Assembly (NCBI RefSeq): GCF_014207605.1
Contig: NZ_JACHHI010000005.1
Location: 1-64,000 of the forward strand
Reading direction: 5' to 3'
Length of the DNA: 64,000 bases
Source: Negativicoccus succinicivorans
GTDB lineage: Bacteria > Bacillota > Negativicutes > Veillonellales > Negativicoccaceae
A model generated the notes under the pieces. The model did no database searches. It worked only from the letters and a program-made list of their open reading frames with translations, and was not told the origin of the DNA. Position numbers and translations under genes: made by a program. This document shows, piece after piece, positions 1 to 64,000 of this stretch. Position 1 is the first letter of the stretch. Every line of letters begins with the position of its first letter.

Positions 1-102
1 AGGACTTTTGTAATTGACTCGGGTCTGAATATTCAGACCCGCACATTGGCGTTAATTCATTGCATTGTTCAGTTTTCAAAGAACCGTGTCGCTTCATGCG
101 AC
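1..102 (-). other. rRNA operon leader (16S expected off the left edge)
   Basis: Read on the minus strand, this segment follows two strong tandem promoters. It contains GTTCTTTGAAAACTGAAC (67-84), a motif typical of Firmicutes rRNA leaders and 16S-23S spacers. It also contains a perfect 20-nt palindrome at 21-40 (GGGTCTGAATATTCAGACCC), probably a leader hairpin. No rRNA gene sequence is inside the window, so the 16S gene is inferred to begin just beyond base 1. Confidence 0.75.
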
Positions 103-108
103 TTGATT

Positions 109-137
109 ATGATAGCATCTCTTTTCTTTGGTGTCAA
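109..137 (-). promoter_or_regulatory. rRNA operon promoter, proximal
   Basis: The minus strand reads TTGACA (132-137), a 17-nt spacer, then TATCAT (109-114). It is a near-consensus sigma-A promoter placed just before the rRNA leader motifs. It is the downstream member of a tandem pair. Confidence 0.85.
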
Positions 138-206
138 GCCTTTTTTCGCACCTTTTTTGAAATTATCAGAAATGCTCTGCACCAACCGGATTGTTGATGC
201 TTAAGT

Positions 207-235
207 ATCATATCACGCTAAATATACGTTGTCAA
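207..235 (-). promoter_or_regulatory. rRNA operon promoter, distal
   Basis: The minus strand reads TTGACA (230-235), a 17-nt spacer, then TATGAT (207-212). With the second promoter 98 nt downstream it forms the tandem arrangement usual for rRNA operons. The A/T-rich stretch upstream could act as an UP element. Confidence 0.85.
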
Positions 236-270
236 GAAACAGTCAATATTTACTCACTATTTCTTACATA

Positions 271-303
271 TAAAAAGGCGCCCATATGGACGCCCTTTTA
301 TAT
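271..303 (-). terminator. Terminator after the ArsB/NhaD-like gene
   Basis: A hairpin with arms GGCGCCC and GGACGCC (one mismatch, palindromic centre CATATG) is flanked by A- and T-runs. It lies directly after the stop codon of the transporter gene on the minus strand and could work in both directions. It insulates that gene from the rRNA promoters. Confidence 0.75.
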
Positions 304-309
304 GTATCT

Positions 310-1584
310 TTAGAAGTATCGCAACCAAATGTATACTTGCCCAACAAATACGGTAAATAACATCATCGGGAAACCGACTATAAAGTATTTTTTAAAGCTC
401 ATATCGTAACCGTTTTGGGCTGCCAAGGCCGCAATAATAACCCCCGGCGAGGAGCCGATAATCGTGCCGTTACCGCCATAGCAAGCACCAATGGAGAGCG
501 ACCACCACAAAACATTGGGGTCAAGTCCCATTACGTTTTCCATCTCCTTAATGATCGGAATCATGGTTGCAGTAAACGGAATGTTATCCACAAAAGCGGA
601 AGCTAAAGCACTGATCCAGAGAATCAAGGAAGATGTCATTTCGATGTTGCCTTGGGTCTGTTCCACAGCCCATTTCGCAACCCAACCGATAACACCGGTA
701 GCCTCAATACCGCCGACAAGAACAAAGAGGCCGATGAAGAAGAAGATGGTGCTCCAATCTACACCGCTCAATGCTTCTTCCGGAGTCTCACCCGTAAAAA
801 CCATCATGGCAATCGCACCGGTAAGAGCGATCGTCGCTGTTTCGAATCCGATCAAATTATGAATGGCAAACCCGAATACTGTTAAAACCAAGACGGTTAA
901 CGAAATATGGAATAGCCGCCAATCGGCAATCTGCTTTTTCGGATCCAGTTTGTCTAAAAGCGATTTTTCAAAAGGTTCGTGTTTAAGTTCTTTACGAAAA
1001 ACAAGTAGCAAAGTAGGTACACAGAGAAGCAATACAAACATAGCGATCGGGCCGGTATTGGTAACAAAGTCCATAAACGTTAAGCCAACGGCGCTGCCGA
1101 TCATGACGTTCGGCGGGTCGCCTACCATCGTTCCTGTACCGCCGATATTGGAAGCCAGAATTTCCATGATCAGGAAAGGATAGGCATTAAGACGCAAAAA
1201 TTTTGTTAACGAAATAGTGATCGGCGCGATTAGCAGTACTGCTGTGACGACATCCAAGAACGCTGCCGAAATTGCTGTTAAAAATGCAAACATCAACATC
1301 AACAGCAGCGAACGACCTTGTGTCAATTTGACGGCCCAAATAGCGAAGGCTTCGAACATCCCTGTCTTTTTAACGACAGCAACGATCATCATCATCCCGA
1401 TTAAAAGGCCGAGTGTATTGAAGTCTATAAAACGGGTAATCGCCATTTCCTGCGTGACAAAGCCCACCAAAATCATTGTCATGCCGCCAACCAATGAAAC
1501 AATCGTTCGCGGCCATTTCTCTGACATGATCACAGCGTAGGTTGTCACAAATATTAAAATTGACAAAGTAAACGCGCTAAACAC
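310..1584 (-). CDS. ArsB/NhaD-superfamily membrane transporter
   Basis: A 424-residue polytopic membrane protein of the ion transporter superfamily (SLC13/ArsB/NhaD/CitM). About 11 hydrophobic segments are visible. Two inverted halves each carry a re-entrant signature: GDPPNV near residues 155-160, and a glycine-rich NGTIIGSSPGV stretch near 377-387 that follows AFVDNIPFTATM. Members move anions or exchange Na+ for H+. The P-protein-like GDPPN motif does not settle whether arsenite, sodium or carboxylates are carried. There is no ars regulator or other metal-resistance gene beside it, so I do not give an ars symbol. It is probably monocistronic, between a terminator and the tRNA operon. Confidence 0.85.
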   Translation of the reverse strand: MFSAFTLSILIFVTTYAVIMSEKWPRTIVSLVGGMTMILVGFVTQEMAITRFIDFNTLGLLIGMMMIVAVVKKTGMFEAFAIWAVKLTQGRSLLLMLMFAFLTAISAAFLDVVTAVLLIAPITISLTKFLRLNAYPFLIMEILASNIGGTGTMVGDPPNVMIGSAVGLTFMDFVTNTGPIAMFVLLLCVPTLLLVFRKELKHEPFEKSLLDKLDPKKQIADWRLFHISLTVLVLTVFGFAIHNLIGFETATIALTGAIAMMVFTGETPEEALSGVDWSTIFFFIGLFVLVGGIEATGVIGWVAKWAVEQTQGNIEMTSSLILWISALASAFVDNIPFTATMIPIIKEMENVMGLDPNVLWWSLSIGACYGGNGTIIGSSPGVIIAALAAQNGYDMSFKKYFIVGFPMMLFTVFVGQVYIWLRYF

Positions 1585-1738
1585 TCCGCCTCAGCCCCTC
1601 ATGATAATATTTTATGATATTATTAAAAATATTTTCATCTAGTACTATGCTCGTCTTACATTGTATAATTTAACGATTGAACTGTCAACGAAAACGGGCC
1701 AATTGCCTATTATCAGTGGACAATAATTACCTATAAGT

Positions 1739-1765
1739 AAAAAGCCTCTGCTTAGCAGAGGCTTG
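1739..1765 (-). terminator. Terminator of the tRNA operon
   Basis: A perfect hairpin AAGCCTCTGC-TTA-GCAGAGGCTT (1742-1764) is followed on the minus strand by TTTTTACTT. It begins five bases after the CCA end of tRNA-Lys. Confidence 0.9.
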
Positions 1766-1768
1766 ATG

Positions 1769-1844
1769 TGGTGATCCATCCGCGACTCGAACGCGGGACA
1801 CCCTGATTAAAAGTCAGGTGCTCTACCAACTGAGCTAATGGATC
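1769..1844 (-). tRNA. tRNA-Lys (UUU)
   Basis: The minus strand begins GATCCATTAGCTCAGTTGG and folds as a cloverleaf. The anticodon loop CTTTTAA gives anticodon UUU, and the T-loop is GTTCGAG. The CCA end is encoded (1769-1771). It is the last gene of the three-tRNA operon. Confidence 0.97.
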
Positions 1845-1848
1845 ATAC

Positions 1849-1923
1849 TGGCAGGGGTAGGTGGATTCGAACCACCGTATGACGGAGTCAAAGTCCGTTG
1901 CCTTACCGCTTGGCGATACCCCT
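1849..1923 (-). tRNA. tRNA-Gln (UUG)
   Basis: The minus strand begins AGGGGTATCGCCAAGCGGTA and has an anticodon loop CTTTGAC (UUG). The acceptor stem AGGGGTA/TACCCCT has discriminator G and an encoded CCA (1849-1851). It is the middle gene of the operon. Confidence 0.97.
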
Positions 1924-1924
1924 G

Positions 1925-2001
1925 TGGGGTGAGTAGTGGGAGTCGAACCCACGCATAACGGAGCCACAATCCGCCGTGTTAACCACTTCACCATACCCAC
2001 C
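1925..2001 (-). tRNA. tRNA-His (GUG)
   Basis: The cloverleaf has anticodon loop ATTGTGG (GUG). The histidine-specific extra G(-1) at 2001 pairs with C73 at 1928. The CCA is encoded (1925-1927). It is the first gene of the operon, about 20 nt after the likely transcription start. Confidence 0.97.
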
Positions 2002-2028
2002 ATGTCCGAATAAATCGGAACAGTTAAC

Positions 2029-2057
2029 AGTTTACCATCTTGTTTGATTACTGTCAA
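2029..2057 (-). promoter_or_regulatory. Promoter of the His-Gln-Lys tRNA operon
   Basis: The minus strand reads TTGACA (2052-2057), a 17-nt spacer, then TAAACT (2029-2034). The predicted start lies about 20 nt before tRNA-His. The promoter sits immediately after the speE stop codon. Confidence 0.8.
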
Positions 2058-2060
2058 TAT

Positions 2061-2936
2061 TTATTTAGAACTTGTCATCGGCGTTTCGTCCCTTGCCACC
2101 AAGTGACGCACAAATTCCGGTAATACAAATGCAGCTTTACCGATTTCCGTATTGTAATAACGACAATGCGGTAAACTTGGGGTTCGCCATTCCGATGCCA
2201 AAGGGTCCCGCGTTTTAGCTCCCAACGTAAAGGAATGATAGCCGCTGGGATACAACGGAATCGGTGCTGTATACAGACGGGTCATCGGAAAGCTTTTCGC
2301 AACCGCCTGTTGAACATCGAAAATTAACTGTTGATGGAAGAACGGCGATTCTGTTTGCTGCACCATGATGCCGTCTGCCTTTAAAGCCCGTGCACAAGCG
2401 GCATAAAATTCGGCGGTAAAAAGGCCTTTCCCGGGGCCAATGGGATCCGAGCAATCAACAATAATCACATCATATTCATTCTCTGCCGCTTCCACTTTGG
2501 CAATGCCGTCGCCGACAGTAACGGTTAATCGCGGATCATCTTGCAATAGCGCGGCCGCAATTTCGGGCAAGTATTTCTTAGCGATAGCAATCACAGCTGG
2601 GTCAATCTCAACCATTTCCACCGATTCGACTGTAGTATGACGCAACACTTCTCGCGCCGTACCGCCGTCACCGCCGCCCACAATCAGGATGCGGCGCGGC
2701 TGCGGATGCAGACATAAAGGGACATGGGTGATCATTTCGCTATACACCCACTCATCGGCGATAGAGGTTTGAAAAACGCCGTCCAAGATCAACATCCGAC
2801 CAAATTGAATGCTGTCCGCCACGACAATGTGCTGAAATTCAGACTGCTCCTCATGCAAAATTTCCCGTGCAGCAAGGGAGAGTTTAACGGACGGACTTTG
2901 TTCTTCAGTGACCCACGCAGTTTGCGTTGCCGCCAT
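2061..2936 (-). CDS. speE: Spermidine synthase-family aminopropyltransferase
   Basis: A 291-residue protein predicted to transfer an aminopropyl group from decarboxylated S-adenosylmethionine to putrescine. It has the SAM-binding GGGDGG loop (about 87-92), the acidic VEIDP strand, the DCSDP active-site segment near 161-165, and the C-terminal YYN...HxxAFVLP-like ending. The start at 2936 follows GGGAGG by 6 nt, whereas an upstream in-frame start has no ribosome site. It begins one base after the divIVA stop, as the last gene of the ylm-type operon. No speD or speA/speC is in the window. Confidence 0.92.
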   Translation of the reverse strand: MAATQTAWVTEEQSPSVKLSLAAREILHEEQSEFQHIVVADSIQFGRMLILDGVFQTSIADEWVYSEMITHVPLCLHPQPRRILIVGGGDGGTAREVLRHTTVESVEMVEIDPAVIAIAKKYLPEIAAALLQDDPRLTVTVGDGIAKVEAAENEYDVIIVDCSDPIGPGKGLFTAEFYAACARALKADGIMVQQTESPFFHQQLIFDVQQAVAKSFPMTRLYTAPIPLYPSGYHSFTLGAKTRDPLASEWRTPSLPHCRYYNTEIGKAAFVLPEFVRHLVARDETPMTSSK

Positions 2937-2937
2937 C

Positions 2938-3549
2938 TTATGCCTCCCGGTCGATTTCACCCGCTGCGGAATCTGATGCTTCCGCTTCTATCTCTTGTAT
3001 CGCTTGCGAATCCGCTTCTTCTACATCGGTAACGGTGAAAAGTTCTTCCTCGTTATTTTCTTCCGTCTCGGACACGGTTTCATAGTTTGCCATGCCTTGG
3101 GACGGATCCGCTACCATGGTATCCACCAACTCTAATTGCGATTCGAGCAACGAGCGTAATTTCGCTCGGAAAACGCTGATATCGGCCATGATTTGGTTGT
3201 ATTGTTCCTGTGCGTTGCGTAATGAATCTGCCGTATCGCGGAGCATCTGTTCTTTCTCCGTTTCCGCTTTGGCAATGATCAATTCCGCTTCTTTGCGCGC
3301 ATTGACTTTGACATTTTCCGCCGTTTCCTGCGCCATCATCAATGTAGATGTCATGGTCGTTTCCATCGTTTCGTAATTTTTCAATTTCGTGCGCAACATA
3401 TCGGTTTCTTCTTGCATTTCCCGATGTTCGCGGTAAATTTTTTCATAGTCGTTAACGACTTCTTCCAGAAACTGTTCGACTTCCTCCTGCGCATAGCCGC
3501 GCAAGCCTTTGGAAAAAGTTTTATTATGAATATCCATCGGTGTTAACAT
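2938..3549 (-). CDS. divIVA: DivIVA-domain septum/pole protein
   Basis: A 203-residue protein with the N-terminal DivIVA signature (MLTPMDIHNKTFSKGLRGY, then YAQEEVEQFL). A long coiled coil follows to about residue 140, and then a strongly acidic Glu/Asp-rich tail of about 60 residues. DivIVA binds negatively curved membrane and organises septum or pole-associated proteins. It lies between ylmH and speE in the same operon. The acidic tail is longer than in many homologues. Confidence 0.92.
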   Translation of the reverse strand: MLTPMDIHNKTFSKGLRGYAQEEVEQFLEEVVNDYEKIYREHREMQEETDMLRTKLKNYETMETTMTSTLMMAQETAENVKVNARKEAELIIAKAETEKEQMLRDTADSLRNAQEQYNQIMADISVFRAKLRSLLESQLELVDTMVADPSQGMANYETVSETEENNEEELFTVTDVEEADSQAIQEIEAEASDSAAGEIDREA

Positions 3550-3563
3550 TTGGTTTCCTCCCG

Positions 3564-4349
3564 TTATTGATATCGTTCCAAACGCAAACCGGTCCGCCCT
3601 TTACGACTGGTACCGGTAATCTCTGCCACGACCAAACGACCGCGGCCTCGTACTGAAATAACATCGCCCTGTGCGACAATTTGCGCAGGTCCCTTGGCCC
3701 GTTGCCAATTGACTTGTACTTTTTCCGCACTGATGGCGGCTACCATTTTAGCGCGTGACATACCATAACCGGCAGCTCCGATCGCGTCAAGGCGCAAAGA
3801 GGCAACCGTCGTACGAACTTCTTTTACTTTTTCTATTTTAGGAACCAGGTCGGTCAACGGAATCTCTCGTGGCGTCACATTGACCATGGCAATTTTTTGC
3901 CAATTCTGTAGCAAATACGGCACAATCGCACGATCAACGACTACCTGCGCACATGTCGGCTGCATTAAAACATCGCCGAACACTTCCCGTTCCAATCCCA
4001 GCCCCATTAGTGATCCCAGCACATCACGGTGGCCAAGCAGCCGAAAACGCGGATCCCAGCTTGCTTCCACAGCGCTCAAATTCCAATCTATTTTGCCGGC
4101 GAATTCCGGTCGAAAAAATGCGATTTTAATACGTTCCGCGCCATGATACCCGCCGTTTTCCTCGACTTCCAAGCCGGGAAAGTGAGCGCGAATCGTGGTC
4201 GCGATCTGGCCGGCATACGGACTGACAAAATCACTGACGGCAAGCGGTCGGCGTGTCCGTACCTGATCCGCCAAGTCCAAAAGTCGATTGGCTAATTCTC
4301 CATTACCCGATCCGCTAAAATAGCGGCTGATCTTTTCGCGTTCATTCAT
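3564..4349 (-). CDS. ylmH: YlmH-type S4-domain RNA-binding protein
   Basis: A 261-residue protein with an N-terminal YlmH domain and a C-terminal S4 RNA-binding domain (about 180-245, LRLDAIGAAGYGMSRAKM onwards). Family members associate with stalled 50S subunits in ribosome quality control and are genetically linked to cell division. I use the ATG at 4349, which overlaps the proC stop by 8 nt. An in-frame start at 4379 lies inside proC and lacks a ribosome site. The neighbours sepF, proC and divIVA are the standard context. Confidence 0.88.
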   Translation of the reverse strand: MNEREKISRYFSGSGNGELANRLLDLADQVRTRRPLAVSDFVSPYAGQIATTIRAHFPGLEVEENGGYHGAERIKIAFFRPEFAGKIDWNLSAVEASWDPRFRLLGHRDVLGSLMGLGLEREVFGDVLMQPTCAQVVVDRAIVPYLLQNWQKIAMVNVTPREIPLTDLVPKIEKVKEVRTTVASLRLDAIGAAGYGMSRAKMVAAISAEKVQVNWQRAKGPAQIVAQGDVISVRGRGRLVVAEITGTSRKGRTGLRLERYQ

Positions 4350-5145
4350 GCGTCTGCGCCAACTCCCGATCACGCTCATAGCAGGCTACAACGCCCTCGA
4401 TCAAAGCCGCACGCAAACCGTTTCGTTCCATCGCCTGAATACCCGCAATCGTCGTGCCGCCGGGAGAGGTTACCTGGTCCCGCAAGATCGCCGGATGGGT
4501 ATTGCTCGTCAATTGCATTTTGGCAGCACCGAACAATGTCTGGGCCGCGGCTTTGATGGCCAGCTTGCGCGGCAAGCCGATTCGTACGCCTGCATCCGCC
4601 AGCGCATCCATAATGACGTAGACATACGCGGGACCCGCACCTGCCAGCGCCATCATCGCGGTTAATTCCGCTTCGCTAACGACAACCGTTTCGCCCAACG
4701 CGGCAAAAATGGATTCTACCAGTGCGACATCGTCTTTTGCTACATCGTCCGACGGTGCGATGGAAATCATTCCCGCGGCCACATCGACCGGTGTATTCGG
4801 CATCACACGTATGACGGACAGATTCGTTGTACCCCATTCGTGAAGTTTCGCAAGCGTCGTTCCCGCGGCAATCGACACGATGACACCCTGCGATTTCGCC
4901 GCCGCAAGTTCCGACAATACTTCTTTCACCTTGTACGGCTTGACCGCGATGATAACTACATCGCAGGTCGCAAGTGTCGACCAATCCGCTTTGTTAACAC
5001 CGTAGCGTTCCGCCACTTCCTGCGTTTTGACAGGAGTATGCTCCCGCACGTAAACATCATTAGTCGCCACAACTTTGCCGGCTAAAATGCCGCGCAAAAT
5101 CGCGCCCCCCATGGCGCCTACGCCAATAATTCCCAGTTTTGTCAT
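4342..5145 (-). CDS. proC: Pyrroline-5-carboxylate reductase
   Basis: A 267-residue enzyme for the last step of proline synthesis, NAD(P)H-dependent reduction of pyrroline-5-carboxylate. It has the Rossmann start GIIGVGAMGGAI, a VKPYKV segment, VMPNTPVDVAAG, and the C-terminal signature LRDQVTSPGGTTIAGIQAME. The start overlaps the sepF stop (ATGA, 5142-5145), so translation is coupled. In many Firmicutes clusters a yggT/ylmG gene follows sepF; here proC sits there instead. Confidence 0.95.
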   Translation of the reverse strand: MTKLGIIGVGAMGGAILRGILAGKVVATNDVYVREHTPVKTQEVAERYGVNKADWSTLATCDVVIIAVKPYKVKEVLSELAAAKSQGVIVSIAAGTTLAKLHEWGTTNLSVIRVMPNTPVDVAAGMISIAPSDDVAKDDVALVESIFAALGETVVVSEAELTAMMALAGAGPAYVYVIMDALADAGVRIGLPRKLAIKAAAQTLFGAAKMQLTSNTHPAILRDQVTSPGGTTIAGIQAMERNGLRAALIEGVVACYERDRELAQTHE

Positions 5146-5603
5146 TGCTGACGACTGCCCCAGGTGGGTGCTACGTCAGCGCTTAAGTTCGGAGTTGTCG
5201 TATAGGTATAGTTTTCCGTATCGACTGTCATGTTGTTCGGCACGGCGAGGAAAATGGCATTGCTGACTTGTTCGATATGACCTTCAAGTGCATAAGTAAC
5301 ACCGCTGACGAAGTCAATCAAACGACGACCGATTTCATCTTCCGTTTTTTCCAAGTTGATGACTACCGGACGATACGATTTCAAATGATCGGCAATTTTT
5401 TCAGAGTCACCGAAAGTATACGGTTCTACGACAATCATCCGATACGCTTTCGACTGCTGCACTGGTGTTGCTGCTGCCGGTGTGCGATAGTTCACACGGT
5501 CGTCTTCGTATTCTTCATCATCATCCATGTATTCATCATCATACTCGTCATGATTACCCGAAACACTATCCACCATACGATTCCAACTATCTCTCCAGCC
5601 CAT
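5142..5603 (-). CDS. sepF: Cell division protein SepF
   Basis: A 153-residue protein with a short amphipathic N-terminus (GWRDSWNRMVDSV) for membrane binding and an acidic, low-complexity linker (residues 17-35, mostly Asp/Glu/Tyr). The C-terminal SepF domain follows (VVEPYTFGDSEKIADHL, VINLEKTE, RRLIDFVSGVTYALEG). SepF tethers FtsZ to the membrane. A GGAGGAGAACA ribosome site precedes the ATG. It lies between yggS and proC. Confidence 0.95.
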   Translation of the reverse strand: MGWRDSWNRMVDSVSGNHDEYDDEYMDDDEEYEDDRVNYRTPAAATPVQQSKAYRMIVVEPYTFGDSEKIADHLKSYRPVVINLEKTEDEIGRRLIDFVSGVTYALEGHIEQVSNAIFLAVPNNMTVDTENYTYTTTPNLSADVAPTWGSRQQ

Positions 5604-5614
5604 TGTTCTCCTCC

Positions 5615-6304
5615 TTATTGTTCACGGCTACCGAAAATCGCGGTGCCGACGCGAACCAGGTTCGCTCCCTCTTCAATCGCCACTTCCATGTCATTACTCA
5701 TGCCCATGGAAAGGTAGCGTATATCCTCTTCACCATAACGCTGACGCAAATCATCAAACACATTATACGCGACGCGAAAGACCGGGCGCACTTCTTCCGG
5801 ATTTTCCACGAGCGGTGCCATGCACATCAGCCCGCGCAAACGGATATGAGACGCCCCCTCTACCGCGGCCAATATATCTTCATATTCCGACAATTTGAGT
5901 CCGTATTTTTGCGGTTCTTCCGCAATATTGAACTGCAGCAAAATGTCCTGCACTTTATCTATTTTTTCGGCCTGCTTTTGAATCGCCTCTAAGATACGCG
6001 CCGAGTCGACGGATTCAATTAAATCAAAATATTGCACGGCTTGTGCGGCTTTGTTTCGTTGCAGATGCCCGATTAAATGCCAGGAAATCGGTGCACCGGT
6101 ATATTCCGCCTGCTTTTGTACCGCTTCCTGCACACGATTTTCGCCGACAACGGTCACTCCCAAGCGAACGGCCTCTTGCACCGCGGTAACCGGATGAAAC
6201 TTGGTCACGGCGACCAATTGCACATGATCGACACGTCCCGAGCGAATCCGTGCGTTACGAATCCTTTCACGCACCGCCTCCAAATTCGCGGCGATATCCG
6301 TCAT
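5615..6304 (-). CDS. yggS: PLP-binding homeostasis protein, YggS/PLPBP family
   Basis: A 229-residue single-domain TIM-barrel protein that binds pyridoxal phosphate and maintains vitamin B6 and amino-acid balance. Its signatures are LVAVTKFHPV (PLP lysine), GENRVQEAVQK, WHLIGHLQRNK, and the C-terminal LSMGMSNDMEVAIEEGANLVRVGTAIFG region. It is the first gene of the yggS-sepF-proC-ylmH-divIVA-speE run and is preceded by a good promoter at 6373-6401. Confidence 0.95.
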   Translation of the reverse strand: MTDIAANLEAVRERIRNARIRSGRVDHVQLVAVTKFHPVTAVQEAVRLGVTVVGENRVQEAVQKQAEYTGAPISWHLIGHLQRNKAAQAVQYFDLIESVDSARILEAIQKQAEKIDKVQDILLQFNIAEEPQKYGLKLSEYEDILAAVEGASHIRLRGLMCMAPLVENPEEVRPVFRVAYNVFDDLRQRYGEEDIRYLSMGMSNDMEVAIEEGANLVRVGTAIFGSREQ

Positions 6305-6372
6305 CTCATCACCTTCCTCTATTTTATTCCTTACTGTTTCACTTCCTAATATATACGACTATATCACAGATT

Positions 6373-6401
6373 ATTATAGCAACTATTGCCAACAGTGACA
6401 A
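6373..6401 (-). promoter_or_regulatory. Promoter of the yggS-sepF-proC-ylmH-divIVA-speE operon
   Basis: The minus strand reads TTGTCA (6396-6401), a 17-nt spacer, then TATAAT (6373-6378). It lies about 70 nt upstream of yggS and downstream of the terminator of the next gene. No other promoter-like sequence is evident within the following six genes. Confidence 0.8.
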
Positions 6402-6494
6402 AACAAAAAGAAGAAATCGTAACAATTTCCTCTTTTTTATTGTTTTGAAAACACAGGTCATATCCATCCGCAGATGTCAACTTGCATTTGGCAC

Positions 6495-6526
6495 CAAAAA
6501 GCACTTGCGATTGCAAGTGCCTTTTG
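6495..6526 (-). terminator. Terminator after the TrpX-like gene
   Basis: GCACTTGC-GATT-GCAAGTGC (6501-6520) forms a perfect 8-bp stem followed on the minus strand by a T-run. It begins right after the stop codon and separates this gene from the yggS promoter. It shows that no permease or ATPase gene follows in the transcript. Confidence 0.85.
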
Positions 6527-6527
6527 G

Positions 6528-7526
6528 TTAGTCGCAAAGCTGCGCCGTCTTCGCCAGCTCCCCATCAATAGTAATTCCCAACGTGTTGGCAGCCGAACGA
6601 CTGATCAACGGGGCTTGCGCTGCCGGCAACTCAATGGCAAGCGTTTGCGGTTGCGCATTTCCTTTCAGAATTTTAACCGCCATTTTACCGGCACGATAAC
6701 CGATCTGATAATAATCCACGGAAAGGGCTGCCAGTGCGCCTTCCCGCACATAACTTGCGGCCGCACCGATGACCGGAATGCGGGCGGCGTTCGTCACGTT
6801 AATCAACGTCGGTAAGGCAGATGCAATGACGTTGTCCGTCGGTACGTAAATCACATCGACACGACCGCACAATGCCTGTGCGACTTGTGCCAAATCGTTG
6901 ACATTGCTAACCGTTGCCTCCGTCACACTGAGCCCTTCGGCTTGCGCTGCGGTCACAAAACTTTTCGCCTGTAACTCACTGTTGATTTCGCCGGAATTAT
7001 AAATGATCCCAACCCGTTTGGCAGTCGGCAATAATCGTTGCAACAATTGTACCTGCTCCGCTTCCGGTGTCCGATCACTTGTCCCGGTGACATTCGTACC
7101 CGGCGTTGCATTTGTTTTCACGAGTTTCGCCGATTCATAATCGGAAACGGCTGTCCCGACGATCGGAATCGTCGCCGTTTCGTTCGCCATTGTCTGCGCC
7201 GCCGGTGTCGAAATCGCTCCGATCAGATGCACATTTTGGCTGACAAAACGCTGCGCGATCGCTTTCAGATTGGATTGTTCGCCTTGCGCATTTTCCTGCA
7301 TAATGGTAATCGCTTTAGCGGGGTACGCTTCTTGGAGCGCTGCAACGAAACCGCGATTCGCCTCATCCAGCGACGGATGTTGCGCTATTTGAACAATGCC
7401 TACGACCGGATTGTCTGTGCCTTGCACATCCGTCGTTTTGCCGAAAAATTGAGTGCCCACCGCGACTATGCCTACCACTCCCAAAATAACTGCCCAACGT
7501 TTACTGCTCCATTGCATTTTTTTCAC
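6528..7526 (-). CDS. TrpX-like ABC transporter substrate-binding protein (PF04392 family)
   Basis: A protein of up to 332 residues with an N-terminal hydrophobic segment (about 12-28, AVILGVVGIVAVG). A two-lobed periplasmic-binding fold follows, with NPVVGIVQIAQHPSLD, VHLIGAISTPAAQ, PIVGTAVSDY, KRVGIIYNSGE, VIYVPTDN and GYRAGKMAVKIL. No lipobox Cys is visible, so it may be secreted or signal-anchored. The first possible codon is GTG (7526); the ATG at 7517 is better spaced from GAGGGAG. Family members predicted to bind tryptophan are encoded in trpXYZ operons, and the leader here is a Trp-type T-box. Unlike those operons, no permease or ATPase gene adjoins it. Confidence 0.8.
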   Translation of the reverse strand: MKKMQWSSKRWAVILGVVGIVAVGTQFFGKTTDVQGTDNPVVGIVQIAQHPSLDEANRGFVAALQEAYPAKAITIMQENAQGEQSNLKAIAQRFVSQNVHLIGAISTPAAQTMANETATIPIVGTAVSDYESAKLVKTNATPGTNVTGTSDRTPEAEQVQLLQRLLPTAKRVGIIYNSGEINSELQAKSFVTAAQAEGLSVTEATVSNVNDLAQVAQALCGRVDVIYVPTDNVIASALPTLINVTNAARIPVIGAAASYVREGALAALSVDYYQIGYRAGKMAVKILKGNAQPQTLAIELPAAQAPLISRSAANTLGITIDGELAKTAQLCD

Positions 7527-7536
7527 GCTCCCTCTA

Positions 7537-7567
7537 AATAAAAACGTCCCTTCGCCAAGAAGGGACG
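7537..7567 (-). terminator. Second (gene-proximal) terminator of the T-box leader
   Basis: The hairpin CGTCCCTTC...GAAGGGACG (7545-7567) is followed on the minus strand by TTTTTATTT. It lies about 20 nt before the start codon of the TrpX-like gene. It would be prevented when the adjacent T-box core forms the antiterminator. Confidence 0.85.
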
Positions 7568-7604
7568 ACGGGACGCGGTCGCGGTACCACCCTAATTATC
7601 AAAC

Positions 7605-7649
7605 AAAAAAGGATGGCACCCAGGGACGGAAAACTCCGCGGTACCACCC
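7605..7649 (-). terminator. First terminator of the T-box leader
   Basis: The first T-box core GGGTGGTACC pairs with GGTGCCATCC (7611-7620 on the plus strand) through 10 positions including two G-U pairs. A small inner CGGA/TCCG stem and a T6 tail complete it. The T-box core is itself the 5' arm, so antitermination and termination are mutually exclusive. Confidence 0.75.
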
Positions 7650-7840
7650 TAATTATCATTTGATCAACTCATGACGCATTAACGACCGTCACGCCGTTCC
7701 CGCCTACTTATTTCAGCGGGAAAGCTCCGGAAAGAACTTCGGCGACCAATTCGTACCGTCTTGCACCATCCGCCGGCTCTCTGTGACTCATTGATAGCGT
7801 ACTTTTTTCCTTCATTGCCATTGACTTGTAAATTTTTCAT

Positions 7841-7869
7841 ATTGTAACAAACGAAATTTTATTTGTCAA
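7841..7869 (-). promoter_or_regulatory. Promoter of the T-box/TrpX-like transcript
   Basis: The minus strand reads TTGACA (7864-7869), a 17-nt spacer, then TACAAT (7841-7846). The -35 box lies inside the last codons of msrB. This gives a leader of about 300 nt before the TrpX-like gene. Confidence 0.85.
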
Positions 7870-8299
7870 ATGATTTGGTAAATATTTCTTTATATTTGCC
7901 GTAACCCGCTTCATCCAGCTGCTCATACGGAATAAATCGTAATGCGGCAGAGTTAATACAATACCGCAAACCGGTCTCTGTCGGCCCATCAGGAAATACA
8001 TGTCCTAAATGCCCACCGTTGCTGCGCACTTCCGTACGGGGCATGACCGGGATGCTCGTATCGCGATGTTCGCTGACCGGCGCATCGCCAAGCGTCCGAT
8101 CAAAGCTCGGCCAGCCGCAGCCGGCATCAAATTTATCTTCACTCGAAAAAAGTGGCTCTCCGGTGACCACGTCTACGTACAGTCCCGGTGCTTCCTGATC
8201 CCAAAATTCATTTTGAAACGGCGGTTCGGTCGCATTTTCTTGTGTGACACGATACTGCATATCGGTCAGATGCGCCAGTTGGCTCGGCTTTTCTTTCAT
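7859..8299 (-). CDS. msrB: Peptide-methionine (R)-S-oxide reductase MsrB
   Basis: A 146-residue enzyme repairing methionine-R-sulfoxide in proteins. It shows the family core [10 protein letters not shown] (Cys61, likely resolving), [11 protein letters not shown], and the catalytic RYCINSAAL (Cys114). The two CxxC zinc pairs of many MsrB proteins are absent. It is translationally coupled to the upstream cupin gene (ATGA overlap, 8296-8299). No msrA is nearby. Its 3' end holds the -35 box of the next transcript. Confidence 0.96.
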
Positions 8300-8733
8300 A
8301 GCTCCTCCAAAAAATCACGAATCGCAGGATTTTCCTTCATCGCGGTAAGCTCTGCGTCAGTCGGTAAAGTGACTTTATCTCGCTCCTGATTAACCAGGCA
8401 TAAAAAGCCGAGCGCTTCGCCGCGGTTCGCGCGAAATTGATGCCATTGCCAAGCAGGAATGGTAATCAGATCACCGAATGACACCGCCTGCACTTCATCC
8501 CCCAACAGCGCCGTGCCTTTGCCCCTAAAAATCATTACCCAATGCGTGTGTTGATGGTGCTCGAGTGTGGAATATCCGCCCGGTGCCACCTCAAAGTAGC
8601 GCCACTGGCAGGGAATATCTTCGGCACCGTCAAATAATACCTGTCGGGTAACGGAGCGAAACGGACTGTTGTCTTCTTTATATACCAATTGGGAAACATC
8701 ATCCCAACAGTAATCTTTATGTTTACGAATCAT
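8296..8733 (-). CDS. Small cupin-domain protein
   Basis: A 145-residue protein with one cupin barrel. The first metal-binding motif resembles [23 protein letters not shown], and the second is [14 protein letters not shown]. Small single cupins are metal-binding isomerases, dioxygenases or sensors, and the substrate cannot be told from sequence. The start at 8733 follows GGAGG by 5 nt. The longer open frame to 9015 overlaps the divergent TSUP gene and is not real. It pairs with msrB, so a redox role is possible, which is inference. Confidence 0.85.
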
Positions 8734-8792
8734 GGTAACCTCCGTACATATTATCGCACAGACCTTTCTTTCTGCAAAATCGAATCCATTCA

Positions 8793-8801
8793 TGCTATAA
8801 T
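8793..8801 (+). promoter_or_regulatory. Extended -10 promoter of the TSUP gene
   Basis: TGCTATAAT (8793-8801) is an extended -10 element. No good -35 box is seen 17 nt upstream (TGCAAA). The predicted start lies about 8 nt downstream of the -10, giving a very short 5' leader. Confidence 0.6.
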
Positions 8802-8827
8802 CAAAAAAGAATGAAAGGATGATCGGA

Positions 8828-9586
8828 TTGGAATTTTTATTGTACCTCTTGCTGGGGGCACTCGTAGCGGCATTTGGAACATTGATCGGTGCCGGCGGCG
8901 GCATTATATTTGTCCCGCTTTTTTTATTTATGTTCCCCTGGTCACCGGCAATGATCACCGGTACCTCGCTGGCGATCGTTTTTTGTAATGCGGCCTCAGG
9001 TACTGTCGCGTACATGCGGCAAAAGCGTATTCATTACGAGGCCGCTGTGCTGTTTGCCGTTTGCACCTTGCCCGGTGCGATTTTGGGTGCGATCCTCACC
9101 GATTACTTTTCGGGCGCATTATTCAAGCTCACCTTCGGCAGTTTTTTAACGCTACTTTCGCTTTTTATTCTTTGGCAAAATCGTCGTAAAAAAGCGACTC
9201 GCGTTGAGCACACCGACACCCACTTTGCGTATTCGAAGCCGCTTGGTTGTGCCATCAGTTTCGTCGTCGGCTTCATCTCCAGTATTTTCGGGATCGGCGG
9301 CGGTGTCATTCATGTGCCGGCTATGATTTATCTGCTGGGGTTTCCGACTCATATTGCAACCGCTACCAGTCATTTTGTCCTGGCGGTTTCCGCTTTATTC
9401 GGTGTCGCAACGCACGCCGTGGCCGGACATATTCATTGGCCTCTGGCGATTGTCTTCGGTCTGGGCTCGATCGTCGGTGCGCAGATAGGCGCACGCCTCG
9501 CCAAGCGTGTTCAAGGACCCATCATTATTAACTTGCTGGCTCTGGCTTTACTCTTGCTGGGCTTGCGGTTAGTATTGTTAGTATAA
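8828..9586 (+). CDS. TSUP (TauE/SafE) family membrane permease
   Basis: About 252 residues with roughly eight transmembrane helices in two repeats, each opening with a glycine-rich stretch followed by Val-Pro (IGAGGGIIFVP near the start, FGIGGGVIHVPAM near residue 160). The family exports or imports sulfite, sulfoacetate or related sulfur compounds. The substrate is not evident here. I prefer the TTG at 8828, 8 nt after AAAGGA. An ATG at 8819 directly abuts that site and is the alternative. It diverges from the cupin gene. Confidence 0.85.
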   Translation: MEFLLYLLLGALVAAFGTLIGAGGGIIFVPLFLFMFPWSPAMITGTSLAIVFCNAASGTVAYMRQKRIHYEAAVLFAVCTLPGAILGAILTDYFSGALFKLTFGSFLTLLSLFILWQNRRKKATRVEHTDTHFAYSKPLGCAISFVVGFISSIFGIGGGVIHVPAMIYLLGFPTHIATATSHFVLAVSALFGVATHAVAGHIHWPLAIVFGLGSIVGAQIGARLAKRVQGPIIINLLALALLLLGLRLVLLV

Positions 9587-9619
9587 TGATATAAATCTTT
9601 ACGAGAAAGGATGTAAGCA

Positions 9620-10990
9620 ATGGAAACTTATTCACGTAAAACTCCGGTTTGGAATCGATTCAACCAAACGCAACAAAAAGACTGCTATAAATATGCGGAG
9701 GAGTACAAGAAATTTTTGGATGCGGCGCGCACGGAACGCCTGGCCAATAAAGAAATTATTCGTCAGGCAAAAGCGGCGGGGTACCGACCGCTGTCTTCTT
9801 TCAGCGAATTGCACGCGGGCGACAAAGTGTACTTAGATCACAAGGGCAAAGCTGTCATCATGGCGGTTATCGGCCGCGACGACATGCGTCAAGGTCTGAA
9901 ATTGATCGGCTCTCATATCGACTCACCTCGTCTCGATTTAAAGGCGAACCCGCTCGATGAAAAAGACGGCTTGGTATTTCTCCGCACGCATTACTACGGC
10001 GGTATCAAAAAATATCAATGGGTCTGCATGCCGCTTGCTCTCGTCGGTGTGATCGCCAAAACGGACGGCAGTCTGATCAACGTGGAAATGGGTCTGGATG
10101 CGGCGGATCCGGTATTGTACATCACCGATATTTTGCCGCACCTGGGACAGACACAGGCGCAGAAAAAGCTCAACGAAGCCATCACCGGCGAAATGTTGTT
10201 ACCGGTAATCGGCGGTCACGGTGAGGGCAAGAAATCCGCCAAGGAAATGGTGCTGAAAATTTTCGGCGACAAGTACGGCATCACGGAAGAAGATTTCGCC
10301 AGTGCGGAGTTGGAGGTTATTCCGGCGCAATGCGCACGCGACGTCGGTATCGATCGCGCGTTTGTCATGGCGCACGGTCAGGACGATCGCGTCTGCTCCT
10401 ACGGCAATCTCGCCGCCATTCTCGCCGCGAAACCGAGCACCAAAACGCAAGTCGCGTTATTTACCGATAAGGAAGAAATAGGTTCATATGGCAACACGGG
10501 GGTCAACTCTTCCTACGTCACCGACTTCATTATGGATCTGCTGGAATTGCAAGGTGACGGCAGCCATCGAGCCCTGCGTGATACATTGCGGCATACTGAA
10601 ATTCTTTCCGCCGATGTGACCGCATCTTTTGATCCCACTTTTGCCGATGTAATGGAGAAAAACAATTCTTCATTGACGGGCTTCGGAATTGTTTTAACGA
10701 AGTATACCGGCGCGCGCGGTAAGTCCGGCAGCAATGATGCCAATGCGGAATTTCTCGGCAAAGTTCGCGGCATTTTCAATGAAAATAATGTGCCGTGGCA
10801 GATTGGCGAACTCGGTAAAGTCGATCAAGGCGGCGGTGGCACCATCGCTTTGTACCTGGCGGCCTGGGGTTGCGAAGTGGTCGATTGCGGCGTGACGATG
10901 CTCAGCATGCATGCGCCGCTGGAACTCGTGGAAAAAACGGATGCCTATTGCGCTTACCTTGCGTATAAAGCATTTTTCGAGAGCAACTGA
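9620..10990 (+). CDS. M18-family aminopeptidase
   Basis: A 456-residue metallo-aminopeptidase of family M18 that removes N-terminal residues, typically acidic or neutral, from peptides. Zinc-ligand motifs are present: GSHIDSPRLDLK near residue 97, GQDDRVCSYGNL, LFTDKEEIGSYGNTG, and the C-terminal SMHAPLE histidine. The length matches the family. It is preceded by GAAAGGATGTAAGCA-ATG. It follows the TSUP gene by 33 nt and ends at a strong terminator, so the two may be co-transcribed. Confidence 0.93.
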   Translation: METYSRKTPVWNRFNQTQQKDCYKYAEEYKKFLDAARTERLANKEIIRQAKAAGYRPLSSFSELHAGDKVYLDHKGKAVIMAVIGRDDMRQGLKLIGSHIDSPRLDLKANPLDEKDGLVFLRTHYYGGIKKYQWVCMPLALVGVIAKTDGSLINVEMGLDAADPVLYITDILPHLGQTQAQKKLNEAITGEMLLPVIGGHGEGKKSAKEMVLKIFGDKYGITEEDFASAELEVIPAQCARDVGIDRAFVMAHGQDDRVCSYGNLAAILAAKPSTKTQVALFTDKEEIGSYGNTGVNSSYVTDFIMDLLELQGDGSHRALRDTLRHTEILSADVTASFDPTFADVMEKNNSSLTGFGIVLTKYTGARGKSGSNDANAEFLGKVRGIFNENNVPWQIGELGKVDQGGGGTIALYLAAWGCEVVDCGVTMLSMHAPLELVEKTDAYCAYLAYKAFFESN

Positions 10991-10997
10991 ATGAAAT

Positions 10998-11029
10998 AAA
11001 AAAGAACCTCCTCGGAGGTTCTTTTTTTA
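10998..11029. terminator. Bidirectional terminator between the M18 peptidase and cysK
   Basis: AAAAAAGAACCTC-CTC-GGAGGTTCTTTTTTT is a strong symmetric hairpin with A- and T-runs on both sides. It lies between two convergent genes and can serve both. Confidence 0.92.
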
Positions 11030-11035
11030 TAAAAA

Positions 11036-11974
11036 TTATTTGTCGACTGTGTCGAAAATGCCGAGCGAAAGATACCGTTCACCCGTATCCGGCAATAAAG
11101 CAACAATACGCTTGCCGGCAAATTCCGGACGCTGCGCCAAGGCCGTTGCTGCTGCCAACGCGGCACCGGAAGATACCCCGACCAGAATTCCTTCTTCACG
11201 TGCCAGTGCCTGCGTGGCCGCAATCGCGTCTTCATTCGTTACTGTGAGCACTTCATCATACACGGCTTGGTCCAAAACTTTCGGGATAAAGTTGGCGCCT
11301 ATGCCCTGAATTTTGTGACTGCCGGCTTTGCCTTCCGTGAGCAACGGAGAAGTCGACGGTTCCACCGCAAAAACTTTCACATCGGCATCCTTTTCTTTCA
11401 AGAAGCGTCCGACACCTGTCACCGTGCCGCCCGTACCGACGCCGGCAACAAAAGCACCGACATGACCGTCGGTATCTTCCCAGATTTCTCGTGCGGTAGT
11501 CGCCTCATGCATCGCCGGATTCGCCGCATTTTCAAATTGTTGTGGGATGAATACGTTCCCCAATTCTTTTTTCAGCTCGTTGGCTTTATCCACCGTTCCC
11601 TGCATTCCCTGCGCGCCCGGTGTCAATACAATCTCAGCGCCGTACGCCTGAGCCAGTTGGCGACGTTCGACGCTCATCGTTTCCGGCATAACCAAAATCA
11701 CACGGTAGCCTTTGACGGCGCCGGCAAACGCTAAGCCTACGCCCGTATTACCGCTCGTGGGTTCCACAATGGTCATCCCCAGAACAAGCGAACCGTCTTT
11801 TTCCGCTTCGTCAATCATCGCCAGCGCCACGCGGTCTTTTACCGATCCGGCCGGATTTTGTCGTTCCAATTTTACGACAATCTGCGCCGCAAGATTACGT
11901 TTAGCCGACCATTTTTTCAATTCGACTAAAGGAGTTTTGCCCACAAGATCTAAAATCGATGTAGCAATTTTCAT
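11036..11974 (-). CDS. cysK: Cysteine synthase A (O-acetylserine sulfhydrylase)
   Basis: A 312-residue PLP enzyme converting O-acetylserine and sulfide to cysteine. It has the PLP lysine motif NPAGSVKDR (about Lys41), the substrate loop PTSGNTG, the phosphate-binding GTGGTVTG, and GIGANFIP. The start at 11974 follows AGAGG. An in-frame start 18 nt upstream has no ribosome site. It lies 42 nt after the C39-like gene on the same strand. Its substrate would come from CysE, encoded 18 kb away behind a Cys T-box. Confidence 0.96.
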   Translation of the reverse strand: MKIATSILDLVGKTPLVELKKWSAKRNLAAQIVVKLERQNPAGSVKDRVALAMIDEAEKDGSLVLGMTIVEPTSGNTGVGLAFAGAVKGYRVILVMPETMSVERRQLAQAYGAEIVLTPGAQGMQGTVDKANELKKELGNVFIPQQFENAANPAMHEATTAREIWEDTDGHVGAFVAGVGTGGTVTGVGRFLKEKDADVKVFAVEPSTSPLLTEGKAGSHKIQGIGANFIPKVLDQAVYDEVLTVTNEDAIAATQALAREEGILVGVSSGAALAAATALAQRPEFAGKRIVALLPDTGERYLSLGIFDTVDK

Positions 11975-12016
11975 TCTAAAACCTCTTCCCATCTATGTCA
12001 TTGTACAGATAATGTA

Positions 12017-12640
12017 CTATTCCGTTTTTTGTAAATACACAAAGCCGCCGCCCAGCATGGTTTCTTTCGCCCATTCCGCCGGCGCAAAACTTTTTTTGAT
12101 GCCTTCATCATAAACATCGGCAATGGCGGGCGACCGATCGGTATCCAAACGCACAATCGGCACCCAATGCCACGAATCAATCGTCTCTTGGTTACCGCGA
12201 TGGCGGTTCAAAAAAGCAACCGGTGAATCACAGTCCAAGCCTGCCTTGATAAAATTCAACACTTCTTCGCTCGAAGGACGAAAACGAGAGACTACCGACA
12301 CCGTGAGCATCCGGGCATGATAATTTTGCATTCCCGCTTCCCGAAAAAACATTTCCAAACCGTCACGTAACCAACGCGTTTTAAAAAGTCCGCCTTGGCG
12401 CGGTGTCACATAATCCCAAATCCGATTCATTTGCGTTAACACCGCATTCGTAGTCTGCAAATCCTTCCAAATGCCATCCCGATGCAAACAGTACGCCGCT
12501 AAATATGTCGCGGTGGTCGGACCGCAACCGGCGCGTTGGCGCCATTCATCCTGATACCAATCTTGTGAATACCCGTACCAAATCCGACCATTGATTTTAA
12601 AATCGAGCTGGTCGGGTTTTTGTAACGAATATATGGACAT
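12017..12640 (-). CDS. C39-like cysteine peptidase domain protein, unknown role
   Basis: A 207-residue protein without a signal peptide. Around residues 37-50 it has AGCGPTTATYLAAY with a preceding Gln-rich stretch, then SWHWVPIV (His158) and ADVYDEG (Asp175 or Asp178). This is the Cys-His-Asp layout of papain-like C39/BtrH-type folds. I do not recognise a named family. The likely nucleophile is Cys39. It is preceded by AAGGAAAACAG and lies between ppi and cysK on one strand. It may act in the cytoplasm on a peptide or acylated substrate, but that is speculative. Confidence 0.7.
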   Translation of the reverse strand: MSIYSLQKPDQLDFKINGRIWYGYSQDWYQDEWRQRAGCGPTTATYLAAYCLHRDGIWKDLQTTNAVLTQMNRIWDYVTPRQGGLFKTRWLRDGLEMFFREAGMQNYHARMLTVSVVSRFRPSSEEVLNFIKAGLDCDSPVAFLNRHRGNQETIDSWHWVPIVRLDTDRSPAIADVYDEGIKKSFAPAEWAKETMLGGGFVYLQKTE

Positions 12641-12652
12641 CTGTTTTCCTTC

Positions 12653-13084
12653 TTACTCTTCCACGATCCGGATTGATTCCATCCGGTCGCCCTGTAAAAT
12701 CGAATCTACAGTATCCATACCGTCCGTTACCTGACCAAACACGGTGTGCACGCCGTTCAAGTGCGGCTGCGGTTCAAAGCAAATGAAGAATTGGCTGCCA
12801 CCCGTATCTTTGCCGCGATGCGCCATCGATACGGCCCCGCGCGTATGCTTATGGGGGTTATTTTCGGTTTCACAAGGAATGGTGTAGCCCGGACCGCCGG
12901 TACCGTTACCGTTCGGACACCCCGTCTGGGCGACGAAACCCGGAATCACACGATGAAAAATCAAGCCGTCATAAAATCCTTCGCCGGCCAGTTTCGCGAA
13001 ATTTTTCACCGTGCCCGGCGCTTCTTTCGGAAACAGTTCAATCGTAACTTCCGCTTTATTTTCAAGAGTAATAATAGCTTTCAT
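12653..13084 (-). CDS. Cyclophilin-type peptidyl-prolyl isomerase
   Basis: A 143-residue single-domain cyclophilin for cis-trans isomerisation of Xaa-Pro bonds. Typical motifs are [24 protein letters not shown], a GAVSMAH segment, [11 protein letters not shown] and [11 protein letters not shown]. The catalytic Arg is in the FHRVI motif. No signal peptide is present, so it is cytoplasmic. Its ATG overlaps the stop of the ThiF-like gene (13081-13084). Confidence 0.94.
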
Positions 13085-13794
13085 AGTAATTCCTCTTCTT
13101 TCTGTGCAATGGCACGAATCACGAGCCCCGCCAGTATCATCCCGCCCACCGGCGGTACAAAAGAAACGGAGCCCGGAACCTGTTCCGCTCCTTCGGGATA
13201 CTGAGGCGCAATCGGTTTCTCTTTAGAATATACGCAGGTCAATTTTGCTACGCCTGCCTGTTTTAATTCCCGACGCATTACGCGTGCCAGGCGGCACACG
13301 GAGGTGGCATAAATATCCGCCACTTCAATTTGCTCGGGATGTAATTTATTACCTAAGCCCATCGCCGCAACGATAGGTATATGTAATGCTTGCGCTTCGC
13401 GGGCAAGGCCCACTTTCGCCGTCACTGTATCGATCGCATCGATTACATAATCAACATGCAATGTTGCCAGATACGATTCCTCCCGGGGCAAGTAAAACTC
13501 TTCACGAACTTCTACTTGACACGCCGGGTTAATATCTTTGACACGTTCCGCCATTATCTGCGCCTTTGATTTTCCCAGTGTCGACACTAAAGCCGGTAAT
13601 TGTCGGTTGCGATTGCTGGCCGTGACGCGGTCGGGATCAATCAACACCAAGCGACCGATGCCGGCCCGCGCCAGTGCTTCCACCGCATAGGAACCGACAC
13701 CCCCGATGCCGAACACGGCCACCGCGGCACGAGACAAACGATCGACGCCGTCAGTTCCCAGCAAGTATGAAGTGCGTTGTGTAAATTCGTCCAT
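13081..13794 (-). CDS. tcdA: tRNA threonylcarbamoyladenosine dehydratase (TcdA/CsdL-like)
   Basis: A 237-residue E1-like/ThiF-fold enzyme. The ATP site is [19 protein letters not shown], followed by [17 protein letters not shown], the Ile-Asp-Ala-Ile-Asp strand, and [16 protein letters not shown]. Family members cyclise t6A37 to ct6A in tRNA. The C-terminal [12 protein letters not shown] hydrophobic stretch is also typical. The start at 13794 shares one base with the glyoxalase stop (TGATG). Confidence 0.88.
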
Positions 13795-14165
13795 CAGTCT
13801 TTCGCCGGCACGATTTCCAGCCAATAGTGGTCCGGATCTTCGATAAAATAAATACCCATTTTAGAATTCTCATAGCAGATACAGCCCATCGCTTTATGCT
13901 TGGCATGAGCGGCTTCATAATCTTCCGTCACGAACGCCAAATGGAATTCGTTGTCACCCAGATTGTACGGTTCTTTCCGATCGCGCAACCAGGTGAGCTC
14001 CAGCTTATGGTCCGTCTGATGATCTCCCAAATAGACGATGACAAAGCTGTCATCCTCCGCTACTTTGCGGCGAACTTCGGTAAGCCCCAGCGCCTCTTCA
14101 TAAAAGGCAAGACTTTTTTCCAAGTTCAAAACATTTAGGTTATTATGGTCAAATCGAAAGGACAT
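13794..14165 (-). CDS. Glyoxalase I-like VOC-family protein
   Basis: A 123-residue vicinal-oxygen-chelate protein. Likely metal ligands are His in FRFDHNNLNVLNLEKSLAFY, Glu in LELTWLRDR, His in EFHLAF, and Glu in YWLEIVP. It resembles lactoylglutathione lyase, which detoxifies methylglyoxal, though the natural thiol cofactor here is unknown. Two nearby ATGs exist; 14165 has better spacing (8 nt) from AAAGGAG than 14171. It is the first gene of a run with tcdA, ppi, the C39-like gene and cysK. Confidence 0.85.
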   Translation of the reverse strand: MSFRFDHNNLNVLNLEKSLAFYEEALGLTEVRRKVAEDDSFVIVYLGDHQTDHKLELTWLRDRKEPYNLGDNEFHLAFVTEDYEAAHAKHKAMGCICYENSKMGIYFIEDPDHYWLEIVPAKD

Positions 14166-14215
14166 CGACATCGCTCCTTTGCTGAAATTCTTATTCGAAT
14201 ATTTTCGATATACTT

Positions 14216-14244
14216 ATTGTAACAAATTTTTTTATATTCTGCAA
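14216..14244 (-). promoter_or_regulatory. Promoter of the glyoxalase-tcdA-ppi operon
   Basis: The minus strand reads TTGCAG (14239-14244), a 17-nt spacer, then TACAAT (14216-14221). The -35 directly abuts the sbcC stop codon. The leader is about 45 nt. Confidence 0.75.
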
Positions 14245-17200
14245 TTACCCTAACACCCAATGAGCCCGACTGCCTGTTTCCGTTTTTTCGATTTCCAAAC
14301 GCGTATCAATGCGCTGACGCAATTCTTCTACGTGACTGATAATGCCGACAAGTCGGCCGCCCTCACGTAAATCCGTCAAAATACGAATCGCTTCGTTTAA
14401 CGCGTCCGCATCCAATGTCCCGAAACCTTCATCGACAAACACGGTATCCAAACGCAAGCCTCCGGCGTAGGCCTGCGCCGTATCGGCAAGCCCCAACGCC
14501 AGCGCGAGCGACGCTTGAAAAGTTTCGCCACCCGAAAGTGTATTGGCGGGCCGGCGATCTCCGGTCCAAAAATCGTTGACTTCTAAATCCAACCCCGCCG
14601 CGCGACGTTGGTCGGTCGCCGCTTGTGCACGCACAAGCTGGTACCGTCGGTGACTCATTTTTTCCAAGCGTACGTTGGCGGCCATGATGACATCGTCAAG
14701 CAACGTCTGTAAAACATAACGCTGAAAACTCAAGCGTCCCTGCTCGCCGGTCACGCTACTGCCATTGGCCAATTCGGATAAACGTCCCACGACAGCCTGT
14801 TCCTGATCGAGTTTCGCAAATATCTGCGCGTATTCCTTCATTTTTTGCGCGGCGGCCGCCAATCGTTTGACTTTTATGCCGAACATCGTCATTCGCTCGA
14901 CCGCCTCTTTATGTTCCTTTTCGGCTTGGCTGACGGCCGCCATAACTTTTGCCAAGTCGGGCGCCGCCATGCCGTCCAGTTCTTTTTTTATTTCCTCCAA
15001 ACGAGTTTTGTTAGCGATGCAATCCGCTTGATATTTTTGAATTTCTTGCCGACGCTCGGTAATGGAGGGCCCCTGCGCAATCGCCTCGGCCAACAGCGTC
15101 ATATCGGTAAAGCCCGATGCTTTGGCGCGCTCGAGCAATCCGTCGCGTTTCGTTTTATAGTTATGACGGCATTCTTCCAGTAGCCTTGTCACTTTTTCGT
15201 ATTCTTGACGAAGATCCTGCTCCTTTTTTTGAACCTCTTTCGCCTTTGACGAAAATGCCTTTTCGCGCCGTTCGTAGTTTTCTATTTTCTCTCGCAACTG
15301 CACAACTTGCGCTTTCACCGACTCCGCATTTGTGAACTGTGGCGGAATCTGTCGTTGCGCTTCCTCAAGTTTGGTCGTTACCACCGTTCCCGCCGATTCG
15401 ATTTTCGCAAGTTCTTCATTGATTTTTTGCAGTGTTTCGTTCGCTTTTTTCTCTTGCTCCTGTTGCGCGGTCAACTGCACTTTAACACGTTCAAATTCCG
15501 CTTGCGCAGACATTGCCTCTTGATGCTTCGTCTGCAATTCGGTCTCCTGCTCTATAAGTTGTGTATCGGTAAGCGATGCCAACAAAGCATCCGCCGCGTT
15601 CAACTCCTGTGCCAACAGGGATTCACGTTCCGTCAGCTGGCTCAAAAGCTGTTGCGTTGCCGCTAATTTTTCCTGCGCCAGCTTTTCTTCTTCCTGCGCA
15701 TCTTGCCACGTTGCTTCATCCGGCATTTCCTCATCGGTCACCGCCGGTTGCGGATGATGCAGAGATCCGCATACCGGGCAGGGAGTGCCCGCCGTAAGTT
15801 CCGCGCCTAACCATGCCGCCCAGTTTTTTTCACGCAGATCGGCCAAGTGTTCCCGCTTTTTAACAACGTTTTGCAAAGCGGTTTGCTGCAAAGCAAGCGT
15901 GTTTTTCAGGGTTTCAATATCCCCTCTGACCGCATCATGGTCTTGCTGACGTTTCCGATACGCTTGGTATTCCTTTTGCCGTCGTTTATGCGACGCCAAT
16001 TTTTCTTCCCAAATCGGCTCTTTCTCTGCCAACTCACGAAGCGCATTCCCTTGCTCGGAAAGATCCGTGATGGCTTTCGCGAACCGTTCCGCTTCCGCCT
16101 GCGCCGCTTTTTGCCGCTCTTCCGCCGCAGCGTGTTTCTTTTGATTCTCTTCTTCTTGCCGTGTCAATTGCGCTACTTCATCAAACCAACCGATGACTCT
16201 CGTTAACCGCTCTTGTTCCAGTTTATATTCACTTTGCGCGGAACGTTCCGCATCTAAAAATTCTTCCTCTTTTGCCCAGTAAAGAGTCTCCTCTTGCAGT
16301 TGTTTTAATTCCGGTTCCCACTCGCTTTGCTGCTGACGATATCGGGATCCCTTCGTTTGTTCATCGGTGAGCGCCTGCATGCTGTCGGCCATTGTTGTTG
16401 CCTTTTGCCAACGCTCCAGTTCTGCGGCCTTTTCTTGCATCATTTCGGACTCGTCGGCAAGCTTTTTCTGCACAGCGAGCGCGATTTTTTCTTTGCTTTT
16501 AAGGTCTTGCCATGTCTGCGCTGCTTGCGCCGACTGCTGTGCTTCTTGGCGAGCTTTTGCCAAAACGAGCTCCGCGTCTTTCGCTTCGTTCCATTCCGCT
16601 TGGGTTATTTGTATGGCAGATTGCAATTCTTCTTCCGTGGTAACATTTTCCGCCCCCAAATCGCGTTCCCGATCGCGCTTCGCCTCTTCAAAAGATGACG
16701 CGAGCGCCTGAGCGCGCTCTTTCAATAACGACGCTACGCGGGCGGCGATTTCCGTCGCAAAAAGTTTGGCCAAAATCTGCTCTCGTTCCGCCGAGCTCGC
16801 CAATAAAAGTTGACGAAAATTCCCCTGCGGCAAAAGCACGACCTGACGGAACTGATCGACATCAAAACAGATCAGGTCCAAAATTTTGCCTTGCACATTG
16901 CGATCGCCCATCGATTCCAATTCCTTGCCGTCACCTGCGATCTTGACAAATTCCACTTTGGCGGGGCGCTCCGTTGTTCCCGTCCCCCGTTGTTTGCTCA
17001 GGCGTTGCGCCGGCTCACGCACGACACGATAGCAGGTATCGCCGAGCGCAAAATCAAGTTCCACCCGTGTCGGTAACGATGTCGGTGCATACGCACTGCG
17101 CATATTACGCGCGTCACGTTCGCTGCTGGTTTTGCCGTAAAGCGCAAAACAAATCGCGTCGAAAATCGTCGTCTTGCCTGCACCGGTCGGTCCGTGCACC

Positions 17201-17295
17201 AAAAAGAACTGCCGCTCACCGAGGCGAGTAAAATCAATTGTTTGCGCTGCCACATAGGGGCCGAACGCCTGCATCATCAAACGTAACGGTCTCAT
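14245..17295 (-). CDS. sbcC: Exonuclease SbcC, SMC-like ATPase subunit
   Basis: A 1016-residue Rad50-type ATPase that with SbcD cleaves hairpins and DNA ends. It has Walker A GPTGAGKTT (about 32-40), two long coiled-coil arms rich in Glu, Gln and Lys, and a central zinc hook CPVC near residue 505. The C-terminal lobe has LSGGETFQASLALALGLAD and Walker B VFVDEGFGTLDAD near 955. The start at 17295 overlaps the sbcD stop (ATGA). A longer frame to 17313 lies within sbcD and is not supported. Confidence 0.96.
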   Translation of the reverse strand: MRPLRLMMQAFGPYVAAQTIDFTRLGERQFFLVHGPTGAGKTTIFDAICFALYGKTSSERDARNMRSAYAPTSLPTRVELDFALGDTCYRVVREPAQRLSKQRGTGTTERPAKVEFVKIAGDGKELESMGDRNVQGKILDLICFDVDQFRQVVLLPQGNFRQLLLASSAEREQILAKLFATEIAARVASLLKERAQALASSFEEAKRDRERDLGAENVTTEEELQSAIQITQAEWNEAKDAELVLAKARQEAQQSAQAAQTWQDLKSKEKIALAVQKKLADESEMMQEKAAELERWQKATTMADSMQALTDEQTKGSRYRQQQSEWEPELKQLQEETLYWAKEEEFLDAERSAQSEYKLEQERLTRVIGWFDEVAQLTRQEEENQKKHAAAEERQKAAQAEAERFAKAITDLSEQGNALRELAEKEPIWEEKLASHKRRQKEYQAYRKRQQDHDAVRGDIETLKNTLALQQTALQNVVKKREHLADLREKNWAAWLGAELTAGTPCPVCGSLHHPQPAVTDEEMPDEATWQDAQEEEKLAQEKLAATQQLLSQLTERESLLAQELNAADALLASLTDTQLIEQETELQTKHQEAMSAQAEFERVKVQLTAQQEQEKKANETLQKINEELAKIESAGTVVTTKLEEAQRQIPPQFTNAESVKAQVVQLREKIENYERREKAFSSKAKEVQKKEQDLRQEYEKVTRLLEECRHNYKTKRDGLLERAKASGFTDMTLLAEAIAQGPSITERRQEIQKYQADCIANKTRLEEIKKELDGMAAPDLAKVMAAVSQAEKEHKEAVERMTMFGIKVKRLAAAAQKMKEYAQIFAKLDQEQAVVGRLSELANGSSVTGEQGRLSFQRYVLQTLLDDVIMAANVRLEKMSHRRYQLVRAQAATDQRRAAGLDLEVNDFWTGDRRPANTLSGGETFQASLALALGLADTAQAYAGGLRLDTVFVDEGFGTLDADALNEAIRILTDLREGGRLVGIISHVEELRQRIDTRLEIEKTETGSRAHWVLG

Positions 17296-18413
17296 GACTC
17301 CGCCTCCTGCCATACTTCGGCCATAACCTGTGTCTCGGTTTCATCGAGCGGCCGACCGCCGACATCCTCGATAAATTGCGCAAACATATCCGTATAGGTT
17401 AACCGACGAATGTCCGCTGTGGTGCGCTCGCCCTGCTGCGCTTTGAGGCCGATCGGTTCCAGGGCCAGCACGTTCGGAAATTTTTCGCGCAGCCGGCTCA
17501 TCGCGGCCAGCACCGGCGCCTCATCCGTCAGTCGTAATAACAAATAATCGTCACTCGACGGCGTAAGGTCGCCCATAAGTTCCTGAAACGCGCCCGTGAT
17601 GATGCGCAAATCACGACGCTTGCGCAAGGTAACACTCTCCCGCCGCACCGCTCCTGCCGCATCAATCTCGACCAAATCAACGCTTTTCTGCTGTTCCACT
17701 TCATTGAAGGAGTATTTTAACAACGAGCCGCTGTAACGCAATTTACCCTCCGCCATAGTTTGCGGTCGGTGCAAATGTCCGAGCATCGTGTAATGAAAAT
17801 CTTGGAATACATCCGTTCCTACCTGTGACGATCCGCCGACGGAAAGCGGCCGTTCCGAATCCGACGGACTGCCGCCGGCCACAAAGGCATGCGCCACGGC
17901 AATACGCCGGGCCGATGACGGTACCTGCTGCAACAGACGCTCTGCCTGCACGCGGAATAAGCTGTCATAATCACGCACCTGCGGTTCATCGTATTTGATT
18001 CGTATCGTAGCCGGATCGGCAAACGCAAACGGGCAAAAATACACCGGTCCCGCCGCATCATGAAGCACAAGCGGCGCGGTATCGGCTTCGGCCATGCCGT
18101 AAATATAGACACCGCTTTCGCGCAAAAGCCGCGACCCGTACGACAAGCGATCGGTGCTGTCGTGATTACCGCTGATCGCAATCAAAGGAATAGCGGCGTA
18201 GCTTAATTCCGTAACCATATCATCCCATAAATGCACGGCATCCGTAGGCGGCACTGCGCGGTCATAGATATCGCCCGCCACCACCACAGCGTCCGGTCGG
18301 TAGTCACGCACCAATGCGCTGAAATCTTGCAGCGTGTACGCCTGATCTTCCGTCAAGTAACGTTCATAAAAAATTCGTCCTAAATGCCAATCGGCCGTAT
18401 GAATAATGCGCAT
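17292..18413 (-). CDS. sbcD: Exonuclease SbcD, Mre11-like nuclease subunit
   Basis: A 373-residue calcineurin-like phosphoesterase. The dinuclear metal motifs are present: ADWHLG (near 7), VVAGDIYDR (about 46-54), ISGNHDS (about 80-86), AHAFVAG and MLGHLHRPQ. It has a strong ribosome site AAAGGAGCTGCT-ATG. It forms a two-gene operon with sbcC, transcribed from an extended -10 promoter. Confidence 0.96.
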   Translation of the reverse strand: MRIIHTADWHLGRIFYERYLTEDQAYTLQDFSALVRDYRPDAVVVAGDIYDRAVPPTDAVHLWDDMVTELSYAAIPLIAISGNHDSTDRLSYGSRLLRESGVYIYGMAEADTAPLVLHDAAGPVYFCPFAFADPATIRIKYDEPQVRDYDSLFRVQAERLLQQVPSSARRIAVAHAFVAGGSPSDSERPLSVGGSSQVGTDVFQDFHYTMLGHLHRPQTMAEGKLRYSGSLLKYSFNEVEQQKSVDLVEIDAAGAVRRESVTLRKRRDLRIITGAFQELMGDLTPSSDDYLLLRLTDEAPVLAAMSRLREKFPNVLALEPIGLKAQQGERTTADIRRLTYTDMFAQFIEDVGGRPLDETETQVMAEVWQEAES

Positions 18414-18439
18414 AGCAGCTCCTTTAATGTGTTTTTTTT

Positions 18440-18448
18440 ATTATATCA
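18440..18448 (-). promoter_or_regulatory. Extended -10 promoter of sbcDC
   Basis: The minus strand reads TGATATAAT (TATAAT at 18440-18445, TG at 18447-18448), about 27 nt upstream of sbcD. There is no recognisable -35 at 17 nt. Confidence 0.65.
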
Positions 18449-18512
18449 TCGAGGCTCTTTTACCGATGCGTGGGAATGATGAATAACTTATGATTTACTA
18501 AAATACGATTAT

Positions 18513-18540
18513 AAAAAAATCCCCCGAAGGGGATTTTTTT
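18513..18540 (-). terminator. Terminator after the secreted unknown protein
   Basis: AAAAAATCCCC-CGAA-GGGGATTTTTT forms a perfect stem. It overlaps the stop codon of the minus-strand gene at 18539 and is followed on that strand by the T-run. Confidence 0.88.
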
Positions 18541-19129
18541 ATGACAATGTTAAAACGATTGTCTCCAATAATCTTGTTTGCACTTCCGTTGCCGCGGACA
18601 CTTTACCGTTGCGCTGATCATATGCCAACGCTTCCGTGTTCGGCAAAAGCAGCCGTGTTTTGTCATGGCTCCGATAGACCAAAAGGCGCTGCGGTATAGT
18701 AAGAGCAAGATCCGGATGTTCGCGCCACAATGATTCCGCTTGCGGGTCGTGGTACTCGATCATCCAAAAAGGATTGTTCTCATCCCCCATTGTGGTAACC
18801 GTCACCGCTGTATAACCGGCTTGCTCCAGCGCCGTTAACAGACAAGGCACCCATTTCTGCGGTTCGGTTTTAAGCGTCACTTCATACGCATTGCGACCGA
18901 CGCGTTCGCCTTGCAAACCGGCTTGTTGTAAAATGGCAAAGCTTTTTTCAAACTGCGGGTAGCGCGTGTCATAACGATCTCTTTCACTCGGAATGTCGGT
19001 ATAAATTCCACCGCTGACGCCGTGATGATGACCGAAACCGATGCCGATCCCGAAATTTACCGCGCCTGTTGTCATTGTTACACCAAAAGACAAACCAACC
19101 GCTAATACCAAATATTTCCACCGTTGCAT
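18539..19129 (-). CDS. Predicted secreted protein of unknown function
   Basis: A 196-residue protein with a Sec-type signal peptide (about 1-23: basic MQRWK, hydrophobic LVLAVGLSFGV, small residues near TTGA). A Gly/His-rich patch GIGIGFGHHHGVSGG follows. The mature part has RYPQFEKSFAILQQAGLQGERVG and a predicted alpha/beta domain ending in TRLLETIVLTLS. I do not recognise the family. The histidine triplet could bind metal, but this is only suggestive. It is monocistronic, between a terminator and the divergent cshA promoter. Confidence 0.7.
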   Translation of the reverse strand: MQRWKYLVLAVGLSFGVTMTTGAVNFGIGIGFGHHHGVSGGIYTDIPSERDRYDTRYPQFEKSFAILQQAGLQGERVGRNAYEVTLKTEPQKWVPCLLTALEQAGYTAVTVTTMGDENNPFWMIEYHDPQAESLWREHPDLALTIPQRLLVYRSHDKTRLLLPNTEALAYDQRNGKVSAATEVQTRLLETIVLTLS

Positions 19130-19211
19130 CGTATCACCCCTTTGGAAAGTTTATATTTTCAGTATAGCACAAATTAATATATGAATTTATGCATGATTTT
19201 ATCTCATCTCA

Positions 19212-19220
19212 TGATATAAT
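19212..19220 (+). promoter_or_regulatory. Extended -10 promoter of the DEAD-box helicase gene
   Basis: TGATATAAT (19212-19220) is an extended -10 with no clear -35 at 17 nt. The predicted leader is about 22 nt and includes a very strong AAAGGAGG ribosome site. Confidence 0.65.
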
Positions 19221-19249
19221 AGATATTTGATGAATAAAGGAGGAAATAG

Positions 19250-20785
19250 ATGTTAGAAGAATTTATCAATTTGAAAATATCCAAACCGATTATTACCGCC
19301 CTGAATGAAATGGGTTTTGAAGAGCCGACACCGATCCAGCGCGAGGCCATTCCGATCGCTTTGAGCGGCCGTGATATGATCGGCCAGGCACAAACCGGTA
19401 CGGGTAAAACAGCGGCATTCGGTATTCCGATGCTGGAACGTGTACCGGCCAAAGGGGAAGGTCCGTTTGCCCTTGTGCTGGCGCCGACACGTGAGCTTGC
19501 CATTCAATCGGCAGAAGAGATCAATCGCTTGGCGCAACACTTGCCGCACTGGGCATTGCCGATTTACGGCGGTCAGGACATGGGCCGTCAATTGCGCAGT
19601 CTTAACAAACGTCCGCCGATTATTGTTGCGACACCGGGCCGTCTGATGGATCACATGCAGCGCGGAACCATTTCACTCGACAATATCCGGCTCGTTGTGC
19701 TTGACGAAGCGGATGAAATGCTCAACATGGGCTTCATCGATGACATTAACAAAATCGTCAGCGCTACGCCGGAGGATCGGCAAACGCTGCTGTTCTCCGC
19801 CACGATGCCGAATGCCATTCGTGAATTGGCTGACAAATTTCTGACGGAACCGGAACATGTCACTATGAAGATGAAAGAAGTGACCATTGATCTGATTGAC
19901 CAGGACTACATTGAAGTAGCGGAACGCCAGAAATTCGATGTACTCTGCCGCCTTTTGGATATGCAGGATCCGACGCTTGCGATTATTTTCGGCCGCACCA
20001 AACGGCGCGTCGATGAAGTAACCGAAGCATTAAAGAAACGCGGTTATACGGCGGAAGGTTTGCACGGTGACTTGTCGCAGGCGAAACGTGATAAAGTCAT
20101 GCGTCAATTCCGTGAAAATACGATTGATCTTTTGGTCGCTACCGATGTGGCGGCGCGCGGTCTTGATATCAGCGGCGTAACGCATGTCTACAACTACGAT
20201 ATGCCGCAGGATCCGGAAAGCTACGTGCACCGCGTCGGACGTACCGGTCGCGCCGGTCAGGCCGGTTTGGCAACGACATTTGTCGTACCGCGCGAAATGG
20301 AACATTTGCGCGCGATCGAACATTTGATTCGTCGTCGTATTGCCCGTCGCGCTATTCCCAGTCTGTCTCAAGTTATTGAAAGCAACCGTAAAAATGCGTT
20401 GACCAATTTGGTGCGCACTGCGGAACAGGACAACTTGGACGGTTTCCATGCCTCTGCGGAGGAATTATTGCGTGAGTTGGATTCCGTTACATTGGTCGCG
20501 GCGGCGATTAAGCTGCTGACGGAAGAACCGGACACTACGCCGGTCAACATCACGGCGGAACGTCCGCTCGCCCGCAAAAAAGGTAATTTTGCGCATCGCG
20601 GCCCGCGCTCGGGACAAAATCAGCGTAGCGGCGGAAAGCGCAATTTCAGTCGCGGCAAACGTCGCGAACGCAGTGATCGCAGTGATCGCAATGATCGTAA
20701 CGACCGCGGCTACAAATCCACTTCGCGCAAAGGCGGCAAGAAAAAGAAATTCACCTCCGGTTTTGAACCGTACTTCCGTGATTGA
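19250..20785 (+). CDS. cshA: DEAD-box ATP-dependent RNA helicase (CshA-like)
   Basis: A 511-residue helicase with all superfamily-2 motifs: Q motif PTPIQREAIP, motif I AQTGTGKT (about 45-52), PTRELA, TPGRLMDH, DEAD in VLDEADEML, SAT, and HRVGRTGRAG. The tail after about residue 430 is basic and rich in Arg, Gly, Ser, Asp and Asn, suited to RNA binding. The family unwinds RNA in ribosome assembly and mRNA decay, often with the degradosome. It is a single-gene transcript ending at a strong terminator. Confidence 0.94.
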   Translation: MLEEFINLKISKPIITALNEMGFEEPTPIQREAIPIALSGRDMIGQAQTGTGKTAAFGIPMLERVPAKGEGPFALVLAPTRELAIQSAEEINRLAQHLPHWALPIYGGQDMGRQLRSLNKRPPIIVATPGRLMDHMQRGTISLDNIRLVVLDEADEMLNMGFIDDINKIVSATPEDRQTLLFSATMPNAIRELADKFLTEPEHVTMKMKEVTIDLIDQDYIEVAERQKFDVLCRLLDMQDPTLAIIFGRTKRRVDEVTEALKKRGYTAEGLHGDLSQAKRDKVMRQFRENTIDLLVATDVAARGLDISGVTHVYNYDMPQDPESYVHRVGRTGRAGQAGLATTFVVPREMEHLRAIEHLIRRRIARRAIPSLSQVIESNRKNALTNLVRTAEQDNLDGFHASAEELLRELDSVTLVAAAIKLLTEEPDTTPVNITAERPLARKKGNFAHRGPRSGQNQRSGGKRNFSRGKRRERSDRSDRNDRNDRGYKSTSRKGGKKKKFTSGFEPYFRD

Positions 20786-20791
20786 TTAATA

Positions 20792-20829
20792 AGCAATAAA
20801 AAAGACGCTTGCGCGTCTTTTTTTATTGC
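20792..20829. terminator. Bidirectional terminator between cshA and the ATP-grasp gene
   Basis: AAAAGACGC-TTGC-GCGTCTTTT lies within a longer near-palindrome (AGCAATAAAA...TTTTATTGCT). It sits between convergent genes and overlaps the 3' end of the minus-strand one. Confidence 0.92.
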
Positions 20830-21599
20830 TTCGCAGCGGATTCTGTATCGCTATCCTGCGTTTCTGTTTCCTTTTGATATTCCCTTGCCAAATCGGCTGT
20901 CAGCTCCTGCCAACGTGCCGTCAGAAGCTGCGCATAGGGTACCGGCGGCAAACCGTAATTTCCTAACCCGAAACCGTCGTTAACTTCCACCAGTAATGTG
21001 CGGCCTTCGCTGTCCACACCGAAATCGATGGCATAACCGCGCGGTGCGGAGTGGTACGCTGCGATCGCGCGCTGAATAATATCTACATCCGGCGTGATAT
21101 CCCATTTACCTTTATACCAGAACATTCCGAGCGGCACTCCGTCACAAACATAGACGCGCCACTCCGAAATAAATTCTATTTTTTCACTGCACCAAACGTC
21201 AATATCCGAAACAAAACCGCCGAGCTTTACCAAATCACTTGTTTCTTCCAGGACAGTGCCGATAAAGCGTTTCGTTTCTTTGCGCGGCTTGATAAATACG
21301 CGCCACAATGACGGATCATTCGTAATCGTAAAAAGCGTGGACGGCCAAATTTTCCGCCCGAGAAATTCCTGCAGTTCTTCCGGATAATCCAAATTCGGAC
21401 ATTCGATGTCCCAGCCCGTTAAGAGATCGTGCAAATCCTGTTCACTGCCGACAATGACCGTGGCCGGATCCACCGCTTGTAAGGCATGCACGGTGGTGTA
21501 AAAGTCCACATCTCCCAGTTGTTTGAACCCTTCATAGGCGATGTGCATATGATGGTCGTAGAGTAAACCGTCATGATTTTTGCGCAATAACGCTTTCAT
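20823..21599 (-). CDS. ATP-grasp domain protein (DUF4343-like)
   Basis: A 258-residue protein whose second half looks like a compact ATP-grasp fold: FISEWRVYVCDGVPLGMFWY, then GYAIDFGVDSEGRTLLVEVNDGFGLGNYGL, with the acidic and Asn metal-binding residues EVND. The N-terminal half is unfamiliar, and the C-terminal 20 residues are hydrophilic. ATP-grasp enzymes form C-N or C-S bonds, but no substrate can be assigned. I use the start at 21599, after GGAGAGCGGC; upstream codons lack a site. It stands alone. Confidence 0.78.
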   Translation of the reverse strand: MKALLRKNHDGLLYDHHMHIAYEGFKQLGDVDFYTTVHALQAVDPATVIVGSEQDLHDLLTGWDIECPNLDYPEELQEFLGRKIWPSTLFTITNDPSLWRVFIKPRKETKRFIGTVLEETSDLVKLGGFVSDIDVWCSEKIEFISEWRVYVCDGVPLGMFWYKGKWDITPDVDIIQRAIAAYHSAPRGYAIDFGVDSEGRTLLVEVNDGFGLGNYGLPPVPYAQLLTARWQELTADLAREYQKETETQDSDTESAAKQ

Positions 21600-21680
21600 G
21601 CCGCTCTCCTTTCCTCTTGCACGCTTGTATAGTTTACCTGTCCGCAAAGGGAAGGTTTATATTCGAGTTTATTTTACCAT

Positions 21681-21700
21681 CTTTTGTGCTCTCACAAAAG
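21681..21700. other. Perfect hairpin in the ssrA/ATP-grasp intergenic region
   Basis: CTTTTGTG-CTCT-CACAAAAG is an 8-bp inverted repeat 81 nt upstream of the ATP-grasp gene. It could be an operator for that gene or a back-up terminator for ssrA. The sequence alone does not decide. Confidence 0.4.
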
Positions 21701-21719
21701 TTTCGCAATGGCGATAAAT

Positions 21720-21766
21720 AAAGAAACAATTCATTTACGTCGGTTCCGCAAAAGAATTGTTTCTTT
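21720..21766 (-). terminator. Likely ssrA terminator, 13-bp perfect stem
   Basis: AAAGAAACAATTC (21720-21732) and GAATTGTTTCTTT (21754-21766) are perfectly complementary around a 21-nt loop. On the minus strand the stem ends in TTTCTTTATTTAT. It lies 50 nt beyond the CCA end of tmRNA. The loop is longer than usual for an intrinsic terminator. Confidence 0.6.
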
Positions 21767-21816
21767 CCATTTTTATCGATTTATCCTATGCCAAATACAT
21801 TTGGCGTGTGATTGTA

Positions 21817-22158
21817 TGGTGGAGACGAGGGGAGTCGAACCCCTGTCCAAAAGTATTGCCCTAACAACCGCTCCGGGTGCAGTTCATGATCGGGATTTCG
21901 CAACGGCTTCGCTCATGAACAAGCCGACCGCCGCTAGACTGAAGAGTTTCCGCTAACGTGCGTCAGTCGCGCGCGTTAACGTATCCTACCGGTTGACGCC
22001 GAGCTTATGCCGTAGGAAAACATAAGGCGGCGTGGCATTAAGCTGCCAGTGCAAATTCGTTGTTTGCGTGTAAGTTAAGTCCGGTGTTTAACGGGATGAC
22101 TGGGATCCCGACCCGCTGTCATTAGCACAACTACTCCTGTCGAAACCAGTGCGTCCCC
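21817..22158 (-). ncRNA. ssrA: tmRNA (trans-translation RNA)
   Basis: A one-piece tmRNA of about 342 nt. The 5' end GGGGACGC pairs with the 3' CGTCTCC of the tRNA-like acceptor, and the CCA is encoded (21817-21819). The T-arm has GTTCGACTCCCC. The tag reading frame (22038-22067) encodes ANNEFALAA followed by TAA, ending in the ALAA degron expected for ClpXP. The pseudoknot-rich region follows. It lies directly downstream of smpB, its protein partner, and has its own promoter inside the smpB 3' end. Confidence 0.97.
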
Positions 22159-22172
22159 GAAGTAGTAAGTGT

Positions 22173-22201
22173 AGCATACCACAATCGTTTTGTTTGTTCA
22201 A
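22173..22201 (-). promoter_or_regulatory. ssrA promoter
   Basis: The minus strand reads TTGAAC (22196-22201), a 17-nt spacer, then TATGCT (22173-22178). It places the start near the tmRNA 5' end. The -35 overlaps the last codons of smpB. Confidence 0.75.
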
Positions 22202-22662
22202 GCATGCCGCGCGGCAAGGGCACGATCCATATCGCGCTTCGCACTTTTTTCCGCTAAGTCGCGGCGTTTATCATAATTCTTTTTACCGGTGCAAAGGCCC
22301 AATTTAACTTTCACTTTGCCACGCGACCAATATAACGAGAGCGGAATGAGCGTGTAACCCTTTTGCTGCACTTTGCCGAACAAGCGGTGGATCTCACTTT
22401 TATGCATCAAAAGCTTGCGGTTACGCAACGGGTCCTGATTGAACCGATTGCCCTGTTCGTAAGGGCTGATATGCACGTTGTAAAGCCACAGCTCGCCTTG
22501 ATGTATCCTGACGAACCCGTCTTTTAAATTCACCTTGCCGGCACGCAGGGATTTAACTTCCGTTCCAAAAAGAGCAAGGCCGGCTTCATACGTTTCGTGC
22601 ACAAAGTAATCGTGTCTTGCCTTGCGGTTATCTGTAATTTGTCGTGTATTCTCGCGCGCCAT
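22198..22662 (-). CDS. smpB: SsrA-binding protein SmpB
   Basis: A 154-residue partner of tmRNA in rescuing stalled ribosomes. Family signatures are [52 protein letters not shown], and the basic tail [19 protein letters not shown] that inserts into the mRNA channel. It follows rnr by 14 nt and precedes ssrA. Confidence 0.97.
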
Positions 22663-22676
22663 ATTTCCTCCGTTTA

Positions 22677-24764
22677 CTAGCGACGGCGGCGTTTGCCTCG
22701 CTTACCGTTTTTATTTTTTAGTCGTTTCGCCTTGGCCAGCTTTTTCGCCGCTTTCGTCTTACTCTTGCCCTTATTGCGACTGCGGATGGCCGCCGATGCC
22801 TGTGCGACTTCTTCAAGCGAGTTAAATTCTCCGAGCAGGAAGTCGAGTGTGCGATGTTCGATATCGGCTTTCGCCAATGTCACGCGAACGGTATCACCCA
22901 ACTGGAAAATCGTTTGTCCGCCATGATCTTTAAACGTATAATCCCGTTCCTCAAAATGGCCTTGCCCATTATCGATCACGTCGGTATGGACCAATCCCTC
23001 CGCGCCGTTATCCAGGGCGACAAATATACCGAAATTGGCAAGTCCTGTGACGGTCGCATCAAACGCTTCGCCGACAAACGGTGCCATGTATTCCGTCCGT
23101 TTCAAATCGTTGGTTTCACGTTCCGCTTCTACCGCTCTGCGTTCCGCCATCGAAGACTGCTCCGCCGCGCGCCCTAGCCATTGTTTATCGCGCGCCGGCT
23201 GCGATTTGCCCGCCAAAACTTCACGGACCAAACGGTGCACCACGAGATCCGGATAACGTCGAATCGGCGATGTGAAATGTGTGTAACATTCGGAGGCCAA
23301 ACCGAAATGCCCCCAATTAACGATGTCATAATAGGCTTGCGGCAACGAACGCAGCGTCATTGTTTCAATAATCGGTTGGATGCCGTGTTCTTCGGCAACG
23401 GCCAACATTTTTTGAACGTCTTTCGACTCTACTTCCGCGCCCAATTCGATTTGCACACCCCAAACCTGCAACAGGTTCAAAACCATTTGCAGTTTTTCTT
23501 TGTCCGGTGATTGGTGCACACGGAAAATGGCGACCCGATTTTCTTTCGAGATAAACTGTGCGATCGTTTCATTGGCCAACAACATAGCCTCTTCAACCAT
23601 TTTTTCGGCAATGGTGCGGTCACGTTTGGCGATCTGGATCGGCTTACCCTCTTCATCCAGCAAGATTTTGAATTCAGGGAAATCAAAACTCAACGCGCCG
23701 CGTTCCGTACGCATGCGAATCAAACGTTCCGCCAGTTCCTGCCAGGTTTTGAGCATCGTAAGATGTGGTTCTAAATTGTCCGGATAAATATCTTCCAACA
23801 GTGCTTTACGAACTTCCGCGTAGGTACAACGGCGAGCACTTTTAATGATGCCGGGGCCTATTTTAGAGTTCACCACTTCGCCCGCTTTGTTGACTTCCAT
23901 GACCACGGACATGGTATAGCGATCGACGCCTTCATTTAAGCTGCAGACACCGTTTGAAAGCACTTCCGGCAACATCGGAATAACGCGATCCGCCAAGTAC
24001 ACGCTGGTACCGCGGCGAAATGCTTCTTTATCCAATTCCGAACCGCGTTTCACATACCAGCTGACATCGGCGATATGAACGCCCAGCTCCGTATTGCCGT
24101 TGTCCAATGTGCGACAGTATACGGCATCGTCAAAATCTTTGGCATCCGCACCGTCGATCGTGATAATCGGCTGATCTCGGAAATCCATCCGATCCCCCGG
24201 TGTAATCGGTATTTTCGCAACTCGTTCCGCTTCGTCAAGAACTTCTTTCGGAAATATTTTGGGGATATGGTGGCTGGCAATAATCAAGCTGATATCCAAC
24301 CCTTTATCGCCCTCGTAACCGAGCACTTCTTCGATAATGCCTTCTGCCATGCGCTTTGCTTCCGGCCATTTAGTGATGCGTACCAGCACCTTGGCGCCGC
24401 TTTTGGCATCTTGCATTTGATCGGCGGGAATATAAATGTCCGCCCCCATGCGCTCATCGTCCGGCGTTACAACCGCAAAATTTTTCTGCAATTCAAATGT
24501 ACCGACTACCGTTTCATTCGCGTGCGTGACGACCCGTACTACCTGCCCTTCATACTTACCGGCCTGTGATTTGCGTTCGAGCACTTCCACCTGTACGGTA
24601 TCGTTGTGCATGGCATTACCGCGACGTTCTTTGCCGATATAAATATCTTCATGTTTATCGTCGGTAATCAAAAATCCGAAATTTGTAGCGTATCCTTTGT
24701 ATACGCCCGTTACCATTTGTCCGGGACTGTATCCCTGCATTCGGTCAATCACTCGCTTTGCCAT
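22677..24764 (-). CDS. rnr: Ribonuclease R
   Basis: A 695-residue 3'-5' exoribonuclease of the RNB family. A cold-shock-like N-terminal domain is followed by the catalytic core ([13 protein letters not shown] with metal-binding Asp residues, [40 protein letters not shown]). A C-terminal S1 domain ([22 protein letters not shown]) and a Lys/Arg tail complete it. RNase R degrades structured RNA and works with SmpB-tmRNA on nonstop mRNAs. A short terminator separates it from secG. Confidence 0.97.
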
Positions 24765-24781
24765 ACGCCACCTCCGGAAAC

Positions 24782-24803
24782 AAAAAGCCCGCCTCAGCGG
24801 ACT
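24782..24803 (-). terminator. Short terminator between secG and rnr
   Basis: The minus strand reads AGTCCGC-TGA-GGCGGGCTTTTTG, with a stem of seven pairs including one G-U and a five-T tail. It may be partial, because rnr has no obvious promoter of its own in the 42-nt gap. Confidence 0.65.
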
Positions 24804-24806
24804 TTG

Positions 24807-25055
24807 TTAGTACGTATTCAAGTATTTCACAAGCGCTAACGTAGTCAACGCGAAAACAATACCCAAAATAACGGTTAAGCGCGATAAAATCGCATCTTTG
24901 CCACGCGCTTTACCACCGAAGAAGGTATCTGCCGCGCCGCCGATAGAACTCCCCATACCGGCTGTCTTGCTTTCTTGCAGAACCACAACGGTAATCAATA
25001 ATACCGCGATGATCATCTCTGCAAACATCAACGTCATCTTCAAAACAGTTTTCAT
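24807..25055 (-). CDS. secG: Preprotein translocase subunit SecG
   Basis: An 82-residue membrane protein with two hydrophobic helices (about 9-27 and 58-76). The conserved cytoplasmic loop is VVLQESKTAGMGSSIGGAADTFFG. SecG assists SecYE-SecA protein export. Its ribosome site (AAAGGAAAGG) overlaps the end of sigH, and the two genes are 8 nt apart. In B. subtilis secG precedes rnr-smpB but is not next to sigH. Confidence 0.95.
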   Translation of the reverse strand: MKTVLKMTLMFAEMIIAVLLITVVVLQESKTAGMGSSIGGAADTFFGGKARGKDAILSRLTVILGIVFALTTLALVKYLNTY

Positions 25056-25063
25056 CCTTTCCT

Positions 25064-25690
25064 TTAATGATTTCGAAAATATAATTCCATCTTACGCTTC
25101 ATGCGCTGAATCGCATTATCTACTGTTTTTACCGGACGACCGATGCGTTGCGCAATCGTTTCATAAGAAAGTCCTCGCAAATAGTAGAGCAGCACCCGCA
25201 ATTCCAGCTTGCTCAAAACGCGCGGCACCGCTTGTGAAAGCGATACCATCCACTCGTTACGTAAATAAATCGACTCGGGATCGCTGTCGTTGTCTGTTGC
25301 CAGCATCTCCAATAGCGGACGCCCGCCATCGTCTTCTTCAAACACCGATCGATTGAGAGATATATAGGAATTGAGCGGCTGGTGTTTATACCGAGTGGCT
25401 CCTTTGATCGCCGTCAGCATTTGCCGGGTAATACAGATATTGGCAAAGGTTTTAAAGCTCGCACCGTATTTAGGATCATAATCGCGCGCCGCTTTAAACA
25501 GACCGATCATCGCTTCCTGCACCAAATCGTCGCTTTCCGCTCCGGCTAAAAAGTACGAGCGGGTCCTCAATTTGGCTAAGCCTCGATAGCGTTCAATAAT
25601 CGCTTCCAGAGCCTCGGTGTCTCCTGCTTGGCTGCGGAGTACCAACTCTTCATCCGTCGGCATTTCCGACGAATACTCCGTCGCCTCCAT
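25064..25690 (-). CDS. sigH: RNA polymerase sigma factor, SigH (Spo0H) type
   Basis: A 208-residue sigma-70-family factor. Region 2 shows TDEELVLRSQAGDTEALEAIIERYRGLAKL, ESDDLVQEAMIGLFKAARDYDP and FKTFANICITRQMLTAI. Region 4 shows LSKLELRVLLYYLRGLSYETIAQRIGRPVKTVDNAIQRMKRKM. In sporulators it directs early sporulation and competence genes. In non-sporulating relatives it can govern competence. It follows yacP, as in B. subtilis. Confidence 0.93.
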   Translation of the reverse strand: MEATEYSSEMPTDEELVLRSQAGDTEALEAIIERYRGLAKLRTRSYFLAGAESDDLVQEAMIGLFKAARDYDPKYGASFKTFANICITRQMLTAIKGATRYKHQPLNSYISLNRSVFEEDDGGRPLLEMLATDNDSDPESIYLRNEWMVSLSQAVPRVLSKLELRVLLYYLRGLSYETIAQRIGRPVKTVDNAIQRMKRKMELYFRNH

Positions 25691-25723
25691 GCGAACGCCT
25701 CCTCACCCAATATATACAAAATC

Positions 25724-25752
25724 ATTATACTTAAATAAAACTAGCGGCGCAA
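25724..25752 (-). promoter_or_regulatory. Promoter of sigH-secG
   Basis: The minus strand reads TTGCGC (25747-25752), a 17-nt spacer, then TATAAT (25724-25729), in the gap between yacP and sigH. The same -35 and spacing recur upstream of rimP at 44556-44584. Confidence 0.7.
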
Positions 25753-25762
25753 GCACCGTAAT

Positions 25763-26293
25763 TCATTTGCGGCGGCGCAGCCGTTCTAAAAAATCCCGCG
25801 CGTCGGGGCACAACTGCTCTACTAATGCGACGCGCTGTTTTTGCGTGAAGTTTGAATGTTCTTCTTTTTGCGCCTTTTTATCGGCACGTATGTCATGCAT
25901 CAAATCCCGCACCGATTTACGGTACGCGCCGCTGCCGCTGACTTGCGACTGCTCCGGTCCGTCCGACGTCACCACATAGATGTAGCGGTAGTTATCGCGC
26001 TGGCGAAAGGCTGCTTTTTCGATATAGCTGTCAGCAGTGGTTTGCGCCGTCGTATACACGATATGAAAACCGGGCGCACGTTCGATTATTTTGCTGGCAT
26101 GCCCGATCTTTTTGCCGTCAAATACCAAGACTACTTCGATCCCCGTGTGCTTTGCCAGATCGAGCAAGGTATCCGCTAAAAATTCCCGGGCGTGTTCCAG
26201 ATCATCTTTTTCAAAGCGCCAATACACAGGATCGGCAAAAATCACGTTGTAGCCGTCCACCAGCCACAACGGTTTCAAATTGTATTCAGTCAT
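25763..26293 (-). CDS. YacP-like NYN-domain ribonuclease (Rae1 family)
   Basis: A 176-residue PIN/NYN-fold protein. Acidic catalytic residues occur in WLVDGYNVIF, LVFDGKK, TADSYIEKAAF and VTSDGPEQ. The B. subtilis homologue Rae1 is a ribosome-associated endoribonuclease. The start at 26293 overlaps the rlmB stop by 8 nt; the 30-nt upstream extension lies inside rlmB. The C-terminal tail LERLRRRK is basic. Confidence 0.88.
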   Translation of the reverse strand: MTEYNLKPLWLVDGYNVIFADPVYWRFEKDDLEHAREFLADTLLDLAKHTGIEVVLVFDGKKIGHASKIIERAPGFHIVYTTAQTTADSYIEKAAFRQRDNYRYIYVVTSDGPEQSQVSGSGAYRKSVRDLMHDIRADKKAQKEEHSNFTQKQRVALVEQLCPDARDFLERLRRRK

Positions 26294-27077
26294 GTTGGGA
26301 CCGTTGTTGCCGCGCCGCCTCAAACATCATCAGCGCGCCGGCGACCGATACATTCAATGAGGATACTTTCCCCCACATCGGAATCTGTACCATGAAATCG
26401 CAATTTTCACGTACCAATCGCGAAATGCCCTTTCCTTCATTCCCCAGCACGATCACTATTTTGCCGCGCCAATCCGCTTTTGTGTACGTTAAATCGCCTG
26501 CCATATCAGCGCCGCCTACCCAAAAGCCCGCTTGTTTCAGCGCCGTCAATGTTTGCACTACGTTGGTGACGCGTGCAATCGGCAGCCATTCCACCGCGCC
26601 GGCCGATGTTTTATGAACGACCTCAGTCACTGCCGCGCTGCGTCGCTCGGGAATAATGACGGCGGCCGCTCCCGCGCCGTCCGCGGAGCGAATGATCGCG
26701 CCGAGATTATGCGGATCTTCGACACCGTCCAAAAGTATGACCAACGCATTTTCCATGTTTTGCACCGTCGCCAGTACACTTTCCAATGTGGCGTATTCAT
26801 ACGGCGGTAATTCCACCACAATGCCTTGTTGTCGCACATCGGGCACCATTTGTTGTAAGGTTTTGGCATCCGTCTCATGAACGGCAATTCCCGCCTTACG
26901 CGCCGTTTCAACCAACGCTTTCACATCACCGCGCACCGGCGTCTGCACATAGAGCGCGCGAGCGCGCCCGCTGGCAATCGTCTCCACTGCGCCGCGACGG
27001 CCGGCTATGTAATGAGCGGAAGCATCGGTATGCTCACGACGTTTACCGCCGAACTTAGGTTTGGCTTTGGATCTCAT
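26286..27077 (-). CDS. rlmB: 23S rRNA 2'-O-methyltransferase, RlmB/TrmH family
   Basis: A 263-residue SPOUT-class RNA methyltransferase with an N-terminal substrate-binding domain and a knotted SAM site. Motifs are LLDGVEDPHNLGAIIRSADGAGA, KTSAGAVEWLP, IVLGNEGKGISRLVRENCD, and IPMWGKVSSLNVSVAGALMMFEA. The basic N-terminus KAKPKFGGKRREH is typical. It overlaps mrnC by 23 nt. Confidence 0.94.
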   Translation of the reverse strand: MRSKAKPKFGGKRREHTDASAHYIAGRRGAVETIASGRARALYVQTPVRGDVKALVETARKAGIAVHETDAKTLQQMVPDVRQQGIVVELPPYEYATLESVLATVQNMENALVILLDGVEDPHNLGAIIRSADGAGAAAVIIPERRSAAVTEVVHKTSAGAVEWLPIARVTNVVQTLTALKQAGFWVGGADMAGDLTYTKADWRGKIVIVLGNEGKGISRLVRENCDFMVQIPMWGKVSSLNVSVAGALMMFEAARQQRSQHD

Positions 27078-27522
27078 GTCGCATTACCTCCTGCGCAATC
27101 GGCCAGGCCGTTTGTAAAAGTGTCTCCAGTCGCTCTTTTTGATCATGACGATAGCAATACCCAAGCAACGCTTCCCACGCTGTACTCTGTTGGTATTCGA
27201 CAAGCGTCGCACTGGCGGGCGCATGGAGAGAAAGATTACGGGCGCGGCGGCAAAGATCCCGCTCTTCTTCTGTCAGCGTATCCCATAAAGTCCGTAATAC
27301 CGCGCTTTGATTTTTCGCCGCCACCAAACGTGCCGCCAGATCATGCAACACACGCGTTTTGGGAATTCCGGTCGCGGCGAGACGAGTGCGTACAAAAACA
27401 CTGTAGACGGCGTCACCGACGAACGCATACGTCTGCAGATCCCACTCCTCTTCGGTCGTCGTCCCCTGCGCCAAACGCTCGATCGCTTCGTCACGCAGAT
27501 ATAAATATTGTTTAAATTTCAC
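27055..27522 (-). CDS. mrnC: Mini-ribonuclease III
   Basis: A 155-residue RNase III-like catalytic domain without the dsRNA-binding domain. Its core is LQTYAFVGDAVYSVFVR, HDLAARLVAAKNQSAVL, and EWEALLGYCY-like WEALLGYCYRHD near the end. Mini-III matures 23S rRNA in Bacillota. I use the GTG at 27522, inside the end of cysS; the upstream TTG at 27564 is less likely. Ribosome-site evidence is weak, so translation may be coupled to cysS. Confidence 0.9.
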   Translation of the reverse strand: MKFKQYLYLRDEAIERLAQGTTTEEEWDLQTYAFVGDAVYSVFVRTRLAATGIPKTRVLHDLAARLVAAKNQSAVLRTLWDTLTEEERDLCRRARNLSLHAPASATLVEYQQSTAWEALLGYCYRHDQKERLETLLQTAWPIAQEVMRHEIQSQT

Positions 27523-29116
27523 GACGATGCCACGTCGAACCTTCCGGTCCGTCTTCAACCACAATTCCGATCGCGGCCAGTCGATCCCGCAGCAAGTCGG
27601 CGAATTGGTATTTTTTCTCGGTGCGCGCCTGTTCCCGCAGCGCCAAAACGGATTGCATCACAGCCTGGTAACGTGCTTCCGGCGCATGTTGCGGCGGTTC
27701 CGCTTCAAGAGCGACTCCGAGAGCATTAAATCGCTCAGTCATTTCTTGCACCAGTTCCGGTAAATCTTCATTGATTGCCTGTTGGCGAACGCCGACGAGC
27801 ATTTCCAGCAACTCTTTGAATTCGTTGTCGTTCACTTCCGGCTCTTTCCAGACCTGCGGCAAAATGCCGAGGACATCCATCATTTCATGCAAAACATCCA
27901 GTACCGTATTCAGCGCGCGGGCATCTTCACCGTTATTGCCGGCAAGATAGATATTCGTATTTTTCACCAACGTAAACATCGCGCCGATGGCAAGTGCTGT
28001 GTTGAAATCATCATTCATTGCGGCGATAAACGCGTGCCGCGCTTCAATCGCCGCCGTACGCAATTCCTGCGCGGTGAAATCTTCTTCCTGATGGCCGCGG
28101 TTGACCGCCTGCCGCAATTTCGCCACCGTTGCCGCCAGACGAGCCACTGTCCGCTCCGCCTCTTCCAATCGTTCATCACTGAAGTCAAGCGGACTGCGAT
28201 AATGCGTGGAAATAAGGAAAAAGCGCAATGCGTCCGGACTGTACTTGGCTAAAATATCTTTGACGAGGAAAAAATTACCCAGCGATTTACTCATTTTTTC
28301 CTGATCGATTGTGATAAATCCGTTATGCAGCCAGTAATTAACGAAAGCGTGACCTGTGCAGCCTTCCGACTGCGCAATTTCATTTTCATGGTGTGGGAAA
28401 ATAAGATCGCTGCCGCCGCCGTGGAAATCAAATGTATCACCGAGATATTTAGTACTCATCGCGGAGCATTCGATGTGCCACCCCGGACGGCCTTTGCCCC
28501 ATGGGCTGTCCCACGACGGTTCATCGGGTTTGGCCGCTTTCCACAAGGCAAAGTCTCCCGGATTGCGTTTTTCGTCATCGACGGCCACACGCGCGCCCGC
28601 CAGCATGTCTTCCACATTGCGACCGGAAAGTTTCCCGTACGGCGCAAATGTAGAGATGTCATAGTACACATCGCCGTGCAACGGATAGGCGTGTCCTTCC
28701 GCAATCAGTCCTTCGACCATGCGAATAATGTCATCCATGTGCTCGGATACGCGCGGATAGCGATCTACGCGGCGAATATGCAACGCGTCCATCACTTCAA
28801 AATACGTCGCGATGAATTGCCCGGCAATATCGCTCCATTGTACGCCCGCCAATTTCGCCGCATTGATAATTTTGTCATCCACATCCGTGAAATTTTGAAT
28901 ATGTGTTACTTGGTAACCGCGGTATTCCAAGTAACGATGAATCACATCCCACGTCACAAACGGTCGCGCGTTACCGATATGCGAATGATTGTACGGCGTG
29001 ACACCGCACACATACATTTTTACTTTCCCGGGAGTAATCGGCTTGAACTCTTCTTTTTGCTTGGAAAGCGTATTATATACATAAATATTTTTTAAATCCG
29101 TTTCATCGACTTGCAT
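27512..29116 (-). CDS. cysS: Cysteinyl-tRNA synthetase
   Basis: A class I synthetase of 534 residues, slightly longer than the usual 460-480. It has the Zn-binding start MYVCGVTPYNHSHIGNARPF with the HIGH variant HIGN, GWHIECSAM, the GGSDLIFPHHENE helix, and the KMSKS loop (EKMSKSLGNF). A cysS-specific C-terminal region follows. The extra length is a C-terminal extension containing LREQARTEKKYQFADLLRDRL. It has a strong GGAGG-AAAACT-ATG start overlapping the cysE stop. Confidence 0.97.
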   Translation of the reverse strand: MQVDETDLKNIYVYNTLSKQKEEFKPITPGKVKMYVCGVTPYNHSHIGNARPFVTWDVIHRYLEYRGYQVTHIQNFTDVDDKIINAAKLAGVQWSDIAGQFIATYFEVMDALHIRRVDRYPRVSEHMDDIIRMVEGLIAEGHAYPLHGDVYYDISTFAPYGKLSGRNVEDMLAGARVAVDDEKRNPGDFALWKAAKPDEPSWDSPWGKGRPGWHIECSAMSTKYLGDTFDFHGGGSDLIFPHHENEIAQSEGCTGHAFVNYWLHNGFITIDQEKMSKSLGNFFLVKDILAKYSPDALRFFLISTHYRSPLDFSDERLEEAERTVARLAATVAKLRQAVNRGHQEEDFTAQELRTAAIEARHAFIAAMNDDFNTALAIGAMFTLVKNTNIYLAGNNGEDARALNTVLDVLHEMMDVLGILPQVWKEPEVNDNEFKELLEMLVGVRQQAINEDLPELVQEMTERFNALGVALEAEPPQHAPEARYQAVMQSVLALREQARTEKKYQFADLLRDRLAAIGIVVEDGPEGSTWHRREI

Positions 29117-29783
29117 AGTTTTCCTCCAGTTTTGCTAAACGTTCTTCCAAAAGTGCGACTTGTTCTTTCAAATTCGTAATTTTTTCTTTAATCGGATCCG
29201 GTAATTCGGAGTGATCCAAATCGACTTCCTCTTCATCGTTATCGATATGCAACGGGCTGATACCCCGGCTGGAAATCACTTGTCCCGGAATACCGACAAC
29301 GGTACTGTGCGGCGGCACCGGTTTAAGCACCACCGAACCGGAACCTATTTTAGCTCCTTCACCTACGGTAAACGAACCGAGCACTTTGGCTCCGCAGGCG
29401 ACTACCACGTAATCCTCGAGCGTCGGATGACGTTTGCCTTTTTCTTTACCCGTACCGCCCAAGGTTACCCCCTGATAGAGTGTCACATTATCGCCGACAA
29501 CGGCCGTTTCACCGATCACCACTCCGCCGCCGTGATCAATAAAGACACCGTTACCGATCTGCGCGCCGGGGTGAATTTCAATGCCCGTAAAAAACCGTGC
29601 CCAATGGGATAGTAACCGCGCGATAAAAAAGCAATTGTGTCGATACCACCAGTGCGATACACGATGCCACCATAATGCATGCAAACCGGGATAGCAAAAA
29701 ATGACTTCCCAAAAGTTTTTTGCTGCGGGGTCGCGCGCGAACACGACGCGAATATCATTTTGGCATTGTTGCAAAAAGTTCAC
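29103..29783 (-). CDS. cysE: Serine O-acetyltransferase
   Basis: A 226-residue enzyme making O-acetylserine for CysK. The left-handed beta-helix hexapeptide repeats include IEIHPGAQIGNGVFIDHGGGVVIGE, VTLYQGVTLGGTGK and GAKVLGSFTVGEGAKIGSGSVV, with the catalytic His in the DHG segment. The C-terminus is a coiled coil (LKEQVALLEERLAKLEE). I use the GTG at 29783, 6 nt after GGAG; upstream codons lie in the T-box terminator region. It overlaps cysS by 14 nt. Confidence 0.95.
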   Translation of the reverse strand: MNFLQQCQNDIRVVFARDPAAKNFWEVIFCYPGLHALWWHRVSHWWYRHNCFFIARLLSHWARFFTGIEIHPGAQIGNGVFIDHGGGVVIGETAVVGDNVTLYQGVTLGGTGKEKGKRHPTLEDYVVVACGAKVLGSFTVGEGAKIGSGSVVLKPVPPHSTVVGIPGQVISSRGISPLHIDNDEEEVDLDHSELPDPIKEKITNLKEQVALLEERLAKLEENYASR

Positions 29784-29796
29784 TTGCCGCTCCTTA

Positions 29797-30031
29797 AAAA
29801 TAAAAAAACCACCTGCTGCAGAGGCGTTGAAACGCGGTTCCACTCTGCTTTACAGATAGCTGTATCTCGATCGTCGTAACGGGACTTTACCGTTGCTGCG
29901 TACTCATTTTCTGCAGCACCACTCCGGGAGGCACTTCAACGTTGGTTGCCAAGCGAACTCACAGCCACGATCCGCTCTCTCTTAAGACAACACCGACGTT
30001 TACTTTTTCCGTTCATCGTGTATTTTCAATA
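29797..30031 (-). promoter_or_regulatory. T-box leader of cysES, tRNA-Cys specific
   Basis: The minus-strand leader has AAGAGAGAGCGGATCGTGG (stem I with AG bulge), a GAA-G-TGC specifier-loop layout implying codon UGC (Cys), and the T-box core AGAGTGGAACCGCG. It ends before cysE at GGTGG-TTTTTTT. Uncharged tRNA-Cys should relieve termination and raise expression of serine acetyltransferase and cysteinyl-tRNA synthetase. The exact terminator pairing is less clear than in the other T-box. Confidence 0.93.
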
Positions 30032-30037
30032 TAGTCT

Positions 30038-30066
30038 AGTGTAACGAAAAATGATAATTTTGTCAA
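30038..30066 (-). promoter_or_regulatory. Promoter of the cysES operon
   Basis: The minus strand reads TTGACA (30061-30066), a 17-nt spacer, then TACACT (30038-30043). The -35 box starts 4 nt beyond the 3' stem of the upstream structured RNA. Confidence 0.85.
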
Positions 30067-30069
30067 CTT

Positions 30070-30279
30070 TAAAACTGTTTATCGGCTGACCTGGTCTTTG
30101 CCCCCACACTCGCCTGCTGGAACTTTCGCTCCTCTCGTCACTATTCGCCCTCTCGGTTTTACCGGCAGGTCTTACTTCTAAGCCGCACCATGCTCAAAAA
30201 CGTTTTGTTTTCTTACGTGGGTCGTTTTGCCTGCGACTGGCCTCGACTTGCAACCACAGACCCGTAAACAGTTTGCCTC
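30070..30279 (-). ncRNA. Structured non-coding RNA with own promoter, possibly 6S RNA
   Basis: A minus-strand transcript of about 205 nt is predicted from a strong promoter at 30280-30308. Its 5' segment AAACTGTTTA-CGGGTC is complementary to its 3' segment GACC...CCG-A-TAAACAGTTT, closing the molecule end to end. Inside are CTTA-GAAG-TAAG, CGGT-AAA-ACCG and GGAGC-GAAA-GTTCC hairpins and a GTCTGT/AGAC region. No open reading frame is supported. Length and the closing stem fit 6S RNA (ssrS), but the many small hairpins are less rod-like than usual, so the family is uncertain. Confidence 0.6.
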
Positions 30280-30308
30280 ATTCTACAAACCCGATTAGAA
30301 AAAGTCAA
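30280..30308 (-). promoter_or_regulatory. Promoter of the structured RNA
   Basis: The minus strand reads TTGACT (30303-30308), a 17-nt spacer, then TAGAAT (30280-30285). The predicted start is 6-8 nt before the closing stem of the RNA. Further upstream (30332-30364) an inverted repeat ATAAAATC...GATTTTAT lies between this promoter and the divergent gene. Confidence 0.8.
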
Positions 30309-30387
30309 GCTAAAAAGATCGTTTCTTCTATATAAAATCGGCATACGAAAATCGCAGATTTTATCTCATCTGAATCGAAAAAAAGGG

Positions 30388-30393
30388 TATAAT
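30388..30393 (+). promoter_or_regulatory. -10 element of the HD-GYP gene
   Basis: A perfect TATAAT lies 57 nt upstream of the start codon, with no clear -35. It is preceded at 30357-30371 by a 15-base sequence identical to one upstream of cshA. Confidence 0.5.
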
Positions 30394-30449
30394 GAAATAA
30401 GGCTTAAAGAAAACACACTCTTTACATAAATAAACAAGGATGTTTGGCA

Positions 30450-31052
30450 ATGTTTACCTTAAATTTAATGCATACGGCGGCAGTGTACCAAAAAGATCGA
30501 CGCGAATTGGGCCGAGTCATGGAGCCCATGCTTTTTTTGCTGCGCCAAAAAAGCCACCGCCTCTACTCTCATTCGATTCAGGTCGCGCATTACGCAGCCA
30601 GCATCGCCGCTCAAATGGGTTTACCGGCCACCGAAATCGAAACGATTCAATCGGCCGCTCTGTTGCATGATATCGGACTTTTGACATTACCTACAGTAGC
30701 GTTACACAAGATGCCTTTCTTGACAAGGCGCGAACAAGCTCTATACAAAAAGCACCCGGATCTCGGCAGCAATATGCTCGAAACGATTCCGGCTTGCCAA
30801 CATATTATTCCTTATATCCGACATCATCATGAACGCTGGGACGGCACCGGTTTTCCCAAGCATCTGCGCGGCGTAAATATTCCTTTGGGTGCCCGCATCA
30901 TTGCCGTTGCCGATTACTACGAACAAATCACCAATCCCTCGGCGGAAAATTGGGCGAAAACAAAACAGGAAGCGTTGAATGAACTCTTCAGCGCCTCCGG
31001 TCTTCTGTTTGATCCGTCGATTGTCCGTGTGTTTATCGACATTTTGAGTTAA
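30450..31052 (+). CDS. HD-GYP domain protein (putative cyclic-di-GMP phosphodiesterase)
   Basis: A 200-residue, almost stand-alone HD-GYP domain. The metal-binding HD pair is LLHDIGLL (His73-Asp74), followed by KHPDLG (His102) and the signature HHHERWDGTGFPKHLRG (about 125-141) with GFP instead of GYP. GARIIAVADYYE follows. Such domains hydrolyse cyclic dinucleotides or related signals. No receiver or sensor domain is attached. The ATG at 30450 lies 9 nt after AAGGA. It converges with comF, their stop codons overlapping. Confidence 0.85.
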   Translation: MFTLNLMHTAAVYQKDRRELGRVMEPMLFLLRQKSHRLYSHSIQVAHYAASIAAQMGLPATEIETIQSAALLHDIGLLTLPTVALHKMPFLTRREQALYKKHPDLGSNMLETIPACQHIIPYIRHHHERWDGTGFPKHLRGVNIPLGARIIAVADYYEQITNPSAENWAKTKQEALNELFSASGLLFDPSIVRVFIDILS

Positions 31053-31696
31053 CGCGCGCCCGACGCGATTACCCAACCGATAATTTGTGCGGCACCGGCT
31101 CGGTACAAAACGCGCGCCGCTTCTTCCAGCGTAGCGCCCGTAGTATAGATATCATCCACAAGAATCACCGTACGACCTGTCAATGGAACTCCTTCCCACT
31201 GGAAGGAGTTTTTTATATTGGTATGACGATCTGTACGACTCAATGTGGATTGCGCCGGTGTGTGACGTATTTTGACAAGGTCTTTTGACCATTGCCAGCC
31301 GCGTTCCCGCGCCAGCGGTGCGAAAATTTCCGCCACCTGATTAAAGCCACGCTCGGCGTAGCGCTCCCGCGAGAGTGGAATCGGTACGCACAGAGCGTCA
31401 TCCGGAAACGCATCCGGCCAGGGAAAATCGCGCAACAAATTTTGAAATACCAGTGGATCCAAATGCTTGCGTCCGAATTTATAACGCAACAAGGCGCTGC
31501 GCACGCCGCCGCGGTAATCCGTGCAAGCGTAACATCCCGTAAGCTTGCCGTGATGACTCCCCGCAAGCTGTCGCGGCTGCCATACCTCGTCACGGCAATG
31601 CCGACACCACTCACCGTGCCGACTGACCGCCACGTGACAGCCGGGGCAATGCGGCGGATATAAAAAAGATAAAAGATATTGCCAAAAACTAGGCAT
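31049..31696 (-). CDS. comF: ComF-family phosphoribosyltransferase-like protein
   Basis: A 215-residue protein with an N-terminal zinc ribbon (PPHCPGC...CRHC, residues 17-34) and a PRTase-like domain. It includes CVPIPLSRERYAERGFNQVAEI, a TPAQSTLSRTDRHTNIKNSF segment, and the phosphoribosyl loop VILVDDIYTTGATL. ComF helps transport single-stranded DNA in natural competence. The start overlaps the recD2 stop by 8 nt. Confidence 0.92.
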   Translation of the reverse strand: MPSFWQYLLSFLYPPHCPGCHVAVSRHGEWCRHCRDEVWQPRQLAGSHHGKLTGCYACTDYRGGVRSALLRYKFGRKHLDPLVFQNLLRDFPWPDAFPDDALCVPIPLSRERYAERGFNQVAEIFAPLARERGWQWSKDLVKIRHTPAQSTLSRTDRHTNIKNSFQWEGVPLTGRTVILVDDIYTTGATLEEAARVLYRAGAAQIIGWVIASGAR

Positions 31697-33827
31697 CGAT
31701 TTCTCCTGTCAAACGCGCACGCAAAAGGCTGGTGCGACCGGCTGTGTGTTGGGTGCGCAATGCTTTCTTGAACGCCGCCGGCGAACCGACAATATACACA
31801 TGGGATTTGGCACGGGTCACTGCCGTATACACAAGATTTCGCTGCAACATGATTTGTTGCGAAGGCAGCAGCACCAACACTACCGTTTCGTATTCGCTCC
31901 CCTGACTCTTATGCACAGTCAGTGCATAAGCCAACTGCAGTTCCTGTAACTCACCGCGCTCATAGGTAGAATTTTTAATGCGAAAATCGACCGCGATATG
32001 TTCCTCGCCGACTGCATATACTTCGCCCAAATCACCGTTATAAACGCCTTTTTCGTAATTATTTTTCCGCTGCATGACCTTATCGCCGACCTGCAAACCG
32101 CGGTTGGATTTTCCCATGTATCCGTGCGCCTGCCGCTGCAACGCCTGATTCAATGCATCGACACCGCAGATACCTCGGTACATCGGCGCCAGCACCTGCA
32201 TGGCAAACTGACGCTCCGGATCCGCGTAACGGAGCGTGCGACAAAGTGACAAAACTTCCTCGAGCGCTTCTTCTTCGGCGCAGTCGATAAAAGTAACGTC
32301 ATCACGCCACACCGGCATCTGCCCTTGGCGTATGGCCGCGGCGGCCAGCGCAATACCGCTGCCTTCCTCCTGTCGGTAAATATGCTCCAGCCTTACGACC
32401 GGCACCGTATCCGATGCGATGATATCGCGCAACACGTTCCCCGGACCAACCGGCGGCAACTGATCGACATCACCGACAAAAATGACGCGGGCGTGATCGG
32501 GCACCGCCTCCAAAAAATGGTACATCAGGCTGACATCCAACATGGACGCCTCATCGATAATGAATAAATCGCCCTTCAAAGGATTTTGCGCATCACGCTG
32601 AAAAACACTTGCGTCCTCCACCAATCCCGCTTCCAACAACTTATGCAAAGTGGACGCGTCCTGCTCGGATGTTTCCGCAAGTCGCTTCGCGGCTCGTCCG
32701 GTCGGCGCAGCCAAAACAGTTCGCAGACGAGCTTGGGAAACAACCGCCAAAAGAGCCCGCACCAATGTTGTTTTGCCCGTACCGGGGCCGCCGGTAATCA
32801 CGAGCACGCCGGTTTCCAGCGCGGCAAGGATGGCTTGAATTTGCTCGGCGGCCAACGTCACCTCTTCTTTTGCCGCCCACCTTTCCAAAATCATTTCCGC
32901 ACCGACTACCGTCAGCGGTTCTACTGTCTGCAGACGCTCGATGTGATGCGCTACACCCGTTTCCGCTTCATACAAAGAAAGATGGTACACGTAAGCTGTA
33001 TCATCGACAATCGTCACGGGATAAACGCCATACTCCAAAAGTTCTCCCAAGGCCTCGCGAATACGATCTTCATCGATCCGCAGAAGGCGCGCCGTTTCCC
33101 GTGCCAGAGTTGCCAACTTCAAGCAACTGTGACCGCGTTCGGCTCCCCGCAGAAGCACTTCATTCACACCCGCTTCCACCCGATCCATGGAATCTTGCGG
33201 CATTCCCGCGTGCATGGCCAGCGCATCGGCACTGCGAAACGGAAATCCTTCCACATCGCGCGCCAGTCGATACGGATCATTTTCCAGCACCGTCAGAGCC
33301 GATTCCCCGTATTGCTTTTGTAATACCGCGGCAAATCGTCCGGCCACGCCCGCTTCTTCCAGCGCCAATGTCAGCGCATGCAAGTCGCTTACTTCATGGT
33401 ATGTCTGCGCAAAATTACGCCAAGTGGTTTCACCGATACCGCGCACTTCCGCTAACCGTTCGGGCGATGTATCCAAAACGGCAAGCGTTTCCTCACCGAA
33501 ATGATCCACAATTCGTTTGGCAAGTGCGGGACCGATGCCGCGAAACAGGCCCGAACCGAGATAACGAACGATGCCGGCGGCGCTTTGCGGGCGCACTCTT
33601 CGCAACGCGGTAATGCGCAGCTGTCGTCCGAAGCGCGGATGTTCCACCCATGTACCGCTGACCTCGACCTCTTCACCGACAAGCGGCGCGCTCACATTAC
33701 CGACCAAGGTCCAGCTTTTATACTGCTGCGCCGGTCGCATTTTGAACACGCAAAAAGAATCGTCTGCCGCTGCAAAAATAATACTTTCCACGGTACCGGC
33801 AAACGTTTCTTCCCACTGTCCGTTCAT
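31689..33827 (-). CDS. recD2: RecD2-family ATP-dependent DNA helicase
   Basis: A 712-residue SF1B 5'-3' helicase. The N-terminal OB-like region and tandem HhH-type segments (LGSGLFRGIGPALAKRIVDHFG, VRGIGETTWRNF) precede Walker A GGPGTGKTT near residue 347. Then come FIIDEASMLDV, GDVDQLPPVGPGNVL, and the C-terminal YALTVHKSQGSEYE motif. It protects against replication-fork damage. The start at 33827 overlaps the chorismate mutase stop (ATGA), favouring it over a TTG 21 nt upstream. Confidence 0.94.
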   Translation of the reverse strand: MNGQWEETFAGTVESIIFAAADDSFCVFKMRPAQQYKSWTLVGNVSAPLVGEEVEVSGTWVEHPRFGRQLRITALRRVRPQSAAGIVRYLGSGLFRGIGPALAKRIVDHFGEETLAVLDTSPERLAEVRGIGETTWRNFAQTYHEVSDLHALTLALEEAGVAGRFAAVLQKQYGESALTVLENDPYRLARDVEGFPFRSADALAMHAGMPQDSMDRVEAGVNEVLLRGAERGHSCLKLATLARETARLLRIDEDRIREALGELLEYGVYPVTIVDDTAYVYHLSLYEAETGVAHHIERLQTVEPLTVVGAEMILERWAAKEEVTLAAEQIQAILAALETGVLVITGGPGTGKTTLVRALLAVVSQARLRTVLAAPTGRAAKRLAETSEQDASTLHKLLEAGLVEDASVFQRDAQNPLKGDLFIIDEASMLDVSLMYHFLEAVPDHARVIFVGDVDQLPPVGPGNVLRDIIASDTVPVVRLEHIYRQEEGSGIALAAAAIRQGQMPVWRDDVTFIDCAEEEALEEVLSLCRTLRYADPERQFAMQVLAPMYRGICGVDALNQALQRQAHGYMGKSNRGLQVGDKVMQRKNNYEKGVYNGDLGEVYAVGEEHIAVDFRIKNSTYERGELQELQLAYALTVHKSQGSEYETVVLVLLPSQQIMLQRNLVYTAVTRAKSHVYIVGSPAAFKKALRTQHTAGRTSLLRARLTGEIDA

Positions 33828-34081
33828 GACTCCTGCGCCTTTCGGCAAATGGTCATGACCGCTTGCAAAAATCCTTCATACGCCTTTTTTTCTATTTGAT
33901 TTACATCCGCGCTGAGCGCTTGGCGATTTTGCGCCTCACGCTCCGGATCGTAAACGGGCAGCCCGTGCTCGCTTTTATAGCGGCCGATCGCCTGTGCCAG
34001 CGCGAGCCGTTGTAAAAAAAGCGGCTTGATCTGTGCATCCAGCGCACGAATTTCATTACGCCATTGTTCGAGTTCCGTCAT
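33824..34081 (-). CDS. Monofunctional chorismate mutase, AroQ class
   Basis: An 85-residue all-helical protein that rearranges chorismate to prephenate. It shows the N-terminal helix ELEQWRNEIRALDAQIKPLFLQRLALAQAIGRYK with the active-site Arg and Lys, and VYDPEREAQ. The start at 34081 follows GGAGG-AAAT; longer frames lie in the terminator region. It is coupled to recD2. Other aromatic amino acid genes are not nearby. Confidence 0.9.
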   Translation of the reverse strand: MTELEQWRNEIRALDAQIKPLFLQRLALAQAIGRYKSEHGLPVYDPEREAQNRQALSADVNQIEKKAYEGFLQAVMTICRKAQES

Positions 34082-34097
34082 ATTTCCTCCTGTCTGT

Positions 34098-34125
34098 ATT
34101 ATAACCCACAGCAGTATTTTCCCAA
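34098..34125 (-). promoter_or_regulatory. Promoter of the chorismate mutase-recD2-comF operon
   Basis: The minus strand reads TTGGGA (34120-34125), a 16-nt spacer, then TATAAT (34098-34103). It sits immediately after the terminator of the aminotransferase gene. Confidence 0.65.
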
Positions 34126-34127
34126 GC

Positions 34128-34157
34128 AAAAAGAGGAATCCGAGGATTCCTCTTTTT
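34128..34157 (-). terminator. Terminator after the aminotransferase gene
   Basis: AAAAAGAGGAATCC-GA-GGATTCCTCTTTTT is a perfect, strong hairpin with T-run on the minus strand. It begins at the stop codon of the aminotransferase. Confidence 0.93.
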
Positions 34158-35340
34158 ATGAGTGCAACATTCTGTGCAATACTTCGCCGATCTTGCGAAT
34201 TCCCTCACGAATGCGCGCCTCGTCCATGCTTGAATAGTTCAGTCGGAAATAATTTTTCTGCTTTGTTACCGGGAAAAATCCTTCCCCCGGCGTAAACGCA
34301 ACATTTTCTTGCAACGCATGCGTCAACACGTCACGCGCATCACAATCTTTAGGCAGTTCTACCCAGATGAACAAGCCGCCGCGCGGTTCCGTCCAATGCA
34401 CGTCGGCCGGAAAATGCTGCTGCATAGCGGTCAGCATCACATCATGACGTTGCCGATATAAATCCGCATTCGCCGCGACATGACCTTCATAGTCCGCTTC
34501 CTGTAAAAACGCGGCCACTTGCCGCTGCACCAAAGACGAAGTTGAAAGATCCGCCGCCTGTTTTACAAAGTCAGCGCGTTCGATGACTTCCGCAGGTCCC
34601 ACCAAATAACCGATCCGTAAACCGGGTGATAACGTTTTGGAAAATGTCCCCAGAAAAGTAACAAGATGCTTCGTATCCAGCGCTTTTAACGTCGGTAACG
34701 CTTCTCCCGAAAAGCGTAATTCACCATACGGATGATCTTCCCACACCGGAATTTCATATTGATTGACAAGCTCCATGAACTTTTGCCGGCGCTCAAGTGA
34801 CCAGGTAATGCCGGTCGGATTTTGAAAATCCGGAATGACGTAAATGGCCTTTACCTTTTTTTGCGTAGCGAGAATTTCTGCCAGCGCTTCCGGAATTACA
34901 CCTTCTTCATCCATCGGCATTTCCACGTACGTCGGCTGCGCCAGATCAAAAGCATTCAGAGCGCCGATGTAAGACGGCCCTTCCACCAGCAATACATCGC
35001 CGGGATCCAAAAACACACGAGCTAAAAGATCCAATCCCTGTTGCGAGCCGGCCGTGATTAAAATATCGTCCGGCATTACGGTTGTCTGCAAATGATTTTG
35101 AAACCAATCGGAGAGATATTCACGTAAAGGTAAGTAGCCGCGCGAAGGTCCGTATTGCAAGGCAGCCACACCGTCCTTGGCAAATACTTCCTGCGTAACG
35201 GCCGCTAACGTTTCAATCGGAAATGTTTCCGGCGCGGGTAAACCACCACCGAACGAAATCACTTCCGGTTGCGCCGTCAATTTGAGCAGCATATCAATAT
35301 CCGACGGGGCAAAATTCTGCGTTAATCGAGAAAACTTCAT
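34156..35340 (-). CDS. PLP-dependent aminotransferase, class I/II (LysN/MocR-like catalytic family)
   Basis: A 394-residue fold-type I aminotransferase. Motifs are ISFGGGLPAPETFP, LQYGPSRGYLPLREYLS, ITAGSQQGLDLLARV, VIPDFQNPTGITWSLERRQ and the PLP lysine GTFSKTLSPGLRIGYLVGP (about Lys230). An Arg in YFRLNYSSM-like C-terminal sequence binds the carboxylate. Closest families act on 2-aminoadipate, aromatic or branched-chain substrates; the exact one is not clear. Its start overlaps the preceding dehydrogenase gene by 4 nt. Confidence 0.9.
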   Translation of the reverse strand: MKFSRLTQNFAPSDIDMLLKLTAQPEVISFGGGLPAPETFPIETLAAVTQEVFAKDGVAALQYGPSRGYLPLREYLSDWFQNHLQTTVMPDDILITAGSQQGLDLLARVFLDPGDVLLVEGPSYIGALNAFDLAQPTYVEMPMDEEGVIPEALAEILATQKKVKAIYVIPDFQNPTGITWSLERRQKFMELVNQYEIPVWEDHPYGELRFSGEALPTLKALDTKHLVTFLGTFSKTLSPGLRIGYLVGPAEVIERADFVKQAADLSTSSLVQRQVAAFLQEADYEGHVAANADLYRQRHDVMLTAMQQHFPADVHWTEPRGGLFIWVELPKDCDARDVLTHALQENVAFTPGEGFFPVTKQKNYFRLNYSSMDEARIREGIRKIGEVLHRMLHS

Positions 35341-36437
35341 GCTCCGATCACTTCTTTTCGCGAGCGGTCATATTCTTCCAACGCCAAGATCGCGTTTCGA
35401 TACATTTCTTTATCGACCTTGTACGGCATCACGTTCAAATCAAAAGTTTGCAACGCCCGTGTCAGAGCCGGTTCCAATTCATCGACCGTCACATCGATAT
35501 CGGCAAGGCAGGTCGGTAATTGCATGGCGCGATTAAAGTCATATACTTTCGTCAACTCGTCGTCCGCGCCGTCCATCGCCAGCAACACCAACACTCCGTA
35601 CGAAACGAGTTCACCATGCATATGGTTGGCTTCCACTTGCGGCAGTTCCACCAAGCCGTACGTAAGTGAATGCGCCACGGCAGTGTTGTAATCCGGTTCC
35701 AGAAAAATGGAAGCAAAGCCGGTGCTGACAATCACATTGAGGATTGTTTGCCGCAACGCTTCGCTGGTTTTACCCGCCTGCGCGTCCTTATAACCGGTGA
35801 CAGCCGACTGCATCAACGGCTCGGCACACATGCCGCTGAGCGTCACGCCCACCTGATTGGAATGAAGAATCAAACGATCGCGTGCGGACAGTCGGCTTTC
35901 ATAATATTTGGCTACCGAGTCACCGATCCCCGCCCAAAGATACTGCGCCGGCGCGGAACCGATAATACGTTCATTAATAAACGTATGAACCGGTGGATGA
36001 TTGGCATCATAGGCGCGATCAAAACGATGGTCTTCCAAATAAACGGCCGCGATGCTAGTCACGGCCGCGCAGGTCGCCGCAATGGTCGGAAATGTAAAAA
36101 ACGGTTTTTGCAATTCGCCGGCAATGACCTTGACCGTATCAATCGCTTTCCCTCCGCCGACGGCAAACAACATATCCGCGTCGGCAACGGTAGGAATTTC
36201 CGCCAGTCGTTCGGCATTGGCAAAAGAACATTCTTTGCCGTACATTCGCCAATCCGTTACCTCCAGTGATGTCTTTTGAAGAGCCGCTTCTAATGCCGGC
36301 CGCGCTTTTGCAAGCGCTGTTTCGCCGCCTAAAATGGCGACCGTTTTCCCGTACGTTGCACAAACGGTTTCAATGGCTGCATACGCATCATCTCCGCCAA
36401 TCGTGAACCCCGGAATATTAACGGTGTACGACTTCAT
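35337..36437 (-). CDS. Iron-containing alcohol dehydrogenase family protein (GldA-like)
   Basis: A 366-residue enzyme related to glycerol dehydrogenase and glycerol-1-phosphate dehydrogenase. It has VAILGGETALAKARPAL, the nucleotide-binding LFAVGGGKAIDTVK, and TFPTIAATCAAVTSIAAVY. Metal-site residues are Asp in GIGDSVAKYYE and His in AVAHSLTYGL and ANHMHGELVSYG. The substrate is unknown. The start at 36437 follows AAGGAGGG; the upstream frame runs into a terminator. It forms a two-gene operon with the aminotransferase, which hints at an amine or amino-alcohol pathway (inference). Confidence 0.85.
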   Translation of the reverse strand: MKSYTVNIPGFTIGGDDAYAAIETVCATYGKTVAILGGETALAKARPALEAALQKTSLEVTDWRMYGKECSFANAERLAEIPTVADADMLFAVGGGKAIDTVKVIAGELQKPFFTFPTIAATCAAVTSIAAVYLEDHRFDRAYDANHPPVHTFINERIIGSAPAQYLWAGIGDSVAKYYESRLSARDRLILHSNQVGVTLSGMCAEPLMQSAVTGYKDAQAGKTSEALRQTILNVIVSTGFASIFLEPDYNTAVAHSLTYGLVELPQVEANHMHGELVSYGVLVLLAMDGADDELTKVYDFNRAMQLPTCLADIDVTVDELEPALTRALQTFDLNVMPYKVDKEMYRNAILALEEYDRSRKEVIGA

Positions 36438-36458
36438 GAAATCCCTCCTTTTCGATAA

Positions 36459-36485
36459 ACAAAAACCGCCAAGACGGCGGTTTAA
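36459..36485 (-). terminator. Terminator at the end of the rimP-nusA...ribF operon
   Basis: The minus strand reads AAACCGCC-GTCTT-GGCGGTTTTTG, an 8-bp stem with T-run, about 40 nt after the ribF stop and just before the dehydrogenase gene. Confidence 0.88.
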
Positions 36486-36522
36486 TAACTTTGCCCGAGT
36501 ATTGTCACACATTTTAACAAGC

Positions 36523-37458
36523 TTACCGGCACATGTCAATATTTAATTTTTCAGTCAAATTGTGCAGCGCACGATCGGTATCATTATGCATTTGCGCAAC
36601 CAAAGCGGCGACCTCGGAAAATTTTTCTTCCGGACGCAGATATGCAACAAAAAACAGCCGGAATTGTTTTCCGTATAAATCCGCGGAAAAATCAGGAAAA
36701 TAGGTTTCCACCCGCGTCGGTACATCGGTAAATGTCGGATTGGTGCCGACATTAGTAACGCCTTTAAGAAGGGTCCCGTCATAACGGGCCACGGTAGCAT
36801 ATACACCGTTACGCGGTGCGACACGATCTTCATGCAACGCCATATTGGCGGTAGGAAAACCGAGTGTGCGACCGCGTTGATCGCCGTGTAAAACCGCTTC
36901 ATCAATCGACCAATACCGTCCGAGCAATGTCGCTGCCCGTTCCGGTTCACCCGCCAATATGGCCGCGCGAATTTCCGAACTGCTGACCACGTCGCCGCCG
37001 TCTTGCAGTAACGGTACGGAAATAACTTCCCAGCCGGCGTCTTTGGCATAATTTTGTAAGGTCGTAACCGTCCCTTGCGCGTCGGCGCCGAAACGAAAGT
37101 TTTCTCCCACTACCACACCGACGACGTGCCGATTGTTTTGCAGCATGTGCAAAAACTCCGTCGCACTTTGGCGCATCTGCGCAACCGTCGGTTGGAGCCA
37201 GATAATTTCATCCACGCCCTGCAGTCGCAGATATTTTTCTTTATCCGCAAGCGTCAATAAATCACCGGCATACGCCTCCGGCGTTAATGCCGCTTTCGGG
37301 GTTTTCGTAAACGTCACGGCCACCAGCCGGGCTGTTTCGCGATCCGCGAGTGCGCGAGCGGTGCGAAGGACTTCGACATGCCCGCGATGCACGCCGTCAA
37401 AATTGCCGATAGTTAAAACGGTACGGCGTGCCGCCGTTTCATATATCGCTCGTTTCAT
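36523..37458 (-). CDS. ribF: Bifunctional riboflavin kinase/FAD synthetase
   Basis: A 311-residue enzyme making FMN then FAD. The N-terminal nucleotidyl transferase has TIGNFDGVHRGHVEVLR, VVVGENFRFG and VSSSEIRAAI. The C-terminal kinase has GRTLGFPTANM, NGVYATVARY, GVTNVGTNPTF and VETYFPDFSADLYG. The start at 37458 overlaps the truB stop (ATGA). It is the last gene of the nusA-infB operon, as in B. subtilis. Confidence 0.96.
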   Translation of the reverse strand: MKRAIYETAARRTVLTIGNFDGVHRGHVEVLRTARALADRETARLVAVTFTKTPKAALTPEAYAGDLLTLADKEKYLRLQGVDEIIWLQPTVAQMRQSATEFLHMLQNNRHVVGVVVGENFRFGADAQGTVTTLQNYAKDAGWEVISVPLLQDGGDVVSSSEIRAAILAGEPERAATLLGRYWSIDEAVLHGDQRGRTLGFPTANMALHEDRVAPRNGVYATVARYDGTLLKGVTNVGTNPTFTDVPTRVETYFPDFSADLYGKQFRLFFVAYLRPEEKFSEVAALVAQMHNDTDRALHNLTEKLNIDMCR

Positions 37459-38312
37459 TCTTCCACCCACACTTTATAAGGACGTATGCCCCCTTCTTCC
37501 GCCGGTTTGCCGAGACCGATGAATTGTTCATCGCACCACAAAGCCGTCACATCACTGATCGTGCCGCGAATCGTCTGACCGTGGCGAAAGCGTTCCGCCG
37601 CTGCAGTCGGCACCCGATATTGCGGCAAATGGCGTACAGCATCCGTCGCAGGACGTAGCGCCGCCTCTTTCGCCGCCCGAATTTCTTCGAGTGTCCACGC
37701 ATCTTCCAGCGTAAAATTGCCGACCTGTTCCCGCACCAGAAATGACATCGTCAGCGGTACGCCCAGGGCCTCACCGAAATCTCTTCCCAACGCGCGGATA
37801 TACGTTCCCTGCGAGCAAACGATACGCGCGCGCAAATACGGTAATTGGTAAGAAATATCCGTAAATTCATGGATTGTAATTTCACGCGCAGGCAATTCCA
37901 CCTTCTGATTTTTCCGCGCCAATTCATAGGCTTTACGTCCATCCACTTTAATCGCGGAATATTGCGACGGCCGTTGTAAAATCGTGCCGCGAAATAACGC
38001 GGCGGCGGTTTCGAGTTGTTCTGCCGTAAGTTTGGGGATAGCGCTCATTTGTTGTACAATCGTGCCGCTCGTATCTTCGGTGTCGGTAGCGATGCCCACC
38101 AACCACTCCGCAAGATACACTTTCGGCTCTGTCGGCGCCCATGCCAAAAGCCGCGTCGCTTTGCCCAGAAATACCGGCAAAACGCCCGCGGCTAAAGGAT
38201 CCAACGTACCGGAGTGGCCCATTTTACGAATGCCGTAAATCTTTCGCAAAACGTAAATGACATCATGTGACGTCATGCCGGCCGGCTTCAGTACATTAAT
38301 GATTCCCTGCAT
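37455..38312 (-). CDS. truB: tRNA pseudouridine-55 synthase TruB
   Basis: A 285-residue enzyme forming pseudouridine 55 in the T-arm of tRNAs. Signatures are INVLKPAGMTSHDVI, KMGHSGTLDPLAAGVLPV (catalytic Asp in TLDP), FRGTILQRPSQYSAIKVDGRKAYELAR, and the thumb region RIVCSQGTYIRALGRDFG. A PUA-like C-terminal end carries the substrate. It overlaps nrnA by 17 nt. Confidence 0.97.
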   Translation of the reverse strand: MQGIINVLKPAGMTSHDVIYVLRKIYGIRKMGHSGTLDPLAAGVLPVFLGKATRLLAWAPTEPKVYLAEWLVGIATDTEDTSGTIVQQMSAIPKLTAEQLETAAALFRGTILQRPSQYSAIKVDGRKAYELARKNQKVELPAREITIHEFTDISYQLPYLRARIVCSQGTYIRALGRDFGEALGVPLTMSFLVREQVGNFTLEDAWTLEEIRAAKEAALRPATDAVRHLPQYRVPTAAAERFRHGQTIRGTISDVTALWCDEQFIGLGKPAEEGGIRPYKVWVEE

Positions 38313-39255
38313 GAGTCAGCGCCGCCTCCGCTTTCGGCAACACTTCGGCGATCGCAGTCGCAAGGTCGGTGTACATCGTACAACCTGCCGCGCGAACATG
38401 CCCGCCACCGCCGAATTGCGCCGCCAAAACCGAGACATCAACACTGTTTTTTGAGCGGAAACTTACATACGTTTTTTGCGGCTTATCATATTTAAATTGC
38501 AGCGTGAGTTCCACACCTTCGATATTGCGCGCCAAATCGAGATAGGTGTCGACATAATGGCGACCGGACTCGATAGCCGCTTGATCCATAACGATATAAC
38601 TCAGTCGGTGATCGGCCGCAAATTGCAATGTGGACATGATCGGCCCCAAAATCGTCAACGCTTCTTTCGGCAACGAATCCATGGCCTGCGAAATACGGTC
38701 GGGGCGGGCGCCGCGATCTACCAACTCGGCCGCCATTGCAAGCGTTTGCGCCGTCGTATTGCCGTAGCGGAAAAAGCCGCAATCGGTAGCAATCGCCATG
38801 TAGAGTGCATTCGCCATGGACGGCGTAATATCCCAGCCCCACTGCATAAAGAGACGGGTTAAAATTTCGCCGGTTGCAGCAGCATCATCCTCGAGATAAA
38901 GCATGTCTGCGTAATCAGGATTCGAAGTATGGTGATCGATATTCACAATCGGCACGTTTTCCGGCCAGGCATAATCGCCGGCGCGTGTCGGCGTACTTAA
39001 ATCCATGAACAAAATGTGATCATATTTTTTGTCGGGAATTTCACGGTGTATTTCTTTCGCCAACGGTAAGAACAGATATTTTTCCGCAATGGTGTCGTCG
39101 ACCAGCATATCAGCCGCCACGCCACGGGCGCGCAATGCTTCCGTGATCGCCAAAATCGAACCGAGGCAATCGCCGTCCGGTTTAACGTGGCCGACTACCA
39201 GTACCGACTTGACACTTTCCAACGTCTGACGCAGTTTGTCTTCACTGATCTTCAT
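38296..39255 (-). CDS. nrnA: Bifunctional oligoribonuclease/pAp phosphatase NrnA
   Basis: A 319-residue DHH-DHHA1 phosphoesterase that degrades nano-RNAs and pAp. Metal motifs are VVGHVKPDGDCLGS, MDLSTPTRAGD and IVNIDHHTSN (DHH), plus ATDCGFFRYGNTT. The DHHA1 domain ends in FGGGGHVRAAGCTM. I use the ATG at 39255, 8 nt after GGAAGG, rather than the GTG at 39264. It overlaps the rbfA stop. Confidence 0.95.
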   Translation of the reverse strand: MKISEDKLRQTLESVKSVLVVGHVKPDGDCLGSILAITEALRARGVAADMLVDDTIAEKYLFLPLAKEIHREIPDKKYDHILFMDLSTPTRAGDYAWPENVPIVNIDHHTSNPDYADMLYLEDDAAATGEILTRLFMQWGWDITPSMANALYMAIATDCGFFRYGNTTAQTLAMAAELVDRGARPDRISQAMDSLPKEALTILGPIMSTLQFAADHRLSYIVMDQAAIESGRHYVDTYLDLARNIEGVELTLQFKYDKPQKTYVSFRSKNSVDVSVLAAQFGGGGHVRAAGCTMYTDLATAIAEVLPKAEAALTHAGNH

Positions 39256-39631
39256 CGGCTGCACCTTCCCGTCTGCTTTGCGATTCTTCTTTGTCCTTAA
39301 TCGACTTCAATACCCGTTCAATATGATCACCGTAATCAATCGAGCGATCTACGGCAAACGTAATTTCCGGGGTATGACGCACTTGCAGCCTTTTACCGAG
39401 CTCGGTACGAATAAAACCGGTGGCGTTTTGGAGTGCGGCAAAGGATTTTTCTTTTTCCTCATCGCTGCCGAACAAACTTACGTAGACAGTCGCCTCGCGC
39501 AAATCACCGGTGACCGCTACTTCCGTAACCGTGACAAATCCGAGTCGGGTGTCTTTCAAGTCACGAAGCAGCATTTGACCGATCTCCTGCTTGATAAATT
39601 CCTGCATTTTACGCACACGTAATTGGGACAT
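39242..39631 (-). CDS. rbfA: Ribosome-binding factor A
   Basis: A 129-residue KH-fold protein for late maturation of the 30S subunit and 16S 5' processing. It has the usual start (LRVRKMQEFIKQEIGQMLLRDLKD), GFVTVTEVAVTGDLREATVYVSLFG and RTELGKRLQVRHTPEITFAVDRSIDYGDHIERVL. A GGGAGG ribosome site precedes the ATG. It is between infB and nrnA. Confidence 0.96.
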   Translation of the reverse strand: MSQLRVRKMQEFIKQEIGQMLLRDLKDTRLGFVTVTEVAVTGDLREATVYVSLFGSDEEKEKSFAALQNATGFIRTELGKRLQVRHTPEITFAVDRSIDYGDHIERVLKSIKDKEESQSRREGAADEDQ

Positions 39632-39645
39632 TACAGCACCTCCCT

Positions 39646-42267
39646 TTAGTCGATCGTTTGTTCAATTTCTTCTTGGGTAAAGGCTTCCAAAACATCGCCT
39701 TCTTTGACATCGCGGTAGCTTTCAATCGAAATCCCGCATTCATATCCTTCCGCCACTTCTTTAACGTCATCTTTAAAACGGCGGAGCGATGCGACATTGC
39801 CTTCATGAATAACGATGCCGTCGCGAATCAAACGCAATTCCGCATTGTTAGTAATCTTGCCTTCCGTAACGTACGAACCGGCAACAATCACCTTCGGCGT
39901 CGGAATCACCTGACGCACTTCCGCACGTCCCAAAACAACTTCACGGAACTTCGGTGCCAACATGCCCTGCATTGCCTGCTTGATATCGTCAATCGCATCA
40001 TAGATGACACGGTACGTGCGCATATCCACCTGTTCCTGTTCGGCAATTTTGCGGATATTTGCATCCGGCCGTACGTTAAAGCCGATGATCAGCGCATTCG
40101 CCGCGGAGGCCAGCATGATATCCGATTCGGAAATCGCGCCGACGCCGGCATGCACGACATCAATCCGCACTTCCGGATTTTTAATCCCTTCAAAGGACTG
40201 ACGCAGCGCTTCAACCGAACCTTGTACATCCGCTTTGATAACGATATTTAAGCTTTTCAGTTCACCCTCTTTGATCTGATTGAAAAGATCATCCAAGGTG
40301 ACTTTCTGCGAACGATTTTGTTCTTCGTATTTCTGTTTGGCAATGCGTTTTTCCGCAATGCTGCGCGCGTCCCGTTCATCCATGGCGTACAGCAGTTCAC
40401 CCGCCGTCGGAACATCGGATAAGCCGAGTACCTCGACCGGTGTCGACGGTTCCGCTTTTTTAATGAGATCGCCGCGTTCGTTGTTCATCGCGCGGACACG
40501 ACCGAATGCCGTACCCGAAACGATACCGTCACCGGTACGCAACGTACCGTTTTGAATCAGAACGGTAACGACCGGACCGCGACCTTTGTCCAGTTCCCCT
40601 TCGACAACTACGCCGATCGCGTTACGATTCGGATTCGCTTTCAGTTCCAATACGTCCGCTACCAGCAAAATGTTTTCCAACAGGTCCTCAATGCCCTGAT
40701 GTTTTTTCGCGGATACCGGTACCATGATGGTATCGCCGCCCCAGTCTTCCGGCAACAGCCCGTGTTCCGCCAGCTGCTGTTTGACAAGGTCCGGGTTAGC
40801 GGCCGGTTTATCCATCTTATTGATCGCGACAATAATCGGCACTTTCGCCGCTTTCGCGTGGTCAATCGCTTCCAGTGTTTGCGGCATAACACCGTCGTCG
40901 GCGGCGACTACGAGGACGGCAATATCCGTCACCTGTGCGCCGCGCGCGCGCATCGCCGTAAACGCTTCGTGCCCCGGCGTGTCCAGAAACACTACTTTCT
41001 TGCCTTGGTACCGAATCTGATACGCACCGATATGCTGCGTGATGCCGCCCGCTTCACGAGCCGTCACGTGAGTCTTGCGGATCGTGTCCAGAAGCGATGT
41101 TTTACCGTGGTCAACGTGACCCATGATCGTCACTACCGGCGGACGCGGTAAAAGATCTTCCGGCGCGTCTTCGATTTCCGGAATTTCCGTACCGTCTTCT
41201 TCCGGTTCCATCTCGAGTAACGTAATGCCGTATTCTTCCGCCAATAATTCGACCGCATCACGATCGACTTCCTGATTAATCGTAGCCATAATGCCGAGCA
41301 ACATTAACCGTTTGATTACATCGCCGACTTCTTTTTTAAACAATTCGGCAATTTCTTTTACGGTTACGGACGGCGGCATCGCTACTTCAGTAACGGCCTC
41401 CGCATTGGCGCGAGCATGCTCGTTTTTATTCTTACCCTTGGTGCGGGACTTTTTGATCGATTGCGCCAATAACGATGTACCGCGTTCTTTTCCGCGACGA
41501 TCATTTTTGTTTTGGTTCCGACCGCGCTGATTGCGACGTTGATTACGATTGCCTTTACGTCCGCCGCGCTCATTTCCGGAAGCTTCTTCCTGCTTCGCCG
41601 GCGCATTGTGATCCGCCATGTTGCGGATCGACGGTTGCGTGCGTTGGGCCGGTTTATGCGTACGTTTTTCGACCGGGCGGGAAGAACGCTGGCCTTCGTC
41701 CGCCATCGGTTTTCCCGTAGGACGCGCCGTCGGTTGTGCTTTTTTCGGTGTCCGGCGCAAAGCGTTAGCATCGCTTTCGGCATGTTTCTGCTGCGCGTTA
41801 CCACCGTTTTCATGCTTTTTAGCCGGTTCCGCTTGTTTCGCGGTGGCCTGCTTCGGGTGGGCCGGTTTGGCGGCCGGTTTTGCCGCAACCTTTTGCGGGC
41901 GCGGTTGCGCCTTCGGCTTCGTTTCTAATTTGCGCCCCTTACCGTCAACTAAAAATTCTTCCTGCGGTTTGCCCGATTGCTGGTCGAAGCGCACGGTCCG
42001 TGCCGGTCGGCGACGACGCGGCTGCTTTTCCGTCGGTTTGGTCGCGGAAGATTTTGCTGCCGTCGGTTTGGTCGACGTCGTTTTAGTTTCTGCCGAACGG
42101 GTTGTCTGCTTATCTGCGTACACCCGATCCAACAATTGTTTGGTTTTTTCGTCCACGACACTCAAATGGCTTTTGACTTCCACATTATGCGATTTCAATG
42201 TCGAAATGATATCTTTATCTGTCTTGTTATATTGTTTTGCTAATTCCCAGACTCGAAATTTCTGCAT
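39646..42267 (-). CDS. infB: Translation initiation factor IF-2
   Basis: An 873-residue GTPase that places fMet-tRNA on the 30S subunit. An IF2N module starts the protein ([19 protein letters not shown]). A long Lys/Ala/Pro/Arg/Gln-rich, probably disordered linker (about 55-285) follows, then a second IF2N-like module. The G domain has GHVDHGKTS (about 382-390), DTPGHEAF and NKMDKP. Domains II-IV end in [17 protein letters not shown]. The linker is compositionally biased but encodes no exact repeats that I could see. Confidence 0.98.
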
Positions 42268-42278
42268 ATAACTCCTCC

Positions 42279-42584
42279 TTACTCGTCCAGTCGTTCACGA
42301 ACGGCCCTTGCCAATCCCCGATCCATGATCAGTACGGCGACGCGTCGGGCTTTGCCGATCGCATCTCCCAGTTCCGTTGCCGTGGCCGCGAAGCAATAAT
42401 CGATCTGTTCGCGTTCGGCCAAATGGACCAGCTTTTCACGATTATTACGGGCACAGTCCGCAGCAATGATCAAGAGCTCACCGTCGCCATTGCGCAACGT
42501 TTTAATTAAGGTGTCACTCCCCGAAATCACATTTCCGGAACGCTGAGCAATTCCCAATAGGGACAACGCACGTTCCAAGTTCAT
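42279..42584 (-). CDS. ylxQ: L7Ae/YlxQ-family ribosomal-type RNA-binding protein
   Basis: A 101-residue L7Ae/L30e-fold protein that likely recognises kink-turns. Typical are [30 protein letters not shown] and [16 protein letters not shown]. The start at 42584 overlaps the ylxR stop (ATGA); the longer frame lies within ylxR. Its precise RNA target is unknown. Confidence 0.92.
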
Positions 42585-42847
42585 GCCAGTTGTTCCTGCA
42601 GATCTTTGTACACCTGCTCCGGTACATTGCGTTTCAACGACCGTTCTAAACCGTGCGAAGTATATGCTTTTGCCAAACACTCCGCGCTGGGGCAAATGTA
42701 AGCGCCGCGTCCGGGCGCTTTACCGCTGAGATCCAGTTTAATTTCTCCGCTCGCGGGAGCCACGATGCGAACCATATCCCGTTTATCTTTCATCGCGCCG
42801 CAACCGACACAACGTCGCAGCGGTAATTTTTTAGTTTTCTTCATCAT
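42581..42847 (-). CDS. ylxR: YlxR-family nucleic acid-binding protein
   Basis: An 88-residue protein with the YlxR core LPLRRCVGCGAMKDKRDMVRIVAP and GRGAYICPSAECLAKA. Homologues are described as RNA-binding and, in some bacteria, as regulators of RNase P. It overlaps nusA by 17 nt and ylxQ by 4 nt. Confidence 0.93.
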   Translation of the reverse strand: MMKKTKKLPLRRCVGCGAMKDKRDMVRIVAPASGEIKLDLSGKAPGRGAYICPSAECLAKAYTSHGLERSLKRNVPEQVYKDLQEQLA

Positions 42848-43997
42848 GCGGGGTCACCTCATCGACAGGCAACGTTTCTTCAGACTGCGCCGCTCCCATG
42901 GTCGCATCCAATTCCGCAAGCAAATCTTCCTCATCGTCATCGTAGAAGTCTTCAAAACCTTCTTCCGCGGCTTGGGATTCACTCTTAATATCAATCTTCC
43001 AATTTGTCAGTTTGGCAGCCAAGCGTGCGTTTTGACCGGCTTTACCGATCGCCAGCGACAATTGGTAATCCGGAACAATAACATGGGATGTTTTTTCTTC
43101 ATCCCAGACACTGACCGAAATGACCTTTGACGGGCTGAGTGAGTTGGCGATATACAGCGCCGGATCTTCATCCCAGCGCACGATATCGATCTTTTCGTCA
43201 TGCAACTCATCCACGATATTTTGCACGCGTTGTCCTTTCGGACCGACGCAGGCACCTACCGGATCGATGTTTCCATCCACGGAGTACACCGATATTTTCG
43301 AACGTGAACCCGCTTCGCGAGCCACGGACTTGATTTCCACCGTACCGTCATAAATTTCCGGTACTTCCAATTCAAAGAGCCGTTTCAACAATCCCGGATG
43401 CGTCCGCGACAAGATAATCTGCGGTCCCTTGGACGTTTTCTTGACTTCCACCACATAACATTTCAAACGATTTTTCGGGCGGTACCGTTCCCCGGGGATC
43501 TGCTCGGTCGAAGGCAAAATGCCTTCTGTCTTACCCAAGCTGACGTATACGGTTTTATTGTCAATTCGTTCGATCATGCCGGTCAGGACATCCCCTTCAC
43601 GGCCGGCGAACTCATCGTAAATGACATTGCGTTCCGCTTCTTTCAAACGTTGCGTCATGACTTGCTTTGCGGTCTGCGCCGCCATGCGACCGAAATTTTT
43701 CGGCGTCACTTCCTGCTGCACGAGATCGCCCAGCGCATACGCCGAGTTTAATGCTTGCGCATCCGTGAGCGAAATTTCCAATTCCGGATCTTCGACATCT
43801 TCCACTACCGTCTTGGTCACAAAAATATGGTACACGCCCGTTTCCCGATCAATCGTCGCCGTCGCTTCGGCATGCGTTCCGGTTTCGCGTTTGTATGCAC
43901 TGAGCAATACCGCTTCAAGCGATTCGAATATAACGTCCGCGGTCAAACCTTTTTCCGTTTTCAGGAATTGCACCGCTTGTAATAGTTCCTGATTCAT
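42831..43997 (-). CDS. nusA: Transcription termination/antitermination factor NusA
   Basis: A 388-residue protein with the N-terminal RNA polymerase-binding domain, an S1 domain (GREGDVLTGMIERIDNKTVYVSLGKTEGILP, about 130-165), and two KH domains (DPVGACVGPKGQRVQNIVDEL; IVPDYQLSLAIGKAGQNARLAAKLT). It ends in an acidic tail (DFYDDDEEDLLAELDAT onwards). The long acidic repeats of Proteobacterial NusA are absent. It lies between rimP and ylxR. Confidence 0.97.
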   Translation of the reverse strand: MNQELLQAVQFLKTEKGLTADVIFESLEAVLLSAYKRETGTHAEATATIDRETGVYHIFVTKTVVEDVEDPELEISLTDAQALNSAYALGDLVQQEVTPKNFGRMAAQTAKQVMTQRLKEAERNVIYDEFAGREGDVLTGMIERIDNKTVYVSLGKTEGILPSTEQIPGERYRPKNRLKCYVVEVKKTSKGPQIILSRTHPGLLKRLFELEVPEIYDGTVEIKSVAREAGSRSKISVYSVDGNIDPVGACVGPKGQRVQNIVDELHDEKIDIVRWDEDPALYIANSLSPSKVISVSVWDEEKTSHVIVPDYQLSLAIGKAGQNARLAAKLTNWKIDIKSESQAAEEGFEDFYDDDEEDLLAELDATMGAAQSEETLPVDEVTPHDEEN

Positions 43998-44010
43998 TTC
44001 TTCCCCCCTG

Positions 44011-44469
44011 CTAAAATGACACGTGCAACCGTACCGTCGCTATGTCGGCGCGCGGAATTTCTTCTTTTCCTGCTTCGGTTTCCAATTGCAGCGCCGTCTC
44101 CGTATAGCCTAAAAGCGTCGCTGTAAATTCTTTATGACCGGCACGGGCACTGTATAATTTCACATCGACTTCGCTACCGGCATAACGATCGAAATCACGG
44201 TCTTTTTTTAATACACGGTCAATGCCGGGAGACGATACTTCCAATAAATAATTGTTGGCAATAAAGTCCGCCTTATCCAGCTCGGTGCTGAGTGCTTCAC
44301 TCATCGTCTGGCAATCTGTCAGATCCACGCCGCCCTCTTTATCGATGTAGACTCGCAAGATCCAGTCCTGCTCCCGCACATATTCCACATCCACAAGTTC
44401 CATTCCGGCCGCTTTCACCAACGGTTCCGCCAATTCTTCTACGCGCACTGCGACTTTTTTCTGCGCCAT
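44011..44469 (-). CDS. rimP: Ribosome maturation factor RimP
   Basis: A 152-residue protein for 30S subunit maturation. It shows VEELAEPLVKAAGMELVDVEYVRE, the VYIDKEGGVDLTDCQTMSEALSTELD segment, and YLLEVSSPGIDRVLKKDRDF. The start at 44469 follows GGGAGGATAAC. It opens the rimP-nusA-ylxR-ylxQ-infB-rbfA-nrnA-truB-ribF operon. A hairpin in the leader (44506-44523) precedes it. Confidence 0.96.
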   Translation of the reverse strand: MAQKKVAVRVEELAEPLVKAAGMELVDVEYVREQDWILRVYIDKEGGVDLTDCQTMSEALSTELDKADFIANNYLLEVSSPGIDRVLKKDRDFDRYAGSEVDVKLYSARAGHKEFTATLLGYTETALQLETEAGKEEIPRADIATVRLHVSF

Positions 44470-44505
44470 GTTATCCTCCCTGCAAAGTGTGTAACTGCAA
44501 GAAAG

Positions 44506-44523
44506 AGTGAGCCGCGGCTCACT
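44506..44523 (-). promoter_or_regulatory. Perfect hairpin in the rimP-nusA operon leader
   Basis: AGTGAGCC-GC-GGCTCACT is a perfect inverted repeat between the promoter (44556-44584) and rimP. On the minus strand it is followed by CTTTCTTG, a weak T-rich run. It could be an attenuator or an mRNA-stabilising element at the start of a long ribosome-biogenesis operon. Confidence 0.6.
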
Positions 44524-44555
44524 CCTCCCATAAAAAACCATTAATTATTTATGTC

Positions 44556-44584
44556 ATTATATCATATCGAAAAAAGTCGCGCAA
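44556..44584 (-). promoter_or_regulatory. Promoter of the rimP-nusA-infB operon
   Basis: The minus strand reads TTGCGC (44579-44584), a 17-nt spacer that ends in TGA, then TATAAT (44556-44561). It is thus also an extended -10. It lies immediately after the upstream gene's stop codon. Confidence 0.75.
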
Positions 44585-44587
44585 ATT

Positions 44588-45247
44588 TCATCCGTCCAAG
44601 GCGGACAAAGTCCCCGCCAAATGCGCTTCGATTTTTTGCGAAAGCTCTTTTACCGTGGCCGCATCAAAATCGTGCAAGATGCCGGGAACACCTTGATTTC
44701 GCGTCTCGGCAAAGAAGTCATCACGAAATACATTGTAGAAAAACAGTATTCCCTTCGTATTGGTGGCATCGGCATACGCCAAAATAATATAGGATCCGTT
44801 TAAGCCGAGAATCGGCGCCGAAGGCACAATAACGCGACGGTAATGGCGGCACGCTTCCGGTATGCCATGTTCGCTCTCCCAATCCAAAATACCGGCGTTT
44901 TTCACTAATATGGATGCGGTCTCATCGCGACGTACAAAACGATCTGTGATCACTCGTACAAAATCGGCTTGGAGAATCTTCCAAAAGTTCGCCACATTGT
45001 CATACGTGAACCGGATATCTGTCAATACAATGAGACCCAAATCATATTTCACCATAAAGTCGGCGGTTTCATCTGCATACAAGCCTAAAATACGCCAGCC
45101 GAAAGCAGCTTCTTCATAACAAAATAAAACATGCCGTTCGCGCTCTTCCGTGGAAAGCTCGCGGCGTTTCCATGAACCGATCGCGGCCGGCAAATCAACC
45201 GCATTTTCCATTTCCGTTAATACATTTTCATATGTTTTACTATCCAT
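44588..45247 (-). CDS. Conserved-looking protein of unknown function
   Basis: A 219-residue soluble protein with no signal peptide or membrane helix. Features are a Glu/Arg-rich N-terminal third, LGLIVLTDIRFTYDNVANFWKILQ, an aromatic WESEHGIPEACRHYRRVIVPSAP stretch and SYIILAYADATNTKGILFFYNVFRDDFF near the C-terminus. The pattern suggests a mixed alpha/beta fold. I do not recognise the family. The start at 45247 follows GAGGACGAAC and overlaps the transglycosylase stop by 8 nt, so it is translated with that operon. Confidence 0.75.
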   Translation of the reverse strand: MDSKTYENVLTEMENAVDLPAAIGSWKRRELSTEERERHVLFCYEEAAFGWRILGLYADETADFMVKYDLGLIVLTDIRFTYDNVANFWKILQADFVRVITDRFVRRDETASILVKNAGILDWESEHGIPEACRHYRRVIVPSAPILGLNGSYIILAYADATNTKGILFFYNVFRDDFFAETRNQGVPGILHDFDAATVKELSQKIEAHLAGTLSALDG

Positions 45248-45806
45248 GTTGTTCGTCCTCATGCGGGTGAAAATACTCCGCATAAACAGCCTGGTAATGC
45301 AGCACGCTCGCTACAAATTCGCGCGTTTCCGGAAACGGAATTTCTTCTACCGCAGGAGCACGGTCATGCCAGCCGTATGTATCCATCCATTCTTCCACAT
45401 GCCCTCGCCCCGCGTTATAGGCTGCCAGGGCAAGTACGGGAGAGTGAAAATTATCATACAGATAACGTAAGTACCATGTCCCATTGGCAATATTTTCCTC
45501 CGGATCGGCAAGGTTTCGCACTTTTGTATCCCGCTGCTCGGCAATCCAATGAGCCGTGACCGGCATCAACTGCATTAAGCCGATCGCGCCGCGGGGCGAA
45601 ACCGCTTTTTCCTGAAAGCGGCTTTCGGTAAAAATCACGGCCGCCACCAACTCCGGCGGCAAGTCATTTTGCTTGGCATAGGTTTCCACCAGCGACGGGT
45701 AGGATACTTTGTGAAAATAGTTGTACGCGATGTAGTCGGCTCCGTATAAAAAATACCAAAAGCCGAACACGAGCATGAAAAGCGACCACCAAGTTCGTTT
45801 ACGCAT
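45240..45806 (-). CDS. Membrane-anchored lytic transglycosylase (Slt domain)
   Basis: A 188-residue protein with an uncleaved-type N-terminal hydrophobic segment (about 5-26) and an Slt/lysozyme-like domain. The catalytic Glu is in LVAAVIFTESRFQEKAVSPRGAIGLMQLMPVTA. NIANGTWYLRYLYD and LALAAYNAGRGHVEEWM follow. It cleaves peptidoglycan to 1,6-anhydromuropeptides. It overlaps coaE by 8 nt. Confidence 0.93.
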   Translation of the reverse strand: MRKRTWWSLFMLVFGFWYFLYGADYIAYNYFHKVSYPSLVETYAKQNDLPPELVAAVIFTESRFQEKAVSPRGAIGLMQLMPVTAHWIAEQRDTKVRNLADPEENIANGTWYLRYLYDNFHSPVLALAAYNAGRGHVEEWMDTYGWHDRAPAVEEIPFPETREFVASVLHYQAVYAEYFHPHEDEQHG

Positions 45807-46404
45807 GAGTTTCTTCCCGTAAGTTTTTTAATAATCTTTCCAATTGCTGATACGTGTCCAGTAAGCTGCCGCTGTTATCGATGATGACATCGGCAAAATT
45901 TTCCCGCAGCTGCGGATCCAGTTGCGCCGCCAGACGCCGCTTCGCCATTTCTTCCGAAAGACCGTTGCGCAGACGCAAGCGTTCAATCTGTTGCGACCGC
46001 GTGGCGCGCACCACCCACACCTGATCGACTTTATTTTGCCAGCCGAGATCGATCAGAAGCGGAATATCCCACACCACAAACGGCTCACCCGCCGCAGCAA
46101 GTCGGTCCGATTCCCGTTCAAACCAATCCAAAATCGCCGGATGCATAATCGCGTTCAGCTTTTTGCGAGCCGCGCTGTCATTGAAAATGACATCCGCTAA
46201 TTTAGCACGATGCACCTGCTGATCCGGCTGTAAAATTCCCACGCCGAACTCTTCCACTATGGCATCGTAAACCGCATGCCCCGGTTTTACCACCAGGCGA
46301 GCGGCCAAATCCGCATCAAGGATCGGCACGTCATGTTGTTGCAGCCAACGGCTGACTTCGCTTTTACCGGAAGCAATGCCGCCGGTGAGACCGATTTTCT
46401 TCAT
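45799..46404 (-). CDS. coaE: Dephospho-CoA kinase
   Basis: A 201-residue P-loop kinase for the last step of coenzyme A synthesis. It has GLTGGIASGKSEVS, DADLAARLVVKPG, VVWDIPLLIDLGWQ and a lid with RNGLSEEMAKRRLAAQ. The start at 46404 is fixed by the canonical beginning MKKIGLTGG. No Shine-Dalgarno sequence is visible before it: the mRNA reads TAAAAATG right after the mutM stop. Re-initiation after mutM is the likely mechanism. Confidence 0.96.
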   Translation of the reverse strand: MKKIGLTGGIASGKSEVSRWLQQHDVPILDADLAARLVVKPGHAVYDAIVEEFGVGILQPDQQVHRAKLADVIFNDSAARKKLNAIMHPAILDWFERESDRLAAAGEPFVVWDIPLLIDLGWQNKVDQVWVVRATRSQQIERLRLRNGLSEEMAKRRLAAQLDPQLRENFADVIIDNSGSLLDTYQQLERLLKNLREETHA

Positions 46405-46406
46405 TT

Positions 46407-47219
46407 TTATTTTTGACAGTGAGGACAATACACTGTCGTTCTGCCTCCTAAACGAATGCTTTGTAACGGACGTTGACACCGCTTGCAAGGCAAACCTTTG
46501 CGCCCGTATACGGCAAGGCGTTGCACATGCAAGCCTCGTTTACCGGCGCTGTCGCGGTAATCCCGAAATGAAGTGCCGCCATCCTCGATACTTTGCGTAA
46601 AGACCGTTTTGAGTGCTGCCAGCAAGCGCCGCGCTTTCGGTCGTGTTAAACGATCAGCGCGCATTTTGGGTCGCAATCCGGCCAGAAATAATGCTTCATC
46701 CGCATAAATATTACCGACGCCAGCGATGACCCGCTGATCCAACAGCAAGGTTTTAAGCGCCACCTTGCGTCCTCGCGAAGCAGTATATAAAGCAAGCTCC
46801 GATGTCTGCGGAGAAAGCGGCTCCGGTCCCAATTTCAGCAGCGGCGGATACTCGGCGAGATCGGCGCGGCGCAACAGCGTCAGGCCGCCGAACGTGCGCA
46901 CGTCTTTAAAATACAATACCGCCGGCGGCGCGAGCCGGATTTCAACGCGTACATGCGAAATCGAAGCGGCGTGTGTCCGATACAAAAGCGCTCCCGTCAT
47001 TCGCAAGTGCCCTACGAGCACCAACCGTTCGGTATAGAGCAACAAGTATTTTCCGCGCCGCTGTACCTCGGTAAAACGGGTCCCGATCAGTTCTGGGAGT
47101 AAGCCTTGCGGATCCGCAAAGGCTTTGGCGAGATGAACTTTTATCCCTGTAATTTCCTGACCGGGCAACACTTCGTTCAGCTGGCGACAAATGACTTCCA
47201 CTTCCGGCAATTCCGGCAT
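46407..47219 (-). CDS. mutM: Formamidopyrimidine-DNA glycosylase
   Basis: A 270-residue base-excision enzyme removing 8-oxoguanine and formamidopyrimidines. The N-terminus MPELPEVEVICRQL supplies catalytic Pro and Glu. GRRGKYLL-like RRGKYLLLY, the helix-two-turn-helix (DQRVIAGVGNIYADEALFLAG), and the C-terminal zinc finger CKRC...CPHC complete it. The start at 47219 shares a base with the polA stop (TAATG). Confidence 0.97.
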   Translation of the reverse strand: MPELPEVEVICRQLNEVLPGQEITGIKVHLAKAFADPQGLLPELIGTRFTEVQRRGKYLLLYTERLVLVGHLRMTGALLYRTHAASISHVRVEIRLAPPAVLYFKDVRTFGGLTLLRRADLAEYPPLLKLGPEPLSPQTSELALYTASRGRKVALKTLLLDQRVIAGVGNIYADEALFLAGLRPKMRADRLTRPKARRLLAALKTVFTQSIEDGGTSFRDYRDSAGKRGLHVQRLAVYGRKGLPCKRCQRPLQSIRLGGRTTVYCPHCQK

Positions 47220-49813
47220 TACTTCGCCATCTCCCAATTCGTGCCGTAGTGAATATCTACTACCAGCGGCACCGCCAGTTCCGCGGCGCCGGGCATGTGC
47301 ATTTCTAAAATTTGCGTAACGATGTCACGCTCTTCTTCGACGACTTCCAATACGAGTTCATCATGCACCTGCAGCAGCATGCGACTTTTCAGCCGGTTAC
47401 GAACCAGCGCCCAATACACATTATTCATCGCGCGCTTGATAATATCCGCCGCGGCCCCTTGAATCGGCGTATTGAGGGCCGTGCGTTCGGCAAAAGAACG
47501 CCGATTGAAATTGCGACTGTGAATATCCGGTAAGACGCGAAAACGTCCGTACATCGTTTCCGCGCGCCCCGATTCTTTCGCCGCTGCAATCGAATCCGCC
47601 ATATATTGGCGAACCTTGGGATAGCGCTCGAGATATTTTTCAATATACGCGCCCGCCTCTTCGCGGCTGATGCCGAGATCGCGCGCCAAACCGTAATCAC
47701 TGATGCCGTAAATAATTCCGAAGTTGACCGCCTTGGCATGCGAACGTTCCGCGGCCGTTACGTCTTTCGGATCTTTATGCAACACTTCCGCGGCGGTGCG
47801 ACGGTGGATATCCTCCTGATGTAAGAAAGCTTCCCGCAGTTTTTCATCCTCGGAAAGGTGCGCAAGGATACGCAATTCAATTTGTGAATAGTCGGCCGAC
47901 ATGAAACCGCTAAAACCTTTGCCCGGTACAAAGAGCGAACGGATGCGGCGACCTTCCTCCGTACGCACGGGAATGTTCTGCAAATTCGGGTCGGAACTGC
48001 TGAGCCGCCCCGTCGCCGTGACCGTTTGATTAAAAGTCGTATGCACCCGCTCGGTCTCCGGATCCACCAACTCCGCGATCCCGTCAAGATACGTCGAAAT
48101 CAATTTAGTGATCGTGCGGTAGGTGAGTACTTTCGCCACAATCGGGTGTTCCTTGAGCAAACCATTCAAAACTTCGGCGTCTGTCGAATAACCGGTCTTC
48201 GTTTTGCGTCCCGGCGGTAACTCCAGTTTAGTAAATAAAACATTCGACAGTTGTTGCGGGCTTAAAATATTAAATGTTTCTCCGGCCAGTTCGTAAATCT
48301 CAGCGGCAAGCGTTTCCGCCTGCGCAGTGAACTCGCCTTTTAACGCGGCCAGCTTATTTTGATCAATCGCGATGCCCGTATGCTCCATCGCCGCCAGCAC
48401 TTGCGTCAACGGCATCTCAAACGTCATGTAGAGATCCCATGCGCCGTTCGCTTTCAATTCCGCCGTAAGCGGCTCTACCAACTGCGCAAACATTTGGGCG
48501 CGGGCCGCCAGCATTTTTTCCCCGTCCTCATACGGATACGGCGCCGGTACGTGGTAGGCATCCGCTAAATAGGTGACGGGATACGAGGTGCGCGTCGGAT
48601 TTAATACGTACGCGGCCAATGTGACGTCAAACAGTTCTGCGACCGAAGTAAAAATGCCCGCCGCCTGGTACAGCAATTTGGCGCGGTCGGTAATAATCTG
48701 CGCTTCGCCGCCGAGAAGGATGCGGAGCGCTTCCGTGGCGGATTCGTCCTGCCAATAGTAGAGCGTATCGTCCACCAGCGCCGCAAGTTCTTTTAATGCA
48801 AGATGCGGAATTTTACCCGCGGTTGTCACGCTGACCGCCACGTGATCCGCATCTTTTAACACGCTCGGTTTCGCATCGGTAACGACAGTCATGTCGGCAG
48901 GTTTCTCCTGCGTCTGTTGCGCAAACAGGCCTTCGTCGCCGGCGATAATATGCGCTGCCTGCATTTTTCCGAGCATGCTGCGGAAGCCGAGCCGCTCGAA
49001 TAGCGTACGCGCTTCATCGACACGTCCCTGTGGTTCCATCTCGGATAAGTCGGTCGAAATATCCACATCGGTTTTAATCGTTGCAAGTTTGCGAGAAATG
49101 TAGGCGATATCTTTATTTTCCGTCAATCGTTCGACCAGTTTTTTGCCGCTGACCTCATCCAAACGGGCAAAAATTTCATCGAGCGTCGGAAATTGCTGTA
49201 ACAATTTCGAAGCCGTTTTCGGACCGATACCGGCGACACCCGGAATATTATCGGAGGTATCGCCCATGAGCGCTTTCCAGTCGACGATTTGCTCGGTCGT
49301 GACACCCGTGCTTTCCAACACCGTCTCCGGCGTCATCGCTTCCAACTGCGTCACGCCCCGTTTCGTCAGGTATACGGTAGTGGCATCGTCGACCAGCTGC
49401 AATGTATCGCGATCTCCGGTGATAATAGCGACATCGCACTCGCCGCGGTAGCGTTTACTGAGCGTGCCGATCAGATCATCGCCCTCGTAGCCTTCTTTTT
49501 CGTATTGCGCGATCCCGAGCGTCTGCAGCACTTCCCGGATCAGACCAAATTGCGGTGCAAGATCATCAGGGGCATCCGGTCGATTTCCCTTATAGTCCGC
49601 ATACAGCTCATTGCGAAACGTCACTCTTCCTTTATCAAATGCCACCGCTAAGTAAGTCGGCTTAAGATCCTCAAATACTTTGGCCAACATCAGTAAAAAA
49701 CCGTATACCGCATTCGTCGGATTTCCCTGCGGATCGGTTAACGCCGGTAGCGCAAAGAACGCGCGATACAGTAAACTGTTACCGTCAATTAAGACAAGGC
49801 GAGGTTTGCTCAT
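47219..49813 (-). CDS. polA: DNA polymerase I
   Basis: An 864-residue polymerase. The N-terminal 5'-3' exonuclease (about 1-290) has LVLIDGNSLLYRAFFA, GYEGDDLIGTL and KTASKLLQQFP. The central 3'-5' exonuclease region (about 300-480) lacks the Asp/Glu catalytic set and is probably inactive, as in many Firmicutes. The polymerase domain has DYSQIELRILAHLSED, AVNFGIIYGISDYGLA and LLQVHDELVLE. It heads the polA-mutM-coaE-slt run. Confidence 0.98.
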   Translation of the reverse strand: MSKPRLVLIDGNSLLYRAFFALPALTDPQGNPTNAVYGFLLMLAKVFEDLKPTYLAVAFDKGRVTFRNELYADYKGNRPDAPDDLAPQFGLIREVLQTLGIAQYEKEGYEGDDLIGTLSKRYRGECDVAIITGDRDTLQLVDDATTVYLTKRGVTQLEAMTPETVLESTGVTTEQIVDWKALMGDTSDNIPGVAGIGPKTASKLLQQFPTLDEIFARLDEVSGKKLVERLTENKDIAYISRKLATIKTDVDISTDLSEMEPQGRVDEARTLFERLGFRSMLGKMQAAHIIAGDEGLFAQQTQEKPADMTVVTDAKPSVLKDADHVAVSVTTAGKIPHLALKELAALVDDTLYYWQDESATEALRILLGGEAQIITDRAKLLYQAAGIFTSVAELFDVTLAAYVLNPTRTSYPVTYLADAYHVPAPYPYEDGEKMLAARAQMFAQLVEPLTAELKANGAWDLYMTFEMPLTQVLAAMEHTGIAIDQNKLAALKGEFTAQAETLAAEIYELAGETFNILSPQQLSNVLFTKLELPPGRKTKTGYSTDAEVLNGLLKEHPIVAKVLTYRTITKLISTYLDGIAELVDPETERVHTTFNQTVTATGRLSSSDPNLQNIPVRTEEGRRIRSLFVPGKGFSGFMSADYSQIELRILAHLSEDEKLREAFLHQEDIHRRTAAEVLHKDPKDVTAAERSHAKAVNFGIIYGISDYGLARDLGISREEAGAYIEKYLERYPKVRQYMADSIAAAKESGRAETMYGRFRVLPDIHSRNFNRRSFAERTALNTPIQGAAADIIKRAMNNVYWALVRNRLKSRMLLQVHDELVLEVVEEERDIVTQILEMHMPGAAELAVPLVVDIHYGTNWEMAK

Positions 49814-49854
49814 AGATTCCTCCCATTATGCTATACTATATTCAAATACATGTC

Positions 49855-49863
49855 ATTATACCA
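49855..49863 (-). promoter_or_regulatory. Extended -10 promoter of polA
   Basis: The minus strand reads TGGTATAAT (TATAAT at 49855-49860, TG at 49862-49863), about 42 nt upstream of the polA start. No good -35 is seen. Confidence 0.6.
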
Positions 49864-49950
49864 TATTTGCAACCGCGAACCGTGTTTTGCGACTTTGTCA
49901 CATGTCAGCACATCGACGCTAAAAATGCCGCAAGCACAGGCTTTTCATAT

Positions 49951-49956
49951 TATAAT
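49951..49956 (+). promoter_or_regulatory. -10 element of the rluA-type gene (possibly leaderless mRNA)
   Basis: A perfect TATAAT ends 6 nt before the ATG at 49963. A start 6-8 nt downstream of it would fall on that ATG. No Shine-Dalgarno stretch lies between them. Confidence 0.6.
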
Positions 49957-49962
49957 AGAGTT

Positions 49963-50853
49963 ATGCCGATGAAATGGATAGTGACGGATGCCCTGGCAGG
50001 CAAAACCGTCAGTCAGCAATTACGTTTATTGGGGATCTCTCAACGTGAACGACGCCGCTTACGCAGAGAGGCAACAGTCTTTTGCAACGGAGAACGTGTC
50101 GATTTCCACACACTTCCTCCGCTCGCTGCGGAAATCTCGCTGCAATGGCCCGTTCCCTCGCGACCGCCGGCCTGGCATATACCGCTGGATATTCGCTATG
50201 AAGACGCGCAATATATCGTCGTCAACAAACCCGCGGGCATGTTGGTTCACGCGACGGCAAAGGAACGTGAAAAGACCCTTCTGCATGCGCTTTCCGCGTA
50301 TTTTGAACGGCATGATGCAGACGCATATCCGCATCTCATACAACGTTTAGACAGGAACACTTCGGGATTAGTTCTTGTGGCAAAATCGCCACAGGCGCAG
50401 CATGCGCTCAACCGCAACCATTTGGCGTCGGTCGAGCGTACCTATCGGGCTTTGGTCCCTGGGCGATTTTTTACACCGTACGCCGAAATCACATGGCCGA
50501 TTGCCCGCTGTAAAGACAGTATCATTTTACGCGAAGTGAATCTGACGGAAGGCAAGCCCGCCGTTACCTATGTCACACGCTTAGCTGCGAATCAACAACT
50601 TTCCTACCTCGGTATCCGTCTGAAAACCGGACGAACGCATCAAATTCGGGTGCACCTCACCCATCTCGGCTACCCGCTACTGGGAGATGATTTGTACGGA
50701 GGATCCCGAGATATTCTTACGCGGCAAGCCTTACACGCCGCTACTCTTACTTTCATGCAGCCATATACCGGCCAAACGGTTCGCGTCAGCGCACCGCTTG
50801 CACCGGATATGAACGCCGTTCTCGAACGGCATTTATCTCATTATTTCCGTTAG
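49963..50853 (+). CDS. RluA-family rRNA/tRNA pseudouridine synthase
   Basis: A 296-residue pseudouridine synthase with an N-terminal S4-like segment (KTVSQQLRLLGISQRERRRLRRE) and the RluA core. The core shows IVVNKPAGMLVHA, the catalytic HLIQRLDRNTSGLVLVAKS (Asp in RLDRNTSG), and LKTGRTHQIRVHLTHLGYPLLGDDLYGG. The substrate site cannot be told. The ATG at 49963 (or 49969) lacks a ribosome site; the longer frame to 49828 overlaps the divergent polA promoter. fba follows 18 nt later. Confidence 0.9.
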   Translation: MPMKWIVTDALAGKTVSQQLRLLGISQRERRRLRREATVFCNGERVDFHTLPPLAAEISLQWPVPSRPPAWHIPLDIRYEDAQYIVVNKPAGMLVHATAKEREKTLLHALSAYFERHDADAYPHLIQRLDRNTSGLVLVAKSPQAQHALNRNHLASVERTYRALVPGRFFTPYAEITWPIARCKDSIILREVNLTEGKPAVTYVTRLAANQQLSYLGIRLKTGRTHQIRVHLTHLGYPLLGDDLYGGSRDILTRQALHAATLTFMQPYTGQTVRVSAPLAPDMNAVLERHLSHYFR

Positions 50854-50871
50854 CCTTAAGGAGGTTATCTC

Positions 50872-51801
50872 ATGCCGCTTGTCAGCTCTACTGAAATGTT
50901 TAAAAAAGCATATGAAGGGAAATACGCGATCGGCGCATTCAATGTCAACAATATGGAAATCATCCAAGGCATTGTCGATGCCGCGAAAGAAGAACAGTCA
51001 CCGTTAATTTTGCAGGTTTCCGCCGGCGCCCGTAAATATGCCCGTCATATTTACCTTGTCAAATTGGTGGAGGCCGCTGTCAGTGATACGGGCCTGCCGA
51101 TCTGTCTGCACTTGGATCACGGCGAAGATTTTGAAATTTGTAAAGCCTGCGTCGATGGCGGTTTTAATTCCGTCATGATCGACGGCTCCAAACATCCCTT
51201 TGAAGAAAATATCGCGTTGACCAAAAAGGTCGTTGAATACGCGCATTCGAAAGGCGTTGTCGTCGAAGCGGAGCTCGGGCGCTTGGCCGGTGTCGAAGAC
51301 GACATCTCCGTATCCGCGCGTGACGCCCAGTTCACCGATCCGGATCAGGCTGTAGAATTTGTCGAACGCACCGGTTGCGACTCGCTCGCGATTGCGATCG
51401 GCACCAGCCACGGCGCGTACAAATTCAAAGGCGAACCGTATCTTGATTTTGAACGTCTGCAACGCATTTCTGAACTGATGCCCGGATATCCGATCGTTTT
51501 GCACGGCGCTTCCACCGTCATTCCCGAATTTGTCGAGAAGTGTAATGAATACGGCGGCGACGTCGCCGGTGCACGCGGTGTGCCGGAAGAAATGCTGCGT
51601 AAAGCCGGTACCATGGGCGTTTGCAAAATTAATATCGATACCGACTTGCGCTTAGCGATGACGGCTTCGATTCGTGAACACTTGCAAAATCATCCGGCTG
51701 ATTTTGACCCCCGCACATACTTGGGCGCCGGTCGTGCCGCCATTAAAGGCATGGTACAACACAAAATCAAACACGTACTTAACAGCTCGAACCGCATTTA
51801 A
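50872..51801 (+). CDS. fba: Class II fructose-1,6-bisphosphate aldolase
   Basis: A 309-residue zinc aldolase for glycolysis and gluconeogenesis. It shows YAIGAFNVNNMEIIQG, the metal and catalytic LHLDHGEDFE, VEAELGRLAGVEDD, IAIGTSHGAYKFKG, LHGASTVI and CKINIDTDLRLAMT. A strong AAGGAGG site precedes it. It probably shares a transcript with the pseudouridine synthase gene and ends at a strong terminator. Confidence 0.96.
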   Translation: MPLVSSTEMFKKAYEGKYAIGAFNVNNMEIIQGIVDAAKEEQSPLILQVSAGARKYARHIYLVKLVEAAVSDTGLPICLHLDHGEDFEICKACVDGGFNSVMIDGSKHPFEENIALTKKVVEYAHSKGVVVEAELGRLAGVEDDISVSARDAQFTDPDQAVEFVERTGCDSLAIAIGTSHGAYKFKGEPYLDFERLQRISELMPGYPIVLHGASTVIPEFVEKCNEYGGDVAGARGVPEEMLRKAGTMGVCKINIDTDLRLAMTASIREHLQNHPADFDPRTYLGAGRAAIKGMVQHKIKHVLNSSNRI

Positions 51802-51803
51802 AC

Positions 51804-51833
51804 AAAAAGAGAGCCGAAAGGCTCTCTTTTTTG
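51804..51833. terminator. Bidirectional terminator between fba and the DsbA-like gene
   Basis: AAAAAGAGAGCC-GAAA-GGCTCTCTTTTTT has a perfect stem with a GAAA loop. It lies between convergent genes and serves both. Confidence 0.93.
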
Positions 51834-51836
51834 TTG

Positions 51837-52403
51837 TCATTGTGCCAGTGCTTTTTCGATATCGGTATAGGTTAAAACACCATCGGCAATGATCTCGCCG
51901 TCCTTTTCCAAGGTAGGAACATACTCCAACGCAATCTCCATACAATGCCGATCATGCTCTTTCAAGGTGTCAGCATATTGCTCTCCCACCAACACTTCGG
52001 CAGCGCCGCTCAGTCCTACTTCCTCCGCCCACTTTGCGAGCGTTGCGCGATCGCTCATGTCGCCCTCTTCCTGGTACGCGCCCGTGTAAACACGGTCGAC
52101 CCAGGCATCGGCTTTACCCTGCTCCTGCGCGAGTTCCAATAAACGCAAGGCGTCAAAGCTCGACGCATCCCACCTGGCAGTCGTCGCATTAATGCCGGCC
52201 TCTTTACCGAGTTCAGCAAACTGTTCGCGCGCGCGTTCGCCGGCATATTTTTCTTTGGCTTTACGGTTACGCCATTCAGGATGAATTTCCCAGCCGTACC
52301 ACTCCAGGCAGATATCTTTTTGCTCCTGTAATTTTCGTAAACTGCCCCAAGCATGGTAGCAATACGGGCAAACGAAATCGAAATAAACACGAATTTCTGA
52401 CAT
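51837..52403 (-). CDS. DsbA-family (FrnE-like) thiol oxidoreductase
   Basis: A 188-residue thioredoxin-fold protein without signal peptide, therefore cytoplasmic. The active site is FDFVCPYCYHAWG (Cys12, Cys15). An inserted helical domain of FrnE/DsbA-like type and the cis-Pro loop YVPTLEKDGEII follow. FrnE-like proteins act in disulfide handling under oxidative stress; the substrate is unknown. It is transcribed divergently from the ArsC-like gene. Confidence 0.88.
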   Translation of the reverse strand: MSEIRVYFDFVCPYCYHAWGSLRKLQEQKDICLEWYGWEIHPEWRNRKAKEKYAGERAREQFAELGKEAGINATTARWDASSFDALRLLELAQEQGKADAWVDRVYTGAYQEEGDMSDRATLAKWAEEVGLSGAAEVLVGEQYADTLKEHDRHCMEIALEYVPTLEKDGEIIADGVLTYTDIEKALAQ

Positions 52404-52432
52404 TACTATTCCTCCTTTGTGTTCCTGTTTTC

Positions 52433-52462
52433 ATTATATCGCAAAAATGAACATGGTATAAT
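52433..52462. promoter_or_regulatory. Symmetric bidirectional promoter, DsbA-like/ArsC-like genes
   Basis: TATAAT occurs on the plus strand at 52457-52462 (extended, TGGTATAAT) and on the minus strand at 52433-52438. Each -10 lies exactly where the other needs a -35: TTATAT at 52434-52439 for plus, and TTATAC at 52456-52461 for minus, both with 17-nt spacers. The two promoters use the same duplex face to face. Confidence 0.6.
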
Positions 52463-52485
52463 ATACGCAAAAAGGGGGTATAGAT

Positions 52486-52842
52486 ATGCTTTTTATTTAC
52501 TATCCGAAATGCAGTACCTGCCGACGCGCCAAAGCCTGGTTGGACGATAACAATATCCGCTATGAAGAAAGACTGATCGTGGAAGATCCGCCGACCGCAA
52601 AAGATCTTCTCCGCTGGAGTAAAAAAACCAATCAGCCGCTGACAAAATTTGCCAATACGAGCGGTCAATTATATCGGTCAAGCGGCTTGGCCAAACGCCG
52701 TCTGACACTTTCCGATGAAGAGTTTGCCAAAGAGCTGTCCCGTGACGGCATGCTGATCAAGCGGCCCCTCTTGGTGATTGATGATGACCATATTCTAACC
52801 GGTTTTCGCCAAACGGAATGGGAAGCCGCGTTACTTAAATAG
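52486..52842 (+). CDS. ArsC/Spx-family thiol reductase-like protein
   Basis: A 118-residue thioredoxin-fold protein of the ArsC family. Its CxxC is YYPKCSTCRRAKAWLDD (Cys9, Cys12), with the conserved PLTKFANTSGQLYRS segment and RPLLVIDDDHILTGF with the Arg-Pro of the family. It resembles YffB/Spx-like reductases more than true arsenate reductases. No ars genes adjoin. It is followed 9 nt later by a nitroreductase. Confidence 0.88.
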   Translation: MLFIYYPKCSTCRRAKAWLDDNNIRYEERLIVEDPPTAKDLLRWSKKTNQPLTKFANTSGQLYRSSGLAKRRLTLSDEEFAKELSRDGMLIKRPLLVIDDDHILTGFRQTEWEAALLK

Positions 52843-52851
52843 GAGGACTAT

Positions 52852-53367
52852 ATGGAGTTTAAAGAAGTGCTTTCCCTGCGTCAATCTACCCGAAATTACC
52901 GGACGAATCCCGTAGCTGCCGACGCTTTAGAGAATATTGTGCACGCCGGTGTCACAGCGCCGATTTCGTTGAGTCGTTATGAATCCTATCATTTGACTGT
53001 CATCACGGCCGAAGGTGTGTTGAAAAAGCTCGAGGAAGAATGGTTAGAACGCGGCAATACAGGCAATCCGATTTATGATGCCCCGGCACTGATCGTTGTT
53101 TTCGGTGATGAAAAAGTGACCTCCGGTTTGCGTAATGCCGATACGGGTTGTATCGTTACCCAAATGCATCTGGCCGCCACTGCGCTCGGTTTAGGGTCCT
53201 GCTACATTTGCGGTGCCATCCAGCAACTCGGCAAAGATGCCCGTTATCTCAACGGAGCACGTGTACCGGCCAATTTCGTGCCCATGGGAGCGCTTGCCAT
53301 CGGCGAACCGATGAGACCACTCAAAGCTCGTCATAAAGAAAGTAAAATGACGGTCGATCGTTTATAA
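52852..53367 (+). CDS. Nitroreductase-family flavoprotein
   Basis: A 171-residue FMN-dependent reductase-like protein. It has the FMN-binding start LSLRQSTRNYRTNPV, DTGCIVTQMHLAATALGLGSCYICG, and the phosphate-binding C-terminal PMGALAIGEP. It is shorter than the usual 190-220 residues because the central helical insert is small. The gene starts with AGGAGGACTAT-ATG and shares the transcript with the ArsC-like gene. Confidence 0.88.
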   Translation: MEFKEVLSLRQSTRNYRTNPVAADALENIVHAGVTAPISLSRYESYHLTVITAEGVLKKLEEEWLERGNTGNPIYDAPALIVVFGDEKVTSGLRNADTGCIVTQMHLAATALGLGSCYICGAIQQLGKDARYLNGARVPANFVPMGALAIGEPMRPLKARHKESKMTVDRL

Positions 53368-53369
53368 AT

Positions 53370-53401
53370 AAAAAGAGCTGCGCTTTGCGCAGCTCTTTTT
53401 A
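53370..53401. terminator. Bidirectional terminator between the nitroreductase and feo genes
   Basis: AAAAAGAGCTGCG-CTT-TGCGCAGCTCTTTTT is a strong hairpin between convergent transcripts. It overlaps the stop of the small cysteine-rich gene. Confidence 0.92.
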
Positions 53402-53587
53402 TTTCGATAATTTTTGTTTGCGTGCCCCAGTAGCGGCGGAACAGCACGAGCAACCTGTCATTTTTTTGTCACTGGTGCACCCCGGGCAATTTGTGCAGGA
53501 ATTTTCTTCGTGCAGACCGTGCCAAAAATGCCATGTCAGGTAGACAAATGCCGCCAGCACTGCCACCCCTATAAAAACAGTTTGCAT
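53399..53587 (-). CDS. FeoB-associated cysteine-rich membrane protein
   Basis: A 62-residue protein with one transmembrane helix (about 3-21, VFIGVAVLAAFVYLTWHFW). A Cys-rich tail CTNCPGCTSDKKMTGCSCCS with seven cysteines follows. Such small proteins often follow feoB in Bacillota and may bind or sense iron. It lies 9 nt after the feoB stop with a GAGGTGAGAAT site. Confidence 0.88.
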   Translation of the reverse strand: MQTVFIGVAVLAAFVYLTWHFWHGLHEENSCTNCPGCTSDKKMTGCSCCSAATGARKQKLSK

Positions 53588-53596
53588 ATTCTCACC

Positions 53597-55981
53597 TCAA
53601 AATCCGAGCATCCGACCGCCTTGATAAACCACAAAGGAGCACACCCAGGCAAGCGACGTACAATACATAAAGACAAATGCCGGCCAACGAAACGAGTCAG
53701 TTTCCCGACGCATCACAGCGAGTACGGCCAGACACGGACAGTATAACAAAACAAAGACCATCAGACTGAGCGCAATCAACGGATCAAACGCGGGATCCGC
53801 GGCAAGACGTTCCATCAAACCGCTGCTGTCATCCGGATCGGCTTGCATGCTGTAGATCGTGCCGAGCGAACTTACCAACACTTCTTTCGCCGTTAAAGCA
53901 GCTACCAGCGAAACGCCGATTTTCCAATTAAAGCCGAGCGGTTGCAAGACAGGTTCGATCATGTGTCCGAATTGTCCCGCATAGCTGTGAGCAAGTTGAT
54001 CGGCACTTTCCGCACGATCAATCGCCGCCATTTCTTCTTCGTGATCTTTCGTTAAGGCAAAATATTCCAACGCATACGGGTAGTATTGCGGCTGTGTCTC
54101 GGCCACCGATTGTAACGCCACCGGAAATTCCCGACCATATGCGGTAAACGACTTGGCAAGCGTTTCTTCTTCGGCGGCGTTTCCTTCTTCTTGCGCCGCG
54201 GCCAGCGCTTCCTCATTTTGCGTCTGCAAGGTTTCCAACGTTGCCACCGCTTGGAAAAGTGCCGGATTCTCATTGATTTCGTTAATGGCAAACGGCGCAA
54301 GCACTGCTTCCGCTTGGGTTTGATATTCCTGTGTCGCGGCGGCACGCAACGCGTCATAATCCTGATCAAGCGGGACATTTTGCGGATATACGGTAATAAA
54401 CCAAACAACCACAGAAGCCGCCAAAATAAACGTGCCTGCTTTTTTAAAGTATAGCACCGCTCGTTCCCACATGTGAAGCAAAACACCCTTTAGCGTCGGA
54501 ACGTGGTACTCCGGCATTTCCATAACGAACGGTTCCCTTTCTCCCGGGAATAAAAATTTACGGAAAGCCAGCGCCAGCACAATCGCCAGCACGATGCCCA
54601 GCATGTAAATGCCGAAAAGCACTGTCCCCGCCCACTTCGCGGTAAAGAAAGCACCGATCAACAGCGTATATACCGGCAAACGCGCGCCGCAACTCATCAT
54701 CGGCGCGACCAACATCGTCACCATACGATCCCGCGGATTATCCAGCGAACGTGTGCCCATGACGGCCGGCACTGTACAACCGAAACCCAGCAGCAACATA
54801 ATAAACGACTTGCCGTGCAAACCTACCGCATGCATCATGCGATCTAAAATAAACGCGGCACGCGCCATGTAACCGCTATCTTCCAAAAGCGCAATGCCAG
54901 CGAATAAAATTAAAATCAAAGGCAAGAAACTCAAAACCGCGCCGACGCCGCCAACAATTCCGTCCACAACAAGCGATTGGATGGCTCCTTCCGGCAAAAC
55001 GGTGGTAAGCCAAGTGCCGAAGTCTGTAATCACTCCATCGAGCCATTCCTGCGGATACGCCCCCAATGTGAATACCGCGTTAAACAGCAGCCACATCATA
55101 CCCGCAAAAATAAGCGGTCCGAAAAAGCGATGCGTCAATACTTTATCGATTTTATCCGAACGTGTTTCATGTAATGTGGGGTCTACCGTTACCGCCTGTT
55201 GAAATATCTGTACTGCAAATTGGTGGCGCTTTTCCGCAAAAATAAATTCTGCGTCAATTTCTTTCGGTAATGAATTTCGTAAACAATGCGCCAAGTTGAG
55301 TACGTCTTCCATACCGCCGCGTTGTTGCAACGCTTCTTGTACTTCCTGATCATTTTCCAACAGCTTAATCGCCAGCCAGCGTATCGGATACTGAATATCC
55401 GTCTGGGCTTGGATCGCTGTTGTCATGGTAGTGATCAAATGTTCCAGCGTCGGACCGTAGTCGATCTTAATCTGCGGCGCCTTGCCTTCCTTGGCAACAC
55501 GCGCCACATCTTCCAGCAACGCAACGGTTCCGACGTTGCGGCTGCCTACCGTTTGTACGACAGTGATGCCCAATGCGTCACTTAATTTTCGTAAATCGAT
55601 ATGGATGCCCATCTGGTCTGCCACGTCGACCATGTTCAACGCAATCACGACCGGCTGTCCCAACTCGACAAGCTGTGCGGTCAAGTACAGGTTACGCTCC
55701 AGGTTGGAAGCATCCTGGACATTGACGATCACATCGGGACGTTCGTTAATAATGGTGTTACGAGCTACCACTTCGTCCAAAGAACGGGCGGTCAAACTGT
55801 ACGTGCCCGGCAAATCCAAAAACAGCATGTCAATGCCTGCAAAACGTTTATGGCCCTCTTTGCGTTCCACCGTGACACCGGGATAGTTGCCCACATGTTG
55901 ACGCGCCCCGGTGAGATTATTGAAAACCGTCGTTTTGCCGCAGTTTGGATTGCCCGCCAACGCAATTTTAATCGCTTTCAT
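53597..55981 (-). CDS. feoB: Ferrous iron transport protein B
   Basis: A 794-residue Fe2+ permease with a cytoplasmic GTPase domain: G1 GNPNCGKTT (about 10-18), FLDLPGTYSLTA, and NMVDVAD. A guanine-dissociation-inhibitor-like helical domain and two gate-like membrane regions (GFGCTVPAVMGTRSL, LYCPCLAVLAVM) follow. Between membrane segments, about residues 535-663, is a Gln/Glu/Ala-rich insertion much longer than in typical homologues, predicted to be outside or helical. It is coupled to feoA. Confidence 0.96.
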   Translation of the reverse strand: MKAIKIALAGNPNCGKTTVFNNLTGARQHVGNYPGVTVERKEGHKRFAGIDMLFLDLPGTYSLTARSLDEVVARNTIINERPDVIVNVQDASNLERNLYLTAQLVELGQPVVIALNMVDVADQMGIHIDLRKLSDALGITVVQTVGSRNVGTVALLEDVARVAKEGKAPQIKIDYGPTLEHLITTMTTAIQAQTDIQYPIRWLAIKLLENDQEVQEALQQRGGMEDVLNLAHCLRNSLPKEIDAEFIFAEKRHQFAVQIFQQAVTVDPTLHETRSDKIDKVLTHRFFGPLIFAGMMWLLFNAVFTLGAYPQEWLDGVITDFGTWLTTVLPEGAIQSLVVDGIVGGVGAVLSFLPLILILFAGIALLEDSGYMARAAFILDRMMHAVGLHGKSFIMLLLGFGCTVPAVMGTRSLDNPRDRMVTMLVAPMMSCGARLPVYTLLIGAFFTAKWAGTVLFGIYMLGIVLAIVLALAFRKFLFPGEREPFVMEMPEYHVPTLKGVLLHMWERAVLYFKKAGTFILAASVVVWFITVYPQNVPLDQDYDALRAAATQEYQTQAEAVLAPFAINEINENPALFQAVATLETLQTQNEEALAAAQEEGNAAEEETLAKSFTAYGREFPVALQSVAETQPQYYPYALEYFALTKDHEEEMAAIDRAESADQLAHSYAGQFGHMIEPVLQPLGFNWKIGVSLVAALTAKEVLVSSLGTIYSMQADPDDSSGLMERLAADPAFDPLIALSLMVFVLLYCPCLAVLAVMRRETDSFRWPAFVFMYCTSLAWVCSFVVYQGGRMLGF

Positions 55982-56222
55982 CTTGTTCCTCCTGCGTCTT
56001 TACGTAAATCATCTCGGCTTCTGCCTTGCGTAAAGATAAATTAAAACCTTTGACTTTAATTTCGATCGGATCGCCCAGGGGTGCCTCTTTCATCACCGTT
56101 GCCCGAGCCCCTCGTACAACTCCCATATCAATCAATCGATGCTGCACATTACCGCGCCCCTCGACACGTGTAATCTCGCCCGTTTCTCCCGGGCGCAACT
56201 GCGCTAATGTCCGCTCCGCCAT
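55968..56222 (-). CDS. feoA: Ferrous iron transport protein A
   Basis: An 84-residue SH3-like FeoA domain: LAQLRPGETGEITRVEG, HRLIDMGVVRGARATVMKEAPLGDPIEIKVKGFNLSLRKAEAEMI. It supports FeoB. The start at 56222 lies 9 nt after GGAGG; the longer frame extends through the promoter. It overlaps feoB by 14 nt. Confidence 0.94.
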   Translation of the reverse strand: MAERTLAQLRPGETGEITRVEGRGNVQHRLIDMGVVRGARATVMKEAPLGDPIEIKVKGFNLSLRKAEAEMIYVKTQEEQDESD

Positions 56223-56253
56223 TATGGTGGACCTCCTCGTTTTATGATTTTTT

Positions 56254-56262
56254 ATTATATCA
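56254..56262 (-). promoter_or_regulatory. Extended -10 promoter of feoAB
   Basis: The minus strand reads TGATATAAT (TATAAT at 56254-56259, TG at 56261-56262), about 30 nt before feoA. I looked for a Fur-type GATAATGATAAT operator and saw none. Confidence 0.6.
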
Positions 56263-56352
56263 CAGCTCTTCTGATTTTTGATATTGTTTCGCAAAATTAT
56301 TTTTAATAAGTATACATTGGCCGGCAAAGCTTTTGATTTCATATAAAGTAAA

Positions 56353-56378
56353 ATAAAAAAGCTGCTTGCGCAGCTTTT

Positions 56379-56381
<3 letters not shown>
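56353..56381 (-). terminator. Terminator after upp
   Basis: AAAAAAGCTGC-TTGC-GCAGCTTTTTT forms a perfect 11-bp A/T-extended stem overlapping the upp stop codon. It could also stop transcripts from the plus strand. Confidence 0.92.
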
Positions 56382-58252
<1,871 letters not shown>

Positions 58253-58279
58253 GATCATCCTCCTACTCAATGAAAACTT

Positions 58280-58822
58280 TTATGCCTTTGTATAACGGGC
58301 TCGTTCGCCTCCGATCAGCGGAAATCTTGTTCGCGCCGCGACTACCAAAGCCGCACCGATATGATTTTGTTGCAGTCGCACCGGCACTACCACGCGACGT
58401 AAATGCATGCCGATCATCGTGCAACCAATATCCAGGCCGCCCGCCGCCGATACTTCCTCCACCACAACCGGATCGTCAAAAAGCGCCATCGCATTGGTGG
58501 AAAAAGAACCGCCTGCATGCAGCCACGGCACGACCGTAACTTGTTGCAAATGTAAGCGTTCCGCCGTTTTACGTTCGACAACCAGCGCACGGTTTAAATG
58601 TTCGCAGCATTGAATCGCCAGTTCCAAATGTTGAGCCTGCGCCACTTCCATCAATGCCTTAATCGCTTCTTCGCCCACTTCCGCGGAGCTGTCTTTGCCG
58701 ATATGACCGCCGCGAATTTCACTGGATGAACCGCCAACCACGATTAAGTCTTGCGGAGCAAATTGCGCGATCTCGCAAAGCTCGGTAAAAGCCGCTTTGG
58801 TCTGTTCATATATTTCACTCAT
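58280..58822 (-). CDS. ywlG: YwlG/TIGR01440 family protein
   Basis: A 180-residue protein of a conserved but uncharacterised family. It has LIVVGGSSSEIRGGHIGKDSS, IQCCEHLNRALVVER, VTVVPWLHAGGSFSTNAM and GLDIGCTMIGMHLRRVVVPVR. The family is found between rpiB and glyA in many Bacillota. The function is unknown. The start at 58822 lies 8 nt after GGAGG and overlaps the rpiB stop. Confidence 0.9.
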   Translation of the reverse strand: MSEIYEQTKAAFTELCEIAQFAPQDLIVVGGSSSEIRGGHIGKDSSAEVGEEAIKALMEVAQAQHLELAIQCCEHLNRALVVERKTAERLHLQQVTVVPWLHAGGSFSTNAMALFDDPVVVEEVSAAGGLDIGCTMIGMHLRRVVVPVRLQQNHIGAALVVAARTRFPLIGGERARYTKA

Positions 58823-59270
58823 GCGTAGCGCCTCCCTGTTCCAGTGCTGTAATTTCATTCACCCGACGCTCGTGACGACCGCCTTCGAATTGACCTTCCA
58901 AAAAGGCGTGCACAATTTCCAGCGCCAAGCCCGGTCCGATGACGCGCTCTCCCATCGTCAAAATGTTGGCATTATTATGCGCGCGCGATGCTTTCGCGGA
59001 AAAGACATCATGACAAAGCGCGGCACGAATGCCCGGCACTTTGTTCGCGGCGATGCCGATACCGATCCCCGTGCCGCAAATCAAAATGCCCAGCTCGGCT
59101 TCACCGGCGAGTATCGCCGCAGTGGCATCCTGCGCAATTAAGGGATAATCACAAGAATCTAACGAGTGAGTCCCCACATCTTTTACTTCATAACCTTCCT
59201 CTGCGAGTTCACGACGAATCGTTTCTTTCAAATGAAATCCGCCATGATCACTGCCGATCACTATCTTCAT
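58815..59270 (-). CDS. rpiB: Ribose-5-phosphate isomerase B
   Basis: A 151-residue RpiB/LacAB-fold isomerase of the pentose phosphate pathway. Motifs are IGSDHGGFHLKE, VGTHSLDSCDYPLIA, ILICGTGIGIGIAANKVPGIRAAL and HNNANILTMGERVIG. The catalytic Cys is in ICGTG. The start at 59270 has the best spacing from GGAGG of two adjacent ATGs. Confidence 0.95.
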   Translation of the reverse strand: MKIVIGSDHGGFHLKETIRRELAEEGYEVKDVGTHSLDSCDYPLIAQDATAAILAGEAELGILICGTGIGIGIAANKVPGIRAALCHDVFSAKASRAHNNANILTMGERVIGPGLALEIVHAFLEGQFEGGRHERRVNEITALEQGGATHE

Positions 59271-59333
59271 CATATCCCTCCTTGGTAGTTCTATCCTACC
59301 ATAAAACAGGCGGTAAGGGCATAAAAAGTACAC

Positions 59334-59798
59334 TTATTTTGTGTCGCCATGCTCCGGATAAAGTCTTTGTTTCGCCGCTGCGAGATGCTCCCAAATCGAG
59401 CTTGCACATTGCGCATACAAGCTTGCGTCACCGCCGAAAGGATCGGGGATTTCTCCGCCCAAACCGCTCCATTCGCCAAGTGTTTGGATTTTCTTTTCCA
59501 GCTCACCGAACGAGCGCCGTAAAAGATCGCGTTGGCTTTGCGTCATCACCACGACCGCATCCGAATTTTGTAACATGTCCCGTGTCAATGCTTTTGCGGT
59601 ATGCCCGGAAAACGGAATCTCACGACGTGACAGTTCCGCCACTGCCAACGGCGCCGCCGGCATACCGATGGCCGGTGCCAAGCCCGCCGAGTGGACCGTG
59701 TGTGAATCGTCAGTAACATCTTTCATTAAATATCGCCACATCGCTTCCGCCATCGGACTGCGACAGGTATTGCCCGTACATACAAATACGACTTTCAT
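59334..59798 (-). CDS. ywlE: YwlE-type protein arginine phosphatase (low-molecular-weight PTP family)
   Basis: A 154-residue low-molecular-weight phosphatase with P-loop CTGNTCRSPMAE (Cys7, Arg13). Thr11 replaces the Ile or Leu of tyrosine phosphatases; this residue marks arginine specificity in YwlE/YwlP studies. The general-acid loop IPDPFGGD is also YwlE-like. It would reverse McsB arginine phosphorylation, but mcsB is not in the window. It starts 1 nt before the end of the preceding gene's stop, in the same operon. Confidence 0.88.
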   Translation of the reverse strand: MKVVFVCTGNTCRSPMAEAMWRYLMKDVTDDSHTVHSAGLAPAIGMPAAPLAVAELSRREIPFSGHTAKALTRDMLQNSDAVVVMTQSQRDLLRRSFGELEKKIQTLGEWSGLGGEIPDPFGGDASLYAQCASSIWEHLAAAKQRLYPEHGDTK

Positions 59799-60827
59799 TT
59801 ATTTCACCTCTCGAACCTGGTACGCGGCCGCTTTCAAAAGGCGATTCATGACCGCAAGCCCGATGCCCTGATCGGAAATACCTTCGGCATAAATCTCCTC
59901 CGCCGCCGTCTCGTCAAGATACAGCAAGCCCTGGTATAAATGCGCCGCATACGCTGCAGCGTCAGCTGCCTCGCCCCAAATATAGATATTCTCACCGGCA
60001 GGTAAGGCGCGCGCCGTCTCGGCGCTTACCAGGTAGCCGCGGCGAGAGTCGTACGTTTTTGCCAGCGCTGCGCGAATTTTTTCAGTTTCTCCCGTATATA
60101 AATACACCGGTACACGCGGCGCGTAATGACGGTACTTCATGCCCGGCGCTTTCGGAATGCCTTGACCTGTGACAAGCGCCGTATCCAAACGCGTCGGCGC
60201 AAAGGCGGACAGCATTTCCAAGGTAATCGCTCCCGGTCGATATATGACAAGTTCATTTTCCTGCAGTGATACCACGGTCGATTCCAAGCCGATCCGGCAA
60301 GCGCCGTCATCTAAAATGACATCCACTCTGCCGTCCAAGTCATGCCGCACCGCCGGCGCGGTCACTGGACTCGGCCGTCCGGACAAATTCGCGCTGGGCG
60401 CGGCCAAAGGTACGCCTGCCGCCGTAATTAAAGCGCGCGCCACCGGCTGACTCGGCGCCCGTACAGCTACCGTCGCACCGCCCCCCGTCACTGTTGTCGG
60501 AACGATGTCCGATTTCGGCAATACCAATGTCAGCGGTCCCGGCCAAAATTCGGAAATAAGTCGGTCAACAAGCGGCGGAATTTCCTTTACCAAAGGCGCC
60601 AGGCCGTCGCGATCCAGCACATGTAAAATCAGCGGATTGTCGCTCGGACGTCCTTTGGCAACATAAATTTTTTTCGCCGCCTCACTATCCAAGCCGTTGG
60701 CCCCTAACCCGTATACCGTTTCCGTCGGAAATGCGACAAGGCCGCCGGCCCGCAGAATTTCACCCCATGGAGCCACCTGCGGACCCAGCGGCCGTGAGTG
60801 ATCAATTGTTACATACTTTGTTTTCAT
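59799..60827 (-). CDS. ywlC: Threonylcarbamoyl-AMP synthase (YwlC/Sua5)
   Basis: A 342-residue enzyme making threonylcarbamoyl-AMP for tRNA t6A37. The YrdC core has VAFPTETVYGLGANGLD, IYVAKGRPSDNPLILHV, FWPGPLTLVL, VAVRAPSQPVARAL and PLAAPSANLSGRPSPV. A Sua5 C-terminal domain (about 220-342) follows GMKYRHYAPRVPVYLY. The start at 60827 overlaps the prmC stop. The product pairs functionally with TcdA, encoded at 13081. Confidence 0.95.
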   Translation of the reverse strand: MKTKYVTIDHSRPLGPQVAPWGEILRAGGLVAFPTETVYGLGANGLDSEAAKKIYVAKGRPSDNPLILHVLDRDGLAPLVKEIPPLVDRLISEFWPGPLTLVLPKSDIVPTTVTGGGATVAVRAPSQPVARALITAAGVPLAAPSANLSGRPSPVTAPAVRHDLDGRVDVILDDGACRIGLESTVVSLQENELVIYRPGAITLEMLSAFAPTRLDTALVTGQGIPKAPGMKYRHYAPRVPVYLYTGETEKIRAALAKTYDSRRGYLVSAETARALPAGENIYIWGEAADAAAYAAHLYQGLLYLDETAAEEIYAEGISDQGIGLAVMNRLLKAAAYQVREVK

Positions 60828-61681
60828 ATCCGTTTCCACCAAACTACACGATCAAGATTCTGCAGATCCTGCCTGACGGCAGGTTCGCTGAACGCGTTCA
60901 CTTCACGCACAAGAGCGCTTACCGCGGCCCCCTGCTCCGCGCCGATCTCCACCGCACAAAGCGCACCTTTGCGCAAATGAGGTACCATGGCCGGAATCAT
61001 TCGGCGGTAAATGGCTAAGCCGTCTTCTCCGCCGCGCAACGCAGTCATCGGTTCGTGCCGTACTTCCGGCGCAAGGTCTTCAATATCCCCATCGGGAATA
61101 TACGGCGGATTAGACACGATAATATCAAATGTTTGATCGGCAAGTGAGCGAAAAAGATCACTCTCGATTATTTCCACGCGATCGCTTACTTCCAAACGCA
61201 CCGCATTTTGCCTCGCAACCGCCAAGGCGGCAGCGGAGATATCGCAAGCAATGCCTGTCCATTGCGGACGATAGTGCAAAAGGCTCAAGATGATCGCGCC
61301 GCTGCCGGTACCGATATCCAATACCCGCAAAGGCGTTTCACCGCAGTGCTCCAGTACCGTTTCCACGAGCGTTTCCGTCGCCGGACGCGGGATCAAAACA
61401 TCTTTTGTCACCACAAAAGGCAAGCGCATAAATTCTTTTTTACCAACGATCGCCGCGACGCTGTAGCCTTCGATGCGACGTTGAATATATGTTTTCAGTC
61501 GGGCGAGTTCGGACGCTTCGAGCGGACGTTCAAAGTGCGTATACAAATATAATCGATTGACATCGAGCACTTCCGCTACCAATAAGTCGGCATCCAAACG
61601 CGGGTTTTCTATTTCGTGCTTGGTAAAATACGCCACCAGCCATTGCAGCATACGACCGATCGTCCAGAGCTCGTTCGCCAT
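60824..61681 (-). CDS. prmC: Release factor glutamine methyltransferase
   Basis: A 285-residue SAM-dependent enzyme that methylates the GGQ glutamine of peptide release factors. The N-terminal helical domain is followed by VLIPRPATETLVE, VLDIGTGSGAIILSLL, and the catalytic IVSNPPYIP (NPPY). It is coupled to prfA, its substrate gene, by a TGATG overlap. Confidence 0.96.
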   Translation of the reverse strand: MANELWTIGRMLQWLVAYFTKHEIENPRLDADLLVAEVLDVNRLYLYTHFERPLEASELARLKTYIQRRIEGYSVAAIVGKKEFMRLPFVVTKDVLIPRPATETLVETVLEHCGETPLRVLDIGTGSGAIILSLLHYRPQWTGIACDISAAALAVARQNAVRLEVSDRVEIIESDLFRSLADQTFDIIVSNPPYIPDGDIEDLAPEVRHEPMTALRGGEDGLAIYRRMIPAMVPHLRKGALCAVEIGAEQGAAVSALVREVNAFSEPAVRQDLQNLDRVVWWKRI

Positions 61682-62757
61682 CAGTTCTCGCTTTCCGCCA
61701 GTTTGGCCGCCTGATCCGCAGCAATCAAGCCGGATAACAGTTCTTCCAAATCGCCGTCAAGTACCGCCTGCAGCTGGTAAATCGTTACATTGATACGATG
61801 ATCCGTCACACGACCTTGCGGGAAATTATACGTGCGAATGCGTTCGGAACGATCGCCGGTTCCCACTTGACTCTTACGGTCAGCCGCCAGTTTCGCATCC
61901 GCTTCCTGTTGCGCTAAATCGTAAAGACGCGCTTTTAGTACGCGCATTGCTTTATCTTTGTTTTTGGCCTGACTTTTCTCATCCTGGCAGGTCACTACCA
62001 GGCCGGTCGGCAAATGCGTAATGCGTACAGCGGTTTCCGTACGGTTGACGTACTGACCGCCTGCCCCCGATGCGCAATACGTATCGATGCGCAGATCCGA
62101 CGGTTTGATTTCGATTTCCACATCTTCCGCTTCCGGTAAAATGGCCACCGTCACCGTCGATGTGTGGACACGACCGCCGCTTTCGGTTTCAGGCACACGT
62201 TGCACACGATGTACGCCGCTTTCGTATTTCAATTTGGAATACGCACCGACTCCTGTGATCGAAAAGACGACTTCTTTATAGCCGCCCAAACCGGTTTCAT
62301 TCCAATCGATCAAATCGCAATGCCAGCCTTGCGCTTCGGCGTAATGCGTATACATGCGCATTAACTCCGCGGCGAATAAAGCCGCCTCATCGCCGCCGGC
62401 GCCGGCGCGAATTTCCACGATGACGTTTTTCTCATCGTTGGGATCTTTCGGTAATAATAAGATTTTCAACCGCTCGGCAAGTTCCGCTTTTGCCTGTTTA
62501 TTCTCAGCGAGTTCCTCTTTTGCCAGAGCCAGCATATCCGCGTCCTGGTCTTTATCGTTCAGTAATTCTTCTGCTTCACGAATGCCGGCCACAGCTTTTT
62601 TGTACTCGCGAAACGTTTCGACCGTTTCCGCCAAGGCGGCATGCTGCTGCATCAACGCGCGCCACTTTGCCTGCTGCGCGATAACGTCCGGATCGCTGAT
62701 TTGCTGCTCTAAATCTAAAAAAGTATCTTCGACCGTTTGTAATTTATCCTCTAACAT
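61681..62757 (-). CDS. prfA: Peptide chain release factor 1
   Basis: A 358-residue class I release factor reading UAA and UAG. It has the GGQ loop [19 protein letters not shown] (about residue 232), [13 protein letters not shown], and the tripeptide region of RF1. It lies in the order DUF1385-prfA-prmC. The start follows CAGGAGGAAT. Confidence 0.97.
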
Positions 62758-63616
62758 ATTCCTCCTGCGGCTTGGCCGCGTTCATCGCGGCAATGGCGAC
62801 TTCGATCTGACTGTCATCCGGCGGGCGAGTGGTAATATTCTGCAGCCACAGTCCCGGTTTTACCAATGCCTGCACCAACGAATTGTCGCTGCGCGCAGCC
62901 AGCCGAATCCATTCATAGGCAAGGCCCGCCACGACAGGCATCAAAATAATGCGGGAAAGAAAGCGTTCCCACAAACTTGGCCAACCTAAAAACGCAAACA
63001 CAAAAATACTGACAATCACAACCATCAGCAAAAAATTCGTGCCGCAACGCGGATGTAATCGGGATTGCGGACGAACATTTTCGACCGTCAGCGGTAAATT
63101 CTTTTCATAGCAGTAAATCGTTTTATGCTCGGCACCATGATACTCGAATACGCGCTGAATATCTTTCGTCCGCGAAATGCCGTATAAATACGCTAAAAAG
63201 ATCAGGAGCCGCAAGATTCCTTCCGCCAAATTCAACAAAACATGGTTGGAACCCGTCCCCGGGATAAATTTAGCCGCGTATGTCGGAATCGCCAGAAACA
63301 AAACCGCGGCAAATATCGTTGACACCGCCATCGTCGTATAAATCTCTTTATCGTCCAGCTTTTCGTCTTCTTCGCCCGCGACCTGCGCCGAAAACATCAG
63401 GGAACGCATGCCGATGACAAGCGACTCGTACAGCGCTACCATACCGCGCAGCAAAGGCTTGCTTAAAATCGGATACTTCGCGCCTAAGGGCAATACTCTG
63501 TCCTTTTTTATGACGATATCGCCGCCGGCCTCACGAACCGCCGTGGCAACATACTCCGGTCCGCGCATCATCACACCTTCGATGACCGCCTGACCTCCTA
63601 CATAAGCTTTTTTCAC
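62744..63616 (-). CDS. DUF1385 membrane protein (YqhQ-like)
   Basis: About 290 residues. The start is [26 protein letters not shown], the family signature. Four or more hydrophobic segments follow, then [35 protein letters not shown], and a long hydrophobic stretch. Function is unknown; the family is near prfA in many Bacillota. The GTG at 63616, 5 nt after GTGGGA, is favoured over the TTG before it. It overlaps prfA by 14 nt. Confidence 0.88.
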
Positions 63617-63640
63617 CAAATTCCCACTTTCATTTTATGT

Positions 63641-63676
63641 ATAAAAATAGACAGACACTGTACGCGCCTGCCTACC
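63641..63676 (-). terminator. Probable terminator between rpmE and the DUF1385 gene
   Basis: The minus strand reads TAGGCAG...CTGTCTA (one G-U pair) with a 13-nt loop and then TTTTTAT. It starts a few nt after rpmE. Read-through could still feed the prfA operon, for which I saw no clear separate promoter. Confidence 0.6.
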
Positions 63677-63679
63677 CTT

Positions 63680-63931
63680 TTATTCGCTCTCTTTGCCGTA
63701 TCGTTTATTGAATTTTTCAATACGGCCGCGCGCTTTCGCGAAACGCTGCTGGCCCGTATAGTACGGATGCGATTTGCTACTGATATCCACGTTGACCAGG
63801 GGGTATTCGTTGCCGTCTTCCCATTTAATTGTCTGGCTCGACGTCATTGTGGAACGAGTCAAAAACGCGTAATCCGCGCCGGCGTCTTGGAATACGACCG
63901 GATGATATTCGGGATGAATTCCTTTCTTCAC
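63680..63931 (-). CDS. rpmE2: Ribosomal protein bL31, type B
   Basis: An 83-residue L31 of the zinc-free type: [54 protein letters not shown] and [10 protein letters not shown]. The CxxC zinc site of the A-type protein is missing. The start codon is GTG (63929-63931) after AGAGGTGCAACT. In B. subtilis the gene at this place encodes the zinc form, so here the B form occupies the conserved prfA neighbourhood. Confidence 0.93.
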
Positions 63932-63968
63932 AGTTGCACCTCTTTTCTTAACATACTGACACTAAGAT

Positions 63969-63997
63969 AGTATAACAAATGCCCATGTCAAATGCAA
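63969..63997 (-). promoter_or_regulatory. Promoter of rpmE
   Basis: The minus strand reads TTGCAT (63992-63997), a 17-nt spacer, then TATACT (63969-63974). It lies about 40 nt before the GTG start. A stray TTGACA at 63984-63989 is too close to the -10 to be its partner. Confidence 0.7.
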
Positions 63998-64000
63998 GAT

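Follow-up and report, generated by a model that had tools for sequence, protein, structure and literature searches.

A predicted tRNA-Phe T-box leader with one decoding domain and two discriminator/terminator modules in Negativicoccus succinicivorans

Within the 64,000-nucleotide (nt) stretch of the Negativicoccus succinicivorans genome that we analyzed (contig NZ_JACHHI010000005.1, positions 1 to 64,000; here, the window), the reverse strand carries a gene for a TrpX-like substrate-binding protein of an ABC transporter, preceded by an RNA leader of the T-box family (Table 1). The protein scores 316 bits against the NCBIfam TrpX model, below the curated cut-off of 390. No permease or ATPase gene follows it; the next genes are yggS-like, sepF-like, and proC-like, and the genome's four BPD_transp_2 permease genes all lie on other contigs. 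A strong promoter-like site lies upstream of the leader, which therefore probably has a promoter to itself; the site coincides in part with the end of an msrB-like gene (SelR domain).

TABLE 1 Features of the double-module leader and its downstream gene (window coordinates)
Feature	Coordinates	Strand	Evidence or remark
Promoter-like site, TTGACA-17-TACAAT	7841..7869	-	11/12 consensus bases; predicted start near 7834
T-box leader RF00230, one stem I	7558..7824	-	Rfam
Specifier codon UUC (Phe) in GAA-G-UUC-U	7734..7736	-	Rfam alignment
Purine string (GAGUUG) and shared stem III 5' strand (UUGAUCAAAU)	7658..7670	-	Folding; covariation across leaders
Repeat copy 1 (TGATAATTAGGGTGGTACCGCG)	7637..7658	-	Exact 22-nt repeat
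Proximal stem III 3' strand (GAUAA) before core 1	7653..7657	-	Weak in window sequence
Antiterminator 1 (A1/A2 helices around core 1)	7622..7650	-	Folding, -9.4 kcal/mol
T-box core 1, GGGTGGTACCGCG, expected partner of tRNA 3' ACCA	7637..7649	-	Sequence match
Terminator 1: 7649-7640 pairs 7620-7611, then T6 at 7610-7605	7605..7649	-	Folding, -22.6 kcal/mol
Distal stem III 3' strand (GUUUGAUAA); pairs 7667-7658, encloses module 1	7596..7604	-	Minimum-energy fold of full leader; permutation tests
Repeat copy 2	7580..7601	-	Exact 22-nt repeat
T-box core 2, GGGTGGTACCGCG, identical to core 1	7580..7592	-	Sequence; core used by Rfam model
Antiterminator 2	7561..7593	-	Folding, -8.7 kcal/mol; matched by RF00230
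Terminator 2: 7567-7559 pairs 7553-7545, then T5 at 7544-7540	7540..7567	-	Folding
ABC transporter substrate-binding protein, TrpX-like	6528..7526 (ATG 7517 or GTG 7526)	-	PF04392, E 1e-74

The Rfam covariance model reports a single T-box leader here, at 127.8 bits (E = 5e-28; cut-off, 93 bits). A stem I and stem II region comes first, and behind it lie two antiterminator/terminator modules with a spacing of 57 nt. This arrangement had been described in a first-pass annotation made from the sequence alone, which noted a T-box core occurring twice within an exact 22-nt repeat, a terminator option for each core, and only one specifier stem upstream; our analysis bears out all three points. The repeat unit consists of a stem III 3' strand (GAUAAUUA) followed by the T-box core. 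The annotation had also called for a covariance scan, and a permissive scan of 7400-8000 returned no second stem I at E values up to 10. The second complete stem I that defines a fully tandem T-box was therefore not found in this interval. With a repeated discriminator/terminator part and no second stem I, the leader instead falls among the partially tandem T-boxes, in keeping with the suggestion that it might belong to a known class.

In both modules, sequence and predicted folding give a mutually exclusive antiterminator and terminator, the latter with a U-run. Terminator 2 is canonical and takes the 3' strand of antiterminator 2. Terminator 1 pairs with the 5' strand of core 1, that is, with the tRNA-binding strand, and this holds for the branch of Phe and Tyr leaders to which the window belongs. 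At least seven core pairs enter terminator 1 in 39 of 41 nonredundant leaders (mean, -17.2 kcal/mol). The serC, trpD, liv, aspS, and trpB-like leaders have a canonical terminator 1. In the window leader, the energy model does not give a stable proximal stem III: including this helix costs about 2 kcal/mol.

The annotation had implied tRNA-Trp as the ligand, a reading that we reject: the specifier is UUC rather than UGG, and both cores carry a UGGU bulge, whereas the tRNA-Trp of this genome has G73-CCA and would call for UGGC. The same genome encodes a tRNA-Phe(GAA) ending in A73-CCA, which matches the bulge of both cores. The specifier codon and the UGGN bulge thus both match one tRNA of the same genome, as expected of a T-box. 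Relatives read GAAGUUC or GAAGUAC at the specifier site (UUC or UAC), which indicates that this branch, the window included, senses Phe or Tyr.

Several Sporomusales genomes carry two neighboring TrpX-like operons, one with a UUC leader and the other with a UAC leader; such adjacent duplicates with double leaders occur at L112/L113, L018/L047, and L097/L108. Their sequences suggest that the duplicated operons encode paired Phe and Tyr transporters. Some leaders have two cores with different bases at the position that pairs with the discriminator (UGGC and UGGU in L063, L072, L189, L204, L205, L207, and L216). One core would then pair with G73 and the other only by wobble, so that, judging by base pairing, the checkpoints of these leaders may differ in stringency. 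The window holds a further T-box (29817-30270, reverse strand), which directly follows a raiA RNA and has a UGC (Cys) specifier and a UGGA bulge; the tRNA-Cys of this genome has U73.

The exact double-core layout is present in both Negativicoccus genomes examined. We then searched more widely for the pattern of two cores 25 to 55 nt apart and found it in 57 of 380 Negativicutes genomes, representing 25 of 102 genera. Spacings of 56 to 86 nt added 30 further genomes, for a joint total of 87/380 at spacings of 25 to 86 nt. A reversed-pattern control gave 0 matches among the same 380 genomes. In a phylum sample of 398 genomes there were 5 matches, 2 of them outside Negativicutes, and a scan of 85,000 species genomes yielded a few more outside that class; the layout is rare elsewhere in Bacillota. 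Roughly half of the hits in the broad scan proved to be simple repeats rather than T-boxes and were excluded (GC-rich Actinobacteria, Myxococcales, 'delta' PRO4, Verrucomicrobia).

The genes downstream of double-core leaders encode transporters (sodium:solute symporters of PF00474, TrpX-like proteins, family 3 binding proteins, and liv-type ABC proteins) and enzymes (DAHP synthase, with three cores; serC; trpD; aspartyl-tRNA synthetase; a TrpB-like enzyme; and a class-V aminotransferase). No single-module orthologs of the symporter leaders were found; the symporter genes have either double leaders or, in paralogs, no recognizable T-box core. An Rfam scan of 16 double-core loci placed exactly one T-box above the cut-off in 14 and none in the remaining 2 (L063 and L222). 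Among the 14 relatives, the model set its discriminator on core 1 in some and on core 2 in others, which indicates that both cores suit T-box geometry. Three consecutive cores on one T-box hit were seen at L069, L081, and L104 (DAHP synthase) and at L225 (liv-type, genome G334). A record labeled Syntrophothermus sp. UBA1445 (L044) holds a Negativicutes-like Tyr double leader with a TrpX-like gene and is possibly misbinned or the product of transfer.

Across 72 leaders, a stretch before core 1 (u) is complementary to a stretch running from the U-run of terminator 1 to core 2 (d). Separate MAFFT alignments of the two strands misaligned the helices and recovered no pairs, and RNAalifold on alignment A1 returned only an invariant core-core helix. 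For this reason we compared the duplex energies of cognate and permuted u/d strands, a test that carries its own fitting control. In these permutation statistics, from which the relatedness of the leaders is not fully removed, the 41 nonredundant leaders had a cognate mean of -10.8 kcal/mol against -7.2 kcal/mol for permuted pairs (z = -9.5; 0/5000), with z = -5.9 and -4.4 when relatives were collapsed into 15 and 7 clusters, and the 72 leaders in 46, 35, 24, and 17 clusters gave z = -9.7, -9.3, -7.6, and -6.0, the observed value being reached in 0/100,000 permutations. Nineteen leaders hand-picked as independent, from different genes and lineages, averaged -14.1 kcal/mol against -8.7 kcal/mol when mismatched (z = -8.4; 0/20,000).

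Strands that have changed and yet still match include AUCUGAU/AUCAGAU, AUCGAU/AUCGAU, AUCCGA/UCGGAU, GGAUUUUGCGUC/GACGCAGGGUCU, and GGCUGUUG/CAGCAGCC. All 72 leaders have a distal helix that is stronger than their local hairpin, and the local 5' strand overlaps the distally paired bases at 70%, versus 43% expected. The u/d complementarity could in part be a by-product of duplication, yet in each leader it is stronger than the local hairpin. The window's own distal helix is one of the weaker helices (-5.9 kcal/mol in a near-identical sister, rank 10 among the 19) and falls below that of most relatives. Before both cores, an AA is conserved across relatives. In most leaders, two 3' strands go with a single 5' purine string and a single 5' strand of stem III; the liv-type leaders seem to depart from this, their helix lying outside the purine string. 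The rule to which these sequences point as common to the family is one stem III 5' strand that would serve two or three 3' strands. Structural work has placed stem III and its flanking purines (RRRxG-stem III-AA) within the element that recognizes the tRNA end (PMC7583486).

The anatomy of the leader, its tRNA specificity, its conservation, and its long-range complementarity come directly from these computations; from them we infer the order of events, a second reading of the same tRNA, and the consequence for leak. In the reading that we favor, with a probability of roughly 0.6, the leader would be a transcriptional T-box for tRNA-Phe in which one decoding domain serves two serial discriminator/terminator checkpoints. 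Uncharged tRNA-Phe would bind stem I, and its ACCA end would pair with core 1 and hold antiterminator 1, allowing RNA polymerase to pass terminator 1. The newly transcribed distal 3' strand would then take over as the partner of the lone stem III 5' strand upstream. The resulting helix would turn module 1 into a side arm and bring core 2 to the canonical position relative to stem I, where the same bound tRNA would have to stabilize antiterminator 2 to get past terminator 2. Because success would be needed at both checkpoints, leak should drop and the response should sharpen. Tying both steps to the same tRNA follows from the single stem I and from the fit of both bulges to one tRNA. Counting against a serial arrangement, terminator 1 is favored over antiterminator 1 by about 13 kcal/mol in tRNA-free energies.

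A speculative extension goes further and makes the leader a relay. Hairpin 1 would refold over core 1 as the distal stem III forms, evicting the tRNA 3' end and handing the same stem-I-bound tRNA to core 2, or on to a third core in some leaders. Proofreading would thus be repeated within each transcription event, and the use of core 1 as a terminator strand would act as a reset device. We regard this version as possible, though we lean against it.

The first-pass annotation had left two options for the second checkpoint, either re-sensing of the same tRNA or a second hairpin that lowers basal read-through, and the evidence tilts toward the former. Were only module 1 to sense tRNA well, terminator 2 would mainly cut basal leak without a second tRNA test. 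The single decoding domain is compatible with this, terminator 2 is a strong and ordinary terminator, and the tRNA end might remain on core 1. Module 2, however, exceeds the needs of a leak-lowering hairpin: it retains a complete core, a separate stem III 3' strand bearing the AA motif, and conserved pairing to the upstream stem III 5' strand. Core 2, antiterminator 2, and the preceding AA are conserved as much as their counterparts in module 1, and selection appears to act on the long-range helix that leads to core 2. In addition, the gene would stay silent behind a strong terminator closed to every tRNA. We therefore consider a purely leak-cutting role for terminator 2 unlikely.

Slightly less probable again is the converse, that the leader is a canonical T-box with a long stem III, in which only module 2 regulates while module 1 and hairpin 1 form a stem III arm that rarely terminates. 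The minimum-energy fold of the full window leader does join distal stem III and hairpin 1 into one long arm followed by module 2, and RF00230 likewise places its discriminator on core 2 and reads module 1 as extra sequence inserted into stem III. Against this, a run of about six U follows hairpin 1 in nearly all leaders, core 1 is intact with its UGGN bulge, and antiterminator 1 can be drawn in nearly all leaders as well, features that would be needless in a mere arm. A recent and largely neutral tandem duplication would explain why the 22-nt repeat is exact in the window, but we reject it as very improbable, since the layout spans many Negativicutes families and other Bacillota and diverged leaders retain both cores, the U-runs, and compensating long-range pairs. 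Least probable of all is an OFF state in which core 1 pairs with core 2, which the palindromic GGUACC of UGGU cores would permit over 10 bases and which the A1 consensus fold contains, but these pairs come entirely from invariant bases with no compensatory change, are absent from the window's minimum-energy fold, and are partly lost in leaders with UGGC cores.

Serial checking by a single decoding domain thus remains our preferred reading, and the layout is, on the comparative sequence evidence, apparently not an oddity but a new, conserved variant of the partially tandem T-box. It supplies a large family of such T-boxes together with one architectural rule, and it supports re-annotating some of the TrpX-like binding proteins as probable transporters of Phe or Tyr. 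If the proposed working is true, a single ligand-reading domain of an RNA would be used repeatedly, for one decision after another, on a principle akin to proofreading, and these leaders would become tools for steep tRNA sensing.

Targeted searches, covering few subscription journals, found no paper that describes more than one antiterminator within a T-box. Partial T-box duplications also appear in earlier comparative work. Partially tandem T-boxes are mentioned, with unknown modes of action, in a 2020 review (PMC7583486), and the searchable literature yielded no mechanism, lineage survey, or long-range helix for them. Full tandem T-boxes, with two or three complete copies, occur in trp, thrS, and ilv operons (PMC12452182). 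A published survey calls three contiguous copies exceptional; another contig of the genome studied here (C2:91793-92688, forward strand; L004, L012, and L013) carries four complete, near-identical tandem T-boxes with a period of about 233 nt before a class-III aminotransferase gene.

The leader resembles a transcriptional T-box (RF00230) in its stem I with a specifier, its stem III and T-box bulge discriminator, its antiterminator/terminator switch, and its downstream amino-acid gene. Unlike the canonical form, it has two discriminator/terminator modules for one stem I, its terminator 1 recruits the core 1 5' strand rather than the antiterminator 3' strand, and its stem III 5' strand has two possible partners. 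It shares with partially tandem T-boxes the repetition of part of the T-box without a second stem I (PMC7583486). With fully tandem T-boxes it shares serial terminators and an expected steeper response, but in those every copy has a sensor domain (PMC12452182), whereas here one sensor would serve two or three platforms.
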